Origin: Bacteroidales bacterium | GTDB lineage: Bacteria; Bacteroidota; Bacteroidia; Bacteroidales; UBA10428 | Direction of reading: 5' to 3' | Assembly: GCA_016938235.1 (NCBI GenBank) | Contig: JAFGVA010000058.1 | Coordinates: 1 to 64,000 of the forward strand | DNA: 64,000 nt | In this document: positions 1 to 64,000 of the stretch, in pieces | Position numbering within the stretch: the stretch's first letter is position 1 | How the letters are laid out: every line of letters starts with the position of its first letter | Program-made: the position numbers and the translations under genes | The notes under the pieces: model-generated | Seen by the model: the letters and a program-made list of their open reading frames with translations, nothing else | Told to the model about the DNA's origin: nothing | Databases searched by the model: none

Positions 1-143
1 CTATAAAGTTAAACAGTTAGCTGACTTGTTACCTCAAAATTTAAAGCTATAGCTACCCATACTAACACAAAGTAAACGTATCTGCAATAACTAACCATGA
101 CCTACTTGGTAGTGCGGATACAAAAATACAGTAGCATTAATCA
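1..143. other. no recognisable feature
   Basis: AT-rich sequence at the left edge, downstream of the leftward lipoprotein gene and beyond its terminator. I see no open frame of useful length, no RNA gene and no repeat. Confidence 0.5.
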
Positions 144-177
144 CAAAAAAACCTCCTGAGTTTTATACAGAGGAGGC
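144..177 (-). terminator. rho-independent terminator of the leftward lipoprotein gene
   Basis: On the minus strand the arms AGGAGG-type (171-176) and CCTCCT (152-157) form a GC-rich hairpin immediately followed by a run of seven to eight T (complement of the A-run at 144-151). It lies just 25 bases past the stop codon of the lipoprotein gene. Confidence 0.75.
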
Positions 178-201
178 TTAAGGTTGGAATATTAGATAAT
201 T

Positions 202-1053
202 TTACAGTTTCAGTTTATAGCAGGCAACAGTATTGCCGAAGAATGTTGGCACTAAAATAGTTCCTTCTTTCTTGTTATAACAAATATCGGCAGCATTTAC
301 TGCTTCCAGTGGTGTTGAGTCGAGAACAAGCTCTTTTTCTTTATCGGTATAAATTAAATGAACTTTGCCTGTCCAATCCGAAATAAGAAAGCTGTTATCT
401 GTAATTTTTTGCAGGGCATCTACTCCGCCTGTGTTTTCAATAAATGATGAGTAGGCGCCGCTTAAAATATCAATTTTAATTACATTGTTGCCGGTGCCCG
501 AAACTAATACTCCATCATCGTATATAATTCCATTCGGAGACCCAAAACTTGAATCGGAAAGTAAAATACTGACCATGCCGCTGTCTATCGAATAGTAGGT
601 TTTAGTCTGGGAGTCGGAGATATATATAACTCCGGCTGTATCCGAAGCAATATCGTTTAAAAAGGCAGAGCCTTCAATTGGGTTTTTTGAAACTATTGAA
701 CCACTATTTACATCAATTTTTACAATTTCATCAATATCGCTTACAAATAACATATCATCAACAAGTGTCATGCCTTTAGGAGCATTGAGGCCTTCCACCC
801 ATTTTAAGGCTTTAATTGATCCATCGGTATTCAAAACCGAAATGAATCCAATGCCATCTTTTTCACTGGGATTTCCGGCAACATTTGACACGTAATAAAC
901 ATTGTTAACCTCGTCGTAGCAGACACATTCAGGCGTATCAAAACCTGTTGTTTCCCATTTGAGTTCTAATTTGTCAGAAATAAACATTTTCTTTGATGAA
1001 CATGCTGAAATAATTGTAAAAATCAGCAGAAATAATAGAGGTAGCTTTTTCAT
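202..1053 (-). CDS. SMP-30/NHL-type beta-propeller lipoprotein
   Basis: A 283-residue predicted lipoprotein. The N-terminus is a lipoprotein signal with lipobox ISAC and Cys18 as the lipidated residue, so the mature protein is membrane-anchored and faces the periplasm or outer membrane. The rest resembles the gluconolactonase/SMP-30-like six-bladed propellers: repeated blades with patterns such as FDTPECVCYDE, NAPKGMTL, LNDIASD and GSPNGIIYDD, each at a blade entry. Such proteins can be lactonases, but the fold is also used for binding only; no metal-binding residue set could be assigned here, so substrate and reaction are unknown. It is transcribed alone, with its own terminator. Confidence 0.65.
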   Translation of the reverse strand: MKKLPLLFLLIFTIISACSSKKMFISDKLELKWETTGFDTPECVCYDEVNNVYYVSNVAGNPSEKDGIGFISVLNTDGSIKALKWVEGLNAPKGMTLVDDMLFVSDIDEIVKIDVNSGSIVSKNPIEGSAFLNDIASDTAGVIYISDSQTKTYYSIDSGMVSILLSDSSFGSPNGIIYDDGVLVSGTGNNVIKIDILSGAYSSFIENTGGVDALQKITDNSFLISDWTGKVHLIYTDKEKELVLDSTPLEAVNAADICYNKKEGTILVPTFFGNTVACYKLKL

Positions 1054-1108
1054 AATTTTAAGTTGATTTGGTTCTGTAATTTACAATAAATTATTTTTTT
1101 AATTCCTT

Positions 1109-1139
1109 CTTTCTAATTTAAAAAAATAAATTATCTTTG
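1109..1139 (+). promoter_or_regulatory. promoter of tRNA-Leu
   Basis: A perfect Bacteroidota -7 element TATCTTTG (TAnnTTTG) lies at 1132-1139, 11 bases before the mature tRNA. No clear -33 TTTG is present. Confidence 0.5.
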
Positions 1140-1150
1140 CCACTCGTTTT

Positions 1151-1232
1151 GCGGACGTGGCGTAATTGGTAGCCGCGCTAGACTTAGGATCTAGTGCCGT
1201 AAGGCGTGGGGGTTCGAGTCCCTTCGTCCGCA
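1151..1232 (+). tRNA. tRNA-Leu (anticodon UAG)
   Basis: Full class II cloverleaf. The acceptor stem GCGGACG (1151-1157) pairs exactly with CGTCCGC (1225-1231), with discriminator A1232. The anticodon stem CTAGA/TCTAG encloses loop CTTAGGA with anticodon TAG at 1185-1187. A long variable arm (about 1195-1207) and the T-arm GGGGTTCGAGTCCC-like segment complete the fold. The 3' CCA is not encoded. Confidence 0.95.
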
Positions 1233-1239
1233 CAAGATT

Positions 1240-1286
1240 AAAAACCGCTCATACTCGCACAAGGCATTGCAGTATTGGCGGTTTTT
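1240..1286 (+). terminator. terminator after tRNA-Leu
   Basis: Arms AAAAACCGC (1240-1248) and GCGGTTTTT (1278-1286) are perfectly complementary, and ATACT (1251-1255) / AGTAT (1271-1275) extend the stem inside. The T-tract forms the 3' end of the stem, as in many intrinsic terminators. Confidence 0.65.
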
Positions 1287-1411
1287 AAAGTTTTGTGAGG
1301 ATTTTCTTAACATTTTGAAGCAATCCTTGTTAAAACTAAAATGCGTACAACTGACACATTTATAATTGTATAGCAAAAAATTGAAAAGAAAGTTTATTAA
1401 ATATTTAAACT

Positions 1412-2770
1412 ATGAATATTTCCCGGGAAAACATCGATGAACTTAATTTAGTTTTAAAATTAGAACTTGCAAAAGAAGATTACGATGAGCGCGTAAACAA
1501 TGTGCTTAAAGACTACCGTAAAAAAGCTAATGTACCAGGCTTTCGTCCTGGAAAGGTACCTTTCGGACTAATCAATAAGATGTACCGTAAGCCTGTGCTT
1601 GTTGAAGAAGTAAACAAACTGGTTTCAGAATCTGTATCTAAGTTCCTTATTGATGAGAAATTAAATATTCTTGGAGAACCACTTCCACACGATGGAGAAC
1701 TAAAACCAATTGACTGGGATAAAGATGAAAGTTTCGAGTTTAAATTTGATTTGGGTATGGCTCCCGAGTTTGAGTTGAAACTCAGCACAAAAGATAAAAT
1801 TCCCTTCTACAACATAAAAGTTGACGATTCATTAATAGACAAATACGCCGACAGTTATGCGCAGCGTTTTGGCAATAATATTGATGTTGAAGAAATAAAA
1901 GAGGGTGACATCATAACAGCTGTCGTTGAACAGGCAGATGGAGAAGGAAACCTTGTTGAAGGCGGATTACAGAACAGTGAGGCCAGAATTTCGACCCAGG
2001 TTATCAAAGACGATAAAATAAGGAAAGATATTCTTAAACTTAAGAAAAATGATTCTTTGGTTTTCGATCTTCGAAAAGCTTATCCGAATAATACCGAAAT
2101 AGGGTCAATTCTTAAAATAAAAACAGAAGAAGCTGCTCAAGTTGAAGGCGATTTTAAAGTTACTGTAACTCAAATTCAACGTTACATAAAATCAGAAATC
2201 AACCAGGAATTGTTCGATAAAGTTTACGGTGAGGGTAACGTGAAATCGGAAAAAGAGTTTCGCGGGAAAATTACTGAAGAAGCTGCACAAGGCCTGAAAA
2301 ACGACAGCCAGTATAAATTCAGAATTGACGTTAAAGATACCCTGGTAAAAAAGTTTAAATCATCGCTTCCCGAGGCATTTCTTAAAAGATGGTTGTTTGC
2401 TATAAACGAAGGCAAATTTTCTATGGAAGAAATCGAAAAAGATTTCGACAAATTTGTTGAAGACCTCAAATGGCAACTGCTAAAAGATAAGATTACTTCT
2501 GAAAACCAGATAAAAGTTACCGAAGCAGAAATTAAAGAGGCCGCCAAAGAAAATGCCCGTATGCAATTCAGTTATTACGGCATGAACAATGTTCCTGACG
2601 AACATCTTGAAGCCTTTGCTAACAGGACATTGGAAGATAAAGAACAGCTACGTAAAATCAGTGAAACTAAAATAGAAGAAAAAATCGTTGAGCATGTTCG
2701 TAGCGTTGTGAAAGTTGATGAGAAAGACATCACTGCCGAGAAATTCAACAAAATGTTTGAAGAGAAATAG
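1412..2770 (+). CDS. tig: trigger factor, ribosome-associated chaperone
   Basis: A 452-residue protein of usual trigger-factor length. The N-terminal domain carries the ribosome L23-docking signature GFRPGKVP at residues 43-50. A divergent FKBP-like peptidyl-prolyl isomerase domain (about 155-250) follows, then the helical C-terminal chaperone domain rich in Lys and Glu. It binds nascent chains at the ribosome exit tunnel and delays folding. It sits just upstream of clpP-clpX, the classic tig-clpP-clpX order. The 90-base gap to clpP contains a separate promoter candidate, so clpPX may be expressed independently. The PPIase domain is weakly conserved, as is common in Bacteroidota, so isomerase activity is uncertain. 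Confidence 0.95.
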   Translation: MNISRENIDELNLVLKLELAKEDYDERVNNVLKDYRKKANVPGFRPGKVPFGLINKMYRKPVLVEEVNKLVSESVSKFLIDEKLNILGEPLPHDGELKPIDWDKDESFEFKFDLGMAPEFELKLSTKDKIPFYNIKVDDSLIDKYADSYAQRFGNNIDVEEIKEGDIITAVVEQADGEGNLVEGGLQNSEARISTQVIKDDKIRKDILKLKKNDSLVFDLRKAYPNNTEIGSILKIKTEEAAQVEGDFKVTVTQIQRYIKSEINQELFDKVYGEGNVKSEKEFRGKITEEAAQGLKNDSQYKFRIDVKDTLVKKFKSSLPEAFLKRWLFAINEGKFSMEEIEKDFDKFVEDLKWQLLKDKITSENQIKVTEAEIKEAAKENARMQFSYYGMNNVPDEHLEAFANRTLEDKEQLRKISETKIEEKIVEHVRSVVKVDEKDITAEKFNKMFEEK

Positions 2771-2820
2771 GTTTTTTTAAGTTATTCGCCTGCTTAAAAA
2801 TTATTTTTAACTGAGCAAAA

Positions 2821-2844
2821 AAGCTTTACCTTTACATAAAGCTT
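2821..2844 (+). promoter_or_regulatory. clpP promoter candidate within a hairpin
   Basis: TACCTTTA (2827-2834) is one base from the TAnnTTTG -7 consensus and lies 24 bases before clpP. It sits inside an 8-bp inverted repeat AAGCTTTA (2821-2828) / TAAAGCTT (2837-2844), which could also act as a weak end signal for tig. Confidence 0.35.
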
Positions 2845-2857
2845 ATTTTAAAGACAT

Positions 2858-3532
2858 ATGGATTATAGAGATTTTGAAAAATATGCAGTAAACCACAGGG
2901 GAATTAGTAGTTCTTCCCTGCATAAGATATCATCGGCATATAACAGTTATATTTCGCCGACCATTATTGAAGAACGGCAGTTGAACGTTGCATCAATGGA
3001 TGTTTTTTCAAGGTTAATGATGGATCGCATCATTTTTCTTGGTTTACCAATCGACGATTATGTTGCTAATGTAATTCAGGCACAATTATTATATCTCGAT
3101 TCTGCAGATCCCGGAAAAGATATACAGATATATTTTAACTCACCCGGAGGCTCTGTATATGCAGGCCTTGGAATATATGATACCATGCAGTTCATTAATT
3201 CAGATGTAGCTACTATTTGCACCGGAATAGCCGCTTCGATGGCCGCAGTTTTGCTTTGCGCCGGAACAAAAGGCAAGCGATCTGCGTTAAAGCATTCAAG
3301 GGTGATGATTCACCAGCCTATGGGTGGTGCTCAGGGTCAGGCAACTGATATTGAAATTACTACCAGGGAGATTCTCAAATTGCGTGATGAGTTGTATAAT
3401 ATCATAGCATCTCACTCAGGTAAGAAATTTGATGAGGTTCAGAAAGATTCAGATCGTGATTACTGGATGACCTCTAAAGAGGCACTCGAATATGGAATGA
3501 TTGACGAGGTGCTTACCAGAACTAAAAAATAG
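2858..3532 (+). CDS. clpP: ATP-dependent Clp protease proteolytic subunit
   Basis: A 224-residue serine protease subunit that assembles as a double heptameric barrel and degrades substrates fed by ClpX. The catalytic triad is visible: Ser127 in TGIAASMAA, His152 in MIHQPMGG and Asp201 in [15 protein letters not shown] (94-100) is the oxyanion loop. The N-terminus is about 20 residues longer than in enterobacteria and is likely a propeptide. The stop codon is five bases from clpX, so both form one transcription unit. Confidence 0.97.
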
Positions 3533-3537
3533 TTTTT

Positions 3538-4755
3538 ATGGATAGATGTTCGTTTTGCGGTCGTGAGAAAAGAGATACGAACTTACTAATTGCTGGAATT
3601 TCCGGACACATTTGTGATAACTGCATTGAGCAGGCTTATGATATTGTGCAGGAGGAGCTTAAGAAAAAAGGCGATTTTGATGTAAATTCCTTAAAACTCA
3701 TTAAACCAGCAGAAATTAAAAAATTCCTCGATTTATATGTGATCGGACAGGATGAGGCTAAGAAATATTTGTCGGTTGCTGTTTACAATCACTACAAACG
3801 ATTGATGCACCATTCCAAGAAGGATGAAGAAGTTGAAATCGATAAATCGAATATTATTTTAGTTGGTGAGACCGGAACAGGAAAAACACTTTTGGCAAGA
3901 ACAATTGCTAAATTACTTCATGTACCTTTTACCATTGTTGATGCAACCGTATTAACAGAAGCCGGATATGTAGGCGAGGATATAGAAAGCATTCTTACCA
4001 GACTACTTCAGGTTGCTGACTACAATGTTGAGGCTGCTGAAAAAGGTATTGTTTTCATTGACGAAATTGATAAGATTGCCCGCAAATCCGATAATCCATC
4101 AATTACACGTGATGTTTCCGGCGAAGGTGTACAACAAGGACTATTAAAACTTCTGGAAGGCTCTGTTGTTAATGTTCCACCACAAGGAGGCCGTAAACAT
4201 CCCGACCAGAAAATGATTCCGGTTGACACACGTAATATTCTGTTTGTTTGTGGCGGTGCTTTCGATGGAATTGAAAAGAAAATAGGGCAAAGATTAAATA
4301 CCCAGGTTGTTGGTTATAAAGCTGTGCGCGGCATTGAAACCATCGACAGGTATAATCTTCTACAATATATTGCCCCGCAGGATTTAAAAGCATACGGACT
4401 CATTCCTGAAATTATTGGCCGACTACCTGTGCTTACATACTTAAATCCATTAGACAAAAAAGCGCTTCGCCAGATATTAACCGAGCCAAGAAATTCTATT
4501 ATCAAGCAATACGTCAAACTGTTTGAAATGGACGATATACAGCTTGTTTTTAAAAACGATGTGTTGGATTACATAGTTGAGAAAGCCATTGAATTTAAAT
4601 TGGGAGCTCGTGGTTTACGTTCAATTTGCGAAGCAATAATGATGGATGCAATGTACGATCTTCCATCTACCGAGACTAAAGAAATAACAATTACAAAAAA
4701 ATACGCTACCGAAAAAATTGACAAACAAGACATTAAGCGATTAAAGGTTGCCTAG
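3538..4755 (+). CDS. clpX: ATP-dependent Clp protease ATP-binding subunit ClpX
   Basis: A 405-residue AAA+ unfoldase, the partner of ClpP. The N-terminal zinc-binding domain uses Cys4, Cys7, Cys26 and Cys29. Walker A GETGTGKT is at 110-117, the pore loop GYVG at 143-146 and Walker B FIDEID at 173-178. A C-terminal sensor-2 segment [10 protein letters not shown] follows. The protein recognises tagged substrates, unfolds them and translocates them into ClpP. Length and all functional motifs match the family. Confidence 0.97.
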
Positions 4756-4757
4756 GG

Positions 4758-4790
4758 CTTGTTTATTTCAATAATTATAATTTATATTTG
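4758..4790 (+). promoter_or_regulatory. trp operon promoter
   Basis: TATATTTG (4783-4790) matches TAnnTTTG exactly, and CTTG ending at 4761 lies 21 bases upstream, the spacing expected for the TTTG -33 element. The start of transcription would be about 4797, giving a short leader in front of trpL. Confidence 0.6.
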
Positions 4791-4809
4791 CATTGTTAAA
4801 CACAAAGAA

Positions 4810-4875
4810 ATGAATCAGATTTTCCGTACAAATTGGTGGTGGTGGCACAAAGTACTGCACGATTTCGTGAGATAG
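4810..4875 (+). CDS. trpL: trp operon leader peptide with four consecutive Trp codons
   Basis: An ATG at 4810 opens a 21-codon frame ending in TAG at 4873-4875. Codons 9-12 (4834-4845) are TGG four times in a row, within the peptide segment RTNWWWWHKVL. A Trp-rich short frame between a promoter and an intrinsic terminator just ahead of trpE is the hallmark of ribosome-mediated transcription attenuation: with scarce charged tRNA-Trp the ribosome stalls here and the operon is read through. The frame is too short for usual gene-calling cut-offs. Confidence 0.9.
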   Translation: MNQIFRTNWWWWHKVLHDFVR

Positions 4876-4945
4876 CGACCCCATTGTCCGGATTATATAA
4901 ATATATTAAACGGCCTGTCGTACTCACGACAGGCCGTTTTGATTT
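4865..4945 (+). promoter_or_regulatory. trp attenuator: terminator and competing antiterminator
   Basis: Terminator: AACGGCCTGTCGT (4909-4921) and ACGACAGGCCGTT (4926-4938) form a perfect 13-bp stem with loop ACTC, followed by TTGATTTT. Antiterminator: TCGTGAG (4865-4871) pairs with CTCACGA (4923-4929), and after a small internal loop GCGAC (4875-4879) pairs with GTCGT (4917-4921). The two folds share bases 4917-4929 and exclude each other. A ribosome stalled on the Trp codons leaves 4865-4879 free, so the antiterminator forms. A ribosome reaching the stop codon at 4875 covers this segment, so the terminator forms. The pairing was worked out by eye, without energy calculation. Confidence 0.85.
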
Positions 4946-4969
4946 TAAAGACTTTGAAAAACAACCAGT

Positions 4970-6373
4970 ATGAGTAAAATAAAATTTAAAGTAAAAACCA
5001 AACACATGCTTGCCGACCTTGTGACACCGGTAGGCATATTTCTTTCAGCCAGATCAAAGTATAAAAATTCTATTCTGCTTGAAAGTTCCGACTATCATGG
5101 AAATGAAAACAGTTTCTCATTCATTTGTCTTGAACCCATTGCCAGCTTTGTGGTTAAAGATTTCAATGCTGTTGCCTCATTGCCAAACCAGGAAACTCAA
5201 CAAACCGTTATAAACAAGCCGGTTGATTTCAGAACTAGTTTTAATACTTTTATTGAGAGTTTTGATGTTGAAACCAATTCCGATCTGCCTGTGAATGGCA
5301 TCTTTGGTTATTGCGAATTCGATTCTGTGCAATATTTCGAAACAATTCGTTTTAAGAATGAACATAAAACGGAATATAGCATACCCCAGGTTCATTACAA
5401 TTTCTACAAATACATTATCGCAATTAACCATTATAAAAACGATTTACACATTATAGAGAACCTGCAAGAGGGAGAAATCAGCAATATTCAAGAAATTGAA
5501 ACCTTAATTAAAAGCAAGGACTTTAATACTTCTTCATTCACTCCGGGCAACAATGAAAAATCGAACCTTACTGATGATGAATATATGCAGTTGGTTACCA
5601 ATGGCAAAAAACATTGTTATCGTGGCGACGTTTTCCAGATTGTTTTATCGCGTCAGTTTTCGCAGACTTATACAGGAGACGAGTTTAATGTTTACAGGGC
5701 TTTACGTTCAATAAATCCTTCGCCTTACCTTTTTTATTTCGATTATGAAGAATATAAAATTTTTGGTTCTTCGCCTGAAGCCCAGATAAAAATTCAGAAT
5801 GAAAGAGCTACAATTAATCCAATAGCAGGCACTTTTAAGCGTACTGGCAATGACGAAAAAGACAAACAGCTTGCAAAAGAATTAGCCGAAGATAAGAAAG
5901 AAAATGCTGAACACGTTATGTTGGTTGACCTGGCAAGAAACGATTTAAGCAGGTATGCTTCTGATGTTCGGGTTGACAGCTATCGCGAAATTCAATATTA
6001 TTCGCATGTTCTGCACATGGTTTCAACTGTTTCCGGGAAATTGCATCGGCCAGATAATGTAATTGATATGATGATGGCAACATTTCCTGCCGGCACACTA
6101 TCCGGCGCTCCAAAATACAAAGCTATGGAGCTGATAGACAAATATGAAAACCAGAACAGGGGGTATTATGGAGGAGCAATCGGTTATATAGGTTTCGACG
6201 GCACCCTGAATCATGCCATAATGATAAGAACCTTTCTGAGTAAAAACAAAACCTTATACTACCAGGCTGGAGCCGGAATTGTTTCTGTTTCAAAAGAAGA
6301 AAGTGAACTCCAGGAAGTTAACAATAAGCTCGGAGCGCTTAAAAAAGCTATTAACCTTGCAAAAGATTTATAA
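4970..6373 (+). CDS. trpE: anthranilate synthase component I
   Basis: A 467-residue chorismate-utilising enzyme that makes anthranilate from chorismate with ammonia supplied by TrpG; first committed step of tryptophan synthesis. An N-terminal regulatory part holds ILLESSD (residues about 35-41), the motif that forms the Trp feedback-inhibition site. The C-terminal catalytic half shows PIAGTFKRTG, ENAEHVMLVDLARND and GTLSGAPKYKAM, all diagnostic. It is the first structural gene after the attenuator. Confidence 0.96.
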   Translation: MSKIKFKVKTKHMLADLVTPVGIFLSARSKYKNSILLESSDYHGNENSFSFICLEPIASFVVKDFNAVASLPNQETQQTVINKPVDFRTSFNTFIESFDVETNSDLPVNGIFGYCEFDSVQYFETIRFKNEHKTEYSIPQVHYNFYKYIIAINHYKNDLHIIENLQEGEISNIQEIETLIKSKDFNTSSFTPGNNEKSNLTDDEYMQLVTNGKKHCYRGDVFQIVLSRQFSQTYTGDEFNVYRALRSINPSPYLFYFDYEEYKIFGSSPEAQIKIQNERATINPIAGTFKRTGNDEKDKQLAKELAEDKKENAEHVMLVDLARNDLSRYASDVRVDSYREIQYYSHVLHMVSTVSGKLHRPDNVIDMMMATFPAGTLSGAPKYKAMELIDKYENQNRGYYGGAIGYIGFDGTLNHAIMIRTFLSKNKTLYYQAGAGIVSVSKEESELQEVNNKLGALKKAINLAKDL

Positions 6374-6386
6374 AAATGAAACGATC

Positions 6387-6435
6387 ATGAAATTTAACAT
6401 GCTTTATTATATTAATAAGCATAATTAAATTTCAT
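6387..6435 (+). repeat. long AT-rich hairpin between trpE and trpG
   Basis: ATGAAATTTAA (6387-6397) pairs with TTAAATTTCAT (6425-6435), and inside it ATGCTT (6399-6404) pairs with AAGCAT (6417-6422), giving about 17 base pairs with only a small internal asymmetry. No T-run follows, so it is not a typical terminator. It may protect or process the trp mRNA between the two synthase subunits. Confidence 0.6.
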
Positions 6436-6475
6436 CGGGAGTTCCATCTTACCATTAAAATATAAATAAAAGAAG

Positions 6476-7048
6476 ATGAATATACTGGTATTAGATAATT
6501 ACGACTCGTTTACATACAACCTGGTGCATTACATCGAAAACCTGACAGATGGAGATGTGATTGATGTATTCAGAAATGATGAGATTGCGCTTGATGAAGT
6601 AGACAAATACGATAAGATTTTACTTTCGCCCGGACCAGGAATACCCGAAGAAGCGGGGATATTGCTTGATTTAATAAAGAAATATGCACCTACAAAAAGT
6701 ATTTTCGGAGTTTGCCTTGGACATCAGGCCATTGCAGAGGCTTTTGGCGGCAGTTTAATAAACCTTGATACTGTTTATCATGGAGTTTCAACCTTCATAG
6801 ATGTGGTGACCCCGGATGATATCCTTTACAAATCATTACCCGGGAGGTTCGAAGTTGGAAGGTATCATTCATGGGCAGTGTCAAGAGAAAATCTGCCCTC
6901 ATGTTTTAAAATAAACAGTCTCGACGAACATGGAATGATAATGGGAATAACACATAAAGAATACGATGTTCGTGGAGTCCAATATCATCCCGAGTCTGTG
7001 TTAACTCCTGAAGGTCTTAAAATAGTTGAGAACTGGTTAAGAAACTAA
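6476..7048 (+). CDS. trpG: anthranilate synthase component II (glutamine amidotransferase)
   Basis: A 190-residue class I amidotransferase that hydrolyses glutamine and passes ammonia to TrpE. The oxyanion motif SPGPGIPEE is at 51-59, the nucleophile Cys80 lies in GVCLGHQ, and His171 and Glu173 in YHPESV complete the triad. It is free-standing, not fused to trpD or trpE. It follows trpE after about 100 bases holding a strong hairpin. In some bacteria this subunit also serves folate synthesis (PabA); its place in the trp operon points to tryptophan as the main role. Confidence 0.95.
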   Translation: MNILVLDNYDSFTYNLVHYIENLTDGDVIDVFRNDEIALDEVDKYDKILLSPGPGIPEEAGILLDLIKKYAPTKSIFGVCLGHQAIAEAFGGSLINLDTVYHGVSTFIDVVTPDDILYKSLPGRFEVGRYHSWAVSRENLPSCFKINSLDEHGMIMGITHKEYDVRGVQYHPESVLTPEGLKIVENWLRN

Positions 7049-7236
7049 TGTTGTTCGAAGAATGGTAACAAATAAATTGAATATTTTTTTTAGAATGAAG
7101 ACCAATGTTTGTTTAAAATTAAAACTTCAAACTTCCGTCTTCCAACTTTAATTTAATTCCAACAAGAGTGTTTTAAGACTTCAAAAATTAATGTTGACTA
7201 AAAATTAATTAAAAAACACACCCAAATACCTGCATT

Positions 7237-8235
7237 ATGGAAATGAAAGAAATACTAAATTATTTATTTAAACATAATACCCTGACACAGGAAGAATCAA
7301 GGGCTCTATTAAAAAGAATGGGGCAGGGTGAATTTTCTGAGCCTGAAATAGCGTCTTTTCTGACCGTCTTTCTTATGCGAAAAATTACTCCTGAAGAACT
7401 GGGTGGTTTCCGTGAAGCTTTGCTTGATTTATGTGTTCCGGTAGATTTAAACGGGCTGAATGCTATTGATGTATGTGGCACCGGTGGTGATGAAAAGAAC
7501 ACTTTTAATATTTCAACCCTTACTTCCTTTATTCTGGCAGGTGCCGGCGTTAAGGTTGTTAAGCACGGTAACTATGGGGTATCATCCTCATGCGGATCTT
7601 CGAATGTTTTGGAGCACTTCGGGTATAAATTTTCAAACAACCAGAATAAGTTGCAAAAGGAACTGGATAAAGCAAATATCTGCTATTTGCATGCCCCCTT
7701 TTTTCACCCGGCAATGAAACATGTTGGTCCGGTACGCAAAGCGCTAAAAGTTAAAACATTTTTCAACCTGCTCGGGCCAATGGTTAATCCGGTTAAGCCT
7801 AAAAATCAGATTGTTGGTGTTTATAATACCGAAGTTCAGGATTTGTATAATGAAGTTTATAAAAAGCTGGGGATTAATTACTGCATATTATATAGCCTTG
7901 ACGGATACGACGAGATTTCTCTTACCGGTGATTTCAGAACTCTATCCAATAAGGGCGAAAAAATATATTCTCCGGAAACAATAAACCTGAAGACCGTGAA
8001 GCCTGAAGATCTTTTTGGTGGCAATTCTGTTGAAGAAGCGGCCGCGATATTTACGAATGTATTAGAGGCAAAAGCTACAGAAGCTCAAACCAATGCAGTT
8101 CTTGCCAATGCTGCTTTTGCGTTTAAAACGATGGACAACAGCAAATCGTTGGAAGATTGTGTTGCAGTAGCAAGAGAATCTATTGAAAGTAAAAAAGCAT
8201 TAAATGTTTTAAAGGAACTTATTGCAATTCAATAA
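7237..8235 (+). CDS. trpD: anthranilate phosphoribosyltransferase
   Basis: A 332-residue enzyme that transfers phosphoribosyl from PRPP to anthranilate. The PRPP-binding motif GTGGD is at 81-85 and the anthranilate-site motif KHGN at 109-112, followed by the serine-rich stretch SSSCGSSN. Length is normal. It follows trpG after 188 bases in which I see no terminator or promoter. The stop codon is three bases from trpC. Confidence 0.96.
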   Translation: MEMKEILNYLFKHNTLTQEESRALLKRMGQGEFSEPEIASFLTVFLMRKITPEELGGFREALLDLCVPVDLNGLNAIDVCGTGGDEKNTFNISTLTSFILAGAGVKVVKHGNYGVSSSCGSSNVLEHFGYKFSNNQNKLQKELDKANICYLHAPFFHPAMKHVGPVRKALKVKTFFNLLGPMVNPVKPKNQIVGVYNTEVQDLYNEVYKKLGINYCILYSLDGYDEISLTGDFRTLSNKGEKIYSPETINLKTVKPEDLFGGNSVEEAAAIFTNVLEAKATEAQTNAVLANAAFAFKTMDNSKSLEDCVAVARESIESKKALNVLKELIAIQ

Positions 8236-8238
8236 AAA

Positions 8239-9051
8239 ATGAGCAAACAAGAAAAGACCATACTGGACGAGATAATTGATTACAAGCGAAAGGAAGTTGT
8301 AAGTTGTAAAGAGCTTTTTGCTGTTAAGGAACTCGAAAAAGCAACTTTCTTTAACCGTTCTACATTAAGCTTAAAGGAATCTGTACTGAATCCATACAAA
8401 ACAGGTATAATTACTGAATTCAAGCGAAAATCGCCTTCCAAAGGGATGATAAACAGCCGTTCTTTTGTCGATGATGTTACACAAGGATACGCTTCAGCGG
8501 GTGCTTCGGGTTTGTCGATTCTTACTGATTTTAACTTTTTTGGAGGTTCAATTGATGATTTGATGATAGCCCGGCAGACTAACCAGATACCGATTCTTCG
8601 CAAAGAATTTATAATAGACGAATACCAGGTTATTGAGGCAAAAGCTTATGGTGCAGACGCAATTTTATTAATTGCAGCTATATTAAGCAGCAATGAGATA
8701 AAGAACCTTTATCGGGCAGCAAAAAACCTGGATCTTGAGGTTTTACTTGAAATTCACGATGAGGATGAACTTGAAAAAGTGAATGGGAATGCTGATTTGA
8801 TTGGCATTAATAACCGTAACCTGAAAACCTTTGAAGTAGATTTAGAGCGTTCAAAACGTCTGGTTAAACAATTACCTTCCGGGATGCCTAAAATTGCGGA
8901 GAGCGGTATAAGCAAACCGGAGACTATTATCGATTTAAAAAACAACGGGTTTGATGGCTTTCTTATTGGCGAAAACTTTATGAAGACAAATAATCCGGGA
9001 AGGGCATTCAACGAATTTATTAATCAGTTACACGGAGTTAAAAGCAGATGA
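8239..9051 (+). CDS. trpC: indole-3-glycerol phosphate synthase
   Basis: A 270-residue (beta/alpha)8-barrel that decarboxylates and closes the ring of CdRP to give indole-3-glycerol phosphate. FKRKSPSKG (61-69) holds the catalytic lysine and phosphate loop; LRKEFIID, LEIHDEDEL and IGINNRNL are family motifs around catalytic Lys, Glu and Asn. It is free-standing rather than fused with TrpF as in enterobacteria. Its last four bases ATGA overlap the trpF start, implying translational coupling. Confidence 0.96.
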   Translation: MSKQEKTILDEIIDYKRKEVVSCKELFAVKELEKATFFNRSTLSLKESVLNPYKTGIITEFKRKSPSKGMINSRSFVDDVTQGYASAGASGLSILTDFNFFGGSIDDLMIARQTNQIPILRKEFIIDEYQVIEAKAYGADAILLIAAILSSNEIKNLYRAAKNLDLEVLLEIHDEDELEKVNGNADLIGINNRNLKTFEVDLERSKRLVKQLPSGMPKIAESGISKPETIIDLKNNGFDGFLIGENFMKTNNPGRAFNEFINQLHGVKSR

Positions 9052-9686
9052 ACCGGTCCGATGTTAAAATAAAAATCTGTGGAATGAAGTTTCCTGATAA
9101 CATTAAGGAGATTGTTGGAGTTAAACCCGATTTTCTCGGATTGATTTTTTACCCTGAATCAAAAAGGTTTGTTACAGATTCTGAGGCAATTGTTATCAAT
9201 GAAGTAATACCGGAAAGTATAAAAAAGGTAGGGGTTTTTGTTAATGCTGATTTTGATGTGATTGCAGCAAAACTCAAGCTTTTCAATTTGAATTTTGTTC
9301 AGCTGCATGGGTGCGAGACTCCTGAATTATGCGAAAATTTAAAAAATGAAGGAGTTATTGTAATAAAAGCTTTTGGTGTTGGCGAGTCGTTTGATTTTGC
9401 AATCCTCAAACCCTACCTGCAAGCTTGTGATTATTTTTTATTTGACACAAAATCTGAAAAGCACGGCGGGACCGGCATTAAATTCAACTGGGAGATTTTG
9501 AATAATTATAAATACGATAAGCCCTTCTTTTTAAGCGGGGGAATAGGCCCTGATGATGCTGAAGGTTTAAAAGAACTAAATCTTGGAAAACTTTATTCTT
9601 TAGATATTAACAGCAGGTTTGAAACAGAACCGGCAAAAAAGGATGTAAACTTACTCGGGAATTTTATTTCGGAATACAGAAAATAA
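9048..9686 (+). CDS. trpF: phosphoribosylanthranilate isomerase
   Basis: A 212-residue barrel enzyme for the Amadori rearrangement of PRA to CdRP. KICGMK at 9-14 carries the catalytic Cys11, and FDTKSEKHGGTG carries the catalytic Asp and phosphate-binding glycines. FLSGGIGPDD is the second phosphate loop. It overlaps trpC by four bases and precedes trpB by 47 bases. Confidence 0.95.
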   Translation: MNRSDVKIKICGMKFPDNIKEIVGVKPDFLGLIFYPESKRFVTDSEAIVINEVIPESIKKVGVFVNADFDVIAAKLKLFNLNFVQLHGCETPELCENLKNEGVIVIKAFGVGESFDFAILKPYLQACDYFLFDTKSEKHGGTGIKFNWEILNNYKYDKPFFLSGGIGPDDAEGLKELNLGKLYSLDINSRFETEPAKKDVNLLGNFISEYRK

Positions 9687-9733
9687 AATTAACAGCTAAG
9701 TTGCAGGAAACCAAATAAATAAAAGACAAAAGA

Positions 9734-10927
9734 GTGAAATATAATGTAAACGATAAGGGATTTTATGGCGATTTTGGCGGCGCCTTTATTCCCGAGATGA
9801 TGTACCAAAACATCAAGGAACTAAAAGAAAAGTACCTCGATATTATGGCGAGTGATTCTTTTAAAAATGAATTTGCAGATTTACTAAAAAACTATGTTGG
9901 AAGGCCTTCGCCTTTGTATTTTGCAAAGAGACTTTCTGAGCATTACAACGCAAAAATTTACATTAAAAGAGAAGACCTGAACCATACAGGCTCACATAAA
10001 ATTAACAATACCATCGGGCAAATTCTTATTGCCAGACATTTGGGTAAAAAAAGAATTATTGCCGAAACCGGTGCCGGTCAGCATGGTGTTGCAACAGCAA
10101 CTGTTTGCGCCCTGTTTGGAATTAAATGCGTGGTTTACATGGGTGCTGTTGATGTAAAAAGACAAATGCCTAATGTTTTGCGCATGAAAATGCTGGGAGC
10201 TGATGTAATTCCTGCCGAGAGTGGAAATAAAACCCTGAAAGATGCCACTAATGAAGCTCTGCGCGACTGGATAAACAATCCGATAGACACGCACTATATT
10301 ATCGGCTCAGTTGTGGGACCACATCCATACCCCGATATGGTTGCACGTTTGCAATCGGTTATCAGCGAAGAAATTAAATGGCAATTGAAAGAGCAAACCG
10401 GAAGTGAATCTCCCGATTATGTTTTGGCTTGTGTTGGTGGTGGTAGTAATGCAGCGGGTGCTTTTTATCATTTTCTCGACAACGATAAGGTAAAACTTAT
10501 TGGTTCTGAAGCCGCCGGTTTAGGTGCCGATACAAAAGAAACAGCAGCAACCCTGGCCACCGGTACCCCGGGTGTATTACACAGTTCTTTAACAATGCTT
10601 ATGCAAACCGATGACGGACAAATTATTGAGCCTTATTCGATATCAGCCGGACTCGATTATCCCGGAATCGGACCATTACATTCTCACCTTTTCAAAACCA
10701 GACGGGCATCTTATTACTCTGTAACAGATAAAGAAGCGCTTGATGCTGCCTTTAAGCTCACAAAACTTGAAGGTATTATTCCTGCCCTGGAATCGGCACA
10801 TGCATTTGCTTTGCTTGAACAACTTAAATTCAAGCCCAACAATGTTGTTGTAATGAATCTCTCGGGAAGAGGAGATAAAGATATGCAAACTTATATTGAT
10901 CAAATGACCAATGAACAGACTAAATAA
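9734..10927 (+). CDS. trpB: tryptophan synthase beta chain
   Basis: A 397-residue PLP enzyme that condenses indole with serine. Lys89 in HTGSHKINN forms the Schiff base, and GGGSNAAG binds the cofactor phosphate. The frame starts with GTG at 9734; no ATG lies close to the expected N-terminus (KYNVNDKGFYGDFGG matches family starts), so GTG is the likely start. Its end overlaps the trpA start by 17 bases. Confidence 0.96.
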   Translation: MKYNVNDKGFYGDFGGAFIPEMMYQNIKELKEKYLDIMASDSFKNEFADLLKNYVGRPSPLYFAKRLSEHYNAKIYIKREDLNHTGSHKINNTIGQILIARHLGKKRIIAETGAGQHGVATATVCALFGIKCVVYMGAVDVKRQMPNVLRMKMLGADVIPAESGNKTLKDATNEALRDWINNPIDTHYIIGSVVGPHPYPDMVARLQSVISEEIKWQLKEQTGSESPDYVLACVGGGSNAAGAFYHFLDNDKVKLIGSEAAGLGADTKETAATLATGTPGVLHSSLTMLMQTDDGQIIEPYSISAGLDYPGIGPLHSHLFKTRRASYYSVTDKEALDAAFKLTKLEGIIPALESAHAFALLEQLKFKPNNVVVMNLSGRGDKDMQTYIDQMTNEQTK

Positions 10928-11684
10928 ATTATTCCAGGTGAAACAATCCGGAATTCTTTCGGTATATTTTTCGGCAGGGCATCCAGGCCTGAATGATACA
11001 GCCACCATTATTCAAACATTGGATGAATCGGGAGCAGATGTAGTTGAAGTAGGTATGCCGTTTTCTGATCCCGTGGCAGACGGACCTGTAATACAGCAAA
11101 GCAGCCTTAAGGCTTTAAAAAACGGGATGAGCCTGAGAATCCTCTTCAGTCAGTTAAGCGATATTCGTTCAAAAACGCAAATACCCATTATTCTGATGGG
11201 ATACCTGAATCCTGTTATGCAATATGGATTAGAGAATTTCTGTAAGGAATGTGAAAAAGTAGGTGTTGATGGGCTGATTCTGCCTGATTTACCACCGGAA
11301 ATATACAACGAAAGCTATCGTGAGTTGTTTGAGAAGCATAAGCTTTCAAATATATTTCTGGTTCCGCCACAAACTTCGAATGAGCGTATAAAGCAGCTGG
11401 ACGAATGGTCTACAGGATTTCTGTATATCGTGGCAGCTTCATCTACTACCGGTGCAAAAAAGGGATTCCAGGAATACCAGATTGAATATTTCAACAGGCT
11501 GAAAAAGCTGGAGTTGAAGAACCCAACACTTATTGGCTTTGGAATTTCAAACCACGAAAGTTATCAGGAAGCCTGTAACTATGCGAATGGTGTTATAATC
11601 GGCAGTGCCTTTATTCATGCATTAAACGAAGAAGGAGAACTGAAAGAAAAAATCAACAATTTTGTGAAGGGAATTATAAAATAA
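10911..11684 (+). CDS. trpA: tryptophan synthase alpha chain
   Basis: A 257-residue barrel enzyme that cleaves indole-3-glycerol phosphate to indole and glyceraldehyde 3-phosphate; indole is channelled to TrpB. Catalytic Glu46 and Asp57 lie in VEVGMPFSDPVADGP. The start overlaps trpB. It is the last gene of the operon; no intrinsic terminator could be identified after it. Confidence 0.95.
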   Translation: MNRLNKLFQVKQSGILSVYFSAGHPGLNDTATIIQTLDESGADVVEVGMPFSDPVADGPVIQQSSLKALKNGMSLRILFSQLSDIRSKTQIPIILMGYLNPVMQYGLENFCKECEKVGVDGLILPDLPPEIYNESYRELFEKHKLSNIFLVPPQTSNERIKQLDEWSTGFLYIVAASSTTGAKKGFQEYQIEYFNRLKKLELKNPTLIGFGISNHESYQEACNYANGVIIGSAFIHALNEEGELKEKINNFVKGIIK

Positions 11685-11901
11685 ATCTAAGCAGCTAACA
11701 CGCTATATTCATTCATTATTTTAAGAACATTTTTCTTGTATTGGCATAAATTCAGAAAACATAAAGCAGCATTAAAAGTGATGCCAAAAGCAATAACTAA
11801 GAAAAATAAAAATTACGAAACTAAAGATCCGAAGCAGGATGTTAGTCAATTCATTATGATTACATGTCTGGAAATAACTTCTTTCGGAGAGCTGTAAACC
11901 A

Positions 11902-12396
11902 TTAACTCAGGTGTATTTTTTGCATCTCAATTACAGCTTTGTGAAAATCAGGGAACATTTCCCATAGTTCTTTTTCACACTTACTTAGTTCTTCGCATTC
12001 AATGCAACAATCCAGTTCTTTCTCCTGTGCGCATTTTCTAACAGGGCAAAGTTTTACAACAGCACCTTCTTTTTCCTTGTCGTTCTTGCAGCCAAAACAA
12101 AACATTGTATCAGCATCGAATTCTAAGCCATAACGTTCCTTAATATGCCAGGTTTTGTATGCTTCCTTCTTTAATTGCGAATCATTTTTCTTGCTGGCAT
12201 TAAGAAACTGGCAATCCTGAGGGCAGCTATAACCACAATAATTAAGCTTTTTGGGATCAGGTTTCTCTTCTCCATCAAACAGAGAATTATAAAATGTTGT
12301 ATTTCCGGCTTTTAAGGTTAATCCAATCATTGCACAACCTAAACCGGCACAAATGCCTTTTTTTAGAAATTTTCTACGGTTGGAATCTGGTTTCAT
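11902..12396 (-). CDS. Tat-signal, cysteine-rich DUF3795-like protein
   Basis: About 164 residues from the ATG at 12396; a longer frame reaches 12441, but this start places the twin-arginine motif NRRKFLKKG at the N-terminus, followed by a hydrophobic stretch (GICAGLGCAMIGLTL). The mature part has many Cys in pairs: YCGYSCPQDC, MFCFGCKN, LCPVRKC, DCCIECEELSKC. This arrangement resembles DUF3795, a family of presumed metal- or cluster-binding proteins. Export by the Tat route would fit a protein folded with its cofactor in the cytoplasm. Function unknown. It is alone on this strand, with hlyIII upstream. Confidence 0.6.
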   Translation of the reverse strand: MKPDSNRRKFLKKGICAGLGCAMIGLTLKAGNTTFYNSLFDGEEKPDPKKLNYCGYSCPQDCQFLNASKKNDSQLKKEAYKTWHIKERYGLEFDADTMFCFGCKNDKEKEGAVVKLCPVRKCAQEKELDCCIECEELSKCEKELWEMFPDFHKAVIEMQKIHLS

Positions 12397-12465
12397 AGGG
12401 AATACTATTGGTTTACTACAATAACAAGTAAACCGGCACAAACACGTATTTCTTTTATTAAATTA

Positions 12466-13134
12466 TTAAGAAATAGTATTCAGTGGTAATACATAAACCA
12501 TTATAGCGACCCAATGACAAACACTACCTGCAATAACTAAAAGGTGCCAGACCAAATGGGTATAGGGTATTCTTTTCAGTTTATAAAAAATGGTTCCCAG
12601 AGTATAACAGATTCCACCGATAAAAATAAAAACGATACCCATTATGGGGATATTTCTGAATATAGGAAAAAGGAAAAACAAAAGCATCCATCCCATCAAT
12701 ATATATGAAAGAATATAAAAAATGTTAACACCATTTTCGTATTTATTCGGAATAAAGAGTTTCACAACAATTCCAGAGATAGCCAGACCCCATTCTAATC
12801 CAAACAAAGTCCAACCCCAGTCTCCTTTTAAGGCAACTAAAGCAAGGGGAGTATAGGTTCCTGCAATTAAAAGAAATATAGCAATCTGGTCAATATTATG
12901 AAAAAGATCTTTGGTTTTGCCATGTTTGAGGGCGTGATTAATTGTTGAAGACAGATAAAGGATAGTGAGTGTAGCTCCAAAAATTGTGAAACTTAAAACA
13001 TGTCTTCCGGTTCCATACTTTGCCGAGAATACAACAAGCAGCACCAAACCTGTAATTGCAAATGCTGTAGCAACCCCATGTGAAATAGTATTTGCCAGCT
13101 CCTCTCCATAAGTAAATCTTGTATCGCTCTTCAT
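12466..13134 (-). CDS. hemolysin III / PAQR family membrane protein
   Basis: A 222-residue protein with seven predicted membrane helices. The N-terminal motif GEELANTISHGVA, the SSTINHALKHG segment and the C-terminal HLVWHLLVIAGSVCHW hold the conserved His, Ser and Asp positions of the bacterial hemolysin III branch of the PAQR superfamily. Despite the name, members such as B. subtilis TrhA are linked to membrane homeostasis and not to toxin activity. It lies between the DUF3795 gene and the FKBP gene with short gaps, so the three may share a transcript. Confidence 0.85.
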   Translation of the reverse strand: MKSDTRFTYGEELANTISHGVATAFAITGLVLLVVFSAKYGTGRHVLSFTIFGATLTILYLSSTINHALKHGKTKDLFHNIDQIAIFLLIAGTYTPLALVALKGDWGWTLFGLEWGLAISGIVVKLFIPNKYENGVNIFYILSYILMGWMLLFFLFPIFRNIPIMGIVFIFIGGICYTLGTIFYKLKRIPYTHLVWHLLVIAGSVCHWVAIMVYVLPLNTIS

Positions 13135-13165
13135 AATTCTCTAACTTTAATTAATAGTCCCAAAA

Positions 13166-13597
13166 TTACCAAAAATCAACTAATCTGACATCAAAAATCA
13201 ATACTGCATTTGGGGGTATTTTATTACCCGTACCTTTTTTACCCCAGCCTAATTCAGGTGGAACATACAATCTGAAGCGCGCTCCTTTGTTCATTAGCAT
13301 TATTCCCTCACGATATCCTTCAATCAATTCTTCCATTTTCACCTCAGAAGGGGTGTTTTCTTTGTAAGTATCTTCTAGAATGGTTCCGTTTACTAACTGA
13401 CATCTCTGATTAACTACGATATATGCATTTTCAGACGGAGAATCTCCCTCACCTGTTTCAATAATTTTGTATTGCAATCCGGAGCTTGTCTCACAAATTC
13501 CTTCTTTATTCCTGTTTCTCGATAGGTAATCCTCACCTGTTTTTCTGTTAAACCCTGACGAACCCCTGTTCCTGTCTTTTTTATCTCGTTTTGCCAT
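13166..13597 (-). CDS. FKBP-type peptidyl-prolyl isomerase
   Basis: A 143-residue cytoplasmic isomerase with a basic N-terminal tail (KRDKKDRNRG) in place of a signal peptide. The FKBP core runs from about residue 35 and includes GLQYKIIETGEG, MNKGARFRLYVPPELGWG and the ending NAVLIFDVRLVDFW, typical of the MIP/FklB-like class. The core is slightly degenerate around the active-site pocket (the usual VPGW segment reads LIEGYREG), so activity may be weak. Confidence 0.8.
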   Translation of the reverse strand: MAKRDKKDRNRGSSGFNRKTGEDYLSRNRNKEGICETSSGLQYKIIETGEGDSPSENAYIVVNQRCQLVNGTILEDTYKENTPSEVKMEELIEGYREGIMLMNKGARFRLYVPPELGWGKKGTGNKIPPNAVLIFDVRLVDFW

Positions 13598-13623
13598 TGA
13601 AAATTTTTATCTCCTTTCAAAAG

Positions 13624-13631
13624 CAAAATTA
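13624..13631 (-). promoter_or_regulatory. -7 element for the FKBP gene
   Basis: The minus strand reads TAATTTTG here, an exact TAnnTTTG, 27 bases upstream of the FKBP start. No clear -33 element was found. Confidence 0.35.
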
Positions 13632-13757
13632 GCTATTACAGCTAAAAAAAGCATCTCATTCATAAAACACACATAAACAATAAGATACGAAATATTGCAG
13701 TAATTATTTCGTATTCCATGCAGTTATTAAATACAACCAATTGCATATATGCACTCG

Positions 13758-13789
13758 TTGGTTTAAACCACCTTTGTTTTGTATCTTTT
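13758..13789 (+). promoter_or_regulatory. candidate promoter of the GH16 gene
   Basis: TATCTTTT (13782-13789), one base from TAnnTTTG, with TTG at 13758-13760 separated by 21 bases. The gene starts 21 bases further on. Confidence 0.35.
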
Positions 13790-13810
13790 TAACGAAATAT
13801 TTCCTAAGTC

Positions 13811-15937
13811 ATGAAAAAAATTTTATTTATTTTATTTCTAACAGGTTTTGCATCATTTTCAATGGCACAGAATTATGAACTTGTTTGGTCGGATGAATTT
13901 GACGGAAACACACTGGATTCAAGTATCTGGAATATTGAACAACGGATTGGCGTCTGGAATACCGGTTCAAATGCAGAATTACAGCATTATCGTAAAGAAA
14001 ATGTAAGTGTTGGTGATGATGGTGTCGGGAATAATTGTCTTATTCTGTCGGCCAGGGAAGAAAGTTATAACGGTTACGGGTATACCTCAGGAAGGGTAAA
14101 TACAAAGGGTAAATTTTCATTTCGGTTTGGTAAACTGGAGGCAAGAATAAAAATACCTGATCTGGCAAATGGACTATGGCCTGCGTTCTGGACACTTGGA
14201 TATGTTAATCAGGGATGGCCTTCTTGTGGCGAAATTGATATACTCGAAATGGGGCATAGTGCGGGCATAACATCCGGCACACAAAATAAATATATAGGGG
14301 CAGCCTGTCATTGGGAAAATGCCGATAATTATGCAGGGTATGGATTAAATGCTACTGCCTCTGAAAACCTGAATGAAGATTACCACCTATTCACCTTAAT
14401 ATGGGATGAGACCAAAGTAGCGACCTACCTTGACGATGCTACCACTCCCTTTTTTGTAATGAATGTTACCGGTTCAGATTTAGAAGAATACCGGGATTAC
14501 ACTAACTATATACTTTTTAATCTTGCTGTTGGTGGAAGTCTTACGGGTGTTTTAAATGCAGAGGATGTTACAGCTCCATTTCCGGCAAACATGTATATCG
14601 ATTATGTTAGATTATACCAGGAAGTTGAAACCGGAGATTTGGTTGACTCTTCTGAAGTTATTTTCGGCTCTTTTGGGGTATACGAAGAAGAAGCTAATGT
14701 GGCTATGAATACTGACATTGGTTTTGATACGGAAATAATCTCATCAAACCTAACCGAAGTCACAGATGATTCGCCCAAAGAAGGCAGTTCTGCACTTGCA
14801 TACCAGGTTTCTGCCTCAACAGAATTTGAATTAAGAGTAAATTCAATAGTCAACAGGAATATGCAAAATTATGCGAATGGCAGCATTCAGTTTTGGTTTA
14901 AAACAACCTTAACAGATAGTTTTAGCTTTGGTATTTCAGATTGGGAGGGCGAAGAATCCTTTTTTACCCTCAAAGAAGGGGTCGCTCAGAATCCCCCAAG
15001 AAACGGTGAATGGCAGTTAGCATATATTCAACTTGCAGCTATTGCAGATAGGGTAGATCTGACAAAAATTAAAGACCTTTTTATTGTGAAATCAAATTGT
15101 CAAAGTACTGGCAGTATATCAATTGACAGGATAATCTGGAGTGAAACTGCCTACCAGACTAATGATAACAACTATTACGGTATTTTTGCCGAGCATACCG
15201 AAATAACCACAACGCTTGATTTCGGTGGTGGCGGAGTTATATATATATGGAATGGATTTAGCGAAAATGCTTCAGAGTATGCCTTCTTTGGAGAAGATGT
15301 TTTACCTTATCTGGCTAACCAAGGTACATGGAATGGCTTTGGAATTCACTCCGATCCAGCTTTGGATTTAAGTGCTTTTTTCGGTGGTAATATGCATTTC
15401 CATTATAAAACCACTTCTTCTGCCGATATTGAAATCGGGTTTAAAAACAGTGCTGACGACGGGTGGAAAAAAATTATTCCGGCCTCAGAGGTTGAAAACG
15501 ATGGCGAATGGCACGCCCAGTCAATTGCTTTGAAGGATTTTACTCCTGCTGGCTCCGCTTTAACAGCAAACGATTTAATAGATATTGCAATACCCTTTTA
15601 TATGGTTGGCACATTGGATATTTCTTTTGATGAAATTTATTTTAGTAAAAATGGTACGGCTCTATCTTATCCCGCCTCAGGCAGTATTTTCAACAAAGAA
15701 AACCTTAAATTCGAATCAGTTTATATCTACCCAAATCCTGTAAAAAATGAATTCTCTGTTTCAGGATTGGAATCAGAAGCAACTATTACCCTTTTTGATC
15801 AGACAGGTCGACTTATTGAAACTAAACATATAAGGCCTGACGAGTCGGTTAATTTAGCGAATTACAACACGGGAATTTATTACCTGCGTATAAGAAGTAA
15901 TGATTTATTTCACAACTATAAATTAGTAAAGGAATAG
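13811..15937 (+). CDS. secreted GH16 endo-beta-glucanase with two beta-sandwich modules and a T9SS tail
   Basis: A 708-residue exported enzyme. Residues 1-19 are a signal peptide ending SMAQ. The GH16 domain spans about 20-272; its active-site strand reads GEIDILEMG with Glu141 (nucleophile), Asp143 and Glu146 (acid/base), the ExDxxE form of laminarinase-type enzymes. Two related beta-sandwich modules follow (about 283-450 and 455-630; they start with similar FGVYEE / GIFAEH segments), probably carbohydrate-binding. The last 75 residues (YIYPNPVKNEF ... GIYYLRI ... YKLVKE) are a type A T9SS sorting domain, so the enzyme should cross the outer membrane and be anchored or released. Likely substrate is laminarin or a similar beta-1,3-glucan; that is inference from the motif form. 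Confidence 0.88.
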   Translation: MKKILFILFLTGFASFSMAQNYELVWSDEFDGNTLDSSIWNIEQRIGVWNTGSNAELQHYRKENVSVGDDGVGNNCLILSAREESYNGYGYTSGRVNTKGKFSFRFGKLEARIKIPDLANGLWPAFWTLGYVNQGWPSCGEIDILEMGHSAGITSGTQNKYIGAACHWENADNYAGYGLNATASENLNEDYHLFTLIWDETKVATYLDDATTPFFVMNVTGSDLEEYRDYTNYILFNLAVGGSLTGVLNAEDVTAPFPANMYIDYVRLYQEVETGDLVDSSEVIFGSFGVYEEEANVAMNTDIGFDTEIISSNLTEVTDDSPKEGSSALAYQVSASTEFELRVNSIVNRNMQNYANGSIQFWFKTTLTDSFSFGISDWEGEESFFTLKEGVAQNPPRNGEWQLAYIQLAAIADRVDLTKIKDLFIVKSNCQSTGSISIDRIIWSETAYQTNDNNYYGIFAEHTEITTTLDFGGGGVIYIWNGFSENASEYAFFGEDVLPYLANQGTWNGFGIHSDPALDLSAFFGGNMHFHYKTTSSADIEIGFKNSADDGWKKIIPASEVENDGEWHAQSIALKDFTPAGSALTANDLIDIAIPFYMVGTLDISFDEIYFSKNGTALSYPASGSIFNKENLKFESVYIYPNPVKNEFSVSGLESEATITLFDQTGRLIETKHIRPDESVNLANYNTGIYYLRIRSNDLFHNYKLVKE

Positions 15938-16070
15938 TATAAAAAGAGGCCAGAATACTGAACGAAGCATTGTGCACTTTTAAACGGATACCCGGAATAC
16001 TAAGGCGCTCAGTTTCCCATCTGTTTAACATTCAGTAATTGTGGGTTTCGAAAGTTGGAGCTTAACTTTG

Positions 16071-16934
16071 TTAGTTTGAATGTGTCACCCAATCTTCAAG
16101 GTTGGTTTTTGATTTGCCCAGCAACTGCTCTGTTTCTTGTGCCTCTCCATTTTCCGGATTGATTTTTGAAAAATAAGCCGAAAGTTTACTTACATATTTA
16201 AGTTCTGGGTTAAAGGTAATTGTGCTGATTAGGTTTAACATGCCCAAGGGCACTTTGCTGATTTTAACCTCTGGATTAGTTAATGACACATATTTGGTAA
16301 TGGCATTGGCCATTGTCATTTTTTCGGGACCGTATACAAACAGTGTTTTATTATTGGTTTCAGGTTTTTCATACGATTCAGCTACGAGTTTTGCGTAATC
16401 ATCGGCAGCTACCCAATGAAAAGGGTTAGAGTTTTCGCCTATAATGGTTGCTTTATTATTTCTGATAAAAAGAGGCAGCGACTCAAAAAACCACGATGGC
16501 CTGAAAATGGTATAATTAATGCCACTTTTTTTAAGGTATTCTTCTGCATTATATTTTGCGCGTGTTGGCCGAAACCAGGTATTTTCCATTTTAACAGAAC
16601 TGCCGGTAATATGGGTTATTTTCTTAATGCCACTTATACGTGCAGCATCAACAATATTTACCATTCCAAGATGTTCTGTTCTTTCCATTGCATCAAATTT
16701 TGGCCCACCCTGAAGGTTAACATGTACACCATAGCAGCCTTCCATTGCATTTTGCAGAGAAACTATGTCATTAACATCGCCTTCGCAGAATTCAAAACTT
16801 GTTGGCATTTTTATTCTTGCTTCAGATGCATTGCGGGTAAAAATAATTATCTGGAATCCTTTTTCCTTCAATTTCATGGCAACAGGCTTACCAAGCATGC
16901 CCGTACCACCAATTACTAAAATTTTTTGTTTCAT
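16071..16934 (-). CDS. NmrA/atypical SDR family NAD(P)-binding protein
   Basis: About 287 residues from the ATG at 16934 (a longer frame reaches 16979, but this start places the dinucleotide loop correctly). The N-terminus MKQKILVIGGTGMLGKPVA is a Rossmann fold with GxxGxxG. There is no YxxxK pair at the usual position, and the sequence VVNLQ/ITHITGSSVK with FRPSWFFE is typical of NmrA-like and complex-I assembly (NDUFA9-like) epimerase relatives. It likely binds NAD(P) as an oxidoreductase or redox-sensing protein; the substrate is unknown. Convergent with the GH16 gene, divergent from trehalase. Confidence 0.75.
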   Translation of the reverse strand: MKQKILVIGGTGMLGKPVAMKLKEKGFQIIIFTRNASEARIKMPTSFEFCEGDVNDIVSLQNAMEGCYGVHVNLQGGPKFDAMERTEHLGMVNIVDAARISGIKKITHITGSSVKMENTWFRPTRAKYNAEEYLKKSGINYTIFRPSWFFESLPLFIRNNKATIIGENSNPFHWVAADDYAKLVAESYEKPETNNKTLFVYGPEKMTMANAITKYVSLTNPEVKISKVPLGMLNLISTITFNPELKYVSKLSAYFSKINPENGEAQETEQLLGKSKTNLEDWVTHSN

Positions 16935-17064
16935 GAGTTCTAGTGTTTTAAGTAAAGCTAGGTTAATACAGAATAGCATTCATACACAAATCGGCCAATC
17001 GAACAAATAAATCGGCAAAGAGTAAAAAACTTACTCCTGCTAGTAAATTCTTTTTTGTACCTTG

Positions 17065-18624
17065 ATGCTCAAAACTATCGGTATGAGATATTTTCTATGT
17101 ATTGCTTTTCTTTTTTTTAGCCCCCGGGTTTATACGCAGGTTTTTCCCGATGAACAATACCCAGTTTTGTTTCACGATGTTCAGCTTAGCGGAATCTATA
17201 CCGATTCCAAAACATTTCCCGATTGTCGGCCAATTGTCAGCCCGGTAAAAATAGATTCTCTTTATCTTCTCGAAAAAAATTTAGAGGGGTTCAGTCTTGT
17301 TGATTTCCTGGGAACTTATTTTATTAGGCCCATCGAACCTAAAGATATAGAGCCAGATGCCGATGAGAATATAACAGAGCATATTAATAATTTATGGGAT
17401 AAACTTTTAAGGGAAACTTATGATACTCAAAGTAGTCTGGTCCCTCTTCCTCATCCCTACATTGTGCCGGGTGGCAGATTCCGGGAGGTTTATTACTGGG
17501 ATAGCTATTTTACCATGCTGGGCTTGAAAGAGGCAGGCAGGTATGATATAATCAGAAACATGGTTGATAATTTTGCTTTCCTTATTGATACTTACGGACA
17601 TATTCCAAATGGTAACAGAACCTATTATTTATCGCGTTCCCAACCACCCTTCTTTTCGCTAATGGTTGAGTTACTTGCGGGGATTGATGGAAAATCTGTT
17701 TATACAAAATATTTACCACAGTTAGAAAGGGAATATAACTTCTGGATGGATGGGAAAGAAAGCTTGGAAGAAAAAAACGATGCCTGTAGAAGAGTAGTAA
17801 GACTTGACAAGGGTGTTTTTCTGAATCGATATTGGGATGATAATGCGCAACCCCGTTCCGAAGCTTATAAAGAAGATTTGGAAATAGCCTTGCGTTCTCC
17901 GGAACATGACAGTGTTGATTTTAGAAATATTCGTGCTGCCTGTGAATCGGGTTGGGATTTTAGCAGCCGTTGGTTGAACGATGGCACCAATCTTGAAACT
18001 ATTGAAACAACTAAAATACTGCCCGTCGATTTGAACAGTCTTTTATATCATCTGGAGCAGGTTTTATATAAGTCTTATAAAATAGCCGGTGAAGAGCCAG
18101 ATGCCAAGATATACAAAACATTGGCCAGAGACAGGAAAAAAGCATTTAAAAAGTATTTCTGGAGAAAAAAAGAAGGTTTCTTCGTTGATTATCACTATGT
18201 ATTAGAGTGGCAAAATCTACCTATAACCCTTGTAGGGATTTATCCATTGTATTTTAAGCTGGCATCGAAGTATCAGGCAAAGAAATCAGCTTTGTATATT
18301 CAAAACAATTTTCTTTCGGAGGGAGGTGTAAAAACAAGCCAAAGAGCTACTGGTGAACAATGGGACGCCCCTAACGGCTGGGCACCTCTACAATATTTAT
18401 GTATTGAAGGATTAAGCAAATACAAACAAGTTGAGTTAAGCCATGAAATAAAAAAAAGGTGGATTAGTCTTGTTGAAAAGCAATATGCAGAAACGGGCAA
18501 GTTGCTTGAAAAGTATAATGTAACTGATTTAAATGCCGAAGGAGGCGGAGGGGAGTATCCTACCCAGGACGGATTTGGTTGGACAAACGGAGTGTATTTA
18601 TTTTTAATTTCAAACCAGGAGTAA
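17065..18624 (+). CDS. treA: periplasmic trehalase (GH37)
   Basis: About 519 residues. Both trehalase signatures are present: PGGRFREVYYWDSYF and QWDAPNGWAP. The catalytic Asp lies in ESGWDFSSRW and the catalytic Glu in GGGGEYPTQDGFGW. A signal peptide (MRYFLCIAFLFFSP...) suits a periplasmic enzyme that splits trehalose into two glucoses. The start may be the ATG at 17065 or the one at 17083, which gives the cleaner signal peptide; a poor -7 match (TACCTTGA, 17058-17065) would favour 17083. It lies close to a secreted glucanase, so this segment serves glucose release from external glycans. Confidence 0.93.
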   Translation: MLKTIGMRYFLCIAFLFFSPRVYTQVFPDEQYPVLFHDVQLSGIYTDSKTFPDCRPIVSPVKIDSLYLLEKNLEGFSLVDFLGTYFIRPIEPKDIEPDADENITEHINNLWDKLLRETYDTQSSLVPLPHPYIVPGGRFREVYYWDSYFTMLGLKEAGRYDIIRNMVDNFAFLIDTYGHIPNGNRTYYLSRSQPPFFSLMVELLAGIDGKSVYTKYLPQLEREYNFWMDGKESLEEKNDACRRVVRLDKGVFLNRYWDDNAQPRSEAYKEDLEIALRSPEHDSVDFRNIRAACESGWDFSSRWLNDGTNLETIETTKILPVDLNSLLYHLEQVLYKSYKIAGEEPDAKIYKTLARDRKKAFKKYFWRKKEGFFVDYHYVLEWQNLPITLVGIYPLYFKLASKYQAKKSALYIQNNFLSEGGVKTSQRATGEQWDAPNGWAPLQYLCIEGLSKYKQVELSHEIKKRWISLVEKQYAETGKLLEKYNVTDLNAEGGGGEYPTQDGFGWTNGVYLFLISNQE

Positions 18625-18676
18625 TTAATATCTTAGCATTCATTTATTTTGTTTTTAGGTGAAACTACAAGGGGAT

Positions 18677-20635
18677 ATGAACGAATCAGAGAAAACAAGT
18701 CAGCTGGAAAAAGAAGTTGCTGAGTTAAAAGAAAAGCTTCAAAATTACGAAAGATATAAGGCATTATCAGATGCTTCTTATGAAGCTATTTTTTTATTAG
18801 ACAAGGGTTATTGTGTTGAAGCAAATAATGCAGGTTGTAATCTTTTTGGATACCCCCATGAGGAAATTGTTGGCATGTATGCAACTCATGTAATTGCAGA
18901 AGAATACCGGGAAACAGTTAAAAACAACATTATAAATCAATACCCTGAACCTTATGAAGTTTTAGGTTTAAGAAAAGATGGGAGCAAATTCCAGGCTGAA
19001 ATTCAGGGTAAAAACATTAATTATCAGGGCAGGAACATCAGGGTTACTGCTGTTAGAGATATAACAGAAAGAAAAGCTGCCGAACAGGTTCTAATTGAGA
19101 GTGAGTCGAAGTTCAAGGCTATATTTGAACATGCAGGAGACGGTATAGTTATTGGTGATAATGAAGGAAACATTATTGAGGTAAATGAAGGTTTCTGCAA
19201 GTTGTCGGGTTATGCAAAAGATAATTTGTTAAATCAGCATGTAAAAATTCTTTTCTCAGAATCGACACTAAAAGACAGGCCATTACGTTTTGACTTGCTG
19301 GATATTGGTAAGACATACCTGATTGAAAGGGAAATACAACACAAAGATGGCTCTTTGATTTCCATAGAAATGAACTCAAAACGTTTAAATGAGAAGTATT
19401 ACATTACAATTATAAGGGATCTTACCGAACGTAAAAAGGCAAGTGAAGCCATAGAAAAAAGCAACATTCAGCTTCAGAAAGCCTTAAAGAAAGCCGAAGA
19501 GAGCGATCAACTTAAATCTGAATTCCTGGCAAATATGTCGCATGAAATCCGTACCCCAATGAACGGGGTGGTTGGGTTTGCCGAATTATTAAATGATCCC
19601 TTACTCGATGATTCAAAGAGAAGGCATTACACATCAATAATAATAAACAACAGCAATCAGCTTAAGCGAATAATCGACGACATTCTTGAAATCTCTGTAT
19701 TGGAAACCAGGCAGTCGAATGTTATTCACACCGAAGTAAACCTTAACGATTTATTGCTAGAACTATTTGCTATTTACGATAGCAAGGCGAAAGAAAACAA
19801 AACACCCATTTTTCTGAATAAAGGTCTAAGCGATGATGAGAGTCTTTTATTAACAGATGAAGCCAAATTGAGAAAGGTTTTAGATAATCTTATTGATAAT
19901 GCGCTGCACTATACCTCCGAAGGATACATTGAAATTGGTTACTCCATCTCATCCGATCAGCAAGAATTGGAACTTTATGTAAAAGATACAGGCATTGGCA
20001 TAAGTAAGGACAAACAGGCAATAATATTCGACAGGTTTTCGCAGGCTGACAAGCGGCTTTCAAGAAAATATGGCGGGCTTGGATTAGGTCTTTCAATTGC
20101 TAAAGAAAATGTTGAAATACTTAAAGGAAAGCTTGGTGTAGATTCAGAACCAGGAAAAGGATCCAGGTTTTTCTTCACCATTCCTTTTGAGCCTGTAAAC
20201 AAGAAATTATTTTCGGGAAGCTCCCTTAATAAAACAGATAATGATTCGAATGAGGGTTTATTAACGGTATTAATTGCTGAAGATGAAGAAGTAAATTATT
20301 TATATATCGAAGCACTGCTCAAGCATATGCAATTGGGTGTTGTTATTCACCATGCAAAAAACGGTAAAGAAGCGGTGGATTTTTGCAGGGCGAGCGAAAA
20401 TGTATCTCTGATTCTCATGGATATTAAAATGCCAATTATGGATGGCATACAGGCAACAAAAGAAATTAAAAAGCGCTCTCCCGGTATTAAAATAATAGTT
20501 CAGACTGCTTTTTCTGATTCTGAAAAGAAGAAATTAGCTTTTGATGCCGGATGTGATGCTTATATTACCAAGCCGATAAATAAAACCGAGCTTCAAAAAA
20601 CTATTAACCAGGTATTAAGTTTTGAGAAGGCTTAA
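18677..20635 (+). CDS. hybrid sensor histidine kinase, PAS-PAS-HK-REC
   Basis: About 652 residues from the ATG at 18677, which follows a purine-rich AAGGGG; a GTG at 18659 is possible. Order: short coiled coil (5-25), PAS (30-130), PAS (142-252, each ending in the DxTERKxA linker), coiled coil, HisKA with phosphoacceptor His289 in MSHEIRTPMN, HATPase with VKDTGIGI and GGLGLGLSIAK, then a receiver with phosphoacceptor Asp at about 582 in LMDIKMPIMDG. No membrane segments, so it senses a cytoplasmic cue. No response regulator lies beside it; output should go through a phosphotransfer protein elsewhere. Confidence 0.88.
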   Translation: MNESEKTSQLEKEVAELKEKLQNYERYKALSDASYEAIFLLDKGYCVEANNAGCNLFGYPHEEIVGMYATHVIAEEYRETVKNNIINQYPEPYEVLGLRKDGSKFQAEIQGKNINYQGRNIRVTAVRDITERKAAEQVLIESESKFKAIFEHAGDGIVIGDNEGNIIEVNEGFCKLSGYAKDNLLNQHVKILFSESTLKDRPLRFDLLDIGKTYLIEREIQHKDGSLISIEMNSKRLNEKYYITIIRDLTERKKASEAIEKSNIQLQKALKKAEESDQLKSEFLANMSHEIRTPMNGVVGFAELLNDPLLDDSKRRHYTSIIINNSNQLKRIIDDILEISVLETRQSNVIHTEVNLNDLLLELFAIYDSKAKENKTPIFLNKGLSDDESLLLTDEAKLRKVLDNLIDNALHYTSEGYIEIGYSISSDQQELELYVKDTGIGISKDKQAIIFDRFSQADKRLSRKYGGLGLGLSIAKENVEILKGKLGVDSEPGKGSRFFFTIPFEPVNKKLFSGSSLNKTDNDSNEGLLTVLIAEDEEVNYLYIEALLKHMQLGVVIHHAKNGKEAVDFCRASENVSLILMDIKMPIMDGIQATKEIKKRSPGIKIIVQTAFSDSEKKKLAFDAGCDAYITKPINKTELQKTINQVLSFEKA

Positions 20636-20656
20636 GCCAAATGCTTTAGTTCATAA

Positions 20657-22000
20657 TTATTGAGAGAAGAAAATATCATTTAGTTCATAGATATCATCAG
20701 TGGTGTAGTCCGAGTCAAAATCAAAGAACTTATCGATGGTATTCATTAGCTCCTCGAACGAAATATACTTGTCATTATTTTTATCGACCTCAATGAATTT
20801 TTCCGGTATTTCTCCCAAAGCCGATGATCTGTAGTTGCCATAAGACTCAGGAGTTCTGATATACAAGGGCACATCTTCTCTGGCAACTGCTTTACTCATA
20901 TCAAGTCGGGCAATTAAATCATCCTCCGAAATTTCTACTCCACGTTCATCAACAAAAGCTCCATATCTCGAATGTGGTTCATCGTCCATATAATTCGGGT
21001 AGCCATCGAAATCGTCATCTAAGGGGCAGCCTGCGGTGTCAACCTCAACACCGAAGGGAGTATTCGGGCATTCGTCCCAGCCATCAAAGTATCCATCGCC
21101 ATCTTCATCATCCATCATGGTTCCGTCCCATTCCATTTCCTGGTAGAGTTTCTCCCAGGTTAATGTTTTATCGCTTGAGAATAAATCGAGATGCATAGAC
21201 ACATAGGTAAAAAGGAAGTTGTCGTTTCCGGCTTCACCAATTCTTCCGGTGGTGTTTTCCGGACTAACATGGTCTATCAGGTCAGTAAATACAAAATGGT
21301 AAGAAGCACCTACTCTAAACATCACTCTGTCGGCAAGCCAAAAGTCTAAACCTGCATCAACGGGCACTGCAAAGGCGTATTGTGGATATCTGCCCATTCC
21401 CCAGTCATATTGTCTCAACTGGGTTTCGTAGGTGAAATCGCGCCTGATAAGAGTGGCTGAAGGATCGTTTTCTGGCAGGTTATATATTCCACCATCGTTA
21501 CCATAGTTATATCGCACGTCTTCAAATCCCAGGCTGTCAGTCATCGAATTGAAAGTTAAAGATTCAACGCCAATTGAAATAAATGGATGTACCTTTCTGT
21601 AGGTTTTATAAAAGTGATCAAAATCGTAATTCAGGTTAATTCCAAAAAGCAGAATGTCCGATTTGAAATTCATATTCCTGGTAAGATCTTCAGAAGACCT
21701 TTCATTTCCGGTTAGCGAGCCACCCATAAAAAAGAAGTTAGCCCTTATATTATGCGCATTATCTAAGAATGTTGAAACGTTAACTTTATAGCCAAGTGTG
21801 CCATTAAAAGGAGCCAGGTTTGGATTCTTTACATCGCCCAAAAAATTGAAAGTGCCTATACCGGCTCCAATTACTGGTTTGTATATTGGATTCCAGTTTT
21901 CAACCTCACCACTTAGCATATCTTCAAGGTCGTCCTGGGCAAGCATGCAAGTGCCAGAAAGAAAAATGACCAGAAATATGACACTAAATTTTTTTAACAT
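20657..22000 (-). CDS. outer-membrane beta-barrel protein with TSP3-type calcium repeats and an EF-hand
   Basis: A 447-residue protein with a signal peptide (cleavage after MLAQ). Residues about 35-285 have the alternating, aromatic-rich pattern of an outer-membrane barrel. Residues about 300-345 carry thrombospondin type 3-like Asp-rich repeats (DEDGDGYFDGWDECPNTPFG, DDDFDGYPNYMDD). A textbook 12-residue EF-hand loop (DKNNDKYISFEE) sits at 406-417. The OmpA peptidoglycan-binding domain that normally follows TSP3 repeats is absent. It lies 30 bases after the SPOR-domain gene on the same strand, so both likely form an envelope pair. Confidence 0.7.
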   Translation of the reverse strand: MLKKFSVIFLVIFLSGTCMLAQDDLEDMLSGEVENWNPIYKPVIGAGIGTFNFLGDVKNPNLAPFNGTLGYKVNVSTFLDNAHNIRANFFFMGGSLTGNERSSEDLTRNMNFKSDILLFGINLNYDFDHFYKTYRKVHPFISIGVESLTFNSMTDSLGFEDVRYNYGNDGGIYNLPENDPSATLIRRDFTYETQLRQYDWGMGRYPQYAFAVPVDAGLDFWLADRVMFRVGASYHFVFTDLIDHVSPENTTGRIGEAGNDNFLFTYVSMHLDLFSSDKTLTWEKLYQEMEWDGTMMDDEDGDGYFDGWDECPNTPFGVEVDTAGCPLDDDFDGYPNYMDDEPHSRYGAFVDERGVEISEDDLIARLDMSKAVAREDVPLYIRTPESYGNYRSSALGEIPEKFIEVDKNNDKYISFEELMNTIDKFFDFDSDYTTDDIYELNDIFFSQ

Positions 22001-22030
22001 GTTCTTTTATACGCCTTTTTATGCCAATTG

Positions 22031-23353
22031 TTATTTATACCACTTTTGGTTGGCGACCATCAAAGCTTCCTGCACCGTTATCCGGTTGCCGTTGTTATAT
22101 GCCGAAACAAAAGCATCATCAATTATGGTTGTGTTCCATACATGAACCCTGTAATCTCTGGCTTCTTTGTATGATTGAAAGGAACCAATAGAATATTTGT
22201 GCCATCCTTCATGTATCTCAATCCTTACCTCTTTGTCTAATTTATATTTCTTAAAATATCTTTTTATGTTAACCGGATCATGACCTGCCGCAAGTTGTAC
22301 TCTGTAGTAAATACCTTCTTCGGGTTCTAATTTATACTTGGTATTATTTTTTGTTTGAGATTTAACGGTGATCGGCTTTTCAGTAACCTCACTACCAGTA
22401 TTTGTTTCCGTAGTGTTATAGGCTAATTGTTCATTGTCAATGTTGGCAAGAAGATTACTTAGTTCTTCAGCGGTAGATATTTGAGCTAATTCCTGTCCGG
22501 TTTGCTTAATATCTATACTTACAGTTTTTGCCTCTTCGAGATAAGAAAATTTACCAAAAAGCATGGGGGCTCGAACTGAAGAGTTTGTTGGTGTCAGCTT
22601 ATATGAAACAAGAAAGAATGAGGAGGCTGGCAGATTCATCCACAGGAATTTGGCGGTTCTGTTCTTTGAAGTAAAAATAGCATCACGTTCGTTAATAACC
22701 TCAGCAACATAACCATTCGGAATGTTTTCTTCAATCTTTGCAAACTTTTCTTTTCGTTCTTTACTAACAAGAATATTTACAATATAACTTTTCCCGTCGG
22801 CTTGTAACTTGGGGGCCTGACGTATACATGCAATTTGAGGGTCAGAACCTGCTGGGGCAATGTATGGAATTACTAATCTTTCAAAATCGGCTATATCAAC
22901 AATAAGAGATGGATCAATGTTTGGTGAGGGCAAAATAGTAATATTATTGCTCTGAACGTTTACAGAACGTCGCTCATTTTCTTCGATATACGAAAATTTA
23001 CCTCCAATTGAGAATGTGCCTTTTAAACGGGGGTCAACTTTAATTTTATAGCTTACCGTGAATTGCTCTTCGTCAGGCATTCTTAACCAGATAAACCTGG
23101 CGCGTTTGTCCGAAAAATCAAAGTCGGCATTCGAAGTTTCAATAGATTTAGCGGTAAGGCCTGCCGGAAGGTCTTGTAACAAGCGCGAAAAAGCCGACAG
23201 GTCACCTTTGTTAATCGTTACCTGAACCTGAAATTCATTGCCTGCAACAACTTCTGTCGGGGCTGAAATGTTGACACCAACATCCCCCTGAAACAGTATT
23301 TTTAAAACTACTGCAACCAACAAATTGGCATATGGTGCAAACAGTCTAATCAT
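22031..23353 (-). CDS. exported protein with two related Ig-like domains and a SPOR-like C-terminus
   Basis: A 440-residue protein with an N-terminal hydrophobic signal. Two homologous segments are visible: about 28-140 and 165-280, sharing the pattern GLTAKSIE...FIWLRMP...VSYKIKV...GKFSYIEE / GYVAEVIN...FLWMNLP...VSYKLTP...GKFSYLEE. They look like secreted Ig-like/DUF11-type modules. The last about 90 residues (YYRVQLAAGH...KYSIGSFQSYKEARDYR) match the SPOR pattern of peptidoglycan-binding domains. It is the first gene of a two-gene operon with the barrel protein and may tether it to the cell wall; that is inference. Confidence 0.6.
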   Translation of the reverse strand: MIRLFAPYANLLVAVVLKILFQGDVGVNISAPTEVVAGNEFQVQVTINKGDLSAFSRLLQDLPAGLTAKSIETSNADFDFSDKRARFIWLRMPDEEQFTVSYKIKVDPRLKGTFSIGGKFSYIEENERRSVNVQSNNITILPSPNIDPSLIVDIADFERLVIPYIAPAGSDPQIACIRQAPKLQADGKSYIVNILVSKERKEKFAKIEENIPNGYVAEVINERDAIFTSKNRTAKFLWMNLPASSFFLVSYKLTPTNSSVRAPMLFGKFSYLEEAKTVSIDIKQTGQELAQISTAEELSNLLANIDNEQLAYNTTETNTGSEVTEKPITVKSQTKNNTKYKLEPEEGIYYRVQLAAGHDPVNIKRYFKKYKLDKEVRIEIHEGWHKYSIGSFQSYKEARDYRVHVWNTTIIDDAFVSAYNNGNRITVQEALMVANQKWYK

Positions 23354-23432
23354 CAGGCATTTGTATTTTAATATAATTAAAAATAAGCATTTAGTTCATA
23401 CCTCAAAAATGCCTGTATATTATTTAGTACAC

Positions 23433-23440
23433 CAAATTTA
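23433..23440 (-). promoter_or_regulatory. -7 element for the SPOR/barrel operon
   Basis: The minus strand reads TAAATTTG, an exact TAnnTTTG, 80 bases before the first gene. A -33 element is not evident. Confidence 0.35.
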
Positions 23441-23525
23441 ATATAAATGACTGAGAATAAATAATATAAGATTGTTAATTACTTTTTTTATTTTCCCCGT
23501 CTATCCTGCTTTAATCCTGCTATTA

Positions 23526-24242
23526 TCAGAAGTTTGGACTGAGTAGGTACTTCGTATAGAAATTATCGATTTGCTCAACAGCTTCTTCGGCAGTATCAAC
23601 CAGTACAAATAAATCCATATCTTCCGGGCTGATGTTTTTTTCTTGTTCGAGCATAGTGTTTCTAATCCATTCCACAAGTCCCTTCCAGTAAGTTTTGTCA
23701 GCAAGAATAATTGGGAAGCGGCCAATTTTTTCTGTTTGAATGAGCGTTAATGCTTCAAAAAGTTCATCAAAAGTTCCAAATCCACCGGGTAACACAATAA
23801 AGCCCTGAGCATATTTCATAAACATAACCTTACGAACAAAAAAGTGATCGAAAGTTATCAGCTTATCATTATCAATAAAGAAATTAGGTTCCTGTTCAAA
23901 AGGCAGATCAATATTGATACCTACCGAACGCCCTTTTCCTCTTTTAGCACCTAAATTTCCGGCCTCCATTATTCCGGGTCCGCCACCGGTAATAACACCA
24001 TAACCGTGCTGAGTGAGCTGGTAAGCTATTTCTTCAGCCAGTTTATAATATTTGGTTCCTGGTTCAGTGCGTGCCGAACCAAATATTGAAACACAAGGGC
24101 CTATTCTGGCAAGCTTTTCAAAACCCTCAACAAATTCCGACATAATTTTGAAAATCTTCCAACTGTCTGAGGTTTGAATTTCGTTCCAGTCTTTTGGTTT
24201 AAAGGCCTGTCTTATTTTTTCTTCGCTTTTAGAGTTGTCCAT
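23526..24242 (-). CDS. LOG family protein (TIGR00730)
   Basis: A 238-residue Rossmann-like protein. The family motifs GGGPGIMEA (86-94) and PGGFGTFDE (152-160) are intact. Characterised members are cytokinin-type nucleoside 5'-monophosphate phosphoribohydrolases, which cut AMP-like nucleotides into base and ribose 5-phosphate; older names call them lysine decarboxylases wrongly. It is the last gene after mltD-uvrA on the same strand, 70 bases from uvrA. Confidence 0.85.
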   Translation of the reverse strand: MDNSKSEEKIRQAFKPKDWNEIQTSDSWKIFKIMSEFVEGFEKLARIGPCVSIFGSARTEPGTKYYKLAEEIAYQLTQHGYGVITGGGPGIMEAGNLGAKRGKGRSVGINIDLPFEQEPNFFIDNDKLITFDHFFVRKVMFMKYAQGFIVLPGGFGTFDELFEALTLIQTEKIGRFPIILADKTYWKGLVEWIRNTMLEQEKNISPEDMDLFVLVDTAEEAVEQIDNFYTKYLLSPNF

Positions 24243-24312
24243 TACTTCAAATCAAAAATTAAGGTTGTAAGATATAAAGTTCTTTTATATTGAAGCAGAT
24301 AATTTTTCAACT

Positions 24313-27159
24313 TTAATTCTTAGCAGCTGTATCAAGCTCAGCTTTAAGAAATTTTGCTGTATAACTAATATTCTGGTTCATAATATCTTCTGGTGTTCCT
24401 TCTGCCAGAATTTCGCCACCTCCCTGGCCTCCTTCTTTTCCCATGTCGATAATATGGTCGGCTACTTTTATAACATCCAGGTTATGTTCAATTACTACAA
24501 CCGTATTTCCCTTGTTTACCAGCTTGTTTAATACCTCAAGCAATACCCTTATGTCCTCAAAATGCAAGCCGGTTGTAGGTTCATCAAGAATATAAAGCGT
24601 TTTGCCTGTATCGCGTTTTGCAAGCTCCGATGCTAATTTCACACGTTGACTTTCGCCTCCCGAAAGGGTAGTTGATGGTTGACCCAAAGTGATATATCCA
24701 AGTCCGACTTTCTGAATAGTTTTAATTTTTTTAATAATTGACGGAATATTTTCAAAAAAGTCAACAGCCTGGTTAATTGTCATGTCAAGCACATCACTTA
24801 TTGATCGGCCTTTGTACTTAACTTCAAGAGTTTCGCGGTTGTATCTTTTGCCGGCACAATCTTTACAAACTACGTATACATCGGGCAGAAAATTCATTTC
24901 AATGGTTTGAACTCCTGCACCCTGACAGGTTTCACACCTTCCCCCCTTTACATTAAAGGAGAACCTGCCGGGCTTATATCCCCTTATTTTGGCTTCTCTT
25001 GTCTGGGTGAAAAGATTACGAATATCTGAAAACACACCGGTATAGGTTGCCGGATTCGATCTTGGTGTTCTTCCCAGAGGTGATTGGTCAACGTCAATTA
25101 CTTTATCGATGTGCTCAAGCCCTTGAATGCTTTTATAGGGCAAAATTTCATACTTTGAACGATAAAAGTGCTGACTTAAAATAGGGTAAAGGGTTTCATT
25201 AATAACTGAAGATTTTCCGCTTCCCGACACTCCTGTTACGCAAATAAGTTTACCAAGAGGAATCTTTAAGTCAACATTTTTCAGATTATGGCCCGTGGCC
25301 CCTTTCAGTTCAATAAATTTTCCGGTGCCTTCTCTTCTGCACTCAGGTATTTCAATGTTCTTATCGCCATTAATATACGATGCCGTGAGTCCCTTCGATT
25401 TTAAAATATTTTGCGGTTCACCCTGGAAAACAACCTCGCCACCGTGTCTGCCGGCATGTGGTCCCAAATCAATCAGGTAATCTGCCGAAAGCATCATTTC
25501 CTTATCGTGTTCCACTACAATAATTGAATTGCCGGAATCACGTAAAATTTTTAATGCATTAATTAGTTTTTCATTATCGCGTTGGTGAAGTCCAATACTG
25601 GGTTCGTCGAGAATGTATAAAACATTTACCAGCTGAGAACCAATTTGGGTTGCAAGGCGAATACGCTGACTTTCGCCACCGGATAAACTACGCGAAGGCA
25701 TGTTTAAAGACAGATAGTACAATCCCACATCGAGCAAAAAATTCACTCTTGTTCGAAGTTCCTTTAATATCTCGGATGCAATTTTTAACTGGCGTTCATC
25801 TAAATTCCCATCAACATTATCTAACCATTTTGATAGTTCCGAAATATCCATTGAGGCTAATTCGGCAATGTTTTTATCATGAATCCTGAATTGTAAAGCT
25901 TCTTTCTTTAAGCGCTTACCATGACATTCGTCGCAGGTAACTTTTTTAACAAATTGTTGGGCCCAGCCTAATTCTTTAGAATTATTATCGTTGTTATTCT
26001 GCAGGTTATTAATGTAATTTACTACTCCTTCGAAACTCAGGAAATAGTTTGATGAGCTGCCCAAAGGGGTGTTCTCCAGCTTAAAGGGCTCTTCGGAACC
26101 ATAAAGAATGATATTCAATGCATCATCGGGAATAGAATCCACCGAATCGGCCAGATCGAAATTATATTTTCGTGCTATTGCTTCAAGTTGCCAGAAAATG
26201 AGCGAATTTTTATATGCTCCCAGAGGCTCGATGGCTCCCTTTTTAATGCTCTTCTTTTTGTTGGGTATAATTTTACTTATATCTACCTCACTTACAACAC
26301 CCAGACCATTACATTTAGGGCATGCTCCCTGTGGAGAATTAAATGAAAAAGAATGCGGAGCAGGTTCATTATATGAGATGCCCGACGTGGGGCACATAAG
26401 TTGCTTGCTGTAATGCCTTACCTCCTTAGACTCTTTATTCATGAGCATGATGCTTCCCTTACCATGTTTCATGGCTTCATCAATCGATTTCTTTAAACGT
26501 TTTACATCGGCTTCGCTTTCAGTAACTATAAGCTTGTCAACAACAATTTCGATGCTATGGTTTTTGTATCGATCGACTCTTAAGCCATGCTTTATTTCAA
26601 CAATTTCACCATCGATGCGAACGTTCAAATAACCTTTTCGAAGAATCTGTTCAAAGAGCTCCTTATAGTGACCTTTTCTGTTTTTTACAATCGGGGCCAG
26701 AATATATACTCCTTTTGAAATAAACTGTTTGTTTATCAGGTCAAGAATCTGGTCGTCGGTATATTTCACCATTTTTTCACCGGTAACATAAGAATAGGCA
26801 TGTCCGGCGCGGGCAAACAGCAGCCTGAGAAAGTCATATATTTCGGTTGTTGTACCAACTGTTGAACGTGGATTCTTGTTGGTGGTTTTTTGTTCGATGC
26901 TTATAACAGGGCTTAAACCTGTAATTTTATCCACATCAGGTCGCTCCATGTTACCCAAAAACTGGCGTGCATAAGCCGAAAGTGTCTCAATATATCTTCT
27001 TTGTCCTTCGGCATATATTGTATCAAATGCAAGGCTTGATTTTCCGCTGCCACTTAAGCCGGTAATTACTGTTAGTTTATCCCGGGGAATTGTAACATCT
27101 ATATTTTTCAGATTGTGTACCCTGGCACCATATACGCTGATAGTATTCTCGCTTTCCAT
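24313..27159 (-). CDS. uvrA: excinuclease ABC subunit A
   Basis: A 948-residue DNA-damage recognition ATPase of nucleotide excision repair. Two ABC modules are present, with Walker [10 protein letters not shown] (34-42) and GVSGSGKSS, signatures [12 protein letters not shown] and [12 protein letters not shown], and Walker B segments [10 protein letters not shown] and [10 protein letters not shown]. Zinc modules (CPxxG...CPKCNG and CETCQG...CKDC) are in place. It lies 21 bases after mltD. Bacteroidota often have several UvrA copies; this one looks complete and canonical. Confidence 0.96.
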
Positions 27160-27180
27160 AGATTTTCTAAATTACCAGAC

Positions 27181-28119
27181 TTATTTTGTCTCTCTGGCAT
27201 TTCTTTTGGGTATTCTTATTGTATAGGTTTTACCGGTTTTATTACTTAGCTTTTCAACCCTCAGCCAGGGATTAAGAAATTTAATAAGCTTGTAATTGGT
27301 ATTATGTTCATGAGCAAAGTCGGCCCAGCTTTCAACAGGCACATCAATATCAATTTCTTTGTAGGGTATAACTTGATATCTCTTTTCAACAGGCATAATG
27401 AATCCATATTTTTCAGGATTCTCAAAAACCAGCTTAAAGGCTAATGCTCTGTAAACATATCTTGCAGTTTCTTCATTGAAAAGCAGGTCGTAATAGTTAT
27501 TTTCTTTTTGTTTTTCAATTTGCCTGTCAACGCCTCTTCTGCCAACATTGTAAGAAGCAGCAGCCAGTGTCCATGACTGGTACCTATCGAATGATTCCTG
27601 AAAATACTTACAGGCTGCAACAGTTGATTTTTCAATATGATATCGTTCATCAACCTCTTCATTTATTTCCAGTCCGTAATCTTTGGCTGTGCCTTCCAAT
27701 AATTGCCAGAAACCTGTGGCACCGGCAGGCGAAACAACATTTTGTAATCCGCTTTCTGCAATGGCAAGGTATTTAAAGTCGTCGGGTATGTTATTCTGTT
27801 GCAGAATGGGTTCAATTTCGGGAAAATACCTGTTTGCTCTTTGAATTAGCCAGATTGTTTGGGAGTGCCAATACATATTAACCGTTAATTCGCGCTCCAG
27901 GCTTTCCTTAACATCAAAATATTCAACCGGAACCCTTTCAAAGCAAAAATCTATGGTGTCTGGCAGTATAGGTGTACTTGCAATAAAAGGAACAGTATTT
28001 ACTGTTTCTTCCATCATGTCAATTCTTGAAGCTTTAAGAATAAGAAAAGCTACAATTAAAATAAATGTTCCGGTAATATACCAATGCGGTGCAAGGTGTT
28101 TTGATTTATTGTTACTCAT
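27181..28119 (-). CDS. mltD: membrane-anchored lytic transglycosylase
   Basis: A 312-residue protein with a short cytoplasmic tail, one membrane helix (about 12-30) and an SLT-type lytic transglycosylase domain. Glu122 in [10 protein letters not shown] is the catalytic acid; [13 protein letters not shown] and AAASYNVG complete the family motifs. The C-terminal part resembles a degenerate LysM repeat ([11 protein letters not shown]...[12 protein letters not shown]). It cleaves peptidoglycan to 1,6-anhydro products for wall remodelling. The gene symbol is by domain similarity only. Confidence 0.82.
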
Positions 28120-28195
28120 CCTGGGATCCCCTTTTCAATATCAACTCATAACCGGGCTTATTTATTTGCACAGTTATCTTTTCTAAACAAGTACA

Positions 28196-28229
28196 CAAAA
28201 ATAGATAAAATTGAACATAGCTGCTCAAT
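28196..28229 (-). promoter_or_regulatory. promoter of the mltD-uvrA-LOG operon
   Basis: On the minus strand TATTTTTG (28203-28196) is an exact TAnnTTTG; ATTG (28229-28226) lies 22 bases upstream as a weak -33. The mltD start is about 77 bases downstream. Confidence 0.4.
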
Positions 28230-28263
28230 TTAATATCCACAAATAAACAGGTTTTTATTTTTG

Positions 28264-29679
28264 TCAGAATGAATATTTTATTCCTGAAAATACGCCCAGA
28301 GAGTAGGGGTGCAAATCAATATAATCGCCATAGAGTTGATTATTCAGGAAATATTTGAACTGGGGTTCGAGCGACATAACAAGCGTACCCGATAGTTCAT
28401 AACTAAAACCTAAACCTAATGTACTACTGTAATTTACAGTGTTTACATCGGCAGTTTCGAAATTAGTGTAATTATCTTTTGTATTAAAAGCAACCTTATT
28501 CGAAATCAAAACATTGGTACTGAATCCACCAATAAGTTTCAGCGCCAGTTTTCTATCAATTATAGCATAGCGTGCTAAAAAGGGGATTTCAATATACTCA
28601 TAGTTCCTCCATGCCGGCATGTTTGTTGCCGGGTAACTATTGTAGTTGTTTAAATCTTCGTTACTGCTGCCTATTGCATCTGTGCTGTTTTTTGCAACTA
28701 TTTTCACTGATGAATTAGGGAACATAAATTTTGAACTTCCATCAAGTCTTGCCGTGTTATTGGCATATGAAATGGATGTTGGGTCTGCAATATTAGTAGA
28801 ATAATTGGGAATAGCCTCCTGTTCAATTCCCAGTTTAGAATAATATATACCTGATTGAATTGAAAACCTGCTTGCTGTTTGATATTCTACCTGCACTCCC
28901 CCGGTAAATGAAACTATTCCTGATTCACTACTGTTGTTTGGAGCAAGTGCTTGTTCTGAATAATAATCAGAAGAAAGCGTTCTGTATGAATATTGTGGTC
29001 CGGCCTGACCGCCAATCAGCCATTTGCCATCGTTTAAGCTGCTGCCCTTCTCTTCAGAGCCCCAAACAAGATTTTCCTGAGCTTCAGTCGCATTGTTTTG
29101 ATATTCGTTTGAAACAGTTTCTTCGGTAATAAAGATTTCATCTGAACTTTCTGATACCGACTCGCTGTTTGGAGAAATTGGCTGCGGCACTGTTTGGTTG
29201 TTATTTAATGAAGAAACAACAGCAAATTCATTATTTTCGGCGATAATACTGTTTTCTTTATTATTCTTTTCTTCACTTTTTGCATAAACAGTTTGTTTAA
29301 GCTTTGAGTCAGTTTTTTTATTCTCCTGTTTAGCTAATTTTCTGTTTTGTTGATGAATTGAATTTACCCGTTCACCATTAGCTTTAATTAATGCCGATTC
29401 AGGTTTATGTTCAAGAGCAGGATTATTCACATCAGTATCAGTAACAGTTTCGACCGAAGAGGGTTGATTGAAGAATAAATAACCTGCAATACCAGCTGTT
29501 GCAAGGAACAGGGCAATGCCAGCAGCAATTTTCCAAAAATTAAAAAGCACAACTTTCTTAGCTGAAGATTGGCTTAATACCATGGCAATATTTTCCCAGG
29601 CTCCTTCAGGGAGCTCCGGAGAAAAGTTCTTTAGTTCCTCTTCAAACAATTTATCAATATTTTCAAACTTATCACTCAT
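28264..29679 (-). CDS. predicted dual-membrane-spanning anti-sigma factor (cytoplasmic domain, TM helix, periplasmic linker, outer-membrane barrel)
   Basis: A 471-residue protein placed three bases after an ECF sigma gene. Residues 1-45 are cytoplasmic and helical (FEEELKNFSPELPEGAWENI), like the short sigma-binding segment of Bacteroidota anti-sigma factors. Residues 47-70 form one inner-membrane helix. Residues 71-215 are low-complexity, rich in Asn, Ser, Lys and Glu, long enough to cross the periplasm. Residues 219-471 are an outer-membrane barrel with aromatic alternating strands and the C-terminal GIKYSF ending in Phe, the usual BAM signal. There is no cleavable signal peptide. This layout matches the Dma class of anti-sigma factors reported in Bacteroides thetaiotaomicron. 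A plain porin-like reading does not explain the TM helix and N-terminus. Confidence 0.75.
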   Translation of the reverse strand: MSDKFENIDKLFEEELKNFSPELPEGAWENIAMVLSQSSAKKVVLFNFWKIAAGIALFLATAGIAGYLFFNQPSSVETVTDTDVNNPALEHKPESALIKANGERVNSIHQQNRKLAKQENKKTDSKLKQTVYAKSEEKNNKENSIIAENNEFAVVSSLNNNQTVPQPISPNSESVSESSDEIFITEETVSNEYQNNATEAQENLVWGSEEKGSSLNDGKWLIGGQAGPQYSYRTLSSDYYSEQALAPNNSSESGIVSFTGGVQVEYQTASRFSIQSGIYYSKLGIEQEAIPNYSTNIADPTSISYANNTARLDGSSKFMFPNSSVKIVAKNSTDAIGSSNEDLNNYNSYPATNMPAWRNYEYIEIPFLARYAIIDRKLALKLIGGFSTNVLISNKVAFNTKDNYTNFETADVNTVNYSSTLGLGFSYELSGTLVMSLEPQFKYFLNNQLYGDYIDLHPYSLGVFSGIKYSF

Positions 29680-29682
29680 TTT

Positions 29683-30294
29683 TTATCGCACTCCTACTCT
29701 TAAATCGTTATGATATAATTGTTTTATTTTTTCCTGAAGTATAATTCGGGCTCTTGAAAGGTTCGATTTTGAAGTACCCTCAGAAATACCCAATAAATCA
29801 GATATCTCTTTGTGGCTATATCCTTCAATGGCATAAAGGTTAAATACGGTTCTGTACTTTGGAGATAATTCTTCGATTAACAATACCATTTCTTTGGCGG
29901 TTATGGCATCTGTTATTGAGTCGAAAGAATTCTCCGAACCTTCACGCCAGCCGCCATCCTGAATATTTATTATGGTATACTGTACACGATATTTTTCAAG
30001 GGCAGTATTAACAAAAATCCGGCGCATCCAACCTTCGAAAGAACCTTTAAATTCAAACTGATGAATTTTTTCAAAAGTTTTCAAAAAGCCTTCCTGCAGA
30101 ATATCCTGGGCATCGTCCCTGTTTCCTGCATACCTCAGGCAAATACCAAACATCTTCGAGCCCATTAAGTCATATAAGTCTTTCTGGGCACGAATATCTT
30201 TTTGTTGGCAGCCAACAACAATATTTTCAAGCTTATCATTCAAGGCCTGAACATTATTCTTCAAAGTTAAAATAATCCTACCTTTTTCCTCCAA
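29683..30294 (-). CDS. ECF RNA polymerase sigma factor
   Basis: A 203-residue sigma-70 family protein of the ECF type. Region 2 (DAQDILQEGFLKTFEKIHQFEFKG, then WMRRIFVN) and region 4 (LSPKYRTVFNLYAIEGYSHKEISDLLGISEGTSKSNLSRAR) are clear; the C-terminus is short. The start is uncertain by up to about 15 residues. It is co-transcribed with the downstream barrel-bearing anti-sigma protein, which should hold it inactive until an envelope signal arrives. No typical TAnnTTTG is visible upstream, which would fit autoregulation from an ECF-specific promoter. Confidence 0.92.
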   Translation of the reverse strand: MEEKGRIILTLKNNVQALNDKLENIVVGCQQKDIRAQKDLYDLMGSKMFGICLRYAGNRDDAQDILQEGFLKTFEKIHQFEFKGSFEGWMRRIFVNTALEKYRVQYTIINIQDGGWREGSENSFDSITDAITAKEMVLLIEELSPKYRTVFNLYAIEGYSHKEISDLLGISEGTSKSNLSRARIILQEKIKQLYHNDLRVGVR

Positions 30295-30535
30295 TTTCTC
30301 TCAGTATTGTTGTTAGCTTGTATAAGATGCAAAACACAGGCCGATGGTTGCGTCAGATCTGGTTTTTCTTTTAATATTTTCCTTAAAGGTTTATATTATT
30401 TGGTATAATTATTGAAGTTACAGATAATTAAGAATTACTGGTTTTATTCTTTTTTTGACTTATTAATAAAATTTTTATAACCAGCTTTTCGTTGATATTG
30501 CATCTATTATAACCAAAACCCTTAGTTGAACCAAG

Positions 30536-30712
30536 ATGAAACGCATAACAATTCTCATTTTTACATTTATAGCCGGCATTGTATTTCTGGCTGAAGTATT
30601 CTCAAAATCCAGTCTATCTGCAAAGCATAAGGTATCTTCCGACTATGCTGAACAGGATTCTGTATCTGCTGATAGTAGTGCCGAATCTTTACAGGTTGTA
30701 TTGTACAGATAA
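30536..30712 (+). CDS. small exported protein, 58 residues
   Basis: An ATG at 30536 opens a 58-codon frame ending TAA at 30710-30712. The N-terminus MKRITILIFTFIAGIVFLAEVFS is a convincing signal peptide or anchor, and the rest is Ser/Ala/Asp-rich (DSVSADSSAES). It is shorter than common gene-calling limits. It is divergent from the ECF sigma gene and 160 bases ahead of the export operon. Function unknown; a role in envelope stress is only suggested by position. Confidence 0.55.
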   Translation: MKRITILIFTFIAGIVFLAEVFSKSSLSAKHKVSSDYAEQDSVSADSSAESLQVVLYR

Positions 30713-30745
30713 GGACAATTTTTATCGTTCATTTTCGTACACTCG

Positions 30746-30763
30746 TTGTTCTAATTGGTACAA
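30746..30763 (+). promoter_or_regulatory. imperfect dyad upstream of the sigma-54 promoter
   Basis: TTGT-TC (30746-30751) and GG-TACAA (30757-30763) form an imperfect inverted repeat about 70-80 bases upstream of the -24 element, the distance at which sigma-54 activators usually bind. Confidence 0.3.
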
Positions 30764-30829
30764 GCTGTTTAAGTCTCAGGAGTGGCTAACAAGTCATATT
30801 GTTCATTAAATCAACACAATACAATATTG

Positions 30830-30844
30830 TGGCACGCTCCTTGT
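30830..30844 (+). promoter_or_regulatory. sigma-54 (RpoN) -24/-12 promoter of the export operon
   Basis: TGGCACG (30830-30836), four bases, then TTGT (30841-30844) matches the consensus TGGCACG-N4-TTGC at all but the final base, with correct spacing. Transcription would start near 30856, 18 bases before the first ATG of the operon. No TAnnTTTG element competes in this stretch. Confidence 0.75.
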
Positions 30845-30873
30845 TTAATTATCAAAACATAATTTTATACACA

Positions 30874-31569
30874 ATGGTTGAAATATCAGGATTACATAAG
30901 TCTTATATTACCGGAACAAATAGTCTTCACGTTTTAAAGGGCATTGACCTTACAATTGAAGCCGGAGAGATGGTTTCGATAATGGGGTCATCAGGATCTG
31001 GTAAGTCTACACTACTGAATGTAATAGGAATATTAGATGGTTACGATAAAGGCGAATATAATCTAAACGGAAAAGTGATTCGTGATTTATCAGAGAAACA
31101 AGCTGCGTGGTACAGAAATCAGATGATTGGCTTTGTTTTTCAGTCATTTAATCTGATTTCCTTTAAAAATGCGCTGGAAAATGTTGCATTGCCACTCTAC
31201 TATCAGAAAATACCTCGTAGAAAAAGAAACAAAATAGCCGCCGAATACCTTGAAAAGGTTGGTTTATTGGATTGGGCAACCCATTTGCCCAGCGAATTAT
31301 CCGGTGGTCAAAAACAACGAATTGCCATTGCAAGAGCGCTGATCTCAAATCCCAAAGTAATTCTTGCCGACGAACCTACCGGAGCTTTAGATACACAGAC
31401 CTCCTATGAGGTTATGGAACTTTTTAAGGAAATTAACGATTCCGGTATTACCATGATAATTGTAACTCACGAAAAGGATATATCTGAGCGGACTAAGCGT
31501 ATTATCCATTTAAAAGATGGTTTTATTGAAAAGGAGTACAAAACTAAATTAAGTCTGAACTATGCTTGA
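30874..31569 (+). CDS. ABC transporter ATP-binding protein, MacB/LolD type
   Basis: A 231-residue ATPase starting MVEISGLHKSY; an upstream in-frame ATG at 30799 lies within the promoter region and is rejected. Walker A GSSGSGKSTLLN, signature LSGGQKQRIAIARAL and Walker B VILADEPTGALD are complete. It belongs to the MacB/LolD/FtsE group that powers mechanotransmission transporters. The last eight bases overlap the first permease gene, so the two are translationally coupled. Confidence 0.92.
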   Translation: MVEISGLHKSYITGTNSLHVLKGIDLTIEAGEMVSIMGSSGSGKSTLLNVIGILDGYDKGEYNLNGKVIRDLSEKQAAWYRNQMIGFVFQSFNLISFKNALENVALPLYYQKIPRRKRNKIAAEYLEKVGLLDWATHLPSELSGGQKQRIAIARALISNPKVILADEPTGALDTQTSYEVMELFKEINDSGITMIIVTHEKDISERTKRIIHLKDGFIEKEYKTKLSLNYA

Positions 31570-32791
31570 TCTGGGCGTTTGGCAGGAAATTTTTAGTACC
31601 ATGGGCAAAAACAAGCTCAGGACTTTTCTAACCAGTTTTAGTGTGTTCTGGGGTATATTTATCCTGATGATTCTTTTGGGTTCAGGCAACGGACTGAAAA
31701 AAGGTGTGATGCATAACTTTAGCGATGCTACCAATAGTGTATGGATGTGGGGAGGAATGACCAGCATGGCACATGAAGGACTTAACAGCGGCAGGGCTAT
31801 TGAATTTAAAAATGACGATCTTGAGATTCTTGACAGAGGCTTTGATGAACTTGAGAATTTGTCAGGAAGAATTGGCCTTTGGGGCGGTGAATATCATACA
31901 AACTACAAGAATGAATATGGTGATTTTGGTATACAGGCTATTATGCCCGGTCACCAGGTAACAGAAAATATTAAACCCATGTCGGGCAGATTACTTAATC
32001 AGCTTGATATGGATAAATTCCGCAAAGTAACAGTTATTGGGAGAATTGTTCAGGAGCGGCTTTTTAAAAATGAAGATCCGATAGGTAAATATGTAAATAT
32101 AAATGGCATGCCCTTTCTTGTTGTAGGTGTATTCGATGACGTACACGAAGGGGAGACCGAAAGATTATATATACCGCTTACGGTTGCACAGAAAACATTC
32201 AGACCAGGTACTGCTGTTAATACTATAACCTTTACAACCGGAAATGCTACAGTTGCTGAAAGTGAAGTCCTTATTGAAGAAATAAAACAAAAACTGGCAA
32301 AGAAGCACGGTTTCAATGTGGAAGATCAAAGTGCCATGGGAGCATGGAATGCCCTTAAAGAATACAAGCAAATGCTTTCCCTTTTTAATGGCATAAATAT
32401 TTTCGTCGGCATCATAGGTATTTTTACTTTGATAGCAGGCCTTGTTGGAGTGAGTAACATAATGCTGATTGTAGTTAAAGAAAGAACCAAAGAAATAGGT
32501 ATTCGGAAAGCCATTGGCGCTACTCCAGGGTCGATAATTGGCCTGGTTATACTTGAATCGCTGGTAATTACCGCAGTAGCCGGATACCTTGGCTTGCTTT
32601 GTGGTATTGGGTTGCTTGAATTTATTGCGAGCAAAATGCCGGCATCAGACTTTTTCAGAAATCCCGGAGTCGATTTCAGAGTAGCTATTGGTGCAGCATT
32701 AATGGTTGTGCTGGCCGGAGTAATTGCCGGATTTGTGCCTGCCCGACGAGCAGCAAAGATTAAACCCATAATTGCTTTAAGAGACGAATAA
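31562..32791 (+). CDS. MacB-like ABC permease, first paralogue
   Basis: A 409-residue permease of the FtsX/MacB family: one helix near residues 18-40 (FLTSFSVFWGIFILMILLGSG), a large periplasmic MacB_PCD-type domain (about 43-275), then three helices (NIFVGIIGIFTLIAGLVGVSNIML, IIGLVILESLVITAVAGYLGLL, VAIGAALMVVLAGVIAGFVP). The family motif VKERTKEIGIRKAIGATP follows the second helix. Its ATPase is encoded separately just upstream. It likely acts with the second permease as a heterodimer. Confidence 0.9.
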   Translation: MLDLGVWQEIFSTMGKNKLRTFLTSFSVFWGIFILMILLGSGNGLKKGVMHNFSDATNSVWMWGGMTSMAHEGLNSGRAIEFKNDDLEILDRGFDELENLSGRIGLWGGEYHTNYKNEYGDFGIQAIMPGHQVTENIKPMSGRLLNQLDMDKFRKVTVIGRIVQERLFKNEDPIGKYVNINGMPFLVVGVFDDVHEGETERLYIPLTVAQKTFRPGTAVNTITFTTGNATVAESEVLIEEIKQKLAKKHGFNVEDQSAMGAWNALKEYKQMLSLFNGINIFVGIIGIFTLIAGLVGVSNIMLIVVKERTKEIGIRKAIGATPGSIIGLVILESLVITAVAGYLGLLCGIGLLEFIASKMPASDFFRNPGVDFRVAIGAALMVVLAGVIAGFVPARRAAKIKPIIALRDE

Positions 32792-32804
32792 AACCCTGGG
32801 AACC

Positions 32805-34064
32805 ATGATAGATATTGATAAATGGCAAGAAATATTTCATACGCTGCGGCACAATAAGCTGCGAACATTTCTAACAGCTTTTGGCGTGTTTTGGGGTATT
32901 TTTATGCTTGTAATAATGCTCGGAGCAGGAACAGGCCTTGAGAATGCAGTTTATTCCAACATGGGCGACTTTGCCAAGAACAGCATGTTTATCTGGGCGC
33001 AGAAAACTACTATGCCGTATAAGGGGTTTCCCAGAAACCGGTGGTATCAATTTACTTACGATGATTTACATTCATTAAAACGCAATATTCCCGAAATTGA
33101 CATCATTGCTCCAACAGTAAATGGCGGTGGATTTCGTTCATCAACACTTATTGTAAACGGAATAAGAAAAGGAAGTTTTGAGGTATTTGGCAAGGTACAG
33201 GAGGAAGATTTAATTGATCCGGTCGATATAGAATACGGTCGATTTTTGAATGAATTTGATTTGCGAGAAAAACGAAAGGTTGTTGTGTTGGGATACCGGG
33301 CCTACGAAGAACTTTTTGCCAAAGGTGAGGATCCGACAAATAAATTCGTCAGAATAAACGGAATATACTTCCAGGTTATTGGTGCATTTAAATCGAAACA
33401 TACCGGCAGATGGGGAGAAAATCAAAACTCTGAGGTATATATTCCTTTCTCAACAGCCCAACAGGTTTATAATTACGCCGACAAGGTTGACCATTTTTCA
33501 ATTGTGGTGAAACCACAATACCAGGTGGTGGATATTGAACCTAAAGTGATGGCAATTCTTGCAAAGAATCATAATTTACACCCTGATGATAAAGGGGCTT
33601 TTGGTTACAACAATGTGGGCGAAGAATTTAAAAAGATGAATGGATTGTTCCTGGGAATTCGCGGGTTAATCTGGATAGTTGGAATCGGAACCTTACTTGC
33701 GGGTATTATTGGTGTAAGCAATATCATGCTTATAATAATCCGTGAACGAACAAGCGAATTCGGAATTAAACGAGCTATTGGAGCAACCCCATGGAAGGTT
33801 ATTACCACTGTAATATCGGAGTCGCTTTTTCTTACCATACTTGCCGGAAATGCAGGTTTAATGTTTGGGGTTTTTATTATTGAAATGGTAAATAAAGCTC
33901 TGCAGAACAGCGATGGTGAAATGTTTCAGAATCCTGAAGTTGATTTCAGCTTAGCCATTACAGCACTTTGTGTCATAATATTTTCGGGTCTGTTGGCCGG
34001 ATTAATACCCTCGAAGAGAGCAGTATCAATTAAGCCTATAGAAGCAATAAGAACAGAAAATTAG
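32805..34064 (+). CDS. MacB-like ABC permease, second paralogue
   Basis: A 419-residue paralogue of the preceding permease, with the same four-helix layout and the motif IRERTSEFGIKRAIGATPW. Both start with a similar WQEIF...NKLRTFLT segment, showing gene duplication. Two non-identical permeases with one ATPase suggest a heteromeric exporter in place of the MacB homodimer. Substrate unknown; candidates include peptides, lipids or antibiotics. Confidence 0.9.
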   Translation: MIDIDKWQEIFHTLRHNKLRTFLTAFGVFWGIFMLVIMLGAGTGLENAVYSNMGDFAKNSMFIWAQKTTMPYKGFPRNRWYQFTYDDLHSLKRNIPEIDIIAPTVNGGGFRSSTLIVNGIRKGSFEVFGKVQEEDLIDPVDIEYGRFLNEFDLREKRKVVVLGYRAYEELFAKGEDPTNKFVRINGIYFQVIGAFKSKHTGRWGENQNSEVYIPFSTAQQVYNYADKVDHFSIVVKPQYQVVDIEPKVMAILAKNHNLHPDDKGAFGYNNVGEEFKKMNGLFLGIRGLIWIVGIGTLLAGIIGVSNIMLIIIRERTSEFGIKRAIGATPWKVITTVISESLFLTILAGNAGLMFGVFIIEMVNKALQNSDGEMFQNPEVDFSLAITALCVIIFSGLLAGLIPSKRAVSIKPIEAIRTEN

Positions 34065-34081
34065 AATAAATACTATAAACC

Positions 34082-35203
34082 ATGAAAAAAGTTATCAGAA
34101 TTGCCGTATTAGTACTTTTTGTTGTACTTGTCGTATATGGATTCTTTTATTTGTACAAAAAATCTAAAGTTAAGGACGTAATATACGAAACTAAAAACCC
34201 TACAGTTGAAACTATTATTAAGAAAACTGTTGCAACGGGTAAAGTTACTCCACGTAAGGAGATTGCTATTAAGCCACAGGTTTCAGGAATTGTTGAAGAG
34301 CTCTATATCGAAGCCGGAGACATTGTTAAAAAGGGTGACCTGCTGGCCAAAGTTAAAATTATACCGGATATGGTTTCGCTTAATGCTGCCGAATCGAGAC
34401 TTAATAAAGCAAATATTCGGTTAGATGATTCTAAACTTATCTATGATCGACAGCTAAAAGTTTTTGAACAGGGTGTGATTCCTGAGGCTGAATTTCAAAG
34501 GTATCGTCTTGATTATAAAAGTGCCCAGGAAGAAGTTGAAGCCGCTGAGAACAACCTGGCTCTGATTAAAGAAGGAATAACTAAAAAAGCAGGCCAGATA
34601 ACCAATACACTTATTCGTTCTACCATAGAAGGTATGGTATTGGACGTTCCTGTTGAGGTTGGCACTTCTGTTATTCAGACAAATACCTTTAACGAAGGAA
34701 GCACAATAGCTTCAATTGCCGACATGGGTGAAATGATCTTCGAAGGCAAAATTGATGAAACTGAGGTGGGAAAGATTAAAGAAGGAATGAAGCTCGAATT
34801 AACTATTGGAGCTATTGAGGAAGAAAAATTTGAGGCATTCCTCGAGTATATCTCACCAAAAGGTGTCGAGGAAAACGGTGCTGTTCAGTTTGAAATAAAG
34901 GCAAAAGTTAATCTGTCTGAAAGCAACTTTATACGCGCCGGTTACAGTGCCAATGCCAATATTGTTTTGGAACGTCGTGACAGCGTAATGGCTGTGGCCG
35001 AATCGTTAATAAAATTTGAGGAGGAAAATAAAGATTCTATTTATGTTGAAGTAGAAACCGAACCACAGGTTTTTGAAAAAAGATACATAAAAACCGGCCT
35101 TTCAGACGGCATAAACATTGAGATTCTTGACGGACTTTCTTTTGAAGACAAACTCAAAGGTGGAGAGAAACAAGAAGAAAAACCTGAAAAGAAACAGGGA
35201 TAA
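34082..35203 (+). CDS. HlyD/MacA-type periplasmic adaptor
   Basis: A 373-residue membrane-fusion protein: one N-terminal helix (6-27), a lipoyl half-motif (AIKPQVSGIVEELYIEAGDIVKKGDLLAKV), a coiled-coil hairpin (about 95-165), then beta-barrel domains. It ends with a Lys/Glu-rich tail (KGGEKQEEKPEKKQG). It should link the permeases to an outer-membrane channel, but no TolC homologue is encoded in the operon. It is the last gene, followed by two hairpins. Confidence 0.9.
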   Translation: MKKVIRIAVLVLFVVLVVYGFFYLYKKSKVKDVIYETKNPTVETIIKKTVATGKVTPRKEIAIKPQVSGIVEELYIEAGDIVKKGDLLAKVKIIPDMVSLNAAESRLNKANIRLDDSKLIYDRQLKVFEQGVIPEAEFQRYRLDYKSAQEEVEAAENNLALIKEGITKKAGQITNTLIRSTIEGMVLDVPVEVGTSVIQTNTFNEGSTIASIADMGEMIFEGKIDETEVGKIKEGMKLELTIGAIEEEKFEAFLEYISPKGVEENGAVQFEIKAKVNLSESNFIRAGYSANANIVLERRDSVMAVAESLIKFEEENKDSIYVEVETEPQVFEKRYIKTGLSDGINIEILDGLSFEDKLKGGEKQEEKPEKKQG

Positions 35204-35221
35204 TAATGAAGCATGATTCAT

Positions 35222-35246
35222 GAACTACAGTTCTTGTAGTTCTTTT
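35222..35246 (+). terminator. terminator of the export operon
   Basis: GAACTACA (35222-35229) pairs with TGTAGTTC (35235-35242), followed by TTTT. Confidence 0.55.
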
Positions 35247-35267
35247 CATAGATTAGGTTTTAGGTAA

Positions 35268-35295
35268 GAAAAGCTGCCATTATTGGCAGCTTTTC
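35268..35295. terminator. bidirectional terminator between convergent genes
   Basis: GAAAAGCTGCCA (35268-35279) and TGGCAGCTTTTC (35284-35295) form a perfect 12-bp stem with a 4-base loop; the A and T tracts at the stem ends allow termination in both directions (export operon and SDR gene). Confidence 0.7.
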
Positions 35296-35313
35296 AATTT
35301 AATGCGTGATTAA

Positions 35314-36060
35314 TTATTGCTTATAAAAATTTGTTGCTGAAGCCTGTGCCGAAGGCAAAATAATACTGTCGGCAATATTTACATGTCGCGGCCTTGAAAC
35401 TATAAAATATATCAGGTCGGCAATATCTTCTGCCAGCAGTGGTTCAAATCCTTCATAAACCTTATCGGCGCGTTCTTTATCGCCTTTGAACCTTACTGTT
35501 GAAAATTCGGTATTTACTGCTCCCGGACTAACCAATGAGACTTTAATACCGGTGCCCAGCAAATCTTGCCGCAGACCGTTATTGAAACCATCTACTGCAT
35601 GTTTAGATGCACAATATGCATTTCCTTTTAAATAAGCTTCCTTACCGGCAATGCTGCTTATATTTACAATGTGTCCTTTCTTGTTTCGAATCATGTATGG
35701 GAGTACTGCCTTAGTTACATACATAAGCCCTTTAACATTAATATCAATCATAGCCTCCCAGTCATCCAGACTGGCATCCTGGGCAAGGTCAAGTCCGTGG
35801 GCATTACCTGCATTATTCAAAACAATATCGATGTTCTTCCATTCTTCAGGAAGGGAATTAATTTTTTCAAAAACATGCTTTCGGTCAGTAACATCAAAAA
35901 CAAGTTTAATTGTTTTCACTCTACCCGAAATTTCATTTTCGAGCGCCACTAACCTGCTGTTTCGTCGGCCGCAAAGTATTAAATCAATATGGTTTTCTGC
36001 AAATATTCTGGCAGTGGCATAACCAATGCCTGAACTGGCTCCGGTAACTAAAGCAATCAT
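35314..36060 (-). CDS. short-chain dehydrogenase/reductase (YdfG-like)
   Basis: A 248-residue classical SDR. TGASSGIG (6-13) binds the cofactor, NNAG is at 82-85, and the catalytic set Ser136-Tyr149-Lys153 is intact with normal spacing. Arg-rich CGRRNSR after the second strand suggests NADP(H). The sequence resembles the serine/3-hydroxy acid dehydrogenase YdfG group, but the substrate cannot be fixed from sequence. It overlaps no neighbour and shares the intergenic region with ppk1, which is transcribed divergently. Confidence 0.85.
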   Translation of the reverse strand: MIALVTGASSGIGYATARIFAENHIDLILCGRRNSRLVALENEISGRVKTIKLVFDVTDRKHVFEKINSLPEEWKNIDIVLNNAGNAHGLDLAQDASLDDWEAMIDINVKGLMYVTKAVLPYMIRNKKGHIVNISSIAGKEAYLKGNAYCASKHAVDGFNNGLRQDLLGTGIKVSLVSPGAVNTEFSTVRFKGDKERADKVYEGFEPLLAEDIADLIYFIVSRPRHVNIADSIILPSAQASATNFYKQ

Positions 36061-36117
36061 ACGCTGTTTTTCTTACGAATATAAGGAGGTTTTCATCCTG
36101 AACAGAGAAATAAGCAT

Positions 36118-36125
36118 TATTTTTG
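36118..36125 (+). promoter_or_regulatory. -7 element of ppk1
   Basis: TATTTTTG matches TAnnTTTG exactly. Transcription would begin near 36132, which supports the ATG at 36144 as the ppk1 start over the TTG at 36123. Confidence 0.5.
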
Positions 36126-36143
36126 CTTCTAAAATTCCATCAA

Positions 36144-38186
36144 ATGATTGAAAATAATTACAGGAGCAAAGAGGTTAGTTGGTTGTACTTTAACGAACGT
36201 TTATTGCAAGAAGCAGAAAGAGAATCTGTTCCGCTTATTGAAAGAATAAAGTTCCTGGGGATATATTCCAACAATCTGGATGAATTTTTCAGAGTACGTG
36301 TAGCTATTTTAAAAAGGCTTGCTAAAGATGGCAAGAATCCAAGACTTGACGGAGGATATCCTTCAGATTTCCTCAAAGAAATCCAGCGTTTGGTGATAAA
36401 ACAAAGAGACAGGTTTAACAGAATTTTTGATCATCTGTTAGCTAAGCTGCAGGAGAATAATATATTTCTGCTAAATGAAAAGCAACTGAATGATGAGCAG
36501 GGTGAATTTGTTTCGAGTTATTTCACTGAGAAAGTCAGGCCCAGACTGGTTCCATATATTATTACAAAAGAACGTGATCTGCCAGATTTAAAAGATAGTG
36601 ATATTTTCTTTGCAATTCAGCTTAAGAATTCCAGGGAAAAGAAAAGCGTATACGCTGTTCTTGAAATTCCCTCTGAATTAGGAAGATTTGTGCAATTGCC
36701 TTCCGACGGGAACAAACATTATTTAATACTACTCGATGATGTAATCAGGTATAGCCTGAGAGACATTTTTTACATGTTCGAGTTTGATAAGATTGCAGCA
36801 TATACCATTAAGCTTTCGCGCGATGCCGAAATGAATATCGACGATGAAATGTCGGAAAACTATGTTGATAGAATTTCGCATGCTCTTGAAAAAAGGAAAG
36901 AAGCATTACCTGTCAGGTTTGTATGCGACAGTGATTTACCCGAAGATTTTTTAAAAGTATTATTAAAGAAACTTCATTTTTCGAAAGAAGATGTGGTACT
37001 AAAAGGAGGAAGATATCATAACCATAAAGATTTCATGGGATTTCCCAAACTGGGGTCTAAAAGCCTGGTTTACCCCGATATGCCTCCTATTCCGCATAAA
37101 GATTTTATACCCGGAAAAACCTTTATATCCATTATTAAAGAGAAGGATATTCTTTTTCATTTTCCCTATCATTCTTTCCTGAATTTTATAAATTTTTTGC
37201 AGGAGGTATCTATCGATCCTAAGGTTAGAAGCATACAAATTACTATTTACCGGCTCGCAAAATCTTCGAGTGTTATTAATGCTTTGCTTAGTGCTGCCCG
37301 AAACGGCAAAAAGGTAACAGCCATATTTGAATTACAGGCCCGATTCGACGAGAAAGCCAATATTGAATGGGCAAACAGGCTAAGAAGTGTTGGTGTAAAG
37401 GTAATATATGGTATTCCGGCACTTAAGGTTCACAGTAAATTATGTTTGATTGAGAGAAAAGAAAATCGCTCTGTTGTAAAATATGCCTGTATTGGCACAG
37501 GAAATTTCAATGAAGATTCGGCCAAAGTATTCAGCGACAGTTTGTTAATGACTTCTCATAAAGAAATTGCCAGGGAAGTATCCAATGTATTCAGATTTTT
37601 AAATCTGAATTACAAGTCATCGCGATACAGCCATTTATTGTTGGCACCCTTCTCATTGCGAACAAAATTTTCGCGTCTTATTCAAAACGAGATAAATAAT
37701 GCCAGGGCAGGCAAACCGGCATACGTTTATATTAAAGTAAACAACCTGGCCGATCCGCTGGTTATTCGCAAGTTATACAGGGCAAAAAGCGTAGGTGTCG
37801 AGGTAAGGCTCAATGTCAGGGGAATGTTTTCTCTTATTCCAACTTTTGATACTCGTGAAAATACAATTCCTGCCATTGCAATTATCGACAGGTTTTTAGA
37901 ACATGCCAGAATGTATATATTCTGCAATAACAACAAACCAAAAGTGTATATTTCGTCGGCAGACCTGATGGCCAGGAACCTTGACAGACGCGCAGAAGTG
38001 GCGTGTCCGATTTATGCTTCAGAATTAAAAGAAGAACTGATTGAGATGTTTAATATTCAGTGGAAAGATAATTGTGCAGCCAGAATACTTGATAATAAAC
38101 TGTCAAACAAAATGGTAGTTCAGGATACTGGTGCAACTCACCGTTCCCAGATTGAAATTTACAAATACCTCAAAGGGAGAAACTAA
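36144..38186 (+). CDS. ppk1: polyphosphate kinase 1
   Basis: A 680-residue enzyme that polymerises the gamma-phosphate of ATP into polyphosphate. It has the N-terminal SWLYFNERLLQEAE segment, the head domain and two phospholipase-D-like C-terminal domains. The autophosphorylated His430 lies in LKVHSKLCLI; GTGNFNEDSAKVFSD is the partner motif. Length is normal. It converges with the ppx/gppA operon, so making and breaking of polyphosphate or regulation through it are encoded back to back. Confidence 0.95.
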   Translation: MIENNYRSKEVSWLYFNERLLQEAERESVPLIERIKFLGIYSNNLDEFFRVRVAILKRLAKDGKNPRLDGGYPSDFLKEIQRLVIKQRDRFNRIFDHLLAKLQENNIFLLNEKQLNDEQGEFVSSYFTEKVRPRLVPYIITKERDLPDLKDSDIFFAIQLKNSREKKSVYAVLEIPSELGRFVQLPSDGNKHYLILLDDVIRYSLRDIFYMFEFDKIAAYTIKLSRDAEMNIDDEMSENYVDRISHALEKRKEALPVRFVCDSDLPEDFLKVLLKKLHFSKEDVVLKGGRYHNHKDFMGFPKLGSKSLVYPDMPPIPHKDFIPGKTFISIIKEKDILFHFPYHSFLNFINFLQEVSIDPKVRSIQITIYRLAKSSSVINALLSAARNGKKVTAIFELQARFDEKANIEWANRLRSVGVKVIYGIPALKVHSKLCLIERKENRSVVKYACIGTGNFNEDSAKVFSDSLLMTSHKEIAREVSNVFRFLNLNYKSSRYSHLLLAPFSLRTKFSRLIQNEINNARAGKPAYVYIKVNNLADPLVIRKLYRAKSVGVEVRLNVRGMFSLIPTFDTRENTIPAIAIIDRFLEHARMYIFCNNNKPKVYISSADLMARNLDRRAEVACPIYASELKEELIEMFNIQWKDNCAARILDNKLSNKMVVQDTGATHRSQIEIYKYLKGRN

Positions 38187-38237
38187 ACAATTTTTAACGA
38201 TTTAGTGCATAAGGTTGAGAGCATAAACAAAGTAGTT

Positions 38238-38265
38238 AAAAGCTATCACAGTTAATCAGCTTTTT
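38238..38265. terminator. weak bidirectional terminator between ppk1 and the sigma-54 activator
   Basis: AAAAGCT (38238-38244) pairs with AGCTTTT (38258-38264), with a T-run on one side and A-run on the other; the 13-base loop makes it only moderately convincing. Confidence 0.4.
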
Positions 38266-38274
38266 CAGGGTATT

Positions 38275-39441
38275 CTATTTTGAAATCGGAGCTGCAAATG
38301 CTTCTACATCTTTTCCGGTAATTTGTTTATCACAAAGAATGATTAGTCGTTCAACAACGTTTCTGAATTCTCTTATGTTTCCGGTCCAGTTAATATCCTG
38401 CAAAGCCTTTATGGCATCGGGAGTAATTACTTTTTTTGGCTGTCCGTATTCGCCACAGATAAGCTCGTTAAAATGCCCAACAAGCAGAGGGATATCTTCT
38501 TTCCTGTCGTTTAATGCCGGTACGTGAATTAGAATTACACTAAGACGGTGGTACAAGTCTTCACGAAATTTCTTTTCTTCAATTTCGGTTTTCAAATCTT
38601 TATTTGTTGCAGCAAGTATACGCACATCAACATGAATATCTTTATCGCTTCCCACCCGCGAAATTTTATTTTCCTGCAGGGCACGCAAAACCTTTGCCTG
38701 TGCCGCCAGGCTCATATCGCCAATTTCATCAAGGAAAATAGTACCACCCTCAGCCTGCTCAAATTTACCCTTGCGTTGTTTAATGGCCGATGTAAAAGCA
38801 CCCTTTTCATGGCCAAACAATTCACTCTCAATTAATTCAGAAGGTATGGCTGCGCAGTTAACTTCAACAAACGGACCAGAGCTGCGATTGCTTTGGTCGT
38901 GAAGCCAGCGGGCAACGAGTTCTTTTCCGGAACCGTTTCCTCCGGTTATAAGAACACGGGCATCGGTAGGAGCAACTTTGCTGATCATGTCTTTTACCTT
39001 TACTATGGCTCCCGATTCCCCTATAATATCGTATTTCCTGCTTATCTTCTTTTTAAGTCGTTTGGTTTCCTGAACAAGGTCGGTTCGCTCAAGAGCATTC
39101 TTTACAGTAACCAACAGCCTGTTTAAATCAAGTGGTTTAGAAATGAAATCGTAAGCTCCTTTTTTTATTGATTCAACAGCTGTTTCAATATTTCCATGTC
39201 CCGATATCATTACAACAGGAACATCGTTGTTTAATTCAGTTATTTTTTCAAGAACTTCAATACCATCCATTTCCGGCATTTTAATATCACACAAAACCAG
39301 ATCGATTTTATCTTTCTGAAACGATTCTATGCCCAAGGTTCCGTTTTCTGCCAGAAAAACCTTGTGGTCTTCATATTCAAGAATATCTTTTAATGTATTT
39401 CGGATGCTTCGTTCGTCGTCGATTACTAAAATATTAGCCAT
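38275..39441 (-). CDS. sigma-54 activator (NtrC family) lacking a DNA-binding domain
   Basis: A 388-residue protein. Receiver domain with phosphoacceptor Asp52 in LCDIKMPEMDG, then the AAA+ domain: Walker A TGGNGSGKE, the sigma-54 contact loop GAFTSA within ELFGHEKGAFTSA, Walker B GTIFLDEIGD, and the C-terminal NIREFRNVVERL. The protein then ends after about 20 residues (ITGKDVEAFAAPISK) with no Fis-type helix-turn-helix. Only 88 bases separate it from ppk1 and they encode no missing domain. Like H. pylori FlgR (381 residues) it should activate sigma-54 polymerase from solution. It follows ppx/gppA by five bases. No kinase partner is adjacent. Confidence 0.9.
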   Translation of the reverse strand: MANILVIDDERSIRNTLKDILEYEDHKVFLAENGTLGIESFQKDKIDLVLCDIKMPEMDGIEVLEKITELNNDVPVVMISGHGNIETAVESIKKGAYDFISKPLDLNRLLVTVKNALERTDLVQETKRLKKKISRKYDIIGESGAIVKVKDMISKVAPTDARVLITGGNGSGKELVARWLHDQSNRSSGPFVEVNCAAIPSELIESELFGHEKGAFTSAIKQRKGKFEQAEGGTIFLDEIGDMSLAAQAKVLRALQENKISRVGSDKDIHVDVRILAATNKDLKTEIEEKKFREDLYHRLSVILIHVPALNDRKEDIPLLVGHFNELICGEYGQPKKVITPDAIKALQDINWTGNIREFRNVVERLIILCDKQITGKDVEAFAAPISK

Positions 39442-39446
39442 AGTTA

Positions 39447-40388
39447 TTAATTCATTATAAGTTCTGTAACTGCACCTTCTTTCAGTGAATAATTTGACTG
39501 AATCAGGCGCTTAAAATTATGATTATCTAATATAAATTTTACAAATAAACTTGCCAATACGATCATTTCAATGCGCATGGGTTCCAGTCCTTTCATTTGC
39601 ATACGGTCATTAAGCGTGCTTTTTTCCAGCTTTTTGTGGAGCTTACAGAATGCATCTATGTCCATTTCGGTTGAGATTTCCTGCAAAATGCACTCTAAAT
39701 CGCTTACTTCAATTTGCCTGAGCATGGTTAAAAATGTTTCGAAAGAGCCAGAGGCACCAACAAAAATCTCTATCTGGTATTTTTTCAGCTGCTTAAACAG
39801 GTCTTGCAAATTCTCTGCCAAATACGCATTTATTTTACTTATTTCGTCAGCGCTGAGTGGATCCGAAGGAAGAAATTTCTCAATAAGCCGGGCAATTCCC
39901 AGCGGATAACTTTTCTTCCAGTATATTTTTTCCATATCTGCAATGATTAGTTCATTGCTGCCTCCACCAATATCAAGTATTAAAAATTTTTCTTTAGTAA
40001 AATTCAGACTTTGCTTTACACCCAAATAAATTAGTTCAGCTTCCTTTTCACCTGGAATAATTTCGATTTCAAGGGCAGTTTTTTCTTTTATTTCAGAAAG
40101 AAATTTTTTGCCATTATTAGCAGTTCTGAATGCTGAAGTACCAAATGCTTTAATTACATCAGGCTGGTATTCACCAATAATTTTTGAGTAGGTCTCAATA
40201 GCTTCAATACCTCTTTTATAGGCTACAGGAATTATTTCTCCCGAATTTATTTTGCTTTCTCCAAGTTTTACCGGTATTCTTTTGTTTACCAGTATGTCGA
40301 ATGTAGAATCAGAGTTTTTCTCAACAATCAAAAGGTTGAAAGTGTTTGTACCTAAATCTAATATTGCCGCACGTTTCATTCTTTTCAT
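39447..40388 (-). CDS. exopolyphosphatase / guanosine pentaphosphatase family protein
   Basis: About 313 residues from the ATG at 40388 (an in-frame ATG three codons later is also possible). The ASKHA fold is shown by AAILDLGTNTFNLLIV, LILDIGGGSNELII and SKFGTSAFR-like FGTSAFR. Only the N-terminal two domains are present, the short form common in Bacteroidota. It hydrolyses polyphosphate ends or pppGpp; which one cannot be told from sequence, though the convergent ppk1 favours polyphosphate. Co-transcribed with the sigma-54 activator. Confidence 0.85.
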   Translation of the reverse strand: MKRMKRAAILDLGTNTFNLLIVEKNSDSTFDILVNKRIPVKLGESKINSGEIIPVAYKRGIEAIETYSKIIGEYQPDVIKAFGTSAFRTANNGKKFLSEIKEKTALEIEIIPGEKEAELIYLGVKQSLNFTKEKFLILDIGGGSNELIIADMEKIYWKKSYPLGIARLIEKFLPSDPLSADEISKINAYLAENLQDLFKQLKKYQIEIFVGASGSFETFLTMLRQIEVSDLECILQEISTEMDIDAFCKLHKKLEKSTLNDRMQMKGLEPMRIEMIVLASLFVKFILDNHNFKRLIQSNYSLKEGAVTELIMN

Positions 40389-40452
40389 ACGATTTCTGCA
40401 AAATACCAAAAGTACGAAAATCCGTCTCCTGATTTTTGAAAAAAACTACAAA

Positions 40453-40484
40453 TCTGAGTTATTCCGCTAATAAGTCTGAGTTAT
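40453..40484. repeat. direct repeats upstream of ppx/gppA
   Basis: TCTGAGTTAT occurs at 40453-40462 and again at 40475-40484, with start points 22 bases apart, i.e. about two helical turns. It lies between the -7 element and the coding start of ppx/gppA and could be an operator for a dimeric protein. Confidence 0.45.
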
Positions 40485-40505
40485 GCAGAAATAATACGAC
40501 TATGA

Positions 40506-40513
40506 CAAATATA
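40506..40513 (-). promoter_or_regulatory. -7 element of the ppx/gppA-regulator operon
   Basis: The minus strand reads TATATTTG, an exact TAnnTTTG, 118 bases upstream of the ppx/gppA start. The -33 region is poor. The remaining bases up to 40768 hold no other feature that I can recognise. Confidence 0.45.
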
Positions 40514-40768
40514 AAAATTGAAAAGTTTTTTCATTTTGTATGGCTGCGATTTATCATAGCGCAAATGCTAAAATTGTTGTTTTATTTGCGTTTATGAATT
40601 TCCGTTATTTCCATATTTCTACAGCGAAGGCTAATCTGAAAATGCTATTTGTTAGTATAAAAAAGAGAGACTCATTTTAGTAGACTATCCCCCAGTAGTT
40701 ATTTCAATTATTCATTTTAATACTTTACTAAGAATGGAAATGCCTTTTTCAGAGCCTATAAAATAAAA

Positions 40769-40957
40769 ATGACTGAACCACTTTACATGAGTAGTAAAGA
40801 AGAGTGGGAGCAATGGATATCAGAAGCAAAATTCAACATATTTAATTTAAAAATTCAACAGGTATATATCGATCTGCCAACAGACTCCGGAACCGTTGCT
40901 ATGAGCCAGAACCAGTGGGCTGCAATTCTGACCGGGGATGAAAGTTATGCAGGATGA
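40769..40957 (+). CDS. hypothetical small protein, 62 residues
   Basis: Starts MTEPLYMSSKEEWEQWISEAKFNIF and ends TGDESYAG. Acidic, with several Trp residues, no signal peptide or membrane segment. Composition looks protein-like, and the frame is free of overlap with any other gene, but there is no recognisable family and no neighbour context. Could be a real small cytoplasmic protein. Confidence 0.4.
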   Translation: MTEPLYMSSKEEWEQWISEAKFNIFNLKIQQVYIDLPTDSGTVAMSQNQWAAILTGDESYAG

Positions 40958-40982
40958 GTGTATAGCTTCATTTTTAAAAGTT

Positions 40983-43900
40983 TTATGAAAGATGCTTGTT
41001 TAATAACGAAAGGAGCATTTTAGATTTTAATGGTTTACTGATATAATCTATGCACCCGGCATCTAATGCTTTCTGTTTATCTTCGGAAGCTGCATAGGCG
41101 GTTTGTGCAATTATTTTTAAATCTGGTTTTTGCCGTTTTATCTGACGGGTTGCTTCGTAGCCGCTAATATCAGGCAAACGAATATCCATTAGCACTAAAT
41201 CTATTGCATGCGTTGAGGCAATTTGCACCGCTTCGTTGCCGTATTGGGCATATAAAACATCTAAACCCGTTTCGGAGAGTATCTCTTTTATAAATGCTGC
41301 ATTATAGGCATCGTCTTCAACTACAAGTATTGTTTTGTTATGCAAAAAGGTTTCAAAAGTTTTTTCTTCAATAATAATTGGTGCATTCCCCAATGTAGAA
41401 TTAGATTTATGAGGAATCGTGAAATAAAATGTAGAACCTCTGCCCACCTCAGATTCGAGCCAAATACGCCCGCCCAATAACTCGACCAAACCCTTAACAA
41501 TGGACAGTCCCAAACCTGTGCCGCCATATTGTCGATTTGTAGTTTGTTCTACCTGTGCAAAACGATCGAAAATGAATTGTTGTTTTTCGGAAGGTATCCC
41601 AATACCTGTATCGGAGACGTAGAAAATAAGATTGTTATTATCATCGAATTGGCAACCTCCTTCAATCATTCCGGAATTGGTAAATTTAAAAGCATTACCG
41701 ATAAGATTTATGAATATTTGCTTGAGTTTCACTTTATCGGTTAAAATGATTGAGCCATTGGGGTTGCAATATGCCTTTAAATTCAATATTATATGTTGCT
41801 TTTGAAGTTTCAGCTGCTGTTCGGTAAAAAACAACTGCAATTCGGCAAAAAGGGCATTTAAATTGCAATTTTCGATTGTAACAGATAATTGACCTGACTC
41901 TATTTTTGCAATATCCAAAATATCTTCGATAATCACTAAAAGGTCGTTGCAACGTTGGTTTATGATGTTAGAAAATTTTTCGAGTTTGGGTTTGTCATTG
42001 TAATTACGGACAAGTAGTTCTGAAAAGCCCATAATGGCATTCATGGGTGTGCGAATTTCGTGGCTCATGTTTTGAAGGAAGGCAGTTTTGAGCCGGTCGC
42101 TTTCTTCGGCTTTTGCTTTAGCTAAAATGAGTTGCTGTTCTGCGGTTTTTCTTTCCGAAATGTCGTGGTAATTTCCTAAAATACCTTGAATATCGTTATC
42201 ATGAAATAGATTAATTACATTAATTTCTATCCATACATAATGTCCGTCTTTGTGTTTGTAACGCATTTCAGTTAATCCGGAAGCATTTGGCTTAGTTAAA
42301 ATTGTGCCAAAAAATTTCTGACCTTCTACCAGATCGTCAGGGTGAATTATATCCCAAGTGTTTTTACCAATTAATTCTTCAGGTTTCCAGCCGAACAATT
42401 TGCTAATATTGGGGCTTTTATATTGAATTATTTCATTTTGGTCTATAATAACAATTACATCATTAATGTTTGAAACTATTTTATTCTTTATAGCTTCGCT
42501 CCTGCGCATGGCATATTCAGCCTTTTTTAATTCAGTAATATCATACGCCATACCGTAAACACCTACAACATATCCGCTTTTGTTAAAGAGTGGTAACTTT
42601 CGGGTTTGGAGTATAATACGTTGGTTCGTAATTAAGTTGATTGTTTCCTCTTCTACTGTTATTGGTTCTGCTGTTTCAATTACCTTTCTATCATCAGCCA
42701 TGTATTTTTCGGCAAGGTCTGGAGGGAATATATCGTAATCGGTCATTCCTTTTAACTTATTGTATGGTATTTTAGAAAGGTCGCAAAAAGTATGGTTAGC
42801 ACTAACATATTTCAGTTCAATATCTTTTGTAAACGCAAAACCTTCTACTAAATCCAGTGATTGCTTTAATGTAATGGCTTCCTCTGTAATTTCGGCAAGC
42901 TCAAGTTCAAACCGCTTACGTTCGGTAATGTTTCGGGTTATTCCAACCACACTGGTTATTACCTTATCTTTGTCATAAATTGCATTGGCCGAAAACTCAA
43001 TCCACATTTCGGTGCCATTTTTATGGCGGACTGCAACTGATAGCAGGTCTATTTTTTCTTTATTCTCTAATTTTAATTTACCAAAAGCATTATGAACCAT
43101 TTCAATGTGATCGGGATGAACAAACGTGCTCCAATCGAGTGTTTTCCATTCTTGTAAAGAATAACCAAAAAGTTGTTCGGTGGCTGGCGATAAGTATGTA
43201 AAACGAAAATCGGCGTCCATAACCCAAATGCTATCTGTTGTGTTATCGGCTATAATACGATAACGAGCTTCGCTTTCTTCGGCCTTTTCTTTGGCAATAA
43301 TAAGTTCTTTTTCGTATTTGCGTTGTTTTACAATATTCCAAACGCCTTCAACAAATAGTGTAAGTTCGTGTATGTCGGTTTCGTTGTAATCCTGTGGTTT
43401 ATTACCAACAGCAATAAGGGCTACAATTTTGCCTTTGTCGAATATAGGCAAACTCATGTAATTTAGAATCTCAACATGCCCCTGCGGAACACCTCTTTTA
43501 AGAGGATTGTCGGCTTTAAAATCGTTTATCATCAAAGGTTTTCGCTGACGGATAACTTCGCCCCAAATTCCTGTTTTGGCCACTTCAAAATCGATATATT
43601 TGTCTTTTATCTCGCACATTTTCATTGCAGAAGCCGACCATGCGTGAATGGTAACAATGGTTTCCTGCTCGTTGAGAAATCCCAAAAAGCCAATTTTACT
43701 GTTGCATAGTTCAGTTGATTGTTCGAGGGCATAATTAAAAATTTCGTTCGTATCTAATTCTGCCATTTGGCTTAAACCGAGTAATATTTTTAAGCGATGG
43801 TTGTTTTGTTGGATAATAATATCTTGGTTTCTTTTTTCTGTATTGTCGGTAACTACTATAGCAAAGGTGCCTTTCTTAGGCGAATAGGCAATAACATCGA

Positions 43901-44633
43901 AATACTTTTTTAACTCTTGCGAATAGTTTTCGAAATGCAACGATTCACCGGTTTGCGCCACTTTTCCATAGTTTTCAATCCAGATTGGTTCAATATTGGG
44001 CAATACCTCTTTTACTGTTTTTCCAATAGAATCGGTGGCATTTATCCCGGTAAGTTTTTCGAATGCTTTATTGATAAGGACAAACCGACAGTCAACCGGA
44101 TTGTTGTTCGTGTCGTAAATCATTTCGTGCAGCGCGAAGCCCTGCTCCATGTTTTCGAACAATTGACGAAATTGTCTTTCGCTTTGTTCGAGATGTTCGT
44201 TGGCATGTTTAATCGCCGTAATATCGTGATGTGCCCCTAACATTCTAATTGGTTTCCCATTTGCATCACAAATAGCTAAGCCTCTGCATCGTATCCAAAC
44301 CGTAGAGCCATTTTTATGAGTATATCTAACAATTTGGTCGTAAGGATAATTGGGGTTTTCCAAGTGTTTAACAAAATTATCAGTTGCTGTTTTTAAGTCA
44401 TCCTGGTTTATTATAGTTTGCCATGCACTTGATTTATGGGGCATTTCTTCCGGATTATACCCCAAAAGAACCCAAAATTTGTTGTTCATCCATTCGTTCT
44501 CTGGGTTTTCTAAATCCCAATACCAAAGGCCGTCTAATGAAGACTCTTGAATAAAATCAAAAATAGACTCATCAGTTTTAATAAGCGCGTAAAGTTCTTT
44601 CTTTAAATAATTGTCGACTGGGATATTGCTCAT
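40983..44633 (-). CDS. multi-PAS/GAF hybrid sensor histidine kinase
   Basis: A 1216-residue cytoplasmic kinase. Order: PAS (about 15-140, with PAC motif ITAIKHA), PAS (150-270), GAF (285-440; STELCNSKIGFLGFLN), PAS (455-580, PAC ITERKR), PAS (595-705), PAS (710-830, PAC ISERKTAEQ), HisKA with His858 in MSHEIRTPMN, HATPase (VSDTGIGIP, GGTGLGLSIVK) and a receiver with Asp1150 in LVLMDIRLPDISG. It has no membrane helix. Many sensing modules suggest integration of several ligands or redox cues. It is orphan: no response regulator nearby. Confidence 0.88.
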   Translation of the reverse strand: MSNIPVDNYLKKELYALIKTDESIFDFIQESSLDGLWYWDLENPENEWMNNKFWVLLGYNPEEMPHKSSAWQTIINQDDLKTATDNFVKHLENPNYPYDQIVRYTHKNGSTVWIRCRGLAICDANGKPIRMLGAHHDITAIKHANEHLEQSERQFRQLFENMEQGFALHEMIYDTNNNPVDCRFVLINKAFEKLTGINATDSIGKTVKEVLPNIEPIWIENYGKVAQTGESLHFENYSQELKKYFDVIAYSPKKGTFAIVVTDNTEKRNQDIIIQQNNHRLKILLGLSQMAELDTNEIFNYALEQSTELCNSKIGFLGFLNEQETIVTIHAWSASAMKMCEIKDKYIDFEVAKTGIWGEVIRQRKPLMINDFKADNPLKRGVPQGHVEILNYMSLPIFDKGKIVALIAVGNKPQDYNETDIHELTLFVEGVWNIVKQRKYEKELIIAKEKAEESEARYRIIADNTTDSIWVMDADFRFTYLSPATEQLFGYSLQEWKTLDWSTFVHPDHIEMVHNAFGKLKLENKEKIDLLSVAVRHKNGTEMWIEFSANAIYDKDKVITSVVGITRNITERKRFELELAEITEEAITLKQSLDLVEGFAFTKDIELKYVSANHTFCDLSKIPYNKLKGMTDYDIFPPDLAEKYMADDRKVIETAEPITVEEETINLITNQRIILQTRKLPLFNKSGYVVGVYGMAYDITELKKAEYAMRRSEAIKNKIVSNINDVIVIIDQNEIIQYKSPNISKLFGWKPEELIGKNTWDIIHPDDLVEGQKFFGTILTKPNASGLTEMRYKHKDGHYVWIEINVINLFHDNDIQGILGNYHDISERKTAEQQLILAKAKAEESDRLKTAFLQNMSHEIRTPMNAIMGFSELLVRNYNDKPKLEKFSNIINQRCNDLLVIIEDILDIAKIESGQLSVTIENCNLNALFAELQLFFTEQQLKLQKQHIILNLKAYCNPNGSIILTDKVKLKQIFINLIGNAFKFTNSGMIEGGCQFDDNNNLIFYVSDTGIGIPSEKQQFIFDRFAQVEQTTNRQYGGTGLGLSIVKGLVELLGGRIWLESEVGRGSTFYFTIPHKSNSTLGNAPIIIEEKTFETFLHNKTILVVEDDAYNAAFIKEILSETGLDVLYAQYGNEAVQIASTHAIDLVLMDIRLPDISGYEATRQIKRQKPDLKIIAQTAYAASEDKQKALDAGCIDYISKPLKSKMLLSLLNKHLS

Positions 44634-45271
44634 ATTTCAATTTCATAAAATGTTCAATGGAGTAATACTAGTTATTTGAAGTTATTCATTTTTCGTTAGA
44701 CTATTAACTAATTTATTATCAATTTGCAGAAATCTAACCACGAAGCACGAGCGATGGAAGAAAAGCAAGTGTTTAACTTCGTTGAGCTCGTCCTTTGTCC
44801 TCGGGTGGCAGCGAAGCGAGGCATGCAGTAAAGGGGGGCCAAACTGTTGCTTTCGTGCGGCGGGGTATTTGTTTTTATGCTGTAAATTATCACCGGAGCG
44901 TTTTTTCAGGCTTGTTGCTAACTTACCTATGGGGTTATGTCTGGCAGGGATATGAATGCTCTTGCTCAAGGTTTGTTTGAAATTACCAGCTATGAAAGTT
45001 GAGTTTGTTCGGTTGGTTATACCCCGACGAAGCTATACAAACAATCATATGGATGTTGTTGCTGTGGGACTGAAAAATATTTTAAATTGAAGCAGTTTTA
45101 TAAAATCAGGATACAGAATTACCCGCGAAGTCCCTATCATGAGGCATTTCACCGTAGGATTAGGAAAAAATTAAATTACCGAATAAAATATTTATACGCT
45201 GTAATAAATAAAGAAAAAAATCTTTATATTAAAAAAATGTACTATATTTGTATTGAAATAATCTCATTACA
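44634..45271. other. 638-base gene-free region with a compositionally odd block
   Basis: 44740-44990 is clearly richer in G and C than its surroundings and contains short repeated words (CGAAGCACGAGC / GCGAAGCGAGG; ACGAAG...CTTCGT; ACGAGC...GCTCGT). Three short frames exist here on both strands but overlap each other and look like chance frames. 44990-45240 is plain AT-rich sequence leading to the rex promoter. I could not match the block to a known element. Confidence 0.5.
45243..45250 (+). promoter_or_regulatory. -7 element of rex
   Basis: TATATTTG, an exact TAnnTTTG, 21 bases before the rex start codon. No Rex-type operator (TTGTGAA...TTCACAA) is visible, so autoregulation is not supported. 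Confidence 0.5.
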
Positions 45272-45934
45272 ATGAAAACTCAGGAAAAGGACAGCAGAGA
45301 TATTGTACCGGAACCAACGGTTAAAAGGCTTCCTTTATACCTGCATTTTTTAAAAAAAGCGAAAGAGAATGGTGTTTTAACTATTTCGGCTCCAATCATT
45401 GGACAGGAACTTGAACAAGATCCTACACAAGTAGTAAAAGATCTTGCATACACTGGTGTTAAGGGACGTCCAAGGGTAGGGTATAATATCTACGAGCTCA
45501 TTAAAGGAATTGAAGAGTTTCTCGGATTTAACCAGGTTTACGATGCATTTCTGGTTGGTGCCGGAAATCTGGGCTCAGCGCTTATTAATTATCCCGAATT
45601 CAGAAGTTTTGGTTTTAAAATTATAGCCGCATTCGACATAAGCGACGATGTAGTCGGCACACAACGTGGAGATGTTAATGTATTACATTTTAATGTATTT
45701 AAAGAATTGGCTTCTAAACTTAAAGTGAGGATAGGCATTTTAACCACACCGGCAAAAGTGGCCCAGGAAGTTGCTGAACAAATGGCAAAGGCCGGTATAA
45801 GGGCCATCTGGAATTTCACGCCGGTAAAGTTAAAATTACCCGAAGGGGTGATCGTTCAAAATACCTCAATGTACTCAAATGTAGCGGTTTTAGTAATGAA
45901 GCTGAATAATCAATTGAAGAAGAACAAAGATTAG
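45272..45934 (+). CDS. rex: redox-sensing transcriptional repressor Rex
   Basis: A 220-residue repressor that binds DNA when NADH is low and lets go when NADH rises. The N-terminal winged helix (PEPTVKRLPLYLHFLKKA, GQELEQDPTQVVKDLAYTG with GRPRVGYNI wing) is followed by a Rossmann domain with GAGNLGSAL from residue 96. Length and motifs match the family. It typically controls fermentation and respiration genes. The 66-residue frame downstream may be co-transcribed. Confidence 0.94.
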   Translation: MKTQEKDSRDIVPEPTVKRLPLYLHFLKKAKENGVLTISAPIIGQELEQDPTQVVKDLAYTGVKGRPRVGYNIYELIKGIEEFLGFNQVYDAFLVGAGNLGSALINYPEFRSFGFKIIAAFDISDDVVGTQRGDVNVLHFNVFKELASKLKVRIGILTTPAKVAQEVAEQMAKAGIRAIWNFTPVKLKLPEGVIVQNTSMYSNVAVLVMKLNNQLKKNKD

Positions 45935-45958
45935 TAATCAAAATAAATTGTTAGTGCT

Positions 45959-46159
45959 ATGAAAAAAATAATTAAACTTTTGGTTTTTGTTTGCGAAAAA
46001 ATAAAGAAAAATTTCTTTAAAAAAGCAGATGATAATAGAATCAGTGCATTTGCTGCTGAATTAAACAGTGGAGAAGCTAATACACAAATCAGCGAAGCTG
46101 AATACAACGACGAGTTTCATAAGTATTACGATGGTGTGACCAGGTGGCAGACTGTGTAA
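45959..46159 (+). CDS. hypothetical small protein, 66 residues
   Basis: Starts MKKIIKLLVFVCEKIKKNFFKK, a basic amphipathic or weakly hydrophobic segment, then an acidic tail ending WQTV. It begins 24 bases after rex and may be co-transcribed. No family recognised. Confidence 0.45.
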   Translation: MKKIIKLLVFVCEKIKKNFFKKADDNRISAFAAELNSGEANTQISEAEYNDEFHKYYDGVTRWQTV

Positions 46160-46242
46160 TAGGGGGTTAGGATGTGACTCGATTAAATCCTTTTAAAGCA
46201 AGCTTTTTGTTCATTATCTTATTAGTTTAAACAATAGATTCA

Positions 46243-46746
46243 ATGAAACAAAATTTAAATATTGCTTGACTTTGCCTGACTGGCTTATTCCTGGCACATG
46301 AAGAACAGGATAATATACCAGATGTTGATCCTGAACCCCTGTATTTTGGTCTTTGTTTAGGTGGTTTGTATCCTCCAGATTCACAAGAAATGATTTTTAA
46401 GTCAAACTTAGATTATCTGGCCCTGGGCGATTCATACAAGACCCTGGCTCTGAGCAGTATAAAATGCGTCACTGCCAAGCTTACGGAAATAGATTTTGAC
46501 ACCTCTTCACTGATTGGCAAATACAGTGAGGGTGGTAGTTGCGATGTAACAAGAAATTATAATCTTGAAATTGATTCAGATACAAAAGACTATCGTTATA
46601 CCATCTCAAAAGTGTATGATGGTTCGTGTAATATGTTATTCTTTTCGATGAATTGGGCTTTGGTACCTGCAATACCCGATGATTATATGCTTGAGTTCGT
46701 TGTGAACAACGGAATGTGGTTGGTTTATAGCAATAATTTAAAATAG
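46243..46746 (+). pseudogene. broken lipoprotein-like gene with in-frame TGA in the signal peptide
   Basis: One reading frame runs from ATG 46243 to TAG at 46744-46746, interrupted only by TGA at 46267-46269 (codon 9). Translation reads MKQNLNIA, stop, then LCLTGLFLAHEEQDNIPDVDPEP and about 140 residues of normal-looking protein (four Cys, a possible beta-rich domain). The sequence FLAHEEQ is one residue away from a lipobox of the type LACEEQ. So both the signal peptide and the lipidation site look damaged. The open remainder (TTG at 46366 onward) would lack an export signal. Confidence 0.6.
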
Positions 46747-46839
46747 CCAGAACCTTATTAACATCATTTTCGTGCGTTGAACGATACCCTAAAATATCCA
46801 TACCCAGGATTTTACATGGTAGCTATGCAAAGGCAGGAG

Positions 46840-46880
46840 ATCTCAGATATTTTTTCCGCTTACGTCGAAAATTCTGAGAT
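46840..46880. repeat. inverted repeat, possible intergenic palindromic element
   Basis: ATCTCAGA (46840-46847) pairs with TCTGAGAT (46873-46880), and after one bulged base ATTTT/AAAAT extends the stem. It stands alone between the broken gene and the cold-shock gene; no T-run follows on the plus strand. Confidence 0.5.
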
Positions 46881-46923
46881 GACGATGGATTAAGATATGA
46901 TATGTACTATGGATTTTTGGAAT

Positions 46924-46970
46924 TAAAAAAAAGGCTGATTTATAAACCAATAATGATTTACAATCAGCCC
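46924..46970 (-). terminator. terminator of the RRM-csp operon
   Basis: On the minus strand GGCTGATT (46969-46962) pairs with AATCAGCC (46940-46933), extended by weak AT pairs, and is followed by eight T (complement of 46925-46932). It is 22 bases past the csp stop codon. Confidence 0.8.
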
Positions 46971-46991
46971 CTTAGAATAGTTTCTTTTGTA

Positions 46992-47192
46992 TTATTCTAC
47001 TACAGAAACATTTGAAGCGATAGGGCCTCTTTGACCATCACTTACTTCAAATTCTACAGTATCGCCATCATTAAGTCCACCAAATTTATTGGCTAATCCT
47101 GAACGATGTACAAAAATATCCTTGCCGGCTTCGGTTTCAATAAATCCGAAACCTTTAACTGCATCATACCATTTAACTTTTCCTTTTTCCAT
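46992..47192 (-). CDS. cold-shock domain protein (CspA family)
   Basis: A 66-residue single-domain nucleic-acid chaperone. RNP1 KGFGFI (13-18) and RNP2 DIFVH (25-29) are intact, with GDTVEFEVSDGQRGPIA near the C-terminus. It melts RNA structure in the cold and acts in the cytoplasm. It follows the RRM gene by nine bases; the pair is transcribed from one long leader. Confidence 0.93.
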   Translation of the reverse strand: MEKGKVKWYDAVKGFGFIETEAGKDIFVHRSGLANKFGGLNDGDTVEFEVSDGQRGPIASNVSVVE

Positions 47193-47201
47193 GACAATAA
47201 A

Positions 47202-47462
47202 TTAAAATCGGTTATTATTAGTTCGTGGTCTTGCTTCGTTTACAATAACTTTTCGGTTATCCAGAGTACCACCATTTAATTCTTCAATTGCTTTTTTAGC
47301 ATCATCAGAACCTGCCATTTCAACAAATCCAAATCCTTTGCTTTTTCCGGAAAATTTATCTGTGATAATTTTCACAGAATCCACGTTTCCATACTCTTCA
47401 AAAATTTCTTTTAAGTCTTCTTCTACAACCCCATAACTTAGGTTGCCTACATAAATGTTCAT
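47202..47462 (-). CDS. RRM-domain RNA-binding protein
   Basis: An 86-residue protein made of one RNA recognition motif: RNP2 IYVGNL (3-8) and RNP1 KGFGFVEM (42-49), then a short Arg/Asn-rich tail (EARPRTNNNRF). Single-RRM proteins of this kind occur in cyanobacteria and Bacteroidota and are often cold induced. The partner is the Csp gene directly downstream. Confidence 0.92.
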   Translation of the reverse strand: MNIYVGNLSYGVVEEDLKEIFEEYGNVDSVKIITDKFSGKSKGFGFVEMAGSDDAKKAIEELNGGTLDNRKVIVNEARPRTNNNRF

Positions 47463-47750
47463 GTTATAAAAATTTAAAAATTAAAACCTTGCCTGTTTGT
47501 TTAAAGATATGATCACCAAAGAATAGGGCACAAAAATTTATAGGAACTTGTTTTAAGACAAGTCCGATATACACTTTGTTTCCAGAAATAAATCGAGAAA
47601 AACGAAAGGAGATCCTGTTATTTAGCGAACTATAAATTTAAATTCTGTTTTTTTTGAATTGCTTACTCAGTGTGACTTTAGAACAAGTAATGTTCAGGAA
47701 AAGTCAACCTGAAAGCAATTAATAATGTTACTAATTCAGCGTCAAAGGTA
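47463..47750 (-). promoter_or_regulatory. long structured leader and promoter of the RRM-csp operon
   Basis: TACCTTTG on the minus strand (47750-47743) is an exact TAnnTTTG, giving a leader of about 275 bases before the RRM gene. Long 5' leaders are typical of cold-shock mRNAs, where they fold differently in the cold. Inside it a hairpin ACTTGT/ACAAGT (47546-47563) with flanking GG/CC is visible. 47751-47834 holds nothing recognisable. Confidence 0.4.
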
Positions 47751-47834
47751 CAATAATTTCTGAATATCAGGTAATTCAATACATTATTAAGTTTAAATTA
47801 ACTAATTGCACAAGCAAATAATCCTTAAAAATGT

Positions 47835-49055
47835 TTAATTATTCTGAAGTGGAAAAGACTCAACCTGCTTAAAAACCCGAATGAAATTTCCTGACCATAT
47901 TTTTTGAATTTCTTCGGGGGTATACCCTCTTTTTAGAAGTTCGTAAGTTATATTAGGCAGTTCAGAAGCATCCTTACAATCAGCAAGCCCGCCTCCACCA
48001 TCGAAATCAGTTCCAATGCCAACATAATCAATGCCTACAAGCTTAACAACATAGTCAATATGGTCAACAGCCTGAGCTACTGTAGGTAATATGGGTGGAT
48101 AATCCCGCTCAATAGCTTCCCATTCCGACCAGGCCTGTTTTCTTTCAGCTTCATCTTTAAACTCGTAATTATTATATTTTTCACGCAGTTCAACATGCTT
48201 AATGTAGTTTACGGAGTTGGAGTCCTCGGGACTGATATAAGCACCAAGTATACAAATCTGAATTACACCTCCATTAGCAGCAAGCGCTTTAATCATGGTG
48301 TCAGACATGTTCCTGGGATGATTGCAAAGGCTCCGTACGCTTGAGTGTGATGCAAAAACGGGTGTTTTGCTGGTATTTATAACATCGAAAAATGCACTAT
48401 CGGAAATATGTGAGACATCAATCATCATTCCAAGACGGTTCATTTCTGCAACTACCTCATAACCAAAGTTGCTGAGACCATTATGCTCGGAACCCCCTTT
48501 ATCTGTCGATGAGTCACAAATATCGTTATTACTGGAATGAGAAAGTGTAATATACCGTACACCCCTTTTATAAAACTCCTCGACCCGACCTAATACATTT
48601 CCTATCGGGAAACCATTTTCCATTCCCAGGTAAATAGCTCTTTTCCCAGTTTTTTCAATCCGCAGGGCATCAGAATTGTGAAAAGCCAACTCCAGTTTGT
48701 GGTTGTATCTTTCGCTTATTGAATACACCGAATCAATTATCTGGTGTGCGAGCCTATATGTTTTTTCGGTATTTTCTTCGGTGCGTGGCAGTTGGCTTGT
48801 AAAAACAGCAAAGAATGCTGCATCTAATCCACCTTTTTCCATTTTCGGGATATCGATTTTTGCTTCGTTGGCATCATGCTCTTCAGCAATATCAAAGCCT
48901 TCGCTCAGCAGGTTCAGTGGCGAATCGGTATGAGTATCAATTGTCAGCAGTTCAAAATGAAGTTTTTTTGCTTTTTTAAATTTGGAATTATTAAGAACAA
49001 AAGCACTAAATAAGATGAATAATAAAACAACTATAATTTTTAAAGAATATTTCAT
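47835..49055 (-). CDS. membrane dipeptidase (peptidase M19 family)
   Basis: About 406 residues from the ATG at 49055 (a longer frame reaches 49130, but this start gives a proper signal peptide, KYSLKIIVVLLFILF). The metal ligands His42 and Asp44 lie in DTHTDSPLN; further ligands are in SHSSNNDICDS, DVSHISD and ASHSSVRSLCNHPRNMSD, and GIGTDFDGGGG closes the site. It cleaves dipeptides, including D-amino acid forms, in the periplasm. The first gene after the ABC exporter, 22 bases apart, so probably the same operon. Confidence 0.92.
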   Translation of the reverse strand: MKYSLKIIVVLLFILFSAFVLNNSKFKKAKKLHFELLTIDTHTDSPLNLLSEGFDIAEEHDANEAKIDIPKMEKGGLDAAFFAVFTSQLPRTEENTEKTYRLAHQIIDSVYSISERYNHKLELAFHNSDALRIEKTGKRAIYLGMENGFPIGNVLGRVEEFYKRGVRYITLSHSSNNDICDSSTDKGGSEHNGLSNFGYEVVAEMNRLGMMIDVSHISDSAFFDVINTSKTPVFASHSSVRSLCNHPRNMSDTMIKALAANGGVIQICILGAYISPEDSNSVNYIKHVELREKYNNYEFKDEAERKQAWSEWEAIERDYPPILPTVAQAVDHIDYVVKLVGIDYVGIGTDFDGGGGLADCKDASELPNITYELLKRGYTPEEIQKIWSGNFIRVFKQVESFPLQNN

Positions 49056-49077
49056 GTGCAAGACGGAGTTTATTAGA

Positions 49078-50451
49078 TTATTTATAGCGTATCCATTTAA
49101 TAATTTCTTTGTAACTGGTTTTTTTTCCATACATAAGTATGCCGATTCTGTATATTTTGCCCGATAACCAGGTCATAAAAATAAATGTAAGAATTAATAA
49201 AGAGGCTGACAGGATTAGTTCAGAAACAGGAATATCGAATCCGATGCGGGCCATCATTACAATAGGAGAGGTGAAAGGAATAATGGAAAACCAGTAAGCT
49301 AACGAACCTTCAGGATTGGTTATGGCATTCATCATAACAATTATTCCAATTACAAGTGGTATTGTAACCGGCAGCATAAATTGCTGGGTATCTGTTTCAC
49401 TGTCAACTGCGGCTCCAATGGCAGCAAACATGGATGCATATAACAGGAATCCGGTAATGAAATAAAAAACAAATACACAGAGAACAAACAGGAAATCAAT
49501 CTCACGCAAACTTTCAAACATACCCGACAGTTCAACATCTTCCATGCTGATTTCGGTATTTTGTTGTGTTGCCGGTTGTGTATTAAAAAGTTCAACAGTT
49601 TGTTGTTGGTTTTGGATTTCATGTAGTTTCTCATTCAGCATATATGATTCGGCAAACTGAAATATTACAAGAGATAAAATAATCCAGGTTACAAACTGGG
49701 TTAATCCGACCAGGCCTATCCCAATTATTTTTCCCATCATAAGCTGGAAGGGCTTAACCGAGGTGATAATAACTTCGATTATGCGATTTGATTTTTCTTC
49801 AACAACGCCTCTCATTACCTGGGCACCAAAGAAGAAAATAAACATATAAATTAAGAACCCCGAAATGTAACCTAAGCCCCGTTTAACATTTATATCTCCT
49901 GAACTTTTTATTTCGTTCTCATCAGCGCGCCTGATAGCGATAGAAACCTTCGTATTTAAGTTATTAATTACCTGGGGAGGAACATTATAGGTTAAAAGTT
50001 TTTTGTTATAGAGGAAAGTTTCAAGATTCTGTTCAATTTGCATTTCGATACCGAAACTTGGCTGTTTTTTCGCAATTAGTTCCACAGAGACTTTGTCGCC
50101 GGCAAGAAATGCACGATGGCGAACTATTAGCACACCGAAATAATCTGATATTATTGCCAGTTCTTCTGCCTGAGCAACAGAAATTTCTCCCAGGTAATCA
50201 AATTTTAATAAAGGTTTATTTTCGAACACATTTCTTAAAATCATGGTGCTATCCGGCACCGGACGACCGAATTCATCAATTTCGACAACAGCAATTTTTT
50301 TGGGTTCTTTATCTTCGAGTTGCGTTAACCAAACAGGAACAACCATTAAACCCGCAAAAAGCAAGGGTCCAATAATGCTCATAATGATGAAGGTTTTCTT
50401 TCGGACCCGGGTAATGTATTCCCTGGCAATTATATGTTGAAGCTTACTCAT
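49078..50451 (-). CDS. ABC-2 type permease (NatB-like)
   Basis: About 457 residues from the ATG at 50451. One helix near the N-terminus (TFIIMSIIGPLLFAGLMVVPVWL), a large extracytoplasmic domain, then five helices, in the ABC-2/NatB layout (MRGVVEEKSNRIIEVIITSVKPFQLMMGKIIG is the family motif). It pairs with the upstream ATPase, whose reading frame overlaps its start by eight bases. NatB relatives export sodium, but the substrate here is open. Confidence 0.85.
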   Translation of the reverse strand: MSKLQHIIAREYITRVRKKTFIIMSIIGPLLFAGLMVVPVWLTQLEDKEPKKIAVVEIDEFGRPVPDSTMILRNVFENKPLLKFDYLGEISVAQAEELAIISDYFGVLIVRHRAFLAGDKVSVELIAKKQPSFGIEMQIEQNLETFLYNKKLLTYNVPPQVINNLNTKVSIAIRRADENEIKSSGDINVKRGLGYISGFLIYMFIFFFGAQVMRGVVEEKSNRIIEVIITSVKPFQLMMGKIIGIGLVGLTQFVTWIILSLVIFQFAESYMLNEKLHEIQNQQQTVELFNTQPATQQNTEISMEDVELSGMFESLREIDFLFVLCVFVFYFITGFLLYASMFAAIGAAVDSETDTQQFMLPVTIPLVIGIIVMMNAITNPEGSLAYWFSIIPFTSPIVMMARIGFDIPVSELILSASLLILTFIFMTWLSGKIYRIGILMYGKKTSYKEIIKWIRYK

Positions 50452-51391
50452 TTGAATCTGTATTTGAATTCGAACCAACTGATTGAATGAATACCTCTGT
50501 CATTGAGGGTAGAATTTCTGAGAAAGAATGAATGACAGCCTTATCAACAATGCTTTTTATAAGTTCATTGCCCTGGCTCTTATTTATCGATAAGTCAGGT
50601 ATCTTCACAATGGCAAATTGTTTGTCAGTATCAATCTTTCCTGATTCAACCAGCTGAAATTTTTCTTGCAGAAAACCATCCAGGGATTGTTCTGCGCTGT
50701 ATACAACTTCAAATTTGTTCGATTTGAATTCTTGTTTTATATCAGCAACCCGCCCCTCCAGTATAGCCTTTGATTTATTGATGAGGCAGATTTTGTCGCA
50801 CAGTTCTTCTACTGAGGACATATCGTGTGTGGAAAGAATAATGGTTTTGCCTTCATTTCTTAAATTTTTGATTTCCTGTTTTAGCTGGCTGGCATTCACA
50901 GGGTCAAAACCACTTAAGGGTTCATCAAGAATTAAAATATCAGGATTGTGAAGGAGGGTGATTATAAACTGAACCTTCTGGGCCATACCCTTCGATAGTT
51001 CTTCAATTTTTTTATTCCACCAACTTTGAATTTCGAATTTGTCAAACCAAAAGTTTAATTGCTTTAATGCTTCGTTTTTTTTGAGGCCTTTCAGCCTTGC
51101 CAGGTAGAGGGATTGTTCACCCACCTTCATTTTTTTATACAGACCGCGTTCTTCGGGCAGGTAGCCAATTTTTAAAATATCTTCAGATGTAATCTTCCGG
51201 CCATCAATCAGAACTTCGCCACTATCAGGCGCTGTAATTCGGTTAATGATACGAATTAATGTTGTTTTACCGGCACCGTTTGGTCCGAGGAACCCGTATA
51301 CCAACCCTTTATCGATATGTACCGAAACATCGTCGAGTGCCAGATGTCCGGCATATTGTTTTGTGATGTTCCTGGCTTCGAAAAATGACAT
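50444..51391 (-). CDS. ABC-2 type ATP-binding protein (NatA-like)
   Basis: A 315-residue ATPase with Walker A GPNGAGKTT (36-44), signature ELSKGMAQKVQF and Walker B DILILDEPLSGFDPVN, then a DUF4162-like C-terminal part. It powers the coupled permease. Together with the M19 dipeptidase it forms a three-gene leftward operon. Confidence 0.92.
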   Translation of the reverse strand: MSFFEARNITKQYAGHLALDDVSVHIDKGLVYGFLGPNGAGKTTLIRIINRITAPDSGEVLIDGRKITSEDILKIGYLPEERGLYKKMKVGEQSLYLARLKGLKKNEALKQLNFWFDKFEIQSWWNKKIEELSKGMAQKVQFIITLLHNPDILILDEPLSGFDPVNASQLKQEIKNLRNEGKTIILSTHDMSSVEELCDKICLINKSKAILEGRVADIKQEFKSNKFEVVYSAEQSLDGFLQEKFQLVESGKIDTDKQFAIVKIPDLSINKSQGNELIKSIVDKAVIHSFSEILPSMTEVFIQSVGSNSNTDSNE

Positions 51392-51552
51392 TGAAATGAG
51401 ATTAATTTATGAATCGTAAAACTACTTATAATATTGAAAAGGGCGGAGGCTAACTATATTTTTTTTGAAGCGAAAACTCCTAATCTCTGATTTATATTTG
51501 CCACGAATTCACGAAATTAATTTTAATTAAATAACTCTTTGGCAGTGTTTAT

Positions 51553-51676
51553 TCTTTTTTTGACACACCCCTAACCCCTATCGAGAGGGGAATCATTCCT
51601 GTTTAACTTGAATTTATCCCCTCTTGAGAGGGGGTGTGTGAGGACTGGAGCCGAGGAAGGGGTGTGTGAAAAACAC
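51553..51676. repeat. nested palindromic element beside a DUF559 gene
   Basis: Outer inverted repeat: TTTTTTTGACACACCCC (about 51555-51571) against GGGGTGTGTGAAAAACA (51659-51675), differing at about two positions. Inside: CCCCTATCGAGAGGGG (51575-51590) and CCCCTCTTGAGAGGGG (51618-51633), both hairpins, plus another GGGGTGTGTGAGG at 51631-51643. The element is about 120 bases, GC-rich against an AT-rich flank, ends some 33 bases before the DUF559 gene. It occurs once in this window. Confidence 0.8.
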
Positions 51677-51708
51677 AAAAAGACTATATTAGTCCTAAGA
51701 TTATTTAA

Positions 51709-52140
51709 ATGAGAAGAAAAATAATTCCATATAATCCAAAGCTAAAAGTACTTGCAAGAAATCTTCGGAATAACTCAACAAAATCTGAAATAATACTTTG
51801 GCAACATTTAAAAGGAAAACAAATGATGGGATTTGATTTTCACAGGCAAAGACCTATCGATAATTATATTGTAGATTTCTATTGCAGTGAATTATTATTG
51901 GCTATTGAGCTTGACGGGTACTCACACACTTTGGAGGAAGTGCAAAAAAAAGATGCAATAAAAGAAGACAGGCTCAAGGAATTAGGTTTAAATCTTTTAA
52001 GATTTGATGACATTGAAGTATATGATAATATTGATAATGTTTTAAGAACAATAGAGGTATATATTGAAAATCAAAGGAAGTCATATCCCCAGGTCTTTTC
52101 AGTAAGGGAACATAGTATTGACAAAAGCAAACAGAAATAG
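51709..52140 (+). CDS. DUF559 family, Vsr-like endonuclease-fold protein
   Basis: A 143-residue protein of the DUF559 family, whose fold is that of very short patch repair and PD-(D/E)xK nucleases. RKIIPYNPKLKVLARNLRNNSTKSE...LWQHLKGKQM is the typical N-terminus; catalytic candidates are Asp56 in IVDFYC and Glu67/Asp69 in IELDGYSH. It follows directly after a nested palindromic repeat, and no methyltransferase or Vsr partner lies nearby. The role is unproven; it may act on structured or palindromic DNA. Length is normal for the family. Confidence 0.85.
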   Translation: MRRKIIPYNPKLKVLARNLRNNSTKSEIILWQHLKGKQMMGFDFHRQRPIDNYIVDFYCSELLLAIELDGYSHTLEEVQKKDAIKEDRLKELGLNLLRFDDIEVYDNIDNVLRTIEVYIENQRKSYPQVFSVREHSIDKSKQK

Positions 52141-52255
52141 TTTTAGATGTGTTTGGCTGTAAGAGATAGCCAAGGCAAAATTTTAAGTTGCTAATAAGAA
52201 AGCCGGGAGATGAAAATGATTTCTATGTCCCGGCAATACTATCGAAAAGAGCTCT

Positions 52256-53422
<1,167 letters not shown>

Positions 53423-53427
53423 TTACC

Positions 53428-54084
53428 TTATTCTCCAACAACGACCTTCGCGTAACGGATTACTTTATCGTTAAGTAAATATCCTTTTTCAATAACATCA
53501 ACTACTTTACCCTTTAAGTCATCGTTTGGTGCAGGTATTTTTGTTAAAGCTTCATGAAAGTCAATATCAAAATCTTTTTCTTTAGCATCGATTTCTTTTA
53601 CACTATTTTGGCGTAAAAACTCAACGAACTTATTGTATATAAGCTCAATACCTTTTTTGAAGGAATTCATATCCTCAGCTTTATCGATATTTGCAAGACC
53701 GCGTTCAAAATCATCAACTACTGGCAGAATATCTTTTAATAGCTCTCCGTTTGCTTGTTTTGTTAATTCAGTTTTTTCTTTCAGTGTTCTTTTTCTGTAG
53801 TTATCAAACTCTGCTGACAACCTCAGGTATTTATCGTTCCAGCTTTTTGATGCTTCCTCTGCATCTGATACTTTCTTTTCCAGTTCTTCAACTTGATCTT
53901 TGAGAGTTTTTAACTCTTTGGTATCAATATGCTTCTGATCTTCTGACTGGGTCTCTGTCTGTTTGTCGTTGTCTTGAGTATTTTTGTCTGCTTGAGTCTT
54001 TGTAGTTGCTGTTTTTGTATTCTTTGCCTCATTGTTATCTGCAACAGTTTTATTATCAGGTTTTTTGCTAGCCTTTTTTGTCAT
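53428..54084 (-). CDS. grpE: nucleotide exchange factor GrpE
   Basis: A 218-residue GrpE with a long low-complexity N-terminus (about 1-65, rich in Lys, Thr, Gln, Asn and Asp) ahead of the long coiled coil (KTLKDQVEELEKKVSDAEEA) and the beta domain containing PVVDDFERGLANI and VVDVIEKGYLLNDKVIRYAKVVV. It releases ADP from DnaK. The tail-like start is probably disordered; it is longer than in E. coli. Confidence 0.93.
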   Translation of the reverse strand: MTKKASKKPDNKTVADNNEAKNTKTATTKTQADKNTQDNDKQTETQSEDQKHIDTKELKTLKDQVEELEKKVSDAEEASKSWNDKYLRLSAEFDNYRKRTLKEKTELTKQANGELLKDILPVVDDFERGLANIDKAEDMNSFKKGIELIYNKFVEFLRQNSVKEIDAKEKDFDIDFHEALTKIPAPNDDLKGKVVDVIEKGYLLNDKVIRYAKVVVGE

Positions 54085-54154
54085 AATTCTCCACTATATT
54101 TAATAATAAAATCTTCAATTTTGCATGAATGATTTCAAAATGCTTGCCAGTTTG

Positions 54155-54162
54155 CAAAATTA
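54155..54162 (-). promoter_or_regulatory. -7 element of grpE-dnaJ
   Basis: The minus strand reads TAATTTTG, an exact TAnnTTTG, 71 bases before the grpE start. No CIRCE operator is visible. Confidence 0.4.
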
Positions 54163-54221
54163 GACAAAATGGCAGAGGCTCTTGTTTCAGGAAATAAAAG
54201 GCAGATGTATTTAATAGACAG

Positions 54222-54262
54222 ATTAAAAAGAAATGGCTGCCAAAAAAAATCCTGGCAGCCAT
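54222..54262 (-). terminator. terminator after the SET-domain gene
   Basis: On the minus strand GGCTGCCA and TGGCAGCC (54260-54253 and 54242-54235) form a perfect 8-bp stem; the loop carries a run of T and the stem is followed by ATTTCTTTTT. Confidence 0.6.
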
Positions 54263-54268
54263 AATAAG

Positions 54269-54904
54269 TTAGATAAGGGTATTAGTAACAGAGGTCACTT
54301 CAATACTTTCAGCAGCTTCTTTTTTATAGCGCAGGCTATAAACCGATTTATAGTTTTTCGGATTCTTAATATATAATTTCAGCTCTTCCAGCGTATTGCC
54401 CTCCAGAAATGGAAACAAGGGTTGTTCTACTTCGAATACTTTTTTCAAAGATTTTTGTATAATCTTATCCCATTTCTGATAATTATCATCGAAGTCGGAT
54501 GGTTTAAGAATACCACGGCAATTTTTATGTTTACAACAGAGATACATTTCACTTTCCAGATTAAAAACTCCGTACTCGTCTGTTATTTCTTCACCCGGGA
54601 AAATATCCCGCACTGCAATTTCGAAACCGTAGCCTGTGCTTATAGTATTAAAATTGCAGCAGTGGTTTACAAATTTACCTATATCCCAGCTAAGAATAAG
54701 GTTTCCATTTTCATCGACGTATGAATACTTGTCAATGATTACTTGCATTTCCGGAATGTGATTTTTAAATTCTTCCCGGCTGATTGTGATTTCAAGCGCG
54801 TCTTTTACATAGACGAGCGTTCCTTCAGGAATAAATTTTGTGGCAAAGACACCATTTCCAATGGCATCGCTAATGTGCCTTAGCTCAGTAGATGGATGAA
54901 TCAT
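54269..54904 (-). CDS. SET-domain protein, putative lysine methyltransferase
   Basis: A 211-residue protein with a SET core: GNGVFATKFIPEGTLVY (17-32, start of the domain), the pseudoknot motif NHCCNFN (80-86) and PGEEITDEYG (103-112, with Tyr111 as the expected catalytic position). A Cys-rich stretch CCKHKNCRG (123-131) resembles a post-SET region. SET enzymes transfer a methyl group from SAM to lysines. The family is mostly eukaryotic; bacterial members are scattered. The target is unknown. It is monocistronic. Confidence 0.8.
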   Translation of the reverse strand: MIHPSTELRHISDAIGNGVFATKFIPEGTLVYVKDALEITISREEFKNHIPEMQVIIDKYSYVDENGNLILSWDIGKFVNHCCNFNTISTGYGFEIAVRDIFPGEEITDEYGVFNLESEMYLCCKHKNCRGILKPSDFDDNYQKWDKIIQKSLKKVFEVEQPLFPFLEGNTLEELKLYIKNPKNYKSVYSLRYKKEAAESIEVTSVTNTLI

Positions 54905-55146
54905 TTTTTAAATTACCTTACAATTAATGATTTGACGAAAATTATATAATCAACAAATCACAAGGCGTAAGGCTAAACAGGGTGGGAGTCCATGTTTTGG
55001 GCTGTTGTTTTGTGGCTTACAACAGGTTCCGTTCACCGATTTAGTCTATACGGTTGTTATTGTTATTTAGCAACAATTTTTTTGCAAAATAAAAGTAAAA
55101 TTCTGTTTAAATAATCGTTTTGTGTGAAATAATTTCGACGAAGAGA
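54905..55146. other. intergenic region, no feature recognised
   Basis: Holds a short GC-richer stretch (about 54960-55040) without open frame, hairpin with T-run or match to the other repeats in this window. Confidence 0.4.
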
Positions 55147-56451
55147 TTAAATTCTTGAAATGCTTGCTCCCATTGCGTTTAAGCGCTTATCAATTTCTTC
55201 ATAACCACGATCGATTTGGTCGATATTATGAATAATACTGACACCGTCAGCAGAAAGAGCTGCAATGAGTAATGCTACACCGGCGCGGATATCGGGTGAA
55301 GTCATCACTGTTGAGCGAAGATTTACTTGTTTATCAAGACCAATAACAGTTGCACGGTGCGGATCACAAAGGATAATCTGTGCCCCCATATCAATGAGTT
55401 TATCGACAAAAAACAAGCGACTTTCAAACATTTTCTGGTGAATCAAAACGCTTCCTTTTGCCTGAGTGGCTACTACTAATATTACGCTTAATAAGTCAGG
55501 AGTTAGTCCCGGCCACGGAGCATCATCGATAGTCATTATGGATCCATCAATAAAGGTTTCAATGGTATAATTCTCCTGTGCAGGAATAAAAATATCTTCA
55601 CCCTTCCGGTCAAACTTTATTCCTAATCGTTCGAAAGACCGGGGAATAATTCCCAGATTATCAAACGAAACATTTTTAATGGTCAGTTCGGATCCTGTCA
55701 TAGCGGCTAACCCAATAAAGCTGCCAATTTCTATCATATCGGGCAGTAATCTGTGGGTGCAACCTCCGAGGCATTCAACACCTGTAATTTTTAAGAGGTT
55801 TGAGCCTATACCGTCTATTTCTGCACCCATGCTAACCAGCATTGCGCACAATTGTTGTATATACGGTTCGCATGCCGCATGGTAAATTGTGGTGGTACCT
55901 TTAGCGAGAACAGCTGCCATAATTAAGTTGGCTGTACCTGTTACAGAAGCTTCTTCGAGCAACATATATTTGCCCCGAAGTTCTTTGGCTTCAACGGAAA
56001 AAAAGTTTTCCTTGTGATTGTATTTAAACTTTGCTCCTAATTCAATAAAACCATTGAAGTGTGTATCCAGTCTTCTGCGACCAATCTTATCGCCGCCGGG
56101 TTTTGGGATATATCCTTTTCCGAAACGCGCAAGCAGGGGGCCTATCATCATTACACTGCCCCTAAGGCTCGAACTTTTATTCCTGTAATTATCGGAGAGC
56201 AGATATTCAATATCAACATGTTCTGCTTTAAAGCTATATCTGCCCTTAGAAAGCTTTTTAACTATTACACCTAAATCGCCCAATAAACTAATCAGGTTAT
56301 TTACATCCAGAATATCCGGTATATTTTCAATTATGACTTCTTCGGGAGTTAGGAGTGTTGCGCACAAAACCTGAAGTGCTTCATTTTTAGCGCCTTGTGG
56401 TGTAATAGCTCCAGATAGTTTTTTTCCTCCTTCAATTCGGAATGAGGCCAT
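55147..56451 (-). CDS. murA: UDP-N-acetylglucosamine 1-carboxyvinyltransferase with Asp at the fosfomycin-target position
   Basis: A 434-residue EPSP-synthase-like enzyme for the first committed step of peptidoglycan synthesis (PEP to UDP-GlcNAc). N-terminal GGKKLSGAITPQGAKNEAL binds substrate. The active-site loop reads PKPGGDKIGRRRLDTH; the residue aligned with E. coli Cys115 is Asp121 (codon at 56089-56091). This substitution is known in mycobacteria, Chlamydia and Borrelia to give fosfomycin resistance while keeping activity. The rest of the enzyme is normal in length. It follows the DUF4290 gene by 23 bases. Confidence 0.95.
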   Translation of the reverse strand: MASFRIEGGKKLSGAITPQGAKNEALQVLCATLLTPEEVIIENIPDILDVNNLISLLGDLGVIVKKLSKGRYSFKAEHVDIEYLLSDNYRNKSSSLRGSVMMIGPLLARFGKGYIPKPGGDKIGRRRLDTHFNGFIELGAKFKYNHKENFFSVEAKELRGKYMLLEEASVTGTANLIMAAVLAKGTTTIYHAACEPYIQQLCAMLVSMGAEIDGIGSNLLKITGVECLGGCTHRLLPDMIEIGSFIGLAAMTGSELTIKNVSFDNLGIIPRSFERLGIKFDRKGEDIFIPAQENYTIETFIDGSIMTIDDAPWPGLTPDLLSVILVVATQAKGSVLIHQKMFESRLFFVDKLIDMGAQIILCDPHRATVIGLDKQVNLRSTVMTSPDIRAGVALLIAALSADGVSIIHNIDQIDRGYEEIDKRLNAMGASISRI

Positions 56452-56474
56452 AGGATATAGGAATTGGGTGTTGC

Positions 56475-57080
56475 TTAGTTATTTTTTTTGAATGTTCTTT
56501 TTTGTGGCCGTTTGGGCTTGTTGCTGCTAATCAATTCTTTTGCCTCGCTAAGCTTAATTTTTGATATATCAACCTTACCGCCTGTTATTGACTTGAAGTC
56601 TTTTAATACAACTTCGTCATCAACCGACTCGCGATTCCAGGTGAGATATGATTTCTTCATATGGTTTGCCACAATATTCAAAAGCACATCTTTTTGTTCA
56701 CCTTCTTCCATTTCCAGTACTGATTCAATCATCATTTCAATGGCTTTCCCATAATGGCGGAACCTTAATTTATGTGTTCCGTATTCAACTTTTCTTGGCT
56801 TTTCAATAAAAGATTCTGGCCTGGGTGGATCATAAGGATAATCTATATCAAGGTCAAAGTCTGCAATTAAAGCAAGATGATCCCAAAGTTTATGTTTAAA
56901 ATCGTTTATATCGCGTAGATGGGGATTAAGATTACCCATTACAGCTACTATAGCGTGAGCTAAACGTGTTCTTTCTTCTCGGTCCTCAACGGTCTTCACA
57001 TAGTCGACCATCATGTGTATATTCCTGCCGTATTCCGGCAATACAAGCTTTTTCCGACTGGTATTATAATCGAATGACAT
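56475..57080 (-). CDS. DUF4290 protein
   Basis: A 201-residue Bacteroidota-specific protein with the pattern RKKLVLPEYGRNIHMMVDYVKTVEDREERTR. Mostly helical, with a basic tail (NKPKRPQKRTFKKNN). It is nearly always just upstream of murA, as here, which suggests a link to wall synthesis, but its function is unknown. Confidence 0.85.
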   Translation of the reverse strand: MSFDYNTSRKKLVLPEYGRNIHMMVDYVKTVEDREERTRLAHAIVAVMGNLNPHLRDINDFKHKLWDHLALIADFDLDIDYPYDPPRPESFIEKPRKVEYGTHKLRFRHYGKAIEMMIESVLEMEEGEQKDVLLNIVANHMKKSYLTWNRESVDDEVVLKDFKSITGGKVDISKIKLSEAKELISSNKPKRPQKRTFKKNN

Positions 57081-57099
57081 ATATAAAAATTATTTTATG

Positions 57100-57131
57100 C
57101 AAAACTAGTTGTTTTTATCGGCTACACCAAA
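57100..57131 (-). promoter_or_regulatory. promoter of the DUF4290-murA operon
   Basis: On the minus strand TTTG (57131-57128), 20 bases, then TAGTTTTG (57107-57100): a full match to the Bacteroidota -33/-7 pattern. Transcription would start near 57093, 13 bases before the ATG. Confidence 0.6.
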
Positions 57132-57181
57132 ACATTTAAATTTGTGAATAATAGCTTTAATCTGCAAGCTTTTTTAAACTA

Positions 57182-59500
57182 TTATACCTCTTTGACAATT
57201 CTAAGTTTAGCAAATTTTAATAATAATTGTTTTTCCTGTTGAATTTGATGAAAGAAAACGGTTGCCTTACGGTTTGGTAAATCACCTTCAATATGAATAA
57301 CTTTCCCTTTACCAAACCTGGTATGTTCAACAGTCATACCCTGCTGAATACTTTCCGGGGCATCGGGATTGAAGTTTGCTGTATTAACAACTGGTTTTAC
57401 TTTGGGTTGAAAACCTGCGGTGGTATTTTGTCCGATTTGTCGGCTCTGAAATTTAGGGCGGACATCAAAATTTTGTTTCTTTATAAAGTCTATTGGCTGA
57501 TTTCGAAAAACAGCTTGTTTTTTCCTGGGGTCATCAAACCATTCGATGTATTTTTCATCGATTTCGGAAATGAATCGACTAGGGGAAGAGTCTGTTGGAG
57601 TGCCCCATTTATAGCGTGTCAGAGCATAGGTAAGATTAACTTTTGTCATTGCCCGGGTCACTGCAACATAAAACAATCTTCTTTCCTCTTCGAGGTCTTT
57701 AGGCGATTCAACAGACATGAAAGATGGAAATAACTCTTCTTCCAAACCTGCGATATAGACATATTTAAACTCTAAACCTTTAGCAGAGTGAATAGTCATT
57801 ATGCTTACATTGTTCCTGTCTTCACTATTTTCGTTATCTGTATCGGTAAGAAGTGAAACATTTTCGAGGTAGCGATTGATGGTTGGATCTTCATCTTCTT
57901 CAATTGAAGCATCAACAAAATCGCGAATACCATTCAGAAGTTCTTCAAGATTTTCGTATTTACTTCTTTCCTCCGGAGTGGTGCCATTGTGAAGGTCTTT
58001 TAAAATTCCGCTTTCCGAGGCCATACTCTGAGCGATCTGGTATGCATCAGAGTTTGCTGATTTAGCCTGAAATTCCGAAATAAAATCAACAAAGGCTTTT
58101 AGCTTAGTAAGAGTACCGTTATTTAGTTTAAGTATGTTATTTAATTCCTGAATACGGATCAGTATATCCCAAAGGCTTACTTCTTTCTGGCCGGCAAGGG
58201 ATTCAATTTTATCCATGGTTGTTTTACCAATTCCCCGAGCCGGATAATTAATAATCCGTTTGAGTGCTTCATCATCGTTGGGATTAATTACCATACGCAG
58301 GTAAGAAATTATATCTTTTATTTCTTTTCTTTGGTAAAAAGAGATGCTTCCATAAACCTTGTACGGAATGTTTCTTTTGCGCAGGGCTTCTTCAAAAATA
58401 CGTGACTGAGCATTGGTTCGGTAAAGGATTGCAAAATCGTTGTATTGAGCTTGTTCCGATAGCATTGTATCGAATATTGAATTTGAAACAATGAATCCTT
58501 CTTCAACATCAGTCAGCGCTTTAGAAACAGTAATCGGCACACCTTCGTCGTTTTTCGAAAAAACATTTTTTCTTATCTGTTCGCTGTTTTTTTCAATAAT
58601 ACTGTTTGCCGCCTCAACAATGGTTTTTGTTGAGCGGTAGTTCTGCTCAAGTTTGTAAAGGTTGTATCCGGGATAATCGTTTTTGAAGTTTAAAATATTC
58701 TCTATCATGGCTCCACGGAAAGAATAAATACTTTGAGCGTCATCGCCAACCACACAAACATTCTGGTGCTTTTCGCCAAGCTTTTTTACAATTAAATATT
58801 GTGAATAATTAGTATCCTGGTACTCATCTACAAGTATATAATCAAACTTGTCCTGGTACTTTCTTAAAACATCGGGGCAGTCGCGAAATAAAATATTTGT
58901 ATTTAACAGCAGGTCATCGAAATCCATTGCACCAGACCTGCGGCAGCGTGAAGCATAAAGCTTAAAAATTTCTGCAATCATGGGTTTTCGGTGAATCTGG
59001 TCGCGCTGCCTGATTTTTTCGTTGTTGTAGTATGCCTGAGGTGTAATAAGGTTGTTTTTTGCTGAAGAAATTCTACTTAAAACCTCACCGGGTTTATAGG
59101 TTTTATCATCGAGTTTAAGCTCTTTTATAACTGATTTTATAAGGCTTTTTGAATCAACCGTATCGTAAATGGTAAAATCTGAGGGATAACCAAGTTTGTC
59201 AGATTCATATCGCAATATTCGTGAGAACATCGAATGGAAAGTCCCCATCCAGAGGTATTTGCCAACATCATTTGCCAGAACCCGGTTAATACGTTCTTTC
59301 ATTTCTTTGGCTGCCTTATTTGTAAATGTTAAAGCCAGAATTTTAGAAGGCTGAACACCCTTTTCAAGCAGGTGAGCTATCCGGTAGGTTAATACTCGTG
59401 TTTTCCCCGAACCAGCTCCGGCAATGACAAGCGATGGGCCATCGGTATTTTTTACAGCTTCGGTCTGGGCTTTATTTAATCCTTCAAAAAGCGAACTCAT
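57182..59500 (-). CDS. ATP-dependent DNA helicase, UvrD/PcrA type
   Basis: About 772 residues from the ATG at 59500; the frame extends upstream to 59566, beyond the promoter, which is rejected. Superfamily 1 motifs: Q-motif LNKAQTEAV, Walker A AGAGSGKT, Ia LTFTNKAAKEM, II LVDEYQDTN, III DDAQSIYSFRGA, IV LEQNYRST, V TIHSAKGLEFK, VI VTRAMTKVNLTY. The C-terminal Tudor-like part is typical. Roles: excision repair and removal of stalled proteins. Symbol is left open since uvrD and pcrA cannot be told apart. Confidence 0.95.
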   Translation of the reverse strand: MSSLFEGLNKAQTEAVKNTDGPSLVIAGAGSGKTRVLTYRIAHLLEKGVQPSKILALTFTNKAAKEMKERINRVLANDVGKYLWMGTFHSMFSRILRYESDKLGYPSDFTIYDTVDSKSLIKSVIKELKLDDKTYKPGEVLSRISSAKNNLITPQAYYNNEKIRQRDQIHRKPMIAEIFKLYASRCRRSGAMDFDDLLLNTNILFRDCPDVLRKYQDKFDYILVDEYQDTNYSQYLIVKKLGEKHQNVCVVGDDAQSIYSFRGAMIENILNFKNDYPGYNLYKLEQNYRSTKTIVEAANSIIEKNSEQIRKNVFSKNDEGVPITVSKALTDVEEGFIVSNSIFDTMLSEQAQYNDFAILYRTNAQSRIFEEALRKRNIPYKVYGSISFYQRKEIKDIISYLRMVINPNDDEALKRIINYPARGIGKTTMDKIESLAGQKEVSLWDILIRIQELNNILKLNNGTLTKLKAFVDFISEFQAKSANSDAYQIAQSMASESGILKDLHNGTTPEERSKYENLEELLNGIRDFVDASIEEDEDPTINRYLENVSLLTDTDNENSEDRNNVSIMTIHSAKGLEFKYVYIAGLEEELFPSFMSVESPKDLEEERRLFYVAVTRAMTKVNLTYALTRYKWGTPTDSSPSRFISEIDEKYIEWFDDPRKKQAVFRNQPIDFIKKQNFDVRPKFQSRQIGQNTTAGFQPKVKPVVNTANFNPDAPESIQQGMTVEHTRFGKGKVIHIEGDLPNRKATVFFHQIQQEKQLLLKFAKLRIVKEV

Positions 59501-59526
59501 AAAAATCTCCAATCTTATAATCTGTG

Positions 59527-59559
59527 CAAAAATACAATACTGATTTTTGCCTGCGACAA
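59527..59559 (-). promoter_or_regulatory. promoter of the UvrD/PcrA gene
   Basis: On the minus strand TTTG (59559-59556), 21 bases, then TATTTTTG (59534-59527): a full -33/-7 match. Start would be near 59520, which supports the ATG at 59500. Confidence 0.6.
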
Positions 59560-59690
59560 AAGTCATAAATAATTATGAAGAAGAAGTTAACAATGGGGGA
59601 TGTTAAAAGTGAAAAGATAAGTGAGAAAAGATAAAATGGATATAGACGTGATTTGGTTGGAAGGTGATTAGGTTGGGGAGGTGATTAGTT

Positions 59691-59742
59691 GAATGAGTGA
59701 GTGAATGAATGAGTGAATGAGAGAATGAATGAATGAGTGATT
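59691..59742. repeat. tetranucleotide microsatellite (GAAT/GAGT)13
   Basis: About 13 uninterrupted units of GART (GAAT, GAGT, one GAGA, last GATT) without other sequence. The region 59567-59880 otherwise has no frame or RNA gene; it also contains a GAATTC-rich stretch near 59773-59800. Slippage at this tract, 140 bases ahead of a surface-protein gene, could change expression. Confidence 0.8.
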
Positions 59743-59880
59743 ATGAGGTTTTATGTAATCATAGTTTTTATTCTGAATTCTCCATTCTGAATTCGAATAT
59801 CCTATAGGTCATGAGCGCATTTTTTCTTATCATTGCAGCTCTGAAATACTATTTAATCAGATTTCGAGTTTAATAAAGTG

Positions 59881-61341
59881 ATGTATCAAAAAAATATGTT
59901 GTTCAGACAATTATCCATAGCAGTATTTTTTCTTTTTGGTTTTACAATACTTACGGGGCAGATTTCTGCTCCTTATGCCGATTACATTGACCTTACAGAA
60001 TATACTATTGAAGATTCTGACAGTATCTTTCTTTTTCATCGGGAAAATGATTCGGTTTTTATCATGGTTGACACCTCCCAATCACCCGATTATTTAAGTC
60101 TAAGCTGGGAAGAGTTTGTGCCAGGTATTGGCTATCAATACCTGAACTTCCAACCTAAAATATTTGTCACACCCGATACCATTGCAAAAGGTTTCAGGTT
60201 AACGGTATATAATGCGAGTGATACTATTGTTACCAGATGTTGGGTTTTAAGGAACGAGTTTACTGTACACATTTTAACGAAAGATGATGAGGGAAACCTG
60301 GCTAATGGGGTCTATACATCGGAATGCAATAAATATGGTCCGATTCAAGTAAAGATTGACCAGGCACAGTTGTGGTATTTTCACCCTGCCACCTATGAAA
60401 AGTATGATTACGAACCCGATTACAAAAAGATTTGGGAGAAGGATCAAGATGTTGAAGAAGGGCAAGTAGTTGAAAGGGGCAAAATATTTGATAATTTCAA
60501 GTTCAATGTTGAAGATGCCTATTGGGAAGACATGTGGTATACCTTTGTTGTGTCGGATAGCTGTGGCAATGAAGATCAGGACTCGGTATTTGTGAGGAGC
60601 ATAAACCCAAAAGCTGACTTTGAATATGAACATGTTTCACTGGACGACAAAACCTATTACCCTGATAAGGATACCAATTATTATTTCTTTTATTCTTCGA
60701 AAAATTATGAAGAAAAAGATCATATTTCAGCTCCTGCATATTACATTTTTAAAAACAAATCGGAGAATGCACATGAATATTTCTGGACCTTTGGTGATTC
60801 TACAACCTACCGGACAACAAGCGATTCAGTATTAAAAGAATACACAAAAATTGGTTCTTTTGAAGTGACACTTACAGCAGAGCATCATGTATTGTGGTGG
60901 AACCAGACCTGTACATCGACAATGACTTTGGACGAAACCGTTGATATTAGTCTACCTATACTTCATGCTCCAAATGTATTTTGTGTTAACAGTAGTAAAT
61001 ATCCAGCCTGGAGATTCGAAGAAGTCTCCATTACTGATTTTGAAATCAGTATTTTTAGCAGGAATGGTGTCCGGGTACATCACTTTAAAGGAAATATAAG
61101 AGACTGGGATGGCTGGGATGGTAGGTATAAAAATACCGATTCATATGTTTCAGATGGCGTATACTTTTATATTGTAAAGAACTTCTCGCATCTTGATTAC
61201 TATGATGAGGACTATGTTGCGGATGATTACAGTGTATGGACAGGTACTTCAGGTGGAGGTGAAGAAGAAAATAATGATAAGAAAGAAGAAAAAAAGAATA
61301 ATCAATACCGGGGGTTCTTTCATGTTTATTGCAGCGAATAG
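59881..61341 (+). CDS. PKD-domain surface protein with a gliding-type T9SS C-terminal domain
   Basis: About 486 residues from the ATG at 59881. Signal peptide (LFRQLSIAVFFLFGFTIL, cleavage after GQ). A PKD-like domain (about 290-350: AHEYFWTFGDSTTYRTT...KIGSFEVTLTAEH) follows. The end (about 360-450: APNVFCVNSSK...FEISIFSRNGVRVHHFKGNIRDWDGWDGR...DGVYFYIVKN) matches the type B gliding-motility-associated T9SS domain. Unusually, a charged low-complexity stretch (GGGEEENNDKKEEKKNN) interrupts the domain just before the last strand YRGFFHVYC. Likely a secreted, surface-exposed adhesin; ligand unknown. Confidence 0.75.
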   Translation: MYQKNMLFRQLSIAVFFLFGFTILTGQISAPYADYIDLTEYTIEDSDSIFLFHRENDSVFIMVDTSQSPDYLSLSWEEFVPGIGYQYLNFQPKIFVTPDTIAKGFRLTVYNASDTIVTRCWVLRNEFTVHILTKDDEGNLANGVYTSECNKYGPIQVKIDQAQLWYFHPATYEKYDYEPDYKKIWEKDQDVEEGQVVERGKIFDNFKFNVEDAYWEDMWYTFVVSDSCGNEDQDSVFVRSINPKADFEYEHVSLDDKTYYPDKDTNYYFFYSSKNYEEKDHISAPAYYIFKNKSENAHEYFWTFGDSTTYRTTSDSVLKEYTKIGSFEVTLTAEHHVLWWNQTCTSTMTLDETVDISLPILHAPNVFCVNSSKYPAWRFEEVSITDFEISIFSRNGVRVHHFKGNIRDWDGWDGRYKNTDSYVSDGVYFYIVKNFSHLDYYDEDYVADDYSVWTGTSGGGEEENNDKKEEKKNNQYRGFFHVYCSE

Positions 61342-61395
61342 GCAAGATTGTTAATACACTTTCTCTTCTTGTTCCATAACTTTTTTCGAAATAGC

Positions 61396-61403
61396 TATAT
61401 TTG
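61396..61403 (+). promoter_or_regulatory. -7 element of the symporter gene
   Basis: TATATTTG, exact TAnnTTTG, 27 bases before the start codon; the nearest TTG upstream is 24 bases away, a little too far for -33. Confidence 0.45.
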
Positions 61404-61429
61404 TCGGGAACATAAAACATATTCCCCTC

Positions 61430-63151
61430 ATGCAGCAGAAGTTAATTGAAGTTCTAGAGCACATCGATAAGTATCTTGGAGGATCTCAGTGGTTTGTTTT
61501 TCTATTATTAGGAACCGGAATTTTATTTACACTTTATCTTGGGTTTCCCCAAATCAGGTATTTCAGGCATGCATTCCAGATTGTCAGGGGAAAATTCGAT
61601 AAACAGGGAGATAAAGGAGACACCACACATTTCCAGGCATTAACTACAGCTTTATCGGGTACAGTTGGCACCGGCAATATTGGAGGCGTTGCCCTGGCAA
61701 TATATCTGGGTGGACCAGCAGCTTTATTCTGGATGTTAGTTACAGCTTTTCTGGGCATGACTACCAAATTTGTGGAGGTGTTATTGTCGCACAAATACCG
61801 TGAATTCGATTCTGCGGGTCAGGTTGCCGGCGGCCCCATGTATTACATGAAACACAGGCTGAACATTAAACTTAAAAACGGGAAGCTCATTAAAACCGGA
61901 TATGTAATGGGTGGAATCTTTGCTTTTGCAACCATCCTGTCATCTTTCGGAACCGGGAATCTCCCACAGATAAATAATATTGCTATTTCAATCGAAGAAA
62001 CCTTTGGGCTTAATCCATTTATTACAGGAGGGGTACTTGCCATATTATTGGGTCTGGTTATTATCGGGGGAATAAAACGTATAGCCAAAGTAACATCAAA
62101 GCTTGTTCCGGGAATGGCAATTCTTTATTTTGTAGGTGCTATTGCTGTTCTTGTAGTGAATTATACAAATATCTGGCCATCCCTTGAATCGATATTTTCA
62201 AATGTATTTACAGGAAGCGCTGCTGCCGGAGGTTTCCTTGGAGCATCGTTCAGGTATACCTTTAACAAAGGTGTTGCTAGAGGCTTGTTCTCGAACGAAG
62301 CAGGGCAGGGTTCTGCACCAATAGCCCATGCTGCAGCCAGGGCACATGAACCGGTTTCGGAAGGAATGGTGGCGATACTTGAGCCTTTTTTTGATACGAT
62401 AATTATTTGCTTCATTACCGGACTAACCATCTTGTCGTCAGGAGTATGGACCGAGAAATTTGAGAATCGTTTCGATGAAACTTCGACTTATTTTATTTCC
62501 GGGCAACTTTCTGACAAAAACAAGCCAGATATTCCAAAACTTCATGATTTGATTAATGATAAGGATAATTCTTTATTGTATACAGGTGTTGTGGATATTG
62601 AGCAAGGAATTATTAATTCTGATGTAACGGTAATAAGCTCACGCTCGGTAGCAGAAGATGTAAGGGTGTATACCGGGATGGACAGCTTGTATACCGGAAA
62701 TCTTCATATTATTGACGGCCTAATTAATAACGATGTTAACGAAGAACATGAAGATATTTATCTTTCAGGTTTATCTTTGTTGCATAGTGCACCTTTAACA
62801 ACTAAAGCATTCATGCGTGGGTTTAAAGGTGGATGGGGACAATACATTGTATCGATTGGCTTGCTGCTTTTTGCATTCTCCACGGCCATATCATGGTCGT
62901 ATTATGGCGACAGAGCCGTAACCTATTTATGGGGTACTAAATATGTTCTTTATTACCGAATTGCCTATGTTGCTGGTTTTTTTATTGCCGCATTTGCCAA
63001 CACCAATGTTATTTGGGCTATCTCCTATGTTACCATTGCACTCATGGCTATTCCAAACCTGATAGGTATACTCGTTTTAAGTCCCGAAGTAAAAAGAACT
63101 ATAAAAGAATACTGGATTGATTTTAAAGAGAATTTTGGTTCTCCGGATTAG
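61430..63151 (+). CDS. sodium:alanine symporter (AGCS family) with a periplasmic-type insertion
   Basis: A 573-residue transporter. Family motifs are present: [47 protein letters not shown] and [17 protein letters not shown]. Typical members have about 450-490 residues. Here about 100 hydrophilic residues (about 340-445, [11 protein letters not shown] ... [17 protein letters not shown]) are inserted between two membrane helices. It imports alanine or glycine with sodium. The insertion has no recognised domain. Confidence 0.9.
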
Positions 63152-63257
63152 CCCGTTGAATTGTTTTATATTTTTTTAAATTCATTTCTGATATTTTAAC
63201 AACAATATTTATCAGCTTTAGCCGTTAAATTTTTTTAAACTATCAAACCAGACCTAC

Positions 63258-64000
63258 ATGAAGTGGAAAAATCTTTTTCTAATGCTTTTGTCATTAAGCA
63301 TTAGTTTAATATCCTATTGTCAGAAATATACCATTAGTGGATTTGTTGAAGATGCAAAATCAGGCGAAAAACTGCTTGCAGCTACAGTTTACGATAAATT
63401 TACCGGACTGGGAACTTCTACAAATGAATACGGTTACTTTGCGCTGACCCTTCCTGAAAGTGAAATATCATTGTCGGTATCCTATGTTGGATATACAACT
63501 TATTGTGATACTGTGATGCTTAACAAAGACTTGTCTGTAAACATCAAAATGGAGCCATCGCTGTTGCTCGATGAGGTAATTGTTACCACCAGCAGTCCGA
63601 AAGATGTAGTAGAAAATGTACAAATGAGCATGATTTCCATTCCCATAAAGGAAATTAAAAGCATTCCAATGTTTATGGGTGAGGCTGATGTTATAAAAAC
63701 CATTCAGCTTATGCCGGGTGTACAATCAGGAACAGAAGGCACAAGCGGTTTGTATGTTAGGGGCGGAGGTCCGGATCAGAATCTTTTTTTACTCGATGGT
63801 GTACCCATCTATAACGTTAGCCACCTTTTTGGTTTTTTTTCAGTTTTTAATCCCGATGCAATTTCTAATATAACATTAACAAAAGGCGGATTTCCGGCGC
63901 ACTATGGAGGTAGATTATCGTCGGTAATTGACATCAGGCTGAAAGATGGAAACATGAAAGAGTTTCATGGCTCAGGTTCAGTTGGATTAATTGCTTCAAA
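63258..64000 (+). CDS. TonB-dependent outer-membrane receptor (SusC-like), N-terminal part
   Basis: Only the first 247 residues are in the window; the frame is open at the right edge. Signal peptide (MKWKNLFLMLLSLSISLISYCQ), then a carboxypeptidase-regulatory-like domain (YTISGFVEDAKSGEKLLAATV), then the plug domain (IPMFMGEADVIKTIQLMPGVQSG, GLYVRGGGPDQNLFLLDGVPIYN, GGFPAHYGGRLSSVID). It takes up a substrate across the outer membrane with TonB energy. No SusD gene is visible, and the substrate cannot be inferred. Confidence 0.92.
   Translation, partial: MKWKNLFLMLLSLSISLISYCQKYTISGFVEDAKSGEKLLAATVYDKFTGLGTSTNEYGYFALTLPESEISLSVSYVGYTTYCDTVMLNKDLSVNIKMEPSLLLDEVIVTTSSPKDVVENVQMSMISIPIKEIKSIPMFMGEADVIKTIQLMPGVQSGTEGTSGLYVRGGGPDQNLFLLDGVPIYNVSHLFGFFSVFNPDAISNITLTKGGFPAHYGGRLSSVIDIRLKDGNMKEFHGSGSVGLIAS

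Follow-up and report, generated by a model that had tools for sequence, protein, structure and literature searches.

Results

The minus strand of the 64,000-nt stretch analysed here (hereafter the window) carries, between positions 28264 and 30294, a gene for an ECF sigma factor (29683-30294) followed by a 471-codon ORF (28264-29679) encoding a partner protein of Dma-like layout, and the 3-nt gap between the two is the same in relatives. Regions 2 and 4 of the sigma factor are clear (Pfam Sigma70_r2 and Sigma70_r4, 3.6e-12 and 1.1e-17), and the best specific NCBIfam models scored below cut-off. Within the window's family the sigma factor shares 56-72% identity with its orthologues, which are 183-210 residues long, and the partner just 25-34%. 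Read from the listed start, TTG 30294, the sigma ORF encodes 203 residues, and from the in-frame TTG 30243 it encodes 186; most family orthologues have 183-189. Since the N-terminal extension of the 203-residue form would contain a conserved TAnnTTTG element (30269-30262), and since most relatives begin at the codon equivalent to TTG 30243, the true start is probably TTG 30243.

Next downstream lies a gene for an MltD-like lytic transglycosylase with an N-terminal membrane segment (27181-28119, minus; SLT domain, PF01464), and then uvrA. These two genes occupy 24313-28119 (minus), and the order sigma-Dma-MltD-uvrA recurs in most of the named Bacteroidales loci that extend far enough to reveal it; pairs of this layout that are more distantly related also occur in the order, outside this cluster. 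At one locus (L094:4443-7280), uvrA is split into two ORFs around position 4795, probably by a sequencing or assembly frameshift. On the other side of the pair, a divergent gene for a MacB/LolD-like ABC ATPase (30874-31569, plus) starts an efflux-type operon and is also a neighbour in several family loci; no promoter motif of the kind described below faces it. In four relatives (L007, L010, L018 and L025), serpin genes are divergent from and adjoin the sigma gene.

We modelled the partner with AlphaFold2, using an alignment of 44 homologues as input. Its N-terminus, taken to be cytoplasmic (codons 1-46; 29542-29679, minus), forms short helices at residues 6-16 and 27-37 and contains conserved D9, L16, P24, W28 and I31. 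A further helix (residues 40-70), preceded by positive charges, includes the single transmembrane (TM) helix (codons 47-70; 29470-29541, minus), and leads into a disordered N/E/S-rich linker (codons 71-215; 29035-29469, minus), where nearly all of residues 77-213 have a pLDDT below 50. This linker comprises 145 residues, with a range of 127-186 among the 44 homologues. The C-terminal part is modelled as an eight-strand outer-membrane beta-barrel (codons 219-471; 28267-29025, minus) that ends in KYSF, with eight main strands within residues 219-470 at a pLDDT mostly above 90. Consistent with this model, OMP_b-brl_2 (PF13568) is the sole domain match of the partner (residues 218-437, 2.1e-10, above the curated Pfam cut-off), and the closest solved structures found by Foldseek are small outer-membrane barrels of the OmpA, Ail, OmpX, OmpW and NspA type. 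The protein has no cysteine, and 38 of the 44 homologues share the C-terminal Phe. The reading in the earlier note of an ECF factor coupled to a protein with a short N-terminus, one TM helix, a long linker and a barrel ending in Phe is thus borne out.

That note had also named a cleaved signal peptide as an observation that would overturn its reading. Among the 44 homologues, the TM segment begins at residues 42-52, with a mean net charge of +3.8 directly before it and +0.1 after it. This charge step, together with the roughly 46 residues ahead of the TM segment, which place it too late for an ordinary signal peptide, argues that the segment stays attached as an anchor and leaves the N-terminus in the cytoplasm, rather than being cleaved off as a signal peptide. 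As modelled, one polypeptide appears to span the inner membrane, the periplasm and the outer membrane.

No Pfam anti-sigma model matches the N-terminus of the partner, and its two short helices ahead of the TM helix differ from the four-helix class I anti-sigma domain (ASDI; PMC7406223). A read-through fusion of the sigma factor and the partner, in which the stop is replaced by Gly at the natural in-frame junction, folds in prediction, as a model that carries no interface information. Covariation between the two proteins over 116 pairs (Neff 72) gave a top-20 mean of 2.97 SD vs at most 2.66 in 50 shuffles; these shuffles remove phylogeny, the top pairs are scattered, and we do not count the result as evidence.

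As the earlier note had suggested, we searched related genomes for the gene pair. A partner homologue was found in 21 of the 23 genomes of the window's family; none was found in G005 (97% complete) or G012 (69% complete). At least one profile match was present in 208 of 295 genomes of the order and in 45 of 198 genomes of a phylum sample, nearly all of the same class, where weak matches in the family, order and phylum tallies may be N-terminus-only or barrel-only. A set of 56 named loci was gathered by a pattern scan built on an 18-row alignment, the 44-row alignment being too diverse; a single-protein scan of the genome contigs gave no match. In every full-length relative with upstream DNA examined, an ECF gene lies directly upstream, except in L127, which is not a barrel protein. 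The pairing is thus tight across well over 100 relatives; it is not a chance arrangement and is widespread in its order. The sequence is divergent, as had been noticed earlier, and its lineage does differ from that of B. thetaiotaomicron, yet it is still one of the Bacteroidales.

The L127 protein itself (4493-5761, minus; 422 aa) joins a Dma-like N-terminus and TM segment to PKD domains and a CHU_C type IX secretion signal. We found no ECF gene beside it, and its sequence marks it as an odd, inner-membrane-anchored candidate type IX substrate. The window's own genome holds a second ECF/anti-sigma pair on contig C43 (L029:822-1962), followed by two exported proteins. The L029 anti-sigma protein has two copies of P-x-x-W-x-x-I and a TM segment without a barrel, and is matched by the N-terminus and TM region of the window's partner (E ~1e-7); the L029 pair may follow the logic of the sigma-Dma pair in split form. 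A candidate for a second Dma in this genome, at L030 on contig C222, was rejected on account of its missing N-terminal segment. There, a FecR-like protein is followed by a 465-aa protein resembling an STN domain, a linker and a small barrel, which from its sequence looks like an unusual surface-signalling component.

We then examined the DNA upstream of 107 sigma genes, where the dominant k-mer was ACGCAACC (present in 71 of them vs 0.2 expected from mononucleotide shuffles). With its -10 element, the promoter reads ACGCAACC-N16-CATC. GCAACn-N15..17-CATC precedes the sigma gene in 86 of the 107 loci, over many families, with a spacer of 16 in 77 of these 86. In the window, this element, CGCAACC-N16-CATC preceded by A, lies at 30326-30352 (minus) and is the sole exact match, while a one-mismatch site at position 6563 is within chance expectation. 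We predict that the 30326-30352 element is the autoregulatory promoter of the pair. The earlier suggestion that the 58-residue exported protein adjacent to the pair may be a target of the sigma factor is not supported: a search of the related loci detected no homologue of it, and no such promoter faces its ORF.

Downstream of the ECF-type promoter lies TAACTTTG (30262-30269, minus), a predicted basal promoter. TAnnTTTG is the housekeeping -7-like element of Bacteroidota, and it occurs 39-64 nt past the upstream CATC in 18 of the 20 family loci listed. Overall, TAnnTTTG was present in 29 of 88 loci vs 8 in shuffles.

Across the window's genome, CGCAACC-N15..17-CATC occurs at 13 sites (11 with N16, 2 with N15 and 0 with N17), while the reversed-pattern control gave 0. 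Summed over the per-genome table, the 21 family genomes with a partner contain 124 N16 sites vs 8 for the control, although some sister genomes that carry the pair have few (4 in G009, for example). In the two genomes where no partner was found, the counts were 1 vs 2 (G005) and 4 vs 0 (G012). In the order sample, the 30 strongest partner-bearing genomes total 152 sites vs 19, and the 19 listed genomes without a match 40 vs 25, mostly from G053 (14 vs 10). By autoregulation and co-occurrence, we provisionally assign the motif to the window's sigma factor.

We examined 50 N16 sites from eight genomes. An ORF follows 40 of them, in most cases with 12-70 nt between it and the -10 element. A signal sequence was predicted for 34 of these 40 motif-headed proteins vs about 29% of background ORFs (Fisher p ~1e-9), as judged by a simple custom rule on mechanically assigned ORF starts. 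In the window's genome, the pair itself is one site, and the other motif-headed genes encode three lipoproteins (L151, L153 and L158), two CBM9 proteins that carry a type IX sorting tail (L154 and L160), an O-antigen-ligase-like protein at the head of a gene run (L155) and a barrel-like exported protein (L159). A second barrel-like protein (L156) lies behind an N15 site. The motif also heads two operons (L157 and L161) that encode a small exported protein and then a C10 peptidase with a Spi inhibitor domain and a type IX tail. These two operons are related, lie on short contigs and are each placed about 200 nt past the same promoter motif.

In relatives, predicted targets include a serpin lipoprotein with its own CGCAACC-N16-CATC promoter (L163), an FKBP-like lipoprotein (L174), VIT/VWA proteins (L186 and L194), a vWF_A lipoprotein (L187) and a PKD protein (L188), and several target families recur between genomes. 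We regarded intragenic sites (L152, in susC, and L175, L181, L185, L190 and L191) as chance occurrences. A search of the window's genome (99% complete) for NigD_N proteins found none, whereas the control Bacteroides genome has NigD_N. Which genes the sigma factor drives, a question left open in the earlier note, can now be given a putative, testable answer at the sequence level.

Discussion

Taken together, we consider it probable that the pair is a Dma/Reo-type envelope-stress switch, for which the architecture and the ACGCAACC-N16-CATC promoter come from sequence and prediction, and whose working we infer as follows. In unstressed cells, the two short N-terminal helices would keep the sigma factor bound at the inner membrane, and the barrel, assembled by BAM, would sit in the outer membrane. 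Binding through two helices would be CnrY-like in outline, since in this class II anti-sigma factor two helices bind sigma4 and sigma2 (PMC7406223). Outer-membrane damage, a ligand on the barrel or failed barrel assembly would then change or cut the linker, and the N-terminal fragment would let the sigma factor go. Proteolytic release would fit with two proteases encoded in the window's genome, an M50 enzyme resembling RseP and one of DegP/HtrA-like type. Freed sigma would transcribe its own operon, as positive feedback over the housekeeping-type promoter, and would drive a small regulon of lipoproteins, T9SS-exported CBM9 proteins, C10 peptidase operons and an O-antigen-ligase operon, to which relatives would add serpins, VIT/VWA proteins and an FKBP-like lipoprotein.

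By analogy, the barrel likely senses outer-membrane damage or failed assembly and thereby releases the sigma factor. Published Dma/Reo relatives are proposed to sense outer-membrane stress, and in P. vulgatus both the toxin BcpT and the BamA inhibitor bacteroidetocin A induce EcfO-Reo; once active, EcfO-Reo raises expression of nigD lipoproteins as well as of a glycosyltransferase from the LPS region, and the O-antigen becomes longer (PMC9308784, PMC13114119). We favour an outer-membrane-damage switch with positive autoregulation because the predicted regulon resembles that of EcfO-Reo in its surface proteins and O-antigen ligation, minus NigD. A bolder version, which we hold to be possible and offer tentatively, is that the barrel itself senses outer-membrane assembly, the anti-sigma factor keeping silent only as long as BAM folds the barrel, and that in environmental Bacteroidales it commands a conserved CGCAACC-N16-CATC damage regulon that comprises protease inhibitors, C10 peptidases, surface lipoproteins and O-antigen ligation and lacks NigD.

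The signal might instead be a particular ligand, for instance a glycan, as has been suggested for Dma2, which affects PULs (PMC13088901). In the AlphaFold2 model the extracellular loops (such as residues 295-350) are long and of low confidence, as ligand sensing would allow, but the strongly conserved residues sit in the barrel body and strand ends and no SusCD-type operon promoter is among the targets predicted in the window's genome, where the sole susC match is intragenic; we regard ligand sensing in place of damage sensing as somewhat doubtful. Somewhat less likely again is that the pair represents this lineage's orthologue of B. thetaiotaomicron Das1-Dma1 (EcfO-Reo), controlling the formation of outer-membrane vesicles through NigD lipoproteins. 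Layout and gene order are as published for Dma1 and Reo (PMC13088901, PMC9308784), and the published regulons likewise consist mostly of surface lipoproteins with an LPS-glycan gene. Against this, the window's orthologue group sits in the sigma-dma-mltD-uvrA cluster, and NigD_N is missing from the proteins found in its genome. Vesicle control by Dma1 goes via NigD1, and by Dma2 by another route (PMC13088901), so the role in vesicle formation cited in the earlier note does not transfer to this pair.

Hierarchies among ECF factors are known, and the window's genome has other ECF genes, such as that at L029, one of which might mainly govern the ACGCAACC-N16-CATC regulon and control the pair as well. 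The presence of the motif ahead of the pair in most loci and its lack of enrichment in G005, where no pair was found, make this improbable. Finally, that the partner is an ordinary outer-membrane barrel whose TM segment is cleaved or serves as a signal anchor, with no part in sigma regulation, would accord with the absence of a recognised Pfam anti-sigma domain, but is very hard to reconcile with the 46 residues and positive cluster before the TM segment across the family, the conserved D9, L16, P24 and W28, the tight ECF pairing and the N-terminal match to the barrel-less L029 protein, whose gene directly follows a different ECF gene of the window's genome.

How Bacteroidota sense outer-membrane damage is the question that this pair addresses. 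They encode many ECF factors and few classical anti-sigma domains, with 6% of ECFs beside one (PMC7406223). The Dma/Reo architecture is already known, and the promoter and target list are the new part; the literature searched holds no report of either, and the founding papers (J Bacteriol 2013 and PNAS 2024), which lay outside that search, may describe this promoter. The predicted promoter is a ready reporter, and comes with a target list, for asking what Dma/Reo systems respond to, and what they control, in bacteria other than gut Bacteroides. The ancestral output that it suggests is surface-protein defence, not NigD or vesicles as such.

Judged from the models, the pair shows every structural feature testable here of the Dma1-3/EcfO-Reo layout, and it is set beside these systems by their published descriptions. 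Like Dma1/Das1 and Dma2/Das2, it consists of an ECF gene and a downstream anti-sigma gene whose product would run from the inner membrane through the periplasm to the outer membrane; unlike them, its genome has no detected NigD, its predicted targets are others and no PUL target is predicted. EcfO-Reo of B. fragilis and P. vulgatus shares the layout, an anti-sigma factor poorly conserved between species, a regulon of lipoproteins and LPS-glycan functions and, likely, outer-membrane stress as the signal. In contrast to EcfO-Reo, the window's group adjoins MltD/uvrA and a divergent serpin or ABC transporter, and its predicted regulon contains C10 peptidases and CBM9/T9SS proteins. In FecI/FecR and its TonB-dependent transducer, a signal likewise runs from the outer membrane to an ECF sigma factor, but through three proteins, whereas here a single polypeptide with a small eight-strand barrel and no plug or STN domain would suffice; the neighbours at the locus are the MltD-like, uvrA and ABC/MacB genes, with no FecR or TonB-dependent transducer among them. 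No sequence similarity of the partner to RseA or CnrY was detected. CnrY has a two-helix sigma-binding segment (PMC7406223) such as is predicted for the partner. RseA, unlike the partner, has a folded domain in the periplasm and works with a separate sensor, but in E. coli sigmaE/RseA, as proposed here, a membrane-anchored anti-sigma factor is freed by envelope stress.
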